Source: a bacterium
GTDB lineage: Bacteria; CSSED10-310; JAJRTK01
Reading direction: 5' to 3'
DNA: 11,864 nt
NCBI GenBank assembly: GCA_024278345.1
Contig: JAJRTK010000272.1
Location: forward strand, 1 to 11,864
Part shown: positions 1-11,864 of the stretch, piece after piece
How the letters are laid out: each line of letters begins with the position of its first letter
Position numbering within the stretch: the stretch's first letter is position 1
Program-made: the position numbers and the translations under genes
The notes under the pieces: model-generated
What the model was told of the DNA's origin: nothing
Seen by the model: only the letters and a program-made list of their open reading frames with translations
Database searches by the model: none

Positions 1-47
1 AAAGATTGGAAATAAAAGGAAAACGCGCAGCGCACAAAAATGTGGGT

Positions 48-160
48 CCAGGGAGCGAGCTCCCTGGTGGGTGCAGGGCGAAGTCCTGCCAGGGGACGGG
101 GGACAGCGTCCCCGGACGACCGCCGAGCGGAGCGCGGCGCTGCCCGATGCCAAGTTTTTT
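48..160. repeat. Four adjacent GC-rich stem-loops followed by T6
   Basis: Four inverted repeats follow each other with short spacers. At 48-67 CCAGGGAG pairs with CTCCCTGG around a CGAG loop. At 73-89 GCAGGG pairs with TCCTGC (one G-U) around CGAAG. At 99-113 GGGGAC pairs with GTCCCC around AGC. At 121-139 CGCCG pairs with CGGCG, with an inner GC/GC pair after one A-G mismatch. A T6 tract lies at 155-160, 15 bases past the last stem, and an A5 run (T5 on the minus strand) lies 7 bases before the first stem. The layout suggests a structured intergenic element or RNA that could be read on either strand. I recall similar hairpin clusters between genes in other bacteria but cannot name a family. 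No protein reading is convincing here. Confidence 0.5.
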
Positions 161-312
161 CTGCGACCCATTGTCCCGCTTTGCGGGGATACCCTCCTGC
201 GTTACCGTGAAAACACTCTCCACACAGAGATTTGTCTTCATGGCGTAGGTGCGTACGACCATTGGTTCGTGGAATTTCTGGCCTCCGGGCAACGCCTCGC
301 TGTCGCTCGGCG

Positions 313-456
313 GGTCACGCCCCGCGTTACCCGAAGGGTCACGCCCCGCGTTACCCGAAGGGTCACGCCCCGCGTTACCCGAAGGGTCACGCCTCGCGTT
401 ACCCGAAGGGTCACGCCTCGCGTTACCCGAAGGGTCACGCCTCGCGTTACCCGAAG
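313..456. repeat. Tandem array, 6 x 24 bp imperfect palindrome
   Basis: Six exact-length 24-bp units run head to tail with no spacers (313-336, 337-360, 361-384, 385-408, 409-432, 433-456). Each unit contains GGGTCACGC, a 3-base centre and GCGTTACCC, so it can fold into a 9-bp hairpin with one C-A mismatch and a 3-base loop, followed by GAAG. The only change within the array is the middle base of the loop: CCC in units 1-3 and CTC in units 4-6. The array is open in several frames simply because 24 is a multiple of 3 and no stop falls in the unit; that is not evidence of coding. Absence of spacers excludes CRISPR. Confidence 0.9.
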
Positions 457-473
457 GTCATCCGGGGATTGTA

Positions 474-499
474 GCGTGCGGGCCGTCTGGCCCGCACGC
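474..499. repeat. Perfect 11-bp-arm hairpin
   Basis: GCGTGCGGGCC at 474-484 is the exact reverse complement of GGCCCGCACGC at 489-499, with a GTCT loop. It begins 17 bases after the 24-bp repeat array ends. No T tract follows on either strand, so a rho-independent terminator is not supported. It may belong to the same repetitive intergenic element as the array. Confidence 0.7.
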
Positions 500-832
500 A
501 TAGAGCTTTGCCCTGCACCCACAAGGGAGTTCACTAGGACCCGTTGCAATGAAAAGTAACGAGTTCCCCACCCACGTTTTTGTACGCTACGCATTTTTTT
601 CTTTTTTTCACGCTTCTGGGGGTGGTTCGATTCCTTTCCATGAGTGTTCAGTCCATCTTCAGGCGCCAAGTTAGCTTTTCCGTCTCGTTTCGTCCAGCGG
701 AAGCGTCGAACTCTCCCGCCTTGCGTGGAGACCAAAAATGCCCGTGGACTTCGTTGAAGGAACCTCTCGCCAAGACCGCCGCTGGAGGCGGTGGATCAGA
801 CGCCGCCGCGGATCCGCCGCGAGATTCCCGTT
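500..832. other. Gene-free stretch
   Basis: No convincing gene was found. There is a T-rich segment at 596-612 and a small inverted repeat at 775-792 (ACCGCC / GGCGGT, 6-base loop) located 41-58 bases beyond the stop of the minus-strand membrane protein gene. That hairpin has no adjacent T run on the minus strand, so it is only a weak candidate for a transcript end. Open frames across this stretch have no recognisable domain, membrane segment or good ribosome binding site. Confidence 0.5.
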
Positions 833-1363
833 TCAAGGCGAGGAACTGTCTTCCTGGTGAGCTCCGCCCATCACGAGTGAACCCAGAAGTGCGCCGGAAA
901 CCGCCGGGACCAGCGCCACAGCCGCTGAAAAAAGAGCGAGGAAGATCAAAGCCCTGGCATCCAGATCCTGCACCAGGAGCCAAGCCAGATCCGAGCGCAA
1001 AGAAACCTCAAGATTCGGCGCGACGCCTTGAAGAGGCCCGCGAAGCAGCCACTCCCAGACAACAGCGATTTTCCGCCCCACGGGGTTGCCCCCGCTCAGA
1101 AGGAGGTAGATGGTCGCAAGTGCTTGAAAGAGTGCTCCCGATATGGCCGTGACGAACCCCAGCACCAAGGCGCCGCCCACTCCCAGCGGCGCGTTGGAGG
1201 ACATCACCTCCAGCACCGCCCCCACAAGGGCTGCCAACGCAATGAGCAGCAAAATCATCGGACCGCTCAGACGAAAGTTGGCGAAGAAGAGTGGGATGGA
1301 AAATAGGACGCCAGCCAGCATTGAAGATCGAAGAATGCTGTTGCCCCCGCGTTCTCGGTTCAT
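833..1363 (-). CDS. Small four-helix integral membrane protein, function unknown
   Basis: Encodes 176 aa from ATG at 1363. This start is preferred over ATG at 1387 because AGGAG (minus strand, 1370-1374) lies 6 bases before it. Four hydrophobic segments are visible at about residues 15-31, 35-54, 62-90 (containing FVTAISGALFQALATIYLLL) and 137-165 (ALIFLALFSAAVALVPAVSG). The loop at 96-130 between the third and fourth segments carries WEWLLRGPLQ. The C terminus (AHQEDSSSP) is short and polar. The protein is rich in Gly, Ala and Leu and shows no catalytic motif. I do not recognise the family; small Yip1-like or DUF-type membrane proteins look broadly similar. The lipoprotein gene on the same strand ends 249 bases upstream, so co-transcription is possible but the gap is wide. 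Coding is supported by the hydrophobic periodicity and the ribosome binding site. Confidence 0.75.
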   Translation of the reverse strand: MNRERGGNSILRSSMLAGVLFSIPLFFANFRLSGPMILLLIALAALVGAVLEVMSSNAPLGVGGALVLGFVTAISGALFQALATIYLLLSGGNPVGRKIAVVWEWLLRGPLQGVAPNLEVSLRSDLAWLLVQDLDARALIFLALFSAAVALVPAVSGALLGSLVMGGAHQEDSSSP

Positions 1364-1369
1364 AAAGAT

Positions 1370-1374
1370 CTCCT
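1370..1374 (-). promoter_or_regulatory. Ribosome binding site of the membrane protein gene
   Basis: AGGAG on the minus strand, 6 bases before ATG at 1363. It decides between this start and the ATG at 1387, which lies upstream of it. Confidence 0.65.
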
Positions 1375-1507
1375 GCACTCGTATCATCCGGTTTCAAGGA
1401 TCCATCCCGGCCAAGGATCTGGGATTTTAATCGTGCTCCCCGCCTAGGGCGCAATCTTCGGTAAACTCTTTTTTTTGTGTTACGGCCCGCTCTCATCGGT
1501 AACGACC

Positions 1508-1522
1508 CGTGCCTTTGGCACG
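1508..1522. repeat. Small perfect hairpin between two minus-strand genes
   Basis: CGTGCC, TTT, GGCACG form a perfect 6-bp stem with a 3-base loop, about 90 bases beyond the stop of the lipoprotein gene in its reading direction. No T tract adjoins the stem on the minus strand; an A8 run (T8 at 1469-1476 on the plus strand) lies further on. It could be a weak transcript end or an RNA processing site. Termination is not shown. Confidence 0.35.
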
Positions 1523-1612
1523 AGTTCCCCGCGGCACCTGCTGCTCACCATTGTCGCCGCTTTCGATCCACTGCCCTAAGACCGGAGCACCAACAGGATT
1601 TCGCCGGGCGCT

Positions 1613-1993
1613 CTACTCACCCACGGCCAGAATTGCAACGGTTCCCGCGAATTCCGACGGGCAGAACGTCACCTGAACATCCAAATCCTCAAGCCGGTAA
1701 ACATAGCGCTCCGTGGAACCCAGCATTGTCTTTCGCACGAATGCGAGATTGCTGGCGTCCATATTGCGAAAAGCCTCCTGATACTCGAAGATTTCGTCAA
1801 TGGTCACCGACTCTTCGTAGCTCGAGCAGGTCAGGTTCGCTATACACTTTCGGTTGCCTTCCTGGATGCAGTTGATGATGCCTTCCACGGCGCTTTCGCG
1901 GCTCATGTCCGTCCAGTAGCTACAGCCGGTGGAGCCCAGGGTCAAGCACGCCACCACGAAGGCTTGAATTGAAAGAAGTTTCCATCGAGTCAT
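1613..1993 (-). CDS. Small Cys-containing outer-membrane-type lipoprotein, function unknown
   Basis: Encodes 126 aa from ATG at 1993. AAGGA on the minus strand (2001-2005) is 7 bases ahead, and an ATG 12 codons upstream at 2029 has no comparable site. Residues 1-23 form a type II signal peptide: basic MTRWK, a hydrophobic core, then lipobox S21-T22-G23-C24. Ser at +2 would not retain the protein in the inner membrane under the enterobacterial Lol rule, so an outer-membrane location is likely. The mature part (about 103 aa) is soluble and acidic, with Cys42, Cys50, Cys56 and Cys111 that could form two disulfides. The stretch EAFRNMDASNLAFVRKTMLGSTERYVYRLEDLDVQVTF looks like a small alpha/beta domain of the kind found in DUF4878- or NTF2-like lipoproteins, but I cannot assign it. 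It is divergent from the MaoC gene, with a 358-base space between them. Confidence 0.8.
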   Translation of the reverse strand: MTRWKLLSIQAFVVACLTLGSTGCSYWTDMSRESAVEGIINCIQEGNRKCIANLTCSSYEESVTIDEIFEYQEAFRNMDASNLAFVRKTMLGSTERYVYRLEDLDVQVTFCPSEFAGTVAILAVGE

Positions 1994-2000
1994 CAGTCGT

Positions 2001-2005
2001 TCCTT
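2001..2005 (-). promoter_or_regulatory. Ribosome binding site of the lipoprotein gene
   Basis: AAGGA on the minus strand, 7 bases ahead of ATG at 1993. It fixes a start that puts the basic n-region immediately before the signal peptide core. Confidence 0.6.
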
Positions 2006-2335
2006 ATGAGCGGTGAAGAGAACAGGCACTGGTCATCGGTGGTCACCATCGCAGGACGAGTGGCCCTCGTGGATGTGGGGCCGAAGGCCCGGGCGCGGCG
2101 TTTGAACTTCTCCACCGTAGCCGGTGCCAGCCAGACCTAGATCCGCCAAAGCGCCACGTGACCGAGGCCAAGAGAACCCAAAGCTCCAAGCGTGTCAAAC
2201 TGGCCGCGGGGTTGAGCAAAAACGGCGGTGGGGCAGTCGCGGACAATGACGGGAGTTTCGCAACTGAGCCTCGCCCTTGTCAACATCGCCCCATCTTCGT
2301 AGCCTTCTTGGATACGGAGAACCTTGAATCCATGG

Positions 2336-2342
2336 AAGGAGG
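2336..2342 (+). promoter_or_regulatory. Strong ribosome binding site of the MaoC gene
   Basis: AAGGAGG, 9 bases before ATG at 2352 and 6 bases before an in-frame TTG at 2349. A GTG at 2355 is a third option. ATG is preferred by codon preference; the choice changes the protein by only one residue either way. Confidence 0.75.
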
Positions 2343-2351
2343 CTCATTTTG

Positions 2352-2819
2352 ATGGTGATCGACGGAATCAAGGGGCTACAAGAGCTGGTGGGCCGCGAGA
2401 TAGGCGTCAGTGACTGGCTCCAGATCAATGGAGAACGGATCGCGATGTTTGCTGACGCCACTTCCGATCACCAGTGGATTCACCTGGATGAAGAGCGGGC
2501 AAAAAACGGCCCTTTCGGTGGGCCCATTGCTCATGGCTATCTGACTTTGAGCCTGGGCCCACACCTCCTGAGAAGGATCTGGAGAGTGGACGGACTGGGA
2601 ATGTCCATCAACTATGGCCTGAACCGGGTCCGTTTCCCCAGTCCCGTGCCGGTGAGATCGAGACTCCGCCTCCGGGCTGAACTGCGCCGGTTGGAACGAC
2701 TAAAAGGGGCCGTCCAAGTCGCTCTGGGACTGACCTTCGAGATCGAGGGGTCCAGAAAGCCCGCCTGTGTCGCCGAGGCCCTCTTTCGCTACTATCTAGG
2801 CGGTTCGACATCCCTTTGA
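2352..2819 (+). CDS. MaoC-family (R)-specific enoyl-CoA hydratase-like protein
   Basis: Encodes 155 aa, the usual length of a single hotdog-fold MaoC protein. The hydratase-2 signature is clear: ADATSDHQWIH (residues 35-44) with the catalytic pair Asp39 and His44, followed by GGPIAHGYLTLSL (56-68), the oxyanion and dimer-interface segment. The later block YGLNRVRFPSPVPVRSRLRLR (88-108) is typical of the Rv0130 (HtdZ)/NodN-like subgroup. These enzymes hydrate trans-2-enoyl-CoA, or the ACP form, to the (R)-3-hydroxyacyl thioester in fatty acid, polyhydroxyalkanoate or related acyl metabolism in the cytoplasm. The substrate chain length cannot be read from the sequence. The gene stands alone between a divergent lipoprotein gene and a convergent methyltransferase gene, so context gives no pathway. 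It has a strong AAGGAGG site and a likely terminator downstream at 2912-2939. Confidence 0.93.
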   Translation: MVIDGIKGLQELVGREIGVSDWLQINGERIAMFADATSDHQWIHLDEERAKNGPFGGPIAHGYLTLSLGPHLLRRIWRVDGLGMSINYGLNRVRFPSPVPVRSRLRLRAELRRLERLKGAVQVALGLTFEIEGSRKPACVAEALFRYYLGGSTSL

Positions 2820-3119
2820 CTAGCTGCGGCTCCTTCTGTTGTGTTCCGCTCTCATCGGGCGACGTCCGACGCCCGCTGTTCGCCATTTTCACCCCTTTCC
2901 CCATCGGTTGCCCCGAAAGTGGAGTACCACCGGGTTTTTCAACTCATCGGCGAACTTCATTGACGGGCCGCTCCCCGAGGATGCCGGTGGAGAGGGCGGC
3001 TCGGGCTCCGCAACAGGTCCAATCGTGAGATGCTTGCAGGGCCGTGGAATCTGTTCGGGCGCGGAAAGCGGTTTCATGGAATCATGCCCTGAAGGCGTCC
3101 CACCACCCGACTTCCGGCG
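2820..3119. other. Convergent intergenic region
   Basis: This 300-base stretch lies between the ends of the MaoC gene (plus) and the methyltransferase gene (minus). It holds an inverted repeat at 2856-2875 (CGGGCG / CGCCCG, 8-base loop) and the better terminator candidate at 2912-2939. I saw no terminator for the minus-strand gene. Overlapping open frames look like by-products of GC-rich sequence. Confidence 0.5.
2912..2939 (+). terminator. Probable rho-independent terminator of the MaoC gene
   Basis: CCCG (2912-2915) pairs with CGGG (2931-2934) and GTGG (2919-2922) pairs with CCAC (2927-2930) around an AGTA loop. This gives 8 bp with a 3-base AAA bulge on the 5' side. T5 follows directly at 2935-2939. 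It lies 93 bases after the MaoC stop codon and is the only site in the window with a stem immediately followed by a T run. Confidence 0.5.
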
Positions 3120-3908
3120 TCAACGGCCTTCTACTTGGAGAAGTTTCGTCTTTTTTTTCAGGGTCCGGGCTACCAGAAACAGGATTCCGCCCAGGGCTAT
3201 CGACCAGCCCCAGAAGGGATGGAGCACGGCCCCCCGGCTTCCCATGAGATTGCCGGCGAAATCAAGGAAGGCGAAGGTGGCAAGAATCCCGAAAAAACCA
3301 CTGTATTCCCTCCTGATAACGTTTCTGACGGAAAATGGAAGCTCGGGCGGGCGCCAGCCCCTTAGCCGCGGCAGGAAAGCCGGAGTTCCCCTGGCCCAGC
3401 TTTCGAACTCAGTCCCAAAGCGTTCCCGGAGAAAGGCCTCTTCCGCCAGCATAATCCGCTCGTAGTAGATCCAGAACATCGCCACGCAGAGCGCCAGGAT
3501 CCAGGCATCTTGGATGGAAACTACGATGCCAAGCGTAATGAAGAAGTTTCCCAAGTAAAGAGGGTGGCGGACCAGGGAATAGGCTCCGCTTTTGTTCAAA
3601 AGGCCCGCGCGAGGGGCGTTGGTCGTCCTTCCGGATGTGTCCGCCGGGGCGTGGCCAAGGGCGAAGATGCGGATGGCCAGGCCGAAAAAGGAGAGCATCA
3701 GGCAGGTGAAACCCCAGATCGGGTCGTTTCCCGCACGGTGGCCGGGGGCGGCACTACCCTCCCACATGGCAAGGACCAAGAGACCCACCATGATGAGAGG
3801 CAGGTAGCTCCGCCAGCGAAAGAGCCATTCTCCTTGTCGGATTTGTTGGTGGGCAAGAGACATTTGCGGGATGCTCGGCGGCGGCGATGGAACAGGCATA
3901 GTGTCCAT
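3120..3908 (-). CDS. ICMT/PEMT-family membrane methyltransferase
   Basis: Encodes 262 aa from ATG at 3908; the open frame runs back to 4070 (316 aa). The start is uncertain: ATGs at 3908, 3899 and 3863 are all possible and none has a strong Shine-Dalgarno site. The N-terminal part beyond 3908 looks non-protein-like. The family signature is clear: YSLVRHPLYLGN (residues 110-121), YYER and AEEAFLRERFG (148-165), then FESWARGTPAFLP. These are the RHPxYxG and EE...FG...Y/W...FLP elements of isoprenylcysteine carboxyl methyltransferase and phospholipid methyltransferase proteins, which bind S-adenosylmethionine at the membrane face. Hydrophobic segments lie near 36-50, 62-84, 119-147, 204-222 and 231-248. 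The last pair, after the catalytic C-terminal motif, is an extension. The bacterial substrate (lipid, quinone or other) is unknown. The gene is convergent with MaoC. Confidence 0.85.
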   Translation of the reverse strand: MDTMPVPSPPPSIPQMSLAHQQIRQGEWLFRWRSYLPLIMVGLLVLAMWEGSAAPGHRAGNDPIWGFTCLMLSFFGLAIRIFALGHAPADTSGRTTNAPRAGLLNKSGAYSLVRHPLYLGNFFITLGIVVSIQDAWILALCVAMFWIYYERIMLAEEAFLRERFGTEFESWARGTPAFLPRLRGWRPPELPFSVRNVIRREYSGFFGILATFAFLDFAGNLMGSRGAVLHPFWGWSIALGGILFLVARTLKKKTKLLQVEGR

Positions 3909-4389
3909 CGGCTGTGAGACCTTCGAGTTTAGGACTGGAATTTTGCGCGGGTCACCGAAAGCAGCGGCCTTCTCAGTAGCAATTTTCAGGGTTGCTGTAA
4001 AAAACAAACCCGATTCCGGGCTCGTTTCTCGGCTTCGGTCATCCATGGTGCCTCTGGCAGCTCTCGCCACGCCTGGCTCCGGTCACCTTTCCAAAACCCG
4101 CGGAGCGCAAGAAGAGCCCAGCCGAGACAAGTCCCCATAAAAATCCAAGAGTTACTGGTTTCTCTGCCGCTGGTGGCATGAAAAATATGAACAACTACTT
4201 GCTCTTCTTACTCATACACCATAGATTGAGTTTAAGGTGGGAATTTCGTGGAATCTGCCATTCAAGATTAAGGGAGTTCCCAATCCACAGCTTTCGCCAC
4301 GGATTGTGGCCAAGGGGATTGGTCTGTTTCTGGCCAGGACCACGGGGTTCGATGGAGCTTCGGCGTGGCCAGCATCGAGTGTTTGCGTG

Positions 4390-4407
4390 GTGCTTGCCAC
4401 CAAGCAC
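4390..4407 (+). repeat. Perfect 7-bp hairpin upstream of the surface-protein gene
   Basis: GTGCTTG (4390-4396) and CAAGCAC (4401-4407) are exact reverse complements around CCAC. No T tract follows. It lies 176 bases ahead of the start codon at 4583 and could be a leader structure or a protein-binding site. Confidence 0.4.
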
Positions 4408-4571
4408 TGATTGGCAGTTTGCGCGGATGATGTCGGAATGTACTTAAAGTAAACAGTTAGGATGACGTGAGTATCGGCATTCGCTTGGGAAAGTCTGGGG
4501 GCAGGGCGGGGAGTTCCAGTGCGAGGGCTTGTGCGTATCGCCAAACTGGCGACGATGAGTCGCTCATGAAG

Positions 4572-4577
4572 AAGGAG
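4572..4577 (+). promoter_or_regulatory. Ribosome binding site of the 1397-aa gene
   Basis: AAGGAG, 5 bases before ATG at 4583. It supports this start, which puts a classic signal peptide at the N terminus. Confidence 0.75.
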
Positions 4578-4582
4578 AACTC

Positions 4583-7500
4583 ATGCGACGAGGGAAGTTC
4601 ACTTGGCTTTGCGGAATGGCCTTGCCATTCTTGGCCCTGAACACGCTTCAGGCGGAAGGGTTTCCAGAGAGAATCCATTATGAGGGGCGGATCGACAGCG
4701 CGGTAGCCGAGCCGCTGGAAGGGCGGTTCGATATGCTCTTCCGCTATTTCGAGCCTGCCGGCCAGGAGGAGCTCCTAGCCGAACGCATGGAATTCGTTGA
4801 GGTCCACCAAGGCCGGTTTCAGGTGGAACTGGGGGCGGGAAAATCGGGCGACGGGCTCATGTCAGTCTACCGGTTTGGCTCGTTGCGGGATTTATTTGCC
4901 GCCCATGCCGAAGTACAGGTCGAAGTTTCTGTTGACGGGCAGGTGTACAGCCCGAAGTTCCGGATTCTTCCCGCCGGCCATTCTTTGAAGTCGCGCCTGG
5001 TGTTGGCGGGGCAGCGCACGGATGACGATGGGAAGCCCCACTGGAAGCACTACGAGGCGAAGAGCCCCGCAACTTCCGTTCAGGCCGTATCCCTTGAGCC
5101 AGGTGAATCCGCCAGTTCCGATCCCCACGGACCATTTTTGCTCCCCATGCGGGGGCCTTGGATTAGCCAACCCGTTAGGGACTTGCCTCCCGCGGCCCAC
5201 AAATTTGTGGAACCTAAAGATGCCGTGGCGATCAACCCACTACGCCACGAGTCTCTCTTCGATGAGGAGGGGAATCGATTTGGCACACAGGCGCCAAAGG
5301 TGGACGATCCGTTGGCAGCGGCATCTCGCATGGCACCATCCGCGGTGCTGACTCCGCCTCTGAATCTCTCCTTTGAAGGGATGAGTATCGCCGACACTCC
5401 CGGTTACTTGCCGCCCGATACCGAAGGAGTCGTTGGTTGGGACACGGTGAATAGCCGGTTGGTCTATATTCAGGTGGTCAACACTAATTTTGCCATGTAC
5501 GATTCCGCGGGTGCCCAGATCCAGGTGCCGACGGCGACGAATACGCTGTGGAGTGGAATGGCGGGGAGTCCTCCGTGCAAAATCGACAATGATGGCGATG
5601 CCATCTTAATGTATGACCAGTTTGCCCAGCGGTGGGTGTTGACGCAGTTCGCGGTGACCAATCCTGACATTTCGGTCTGTTTCGCGGTCTCGACCACTTC
5701 GGATCCCCAGGGTACGTACTACCTTTACGAACTCGTTGCCCAGCGTTTTCCAGATTACTATAAGCTCGGTATCTGGCCGGATCCCATCAACAATGCTTAC
5801 TTCATGGGCACGAACTCCGGTGCTCAGACCCAGTACGATGTTTACGCCATTGATCGGGCGAGTTTGTTGGCTGGAACGCCCCCGTCGGCAGCGCAGTTTT
5901 TCCAGAGCTACGTCAACTTGATGTTGCCAGCCGATGTGGAAGGTCCAGACCTCCCGCCATCGGGCTTTCCAGGCCTTTACTATACCATTCGAGATGGCGG
6001 CGAAGCCTATTTCGGCAGCCCGCCCAATGACAGTATCGATATTTACGAATTCCACGTCGATTGGGGAACGCCAGCGAATTCGACGTACACGCTGGTCAAG
6101 AGCTTTGCGCCACCAGAGATCACCGATTTTATATGGACGGTCTGCGGTTTCTTCGCCAGCAACTGCTTGCCTCAGCCAGGGACATCGGCAACCATTGATA
6201 GTGCTTCTTGGTGGCCCATGCAGCGGTTGGTCTACCGGAATTTCGGTTCCTACGAGGCGCTGGTGGGCACCTGGACGGTGGATACTCTTGCCACCGGGGA
6301 CCATGCGGCACCTCGTTGGTTTGACGTCCGTCGAAAAAGTGGCGTTTGGAAGGTTTATCAAGAGGGCACGCACTCGCCCGATGGAGCCCATCGCTGGATG
6401 CCCAGTATCGCCATGGATGCCGGAGGCAATATCGCTATCGGCTACAGCGTGGTGGATGCGGGGAACACGATCTACCCGTCCATCCGGTACGCAACGCGCC
6501 TTGCTTCGGAGCTGGTAGGGACGCTACAGGCCGAGGCGTCAATGATGGTTGGCGGTGGATCTCAAACCAGCACTTCAGGGCGTTGGGGAGATTATTCCTC
6601 CATGGAACTCGATCCCACCGACGATTGCACCTTCTGGTATACGACCGAATACGTGCAAACAAACGGGACGGCGCCTTGGCGCACCAGGATCGGCAGTTTC
6701 AATCTGGCCTCAGATTGTACTGCCACGACGTTTACCCTGTACACTGACCCTCCAAGCAACAGTGTCTGCCAGGGGACCGATGCTGTTTACGAAGTTGCCG
6801 TGGGCCAGGTCAACGGCTATGCCTCCAATGTGACGTTGAGCACGACAGGTGCACCGGCTGGTGCCACTGTTGCCTTTAGCACGAACCCGGTGACGCCAGC
6901 CGGGTTGAGCACGATGACCATTGGGAACACCGCGGGAGTAATCCCGGGGAGCTACCAGTTCGATGTCGTGGGCACGGCGACGTTCGCAAAGAGTAACCGT
7001 GTAACTCTCGATGTCCTGGCTGCCATCAGCGGTACGCCGCCTCTTCAGCAGCCCACAAATGGCGCCACGGGAGTTTCTACGAAGCCCACTTTTCAGTGGC
7101 AAGCCGATACCAATGCCACGCAATACACCATCCAAATTGCCACTGACGCAGGGTTTACCACCATCGTGGATACTGCTGTCGTTCTTACGAACCAGTACAC
7201 TCCTTCGACCGCGTTGGCCGGAGGAACCCTGCATTATTGGCGTGTGCGCTCCGAGAACTCTTGCTCAACGGGAAGTTTCTCTTCCGCCTTCTCGTTTACG
7301 ACAGCTGCGGTCTACTGTAGCAGCCCTGCGGTAGCCATACCTGACAATGATCCGGCCGGCGTCACGGATGACCTCGTCATTGGAGCGACCGGTACCTTGA
7401 CCGACGTCAATGTCTCGATTGTTGCGACTCACACCTATGTAGGGGATCTTGCCTTCACCCTCACCCATGTCGATACCGGTACCGCGGTCACCATCATTGA

Positions 7501-8776
7501 TCGGCCAGGCGTTCCAAATTCAACCTATGGCTGCGATCTCGACAACATTGATGCCCTGCTCGATGACGAAGGCGGAGCCGGGCCGGTGGAAAGCGCGTGT
7601 CCTCCCACGGGAGGTCTCGATTACACACCCAACAATCCCTTGACGGCGTTTGATGGGGAGAACCTTTCCGGCACTTGGAGGCTGAAGGCGAGTGATGCTT
7701 TTAGCGGTGACACCGGGACCCTCGATAGCTGGTGTTTGATACCGACGACTTCGTCGCCGGCTACGGCGACTCCTACGTCAACACCGACGTTGACTCCTAC
7801 GATGACACCGACCTTAACGCCGACATCGACGTCTACTCTTACCCCGACGCCAACATCGACGCCAACCTTGACGCCGACCTTGACGCCGACCTTCACACCG
7901 ACCTTCACACCGACCTCGACGGTGACTTCTACGCCCACTTCCACCCCCACTCCGACGCCGACATCTACGGGAATTCGCGGTGATTGCAATTCCGATACTT
8001 TCGTAGACGCAGGTGACTTGTCGGCGGAGCCCTTGGAGATCTTTGATGGAGATGGATTCGATCCAAATGCGGTCCCCGGTGGCACTTTTGCCGGTGACCC
8101 CATCGGTTGCAACTCCAATGCCGATAGTGTGGTGGACGCGGGAGATCTTTCCTGCACGGTCCTTCTCATTGGCAGTACCCCTTGCGTTATCGTACGCGGG
8201 GAAGCTGCCGGGCTGGCCCAATTGCAGATCGTTCCAGCCAGCTCTGGGAAGGGAGCGAATGCGGGTTCGGTAGCGTTTGACCTGCGTCTTGACAGCGGTG
8301 GGCATGACCTTTCCGCCCTGGCCTTCAAGATTCGGTTCCGGCCAACCTGCCTCGGATTCGATGCTCGAGATCTCGATCAGGATGGCGTGCCCGACGGTGT
8401 GAAACTTGACCTGGCACTAGGTCTCACGGGGGCAGTCAACTTGAAGCCAGGGCAAGAGCTCTCCGACCTGGAATTCGTGATCTTCGATCCAGTGGCGCCG
8501 CTCTCCCGCTTCAACGATGGACCCGTGGCCAAGATTGTGTTCGAGGACCGTTGCCAGGTGCTCCAGGGAGATTGGACCTCTGATCTTGGATTTAGCTCCA
8601 TGGAGCCCGCCTCATTTGGTGGTGTTCAAGGCCAAAGCGTTCCAGGCGAAGCCCAACCGTCCATCGCGGCACCAGTGCCACTCCAAAAGCCTTGGTTCCT
8701 TCTGAGCCTGGGATTCTTGATCCTTGCGACGGCGCTGGGTCTCTTGAGGAAAAAGAGGGCCTTTGGCTTGCGGTGA
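4583..8776 (+). CDS. Large multidomain surface protein with P domain, dockerin-like and cohesin-like modules
   Basis: Encodes 1397 aa. Residues 1-24 form a signal peptide (RRGK, hydrophobic core, cut after LQA). Residues 27-140 (IHYEGRI... RFDMLFRYFE... GRFQVELGAG) resemble the YQGRL/LRFRLYD/GLFTVELDFG domain at the N terminus of many secreted adhesin-like proteins. Residues 260-712 are a long beta-rich, propeller-like region. An Ig-like domain (713-812) and an FN3-like domain (813-910, HYWRVRSENSCS) follow. Residues 911-1056 match a proprotein-convertase P domain (GDLAFTLTHVDTGT, LSGTWRLKASDAFSGDTGTLDSW). Then come a Thr/Pro linker (1057-1131), two dockerin-like Ca loops (1134-1200), a cohesin-like domain (1205-1358) and a C-terminal hydrophobic helix with LLRKKR (about 1370-1390). 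No protease domain accompanies the P domain. It probably acts outside the cell as an anchored structural or binding protein. It is the first of three same-strand surface-protein genes. Confidence 0.88.
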   Translation: MRRGKFTWLCGMALPFLALNTLQAEGFPERIHYEGRIDSAVAEPLEGRFDMLFRYFEPAGQEELLAERMEFVEVHQGRFQVELGAGKSGDGLMSVYRFGSLRDLFAAHAEVQVEVSVDGQVYSPKFRILPAGHSLKSRLVLAGQRTDDDGKPHWKHYEAKSPATSVQAVSLEPGESASSDPHGPFLLPMRGPWISQPVRDLPPAAHKFVEPKDAVAINPLRHESLFDEEGNRFGTQAPKVDDPLAAASRMAPSAVLTPPLNLSFEGMSIADTPGYLPPDTEGVVGWDTVNSRLVYIQVVNTNFAMYDSAGAQIQVPTATNTLWSGMAGSPPCKIDNDGDAILMYDQFAQRWVLTQFAVTNPDISVCFAVSTTSDPQGTYYLYELVAQRFPDYYKLGIWPDPINNAYFMGTNSGAQTQYDVYAIDRASLLAGTPPSAAQFFQSYVNLMLPADVEGPDLPPSGFPGLYYTIRDGGEAYFGSPPNDSIDIYEFHVDWGTPANSTYTLVKSFAPPEITDFIWTVCGFFASNCLPQPGTSATIDSASWWPMQRLVYRNFGSYEALVGTWTVDTLATGDHAAPRWFDVRRKSGVWKVYQEGTHSPDGAHRWMPSIAMDAGGNIAIGYSVVDAGNTIYPSIRYATRLASELVGTLQAEASMMVGGGSQTSTSGRWGDYSSMELDPTDDCTFWYTTEYVQTNGTAPWRTRIGSFNLASDCTATTFTLYTDPPSNSVCQGTDAVYEVAVGQVNGYASNVTLSTTGAPAGATVAFSTNPVTPAGLSTMTIGNTAGVIPGSYQFDVVGTATFAKSNRVTLDVLAAISGTPPLQQPTNGATGVSTKPTFQWQADTNATQYTIQIATDAGFTTIVDTAVVLTNQYTPSTALAGGTLHYWRVRSENSCSTGSFSSAFSFTTAAVYCSSPAVAIPDNDPAGVTDDLVIGATGTLTDVNVSIVATHTYVGDLAFTLTHVDTGTAVTIIDRPGVPNSTYGCDLDNIDALLDDEGGAGPVESACPPTGGLDYTPNNPLTAFDGENLSGTWRLKASDAFSGDTGTLDSWCLIPTTSSPATATPTSTPTLTPTMTPTLTPTSTSTLTPTPTSTPTLTPTLTPTFTPTFTPTSTVTSTPTSTPTPTPTSTGIRGDCNSDTFVDAGDLSAEPLEIFDGDGFDPNAVPGGTFAGDPIGCNSNADSVVDAGDLSCTVLLIGSTPCVIVRGEAAGLAQLQIVPASSGKGANAGSVAFDLRLDSGGHDLSALAFKIRFRPTCLGFDARDLDQDGVPDGVKLDLALGLTGAVNLKPGQELSDLEFVIFDPVAPLSRFNDGPVAKIVFEDRCQVLQGDWTSDLGFSSMEPASFGGVQGQSVPGEAQPSIAAPVPLQKPWFLLSLGFLILATALGLLRKKRAFGLR
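7751..7975 (+). repeat. Thr/Pro linker coding repeat, gene A
   Basis: Codes about 75 residues in which almost every second residue is Thr (units such as TPTSTPTLTPT and TPTFTPTFTP). It separates the P domain from the dockerin-like part. Such linkers are extended and often O-glycosylated in exported proteins; glycosylation here is inference. Short repeats such as the two FTPT codon blocks suggest slippage growth. Confidence 0.85.
7976..8188 (+). other. Dockerin-like Ca-binding pair within gene A
   Basis: Two loops of similar sequence are visible: DCNSDTFVDAGDLS starting at residue 1134 and CNSNADSVVDAGDLSC about 45 residues later. The first fits the DxNxDxxxxxxD loop of type I dockerins. The second has N-S-N-A-D spacing with the same VDAGDLS ending. 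A 20-residue acidic insert (FDGDGFDPNAVPGG) lies between them, and Cys residues flank both loops (GDC, GC, SC, PC). It may therefore be a dockerin relative and not a standard dockerin. Confidence 0.6.
8195..8655 (+). other. Cohesin-like module of gene A
   Basis: The module runs LQIVPASSGKGANAGSVAFD to SFGGVQGQSVPG. It shares with the modules of the next two genes the block TCLGF near strand 3, a second Cys (EDRC), a FVIFDPVAPLSRFNDGPVAKIVF core and the SFG...VPG ending. A DLDQDGVPD Ca-type loop is inserted after TCLGF (8369-8395). Cohesin similarity rests on strand pattern and overall length, not on a database match. Confidence 0.55.
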
Positions 8777-8803
8777 GGCAGGGAATCCTTAGACTCCGTT
8801 GAA

Positions 8804-8845
8804 CCTGCCACCAATGGGATTCCGTGGAATCCCCCGTGTGGCAGG
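8804..8845 (+). repeat. Nested two-stem hairpin between genes A and B
   Basis: The outer arms CCTGCCAC (8804-8811) and GTGGCAGG (8838-8845) are perfect complements. Inside them, after a symmetric 4 x 4 internal loop, GGGATTCC (8816-8823) and GGAATCCC (8826-8833) are again perfect complements. It lies 27 bases after the stop of gene A and 67 bases before the start of gene B. There is no T tract right after it (TTTT only at 8871-8874). It could be an intercistronic stabiliser, a processing site or a partial terminator. Confidence 0.65.
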
Positions 8846-8900
8846 CTTCAGCGGAGAAGGGGCTGGGGAGTTTTGTGTTGTCGCCGGGGGAGGATGTTGT

Positions 8901-8904
8901 GAGG
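8901..8904 (+). promoter_or_regulatory. Ribosome binding site of gene B
   Basis: GAGG, 8 bases ahead of ATG at 8913. The frame is open back to a TTG at 8799, but only the 8913 start places the basic n-region directly before the signal peptide core. Confidence 0.5.
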
Positions 8905-8912
8905 TCGGGGAA

Positions 8913-10190
8913 ATGTCGAGAATTTGTCGTACTTCAATTGGACTTGTGCTGGCTTGTGTCTGGCATCAGGGGACGGTTGCAAGTGCTCAACCCCATCTCT
9001 CGATTTCCCAAAGTGTGCCTGCCGCTCCGGGAGACCGAGTGTCAGTTCCCTTGACGTTCGCGGGAAACGGCACGTTGATCTCTTCGACGGCGTTTTCCAT
9101 CGATTTTGATGAGACCTGTTTAGGGTTCGATCCCAAGGATGGAGATGGCGACGGAACTCCCGATGCCGTCACATTTTTTCTCCCCCCTGACTTTGCGCGC
9201 TCCGCGACTTATGATGCTGCCGACATCACTAGCGAGTTTTTCTTCGTCATCTTCGATCCCTTGCCGCCGCTGGCCAGTTTTCCCGATGGACCGATTGCGG
9301 CCATTGAGTTTACAGCATCCTGCACCCCCGCCGCCGGGACTGTTCTTGACGTTCCCGTGATCTTCGCCGCTGATCCAGTGACTTCCTTTGGAGACACCAC
9401 GGGGCAAGGAGTTCCGGGGACGACAAGCGATGGGTGGGTGACGATCATTGGCCCGACACCGACGGTGACATCGACGCCAACCAAAACGTGGACGCCAACG
9501 GAAACCGGCACCCCCTCGGAGACACCAACCAAGACCTTCACGCCAACCGAAACAGGCACGCCCTCGGACACGCCAACAACGAGATGGACTCCAGTCTCTG
9601 GCGCGACGTTCACACGAACCGTTACACCTAGCAACACGGCCTCAATGACCCCATCCTTCACCTTGACTCCGATAAACACGATGACATGGACGCCCACGGC
9701 GACGACAACCCCGTTTGTCCCCACTGCCACCAGAACAGCGACTCTTGTGTCTACGGCCACTCCGGCAGATCCTTCCCCAACGCCATCGGCGACCCCGTTA
9801 CTTCCGATGTTGACCGGAGGGTTGGTGGAAGGAAGTTGGCGTATTGAGTATGGGAGCGTGCTGCCGCCCGGTAGTTTTGTGGATCTGATGAGTACAACGA
9901 GAGATGAGCTGTTGGGAACGGGGGTCTCGGATGAGTTGGGGCGGGGAAGTGTCGATCTCATTCGGAGCTTGGAAGCCAGAGAAGTGCTGTTTGCGTTGAA
10001 CCGGGATACCGGAGTCGTAGGTCCAGAAGTGATTGTCGATGGAGCGCTGCTTTCGGCGGGATGGGAGGCATGGTCAGTGCGATTGCCTTTGGCGCTGCTG
10101 ATACTGTTTCTGGGAGGACGAGGTATTCAGCGCTACCATGCGTCAGGTGGAATGTCTTGTGAGCGATCATTTAGTAAGGATTCGTGCTAG
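8913..10190 (+). CDS. Anchored surface protein with one cohesin-like domain and Thr/Pro linker
   Basis: Encodes 425 aa. Residues 1-25 form a signal peptide (MSRICR, hydrophobic core, cut after ASA). Residues 28-178 form a cohesin-like module: [32 protein letters not shown], an inserted DGDGDGTPD Ca-type loop (76-84), [24 protein letters not shown], a second Cys in TASC, and [21 protein letters not shown]. Residues 181-298 are a Thr/Pro linker with an internal repeat of [13 protein letters not shown] / [13 protein letters not shown]. Residues 299-385 form a small domain I do not recognise ([22 protein letters not shown]). A hydrophobic helix near 386-403 ([12 protein letters not shown]) is followed by a 20-residue basic and Cys-containing tail. 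It probably sits in the cell envelope with the cohesin-like head displayed. It is the second of three same-strand genes, with 136 bases before it and 37 after. Confidence 0.85.
9453..9806 (+). repeat. Thr/Pro linker coding repeat, gene B
   Basis: Codes about 118 residues of Thr/Pro-rich sequence, less regular than in the neighbouring genes and with Trp and Phe inserted ([22 protein letters not shown]). [10 protein letters not shown](E/D)TPT unit occurs twice (from about 9491 and 9539). It spaces the cohesin-like head from the membrane-proximal domain. Confidence 0.8.
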
Positions 10191-10227
10191 TGATCTTGCT
10201 TTCTACAATAGAACATAAGGGCGGTCG

Positions 10228-11864
10228 ATGCAGTTCACTCATCTAATTCGAATACTGCAACGTGATGCCGCAGCGGTTGGTTCTTCCCAAGAATTGTTTT
10301 CTCTTGCCGCTGATAGTCGGCGAGCGAGTAAATGTGCTCTTGAGGATAATGTGTTGCCAATTTCATTTCAAAAATGTAGTCAAACCCAAGAGCATGTTCA
10401 CGTCAAGATAGCGACCATCGCAAAGTTCCACCTGCCATGGCTCTTCTCTTTGTGCTTTTTATTTTTCCCGAACCTGGCGTTTGCGCAGACACCAAATTTG
10501 ACAATTCCATCGAACGTGGCGGCCACGCCAGGTCAACCAATCGATGTAGCAGTGCCGTTTACTAGCAACGGCAGCCTGATATCATCGACGACATTTTCCG
10601 TGGACTTCGACGAAACTTGCTTGAGCTACAATAGCACCGCGTTCAGCGTTCCAGCCGCGTTCACGACATCGGTGAATTATGACCCACTGGACACGACAGG
10701 TGAGCTGGACATCATGATCGCGGACCTTGCGGCTCCGCTGTCTGCTTTGCCGGATGGTATTGTAGTCACCTTCAACTTCACTCCTACGTGCATACCGGGC
10801 GGTGGTTCGATCATCGCTCCAGTGATCTTCTCTACCACGCCCAGCGCGTCGTTCGGAGACACGACGGGTGGGAGCGTAGCGGGAACGACGACGGATGGTT
10901 CTGTAGAGATTTTTGCTGGACCCAACCTGACGATTCCGTCGAATGTTCCTGCGACGTCGGGTCAGCCCGTAGATGTTGCGGTGCAGTTCACGAGCAATGG
11001 TAGCTCGATTTCGTCGATGACGTTTTCAGTGGACTTCGATGAAACCTGCTTGAGCTATGGCAGCACGGCGTTTAGTGTCCCGGCGGCATTCACGACGTCG
11101 GTGAATTACGATCCGCTGGATACGACAGGTGAGCTGGACATCGTGATCGCGGATCTTGTGGCTCCGCTGTCAGCTTTGGCAGACAGTATCGTGGTGACTT
11201 TCACGTTTACGGCAACCTGCACCCCGGGGGGGGGATCGATCATTGCTCCGGTGATCTTTTCCACAACGCCAAGTGCGTCGTTCGGGGATACGACGGGCGG
11301 GAGTGTACCGGGAACGACGACGGACGGTTCCGTAGAGATACTTGCCGTCACCGCGACGCCAACGAGCACGGCTACATCGACTCCGACGAGCACATTGACG
11401 CCCACTAGCACATTGACTCCAACAAATACGGCAACCCCGACAAGCACATCGACGTCGACTCCGACGAATACGGCAACATCGACAAGTACCTCAACGTTGA
11501 TTCCGACGAATACGGCAACTCCGACTGCGACAAATACATCGACATCGACGAATACCTCAACGTTGACTCCGACCAATACTGCGACGTTGACGCCGACGAG
11601 TACGGCAACCCCGACCAATACTGCGACGTTGACGCCGACGAGTACCTCAACGCCGACGAATACTGCGACGTTGACTCCGACGAGTACGGCAACCCCGACA
11701 AGTACCTCAACGTTGACTCCGACAAATACATCGACGCCGACAAGTACGGTGACGCCTACGCCGGTGATGCCCAACCTGACGATTCCGTCGAATGTTCCAG
11801 CGACATCAGGTCAGCCAGTAAATGTTCCGGTGCAGTTCACGAGCAATGGCAGCTTGATATCATC
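10228..11864 (+). CDS. Scaffoldin-like protein with tandem cohesin-like modules (cut by window end)
   Basis: The frame is open from ATG at 10228 to the window end: 545 codons plus two bases, no stop. A signal peptide core lies far in, at residues about 66-86 ([18 protein letters not shown], cut before QTP). The true start may therefore be GTG at 10351, which has GAGG 5 bases ahead and would give a 45-residue leader. ATG at 10228 has only a weak AAGG. Residues 89-231 and 232-374 are two abutting cohesin-like modules, 126 of 143 residues identical by my count. Each has [16 protein letters not shown] or [18 protein letters not shown], a second Cys, and [10 protein letters not shown](A/P)[10 protein letters not shown]. 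Residues 375-514 are a Thr/Pro linker, and a third module starts at 515. Unlike those in the two upstream genes, these modules lack the DxDxDG loop. The gene follows gene B by 37 bases, so co-transcription is likely. It may be a multivalent scaffold. Confidence 0.85.
10492..10920 (+). repeat. Cohesin-like module 1 of gene C
   Basis: A 143-codon unit from CCAAATTTG to GCTGGA. It is directly followed by a second unit of the same length. It has Cys residues in DETCLSY and PTCIPGG that are conserved in the next unit, suggesting an intra-module disulfide. Confidence 0.85.
10921..11349 (+). repeat. Cohesin-like module 2 of gene C
   Basis: A 143-codon unit starting CCCAACCTG. By my alignment 17 of 143 residues differ from module 1, and there are also many synonymous changes. 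The duplication is therefore recent in protein terms but not brand new. No linker separates the two modules. Confidence 0.85.
11350..11769 (+). repeat. Thr/Pro linker coding repeat, gene C, with 42-bp tandem units
   Basis: Codes 140 residues with Thr at nearly every second position ([17 protein letters not shown] and similar). The end part, 11581-11748, is four 42-bp units each coding 14 residues: [42 protein letters not shown] and [14 protein letters not shown]. The repeat keeps the frame and probably varies in length between strains. Confidence 0.85.
11770..11864 (+). repeat. Start of cohesin-like module 3 of gene C
   Basis: The first 31 codons of a third module, beginning CCCAACCTGACGATTCCG. 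Over this length it is closer to module 2 than to module 1 (shared [12 protein letters not shown] and VQFTSNGS), with GSLIS as in module 1. It is cut by the window end. Confidence 0.85.

Follow-up and report, generated by a model that had tools for sequence, protein, structure and literature searches.

The cluster described here comprises three consecutive bacterial genes, termed P1, P2 and P3, whose products share a variant cohesin module, and the first of these products also harbors a variant dockerin. The two variant modules form a rare and distinct pair in the cluster and its relatives. The modules, the cohesin fold, the calcium loops, the co-occurrence of the two modules and the adjacency of their genes are established in this work. 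We give about an even chance to the view that the cluster represents a cell-surface cohesin-dockerin system of non-cellulosomal type, in which the P1 dockerin would bind P2 and P3 in trans through their cohesins.

The window, which is the whole stretch of DNA analysed, is 11,864 nucleotides long and constitutes the whole of contig C197. It comes from a genome of 6.06 Mb in 550 contigs that is 88% complete, and the source phylum is represented by eight genomes among those sampled. In the open reading frame listing, P1, P2 and P3 are three successive long frames on the plus strand. The gap between P1 and P2 is 137 nucleotides, and that between P2 and P3 varies from 37 to 160 nucleotides with the start chosen for P3. 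Promoter and terminator scans of the window gave scores near those of shuffled sequences, and an operon is therefore not claimed. Upstream of the cluster lie genes for a MaoC-like dehydratase (2349-2819, plus strand) and, on the minus strand, for a membrane protein resembling isoprenylcysteine/phospholipid methyltransferases (3120-4070), both without an evident link to it. The first 560 nucleotides recur in pieces, at 76-95% identity, on at least four other contigs of the genome (C436, C406, C494 and C465) and represent a family of dispersed repeats. This stretch contains a 24-bp tandem repeat, GGGTCACGCCCCGCGTTACCCGAA, in six copies (312-457), and a plasmid search with it returned zero matches.

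The three proteins and their modules

A sequence-only reading of the window had noted three consecutive exported proteins with a variant cohesin-like module, and indeed P1, P2 and P3 all carry a cohesin; this observation is confirmed and lies far beyond chance. All three proteins are probably exported and are apparently membrane-anchored, as judged from signal peptides and, in P1 and P2, C-terminal anchors read by eye.

P1 (4583-8776) encodes 1397 residues, and its ATG is preceded by AAGGAG, which resembles a ribosome-binding site. A signal peptide read directly from the translation (MRRGKFTWLCGMALPFLALNTLQA, 4583-4654) is followed by a propeller-like region, an Ig/fn3-like region, a P-domain, a Thr/Pro-rich linker, the dockerin-like pair, the cohesin and a C-terminal membrane segment. 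The propeller-like region of this secreted protein (5414-6742) was delimited by blastp to a 1422-residue dockerin protein of an Anaerolineales genome (L098, genome G386), with 29% identity over 571 positions (E 2e-37). The P-domain (PF01483) was found by Pfam at 7400-7738 (E 1.2e-7), and the linker occupies 7748-7969. Behind the dockerin (7970-8185) and the cohesin (8207-8665), a directly read hydrophobic segment with a basic tail (8693-8773) is the likely anchor.

P2 (8913-10190, with ATG 8913 as its likely start) consists of a signal peptide, a single cohesin, a Thr/Pro-rich linker, a C-terminal region and a membrane segment, the last of these read directly as a hydrophobic stretch at 10083-10118. 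Its cohesin, which has an acidic loop, was located by Pfam at 8991-9446, corresponding to residues 65-216 of the long frame or 27-178 counted from the likely ATG; scanned alone, it scores 25.2 bits against the Pfam Cohesin (PF00963) cut-off of 24.1.

P3 (10228-11864) lacks its 3' end, which falls beyond the end of the contig, and its exact start is uncertain; its signal peptide ends in FFPNLAFAQ. Two complete cohesins, at 10489-10911 (residues 88-229, 33.5 bits) and 10921-11340 (residues 230-372, 33.7 bits), both exceed the Pfam cut-off in the genome search. They are followed by a Thr/Pro-rich linker of tandem repeats (11344-11763) and by the opening 31 residues of a third cohesin (11770-11864). 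The claim that the third protein has at least three modules, as in a scaffoldin, thus holds for two complete cohesins, while the third is cut by the contig end. At the DNA level the second cohesin is 79% identical to the first, and the start of the third is 89% identical to that of the second; on this measure the P3 cohesins (10489-11864) are recent tandem duplicates, and the contig may have ended there because of these repeats.

The variant dockerin of P1 spans residues 1130-1201; the sequence-only reading had noted a dockerin-like calcium-binding pair in this protein, and two full loops are indeed present. The loops, DCNSDTFVDAGD (residues 1134-1145) and NSNADSVVDAGD (residues 1177-1188), follow the patterns D-x-N-x-D-xxx-D-xx-D and N-x-N-x-D-xxx-D-xx-D, so that every canonical ligand position is filled. 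As in Dockerin type I (PF00404), each loop is followed by a helix, predicted by AlphaFold2 at model residues 14-24 and 57-67. The two halves are near-identical, VDAGDLS occurring twice in the helices, and have between them a loop of some 20 inserted residues (EIFDGDG...GGTFAG) that contains a further DGDG and is in part of low confidence in the model (residues 32-45). Scanned alone, the P1 dockerin reaches 16.7 bits, below the Pfam cut-off of 22.9; its relatives L042 (34.3) and L097 (24.6) lie above this cut-off and L043 (22.6) narrowly below it. Nine of ten family members match Dockerin_1 at E <= 0.01, and the main loop ligands are kept in all ten. Both calcium loops and an Ala-Gly pair, the latter at the positions through which cellulosomal dockerins touch the cohesin, are conserved across four phyla.

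The P1 cohesin (residues 1209-1350) is 38% identical to the P2 module and is recovered by the clade profile at E 2e-48, a value from a profile whose own sequences include P1; a Pfam scan of the P1 protein does not report Cohesin. AlphaFold2 modelling of P1 residues 1130-1363, with 14 relatives, gave a dockerin-plus-cohesin model with a mean pLDDT of 85.6 and a pTM of 0.84. In a Foldseek search with residues 1209-1363 the best matches were cohesins (5nrm, E 2.7e-6). VIA-align superimposed the model on the cellulosomal cohesin 6kgf_C with a Z of 15.6 and an rmsd of 2.1 over 136 residues, and the matches listed were cohesins almost throughout. The predicted structure therefore clearly has the cohesin beta-sandwich fold, as the sequence-only reading had supposed. 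A profile of 15 clade cohesin modules likewise retrieved cohesins among solved structures at E 8e-7, and 12 of the 15 match Pfam Cohesin at E <= 0.01; searched alone by sequence against solved structures, the five modules of the window genome returned nothing convincing.

Distribution and arrangement of the pair

Relatives in named genomes were found with a hand-made DNA pattern for AGD....FDGDG, which gave 11 matches. These include Chloroflexota (L044, L045, L046 and L048), Thermoanaerobaculia (L047), Nitrospirota (L043 and L049) and an unplaced small genome (L042); L041, L050 and L051 were dropped as unrelated frames without a dockerin. A scan of the named-genome collection with the dockerin pair gave zero matches. 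Profiles of both modules were run over the genomes of the relatives and over 400 and 355 genomes, respectively, from the phyla to which L048 and L049 belong. With the two centre genomes left out, 399 Chloroflexota and 354 Nitrospirota genomes (753 in all) remained, and profiles built without sequences from the three positive genomes detected the dockerin clade in two of these, the cohesin clade in three and both in two (Fisher p 1e-5). Besides its centre genome, the Nitrospirota gave zero further cases in the profile search. One genome (G391) has the dockerin without the clade cohesin and another (G765) the cohesin without the dockerin. Overall, at least three other phyla contain the variant pair, with its two modules either in a single protein or encoded by neighbouring genes, and a description of the variant clade was not found in the literature searched, which includes few subscription papers.

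A clade cohesin lies beside the dockerin on the same chain in 11 of 14 dockerin copies. Nine copies have the order cohesin-dockerin, with a spacing fixed at 3-4 residues in every one, and in eight of these a second cohesin follows 12-43 residues behind the dockerin. P1 has the order dockerin-cohesin with a Thr/Pro linker in front, and so does a paralogue on contig C94, which is the one further VDAGDLS-type protein found when, as the sequence-only reading had proposed, the rest of the genome was searched. The C94 protein combines endonuclease I, lamin-tail, dockerin, cohesin and anchor. Two alignment columns hold paired cysteines in all nine cohesins that precede a dockerin, and outside the window genome all eight cohesins behind a dockerin are without the pair, one of them retaining a single cysteine. 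Across all modules the two cysteines are present or absent together with one exception; such co-variation is as expected of a disulfide, and we infer that the paired cysteines form one.

The partner domains of the clade include subtilases, haem peroxidase, FG-GAP and other propellers and PA14, as well as cytochrome-c7-like proteins with Pfam scores at the cut-off. An Anaerolineae protein (L046:3391-7128) joins an animal-type haem peroxidase to a cohesin-cohesin-dockerin-cohesin array and a C-terminal hydrophobic segment. In Nitrospirota (L097:952-4833 and L043:3335-4345) the pair is joined to CxxCH-rich cytochrome-like proteins and an NHL propeller, and a link to extracellular electron transfer is possible for these partners.

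The window genome contains other cohesin and dockerin proteins (on C191, C78, C436, C494 and C406), which are unmatched by the clade profiles and lie outside the statistics. They include a subtilase with a C-terminal cohesin (L013, C191) and a large metallophosphatase-phosphodiesterase fusion with a dockerin-like module, a cohesin and an anchor (L014, C78). A second, more ordinary cohesin-dockerin-cohesin-anchor cassette (L015 and L017, C436 and C494) is carried by an fn3 protein and, as judged by eye, also by an FG-GAP protein, so that the cohesin-dockerin-cohesin layout occurs in two branches within this genome.

Four genomes from three phyla have stand-alone cohesin genes adjoining the dockerin gene. 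In the window genome P2 and P3 lie behind P1; in G386 (Anaerolineales) a cohesin-only gene directly follows the dockerin gene, with 77 nucleotides between the frames; in G387 (Chloroflexi) the two genes lie side by side; and in G393 (Nitrospiraceae) the cohesin gene comes first, with 67 nucleotides between the frames. Because G386 shares the P1 propeller and its next gene encodes a cohesin, two phyla have conserved the arrangement of a propeller-dockerin gene with a cohesin gene behind it. Among dockerin-bearing genomes, five of the six stand-alone cohesin genes are adjacent to the dockerin gene, and the sixth (G392) is non-adjacent and lies at a contig end.

Proposed docking in trans and the competing explanations

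In the mechanism that we propose, P2 and P3 would be exported and would present the matching type of cohesin on long Thr/Pro stalks, and the P1 dockerin would dock into these cohesins in trans. The propeller protein would thereby be kept at the surface as part of an assembly that depends on calcium, and the cohesin of P1 itself would be free for a further dockerin, such as that of the C94 endonuclease protein. The binding, its trans mode, the need for calcium and the role of the assembly are all things that we infer. The clearest hint of trans binding is found in G393, in which the dockerin protein is without a cohesin and the neighbouring cohesin protein without a dockerin. Counting against the proposed reading are the Pfam score of the P1 dockerin, which lies below the cut-off, and the genomes G391 and G765, in each of which one clade module occurs without the other.

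With 11 of 14 dockerins accompanied by a cohesin on the same chain, the contact could instead be in cis, and both dockerins of the window genome have such a neighbour, so cis or chain-forming contacts are possible besides trans ones. The main rival to trans docking accordingly holds that the dockerin and its neighbouring cohesin or cohesins are one composite module, in which the dockerin would either lie against a cohesin of its own chain or enter that of the next copy of the protein, giving fibres joined head to tail, and we regard this as a real possibility, though one on which we would not rely. It would account for the fixed 3-4 residue spacing in nine of nine copies, eight of which continue into a second cohesin, and for the near-identical dockerin halves, as expected of two binding faces; the pTM of 0.84 also suggests a defined relative placement in the P1 model. 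However, a model of the cohesin-dockerin-cohesin unit of L048 (six sequences, pTM 0.49) left the dockerin unfolded, so that structural support for a cis unit is limited to P1, and such a unit explains neither the separate adjacent genes of G393 nor the free cohesin genes beside dockerin genes elsewhere. It is distinctly unlikely that the cohesin-like repeats and those resembling EF hands serve as structural beads of a stalk or spacer and have lost their mutual binding. The mosaic of Thr/Pro linkers, P-domain, FG-GAP, fn3 and propellers in these secreted proteins is what such beads would give, as is the recent duplication within P3, but the calcium loops and Ala-Gly pair have been kept across four phyla, and the tight co-occurrence and adjacency of dockerin and cohesin also argue against it.

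The sequence-only reading had likened P3 to a scaffoldin. A scaffoldin system with many dockerin partners was not supported, since only two dockerins of this clade were found in the incomplete genome, both beside a cohesin of their own chain. A degradative complex of the cellulosome type, in which P3 would be the scaffoldin for many dockerin enzymes, is consistent with the tandem cohesins of P3 (two full modules and a third cut at the contig end) and with the protease, nuclease and phosphodiesterase proteins of the window genome that carry cohesin or dockerin modules. Nevertheless, the same reading had already observed that the cluster is without a recognisable glycoside hydrolase domain, and Pfam found none in P1-P3 and no such domain in the scanned cohesin/dockerin proteins of the window genome and its relatives. 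Cellulose-binding domains are similarly absent from every partner scanned, including P1-P3, of which P3 is missing its end. With glycoside hydrolases and further clade dockerins lacking from a genome that is 88% complete, we consider a cellulosome highly improbable and have rejected it.

Known systems and significance

Cohesins and dockerins outside cellulosomes were recognised decades ago and are known in many bacteria as well as in archaea. To our knowledge, most of them have no known partner, and so their job is guesswork.

Among the closest known pairs are the cellulosomal CaCohA2-CaDoc0917 of Clostridium acetobutylicum (6KGC-6KGF) and ScaB of Acetivibrio (5NRK/5NRM). These have in common with the present modules the cohesin fold, a two-loop calcium dockerin, exported modular proteins and, as in P3, tandem cohesins. 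In contrast to them, the proteins scanned here yielded no glycoside hydrolases or cellulose-binding modules, the dockerin halves are separated by the insert, the clade cohesins often have paired cysteines, and dockerin and cohesin are mostly on one chain. The non-cellulosomal cohesin 2XDH of Archaeoglobus fulgidus, which lies outside cellulose degradation, has the same fold (Z 13.2 to the P1 model), but is 10% identical to the P1 cohesin over the aligned part and has different surrounding modules.

In ANME archaea, single proteins combine one dockerin with as many as five cohesins (PMC9012536), and some of their syntrophic partners strongly express cohesin/dockerin proteins (PMC10553843). For ANME and their sulfate-reducing partners, "adjacent cohesin/dockerin domains" have been described and a role in surface attachment and consortia proposed (PMC9012536, PMC10553843). 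Compared by description, those proteins and ours are alike in being non-cellulosomal and in holding dockerin and cohesins in one protein, whereas their partner domains differ, with ABC-transporter binding proteins and S-layer domains among those listed (PMC9012536, PMC10553843). The scaffoldin-like systems of Cloacimonadota, proposed to integrate several dockerin-bearing enzymes, share tandem cohesins, surface attachment and a candidate phylum with the present cluster, in which a set of dockerin-bearing enzymes is not seen (PMC8542988).

In the present case, a dockerin clade and a cohesin clade that are both rare and easy to recognise are found together across phyla. The G393 modules, alone on adjacent genes, offer a minimal pair for bench testing, and the recurrent one-chain cohesin-dockerin-cohesin unit with its fixed spacing is unpredicted by the cellulosome model. 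As a speculation in which we place rather little confidence, this unit may be a single composite device, with a two-faced dockerin, a disulfide-locked cohesin before it and a cohesin of another subtype behind, which would self-assemble head to tail into fibres at the surface or act as a lock opened and closed by calcium. If that were true, propellers, proteases, a peroxidase or a nuclease would be its cargo in several phyla.
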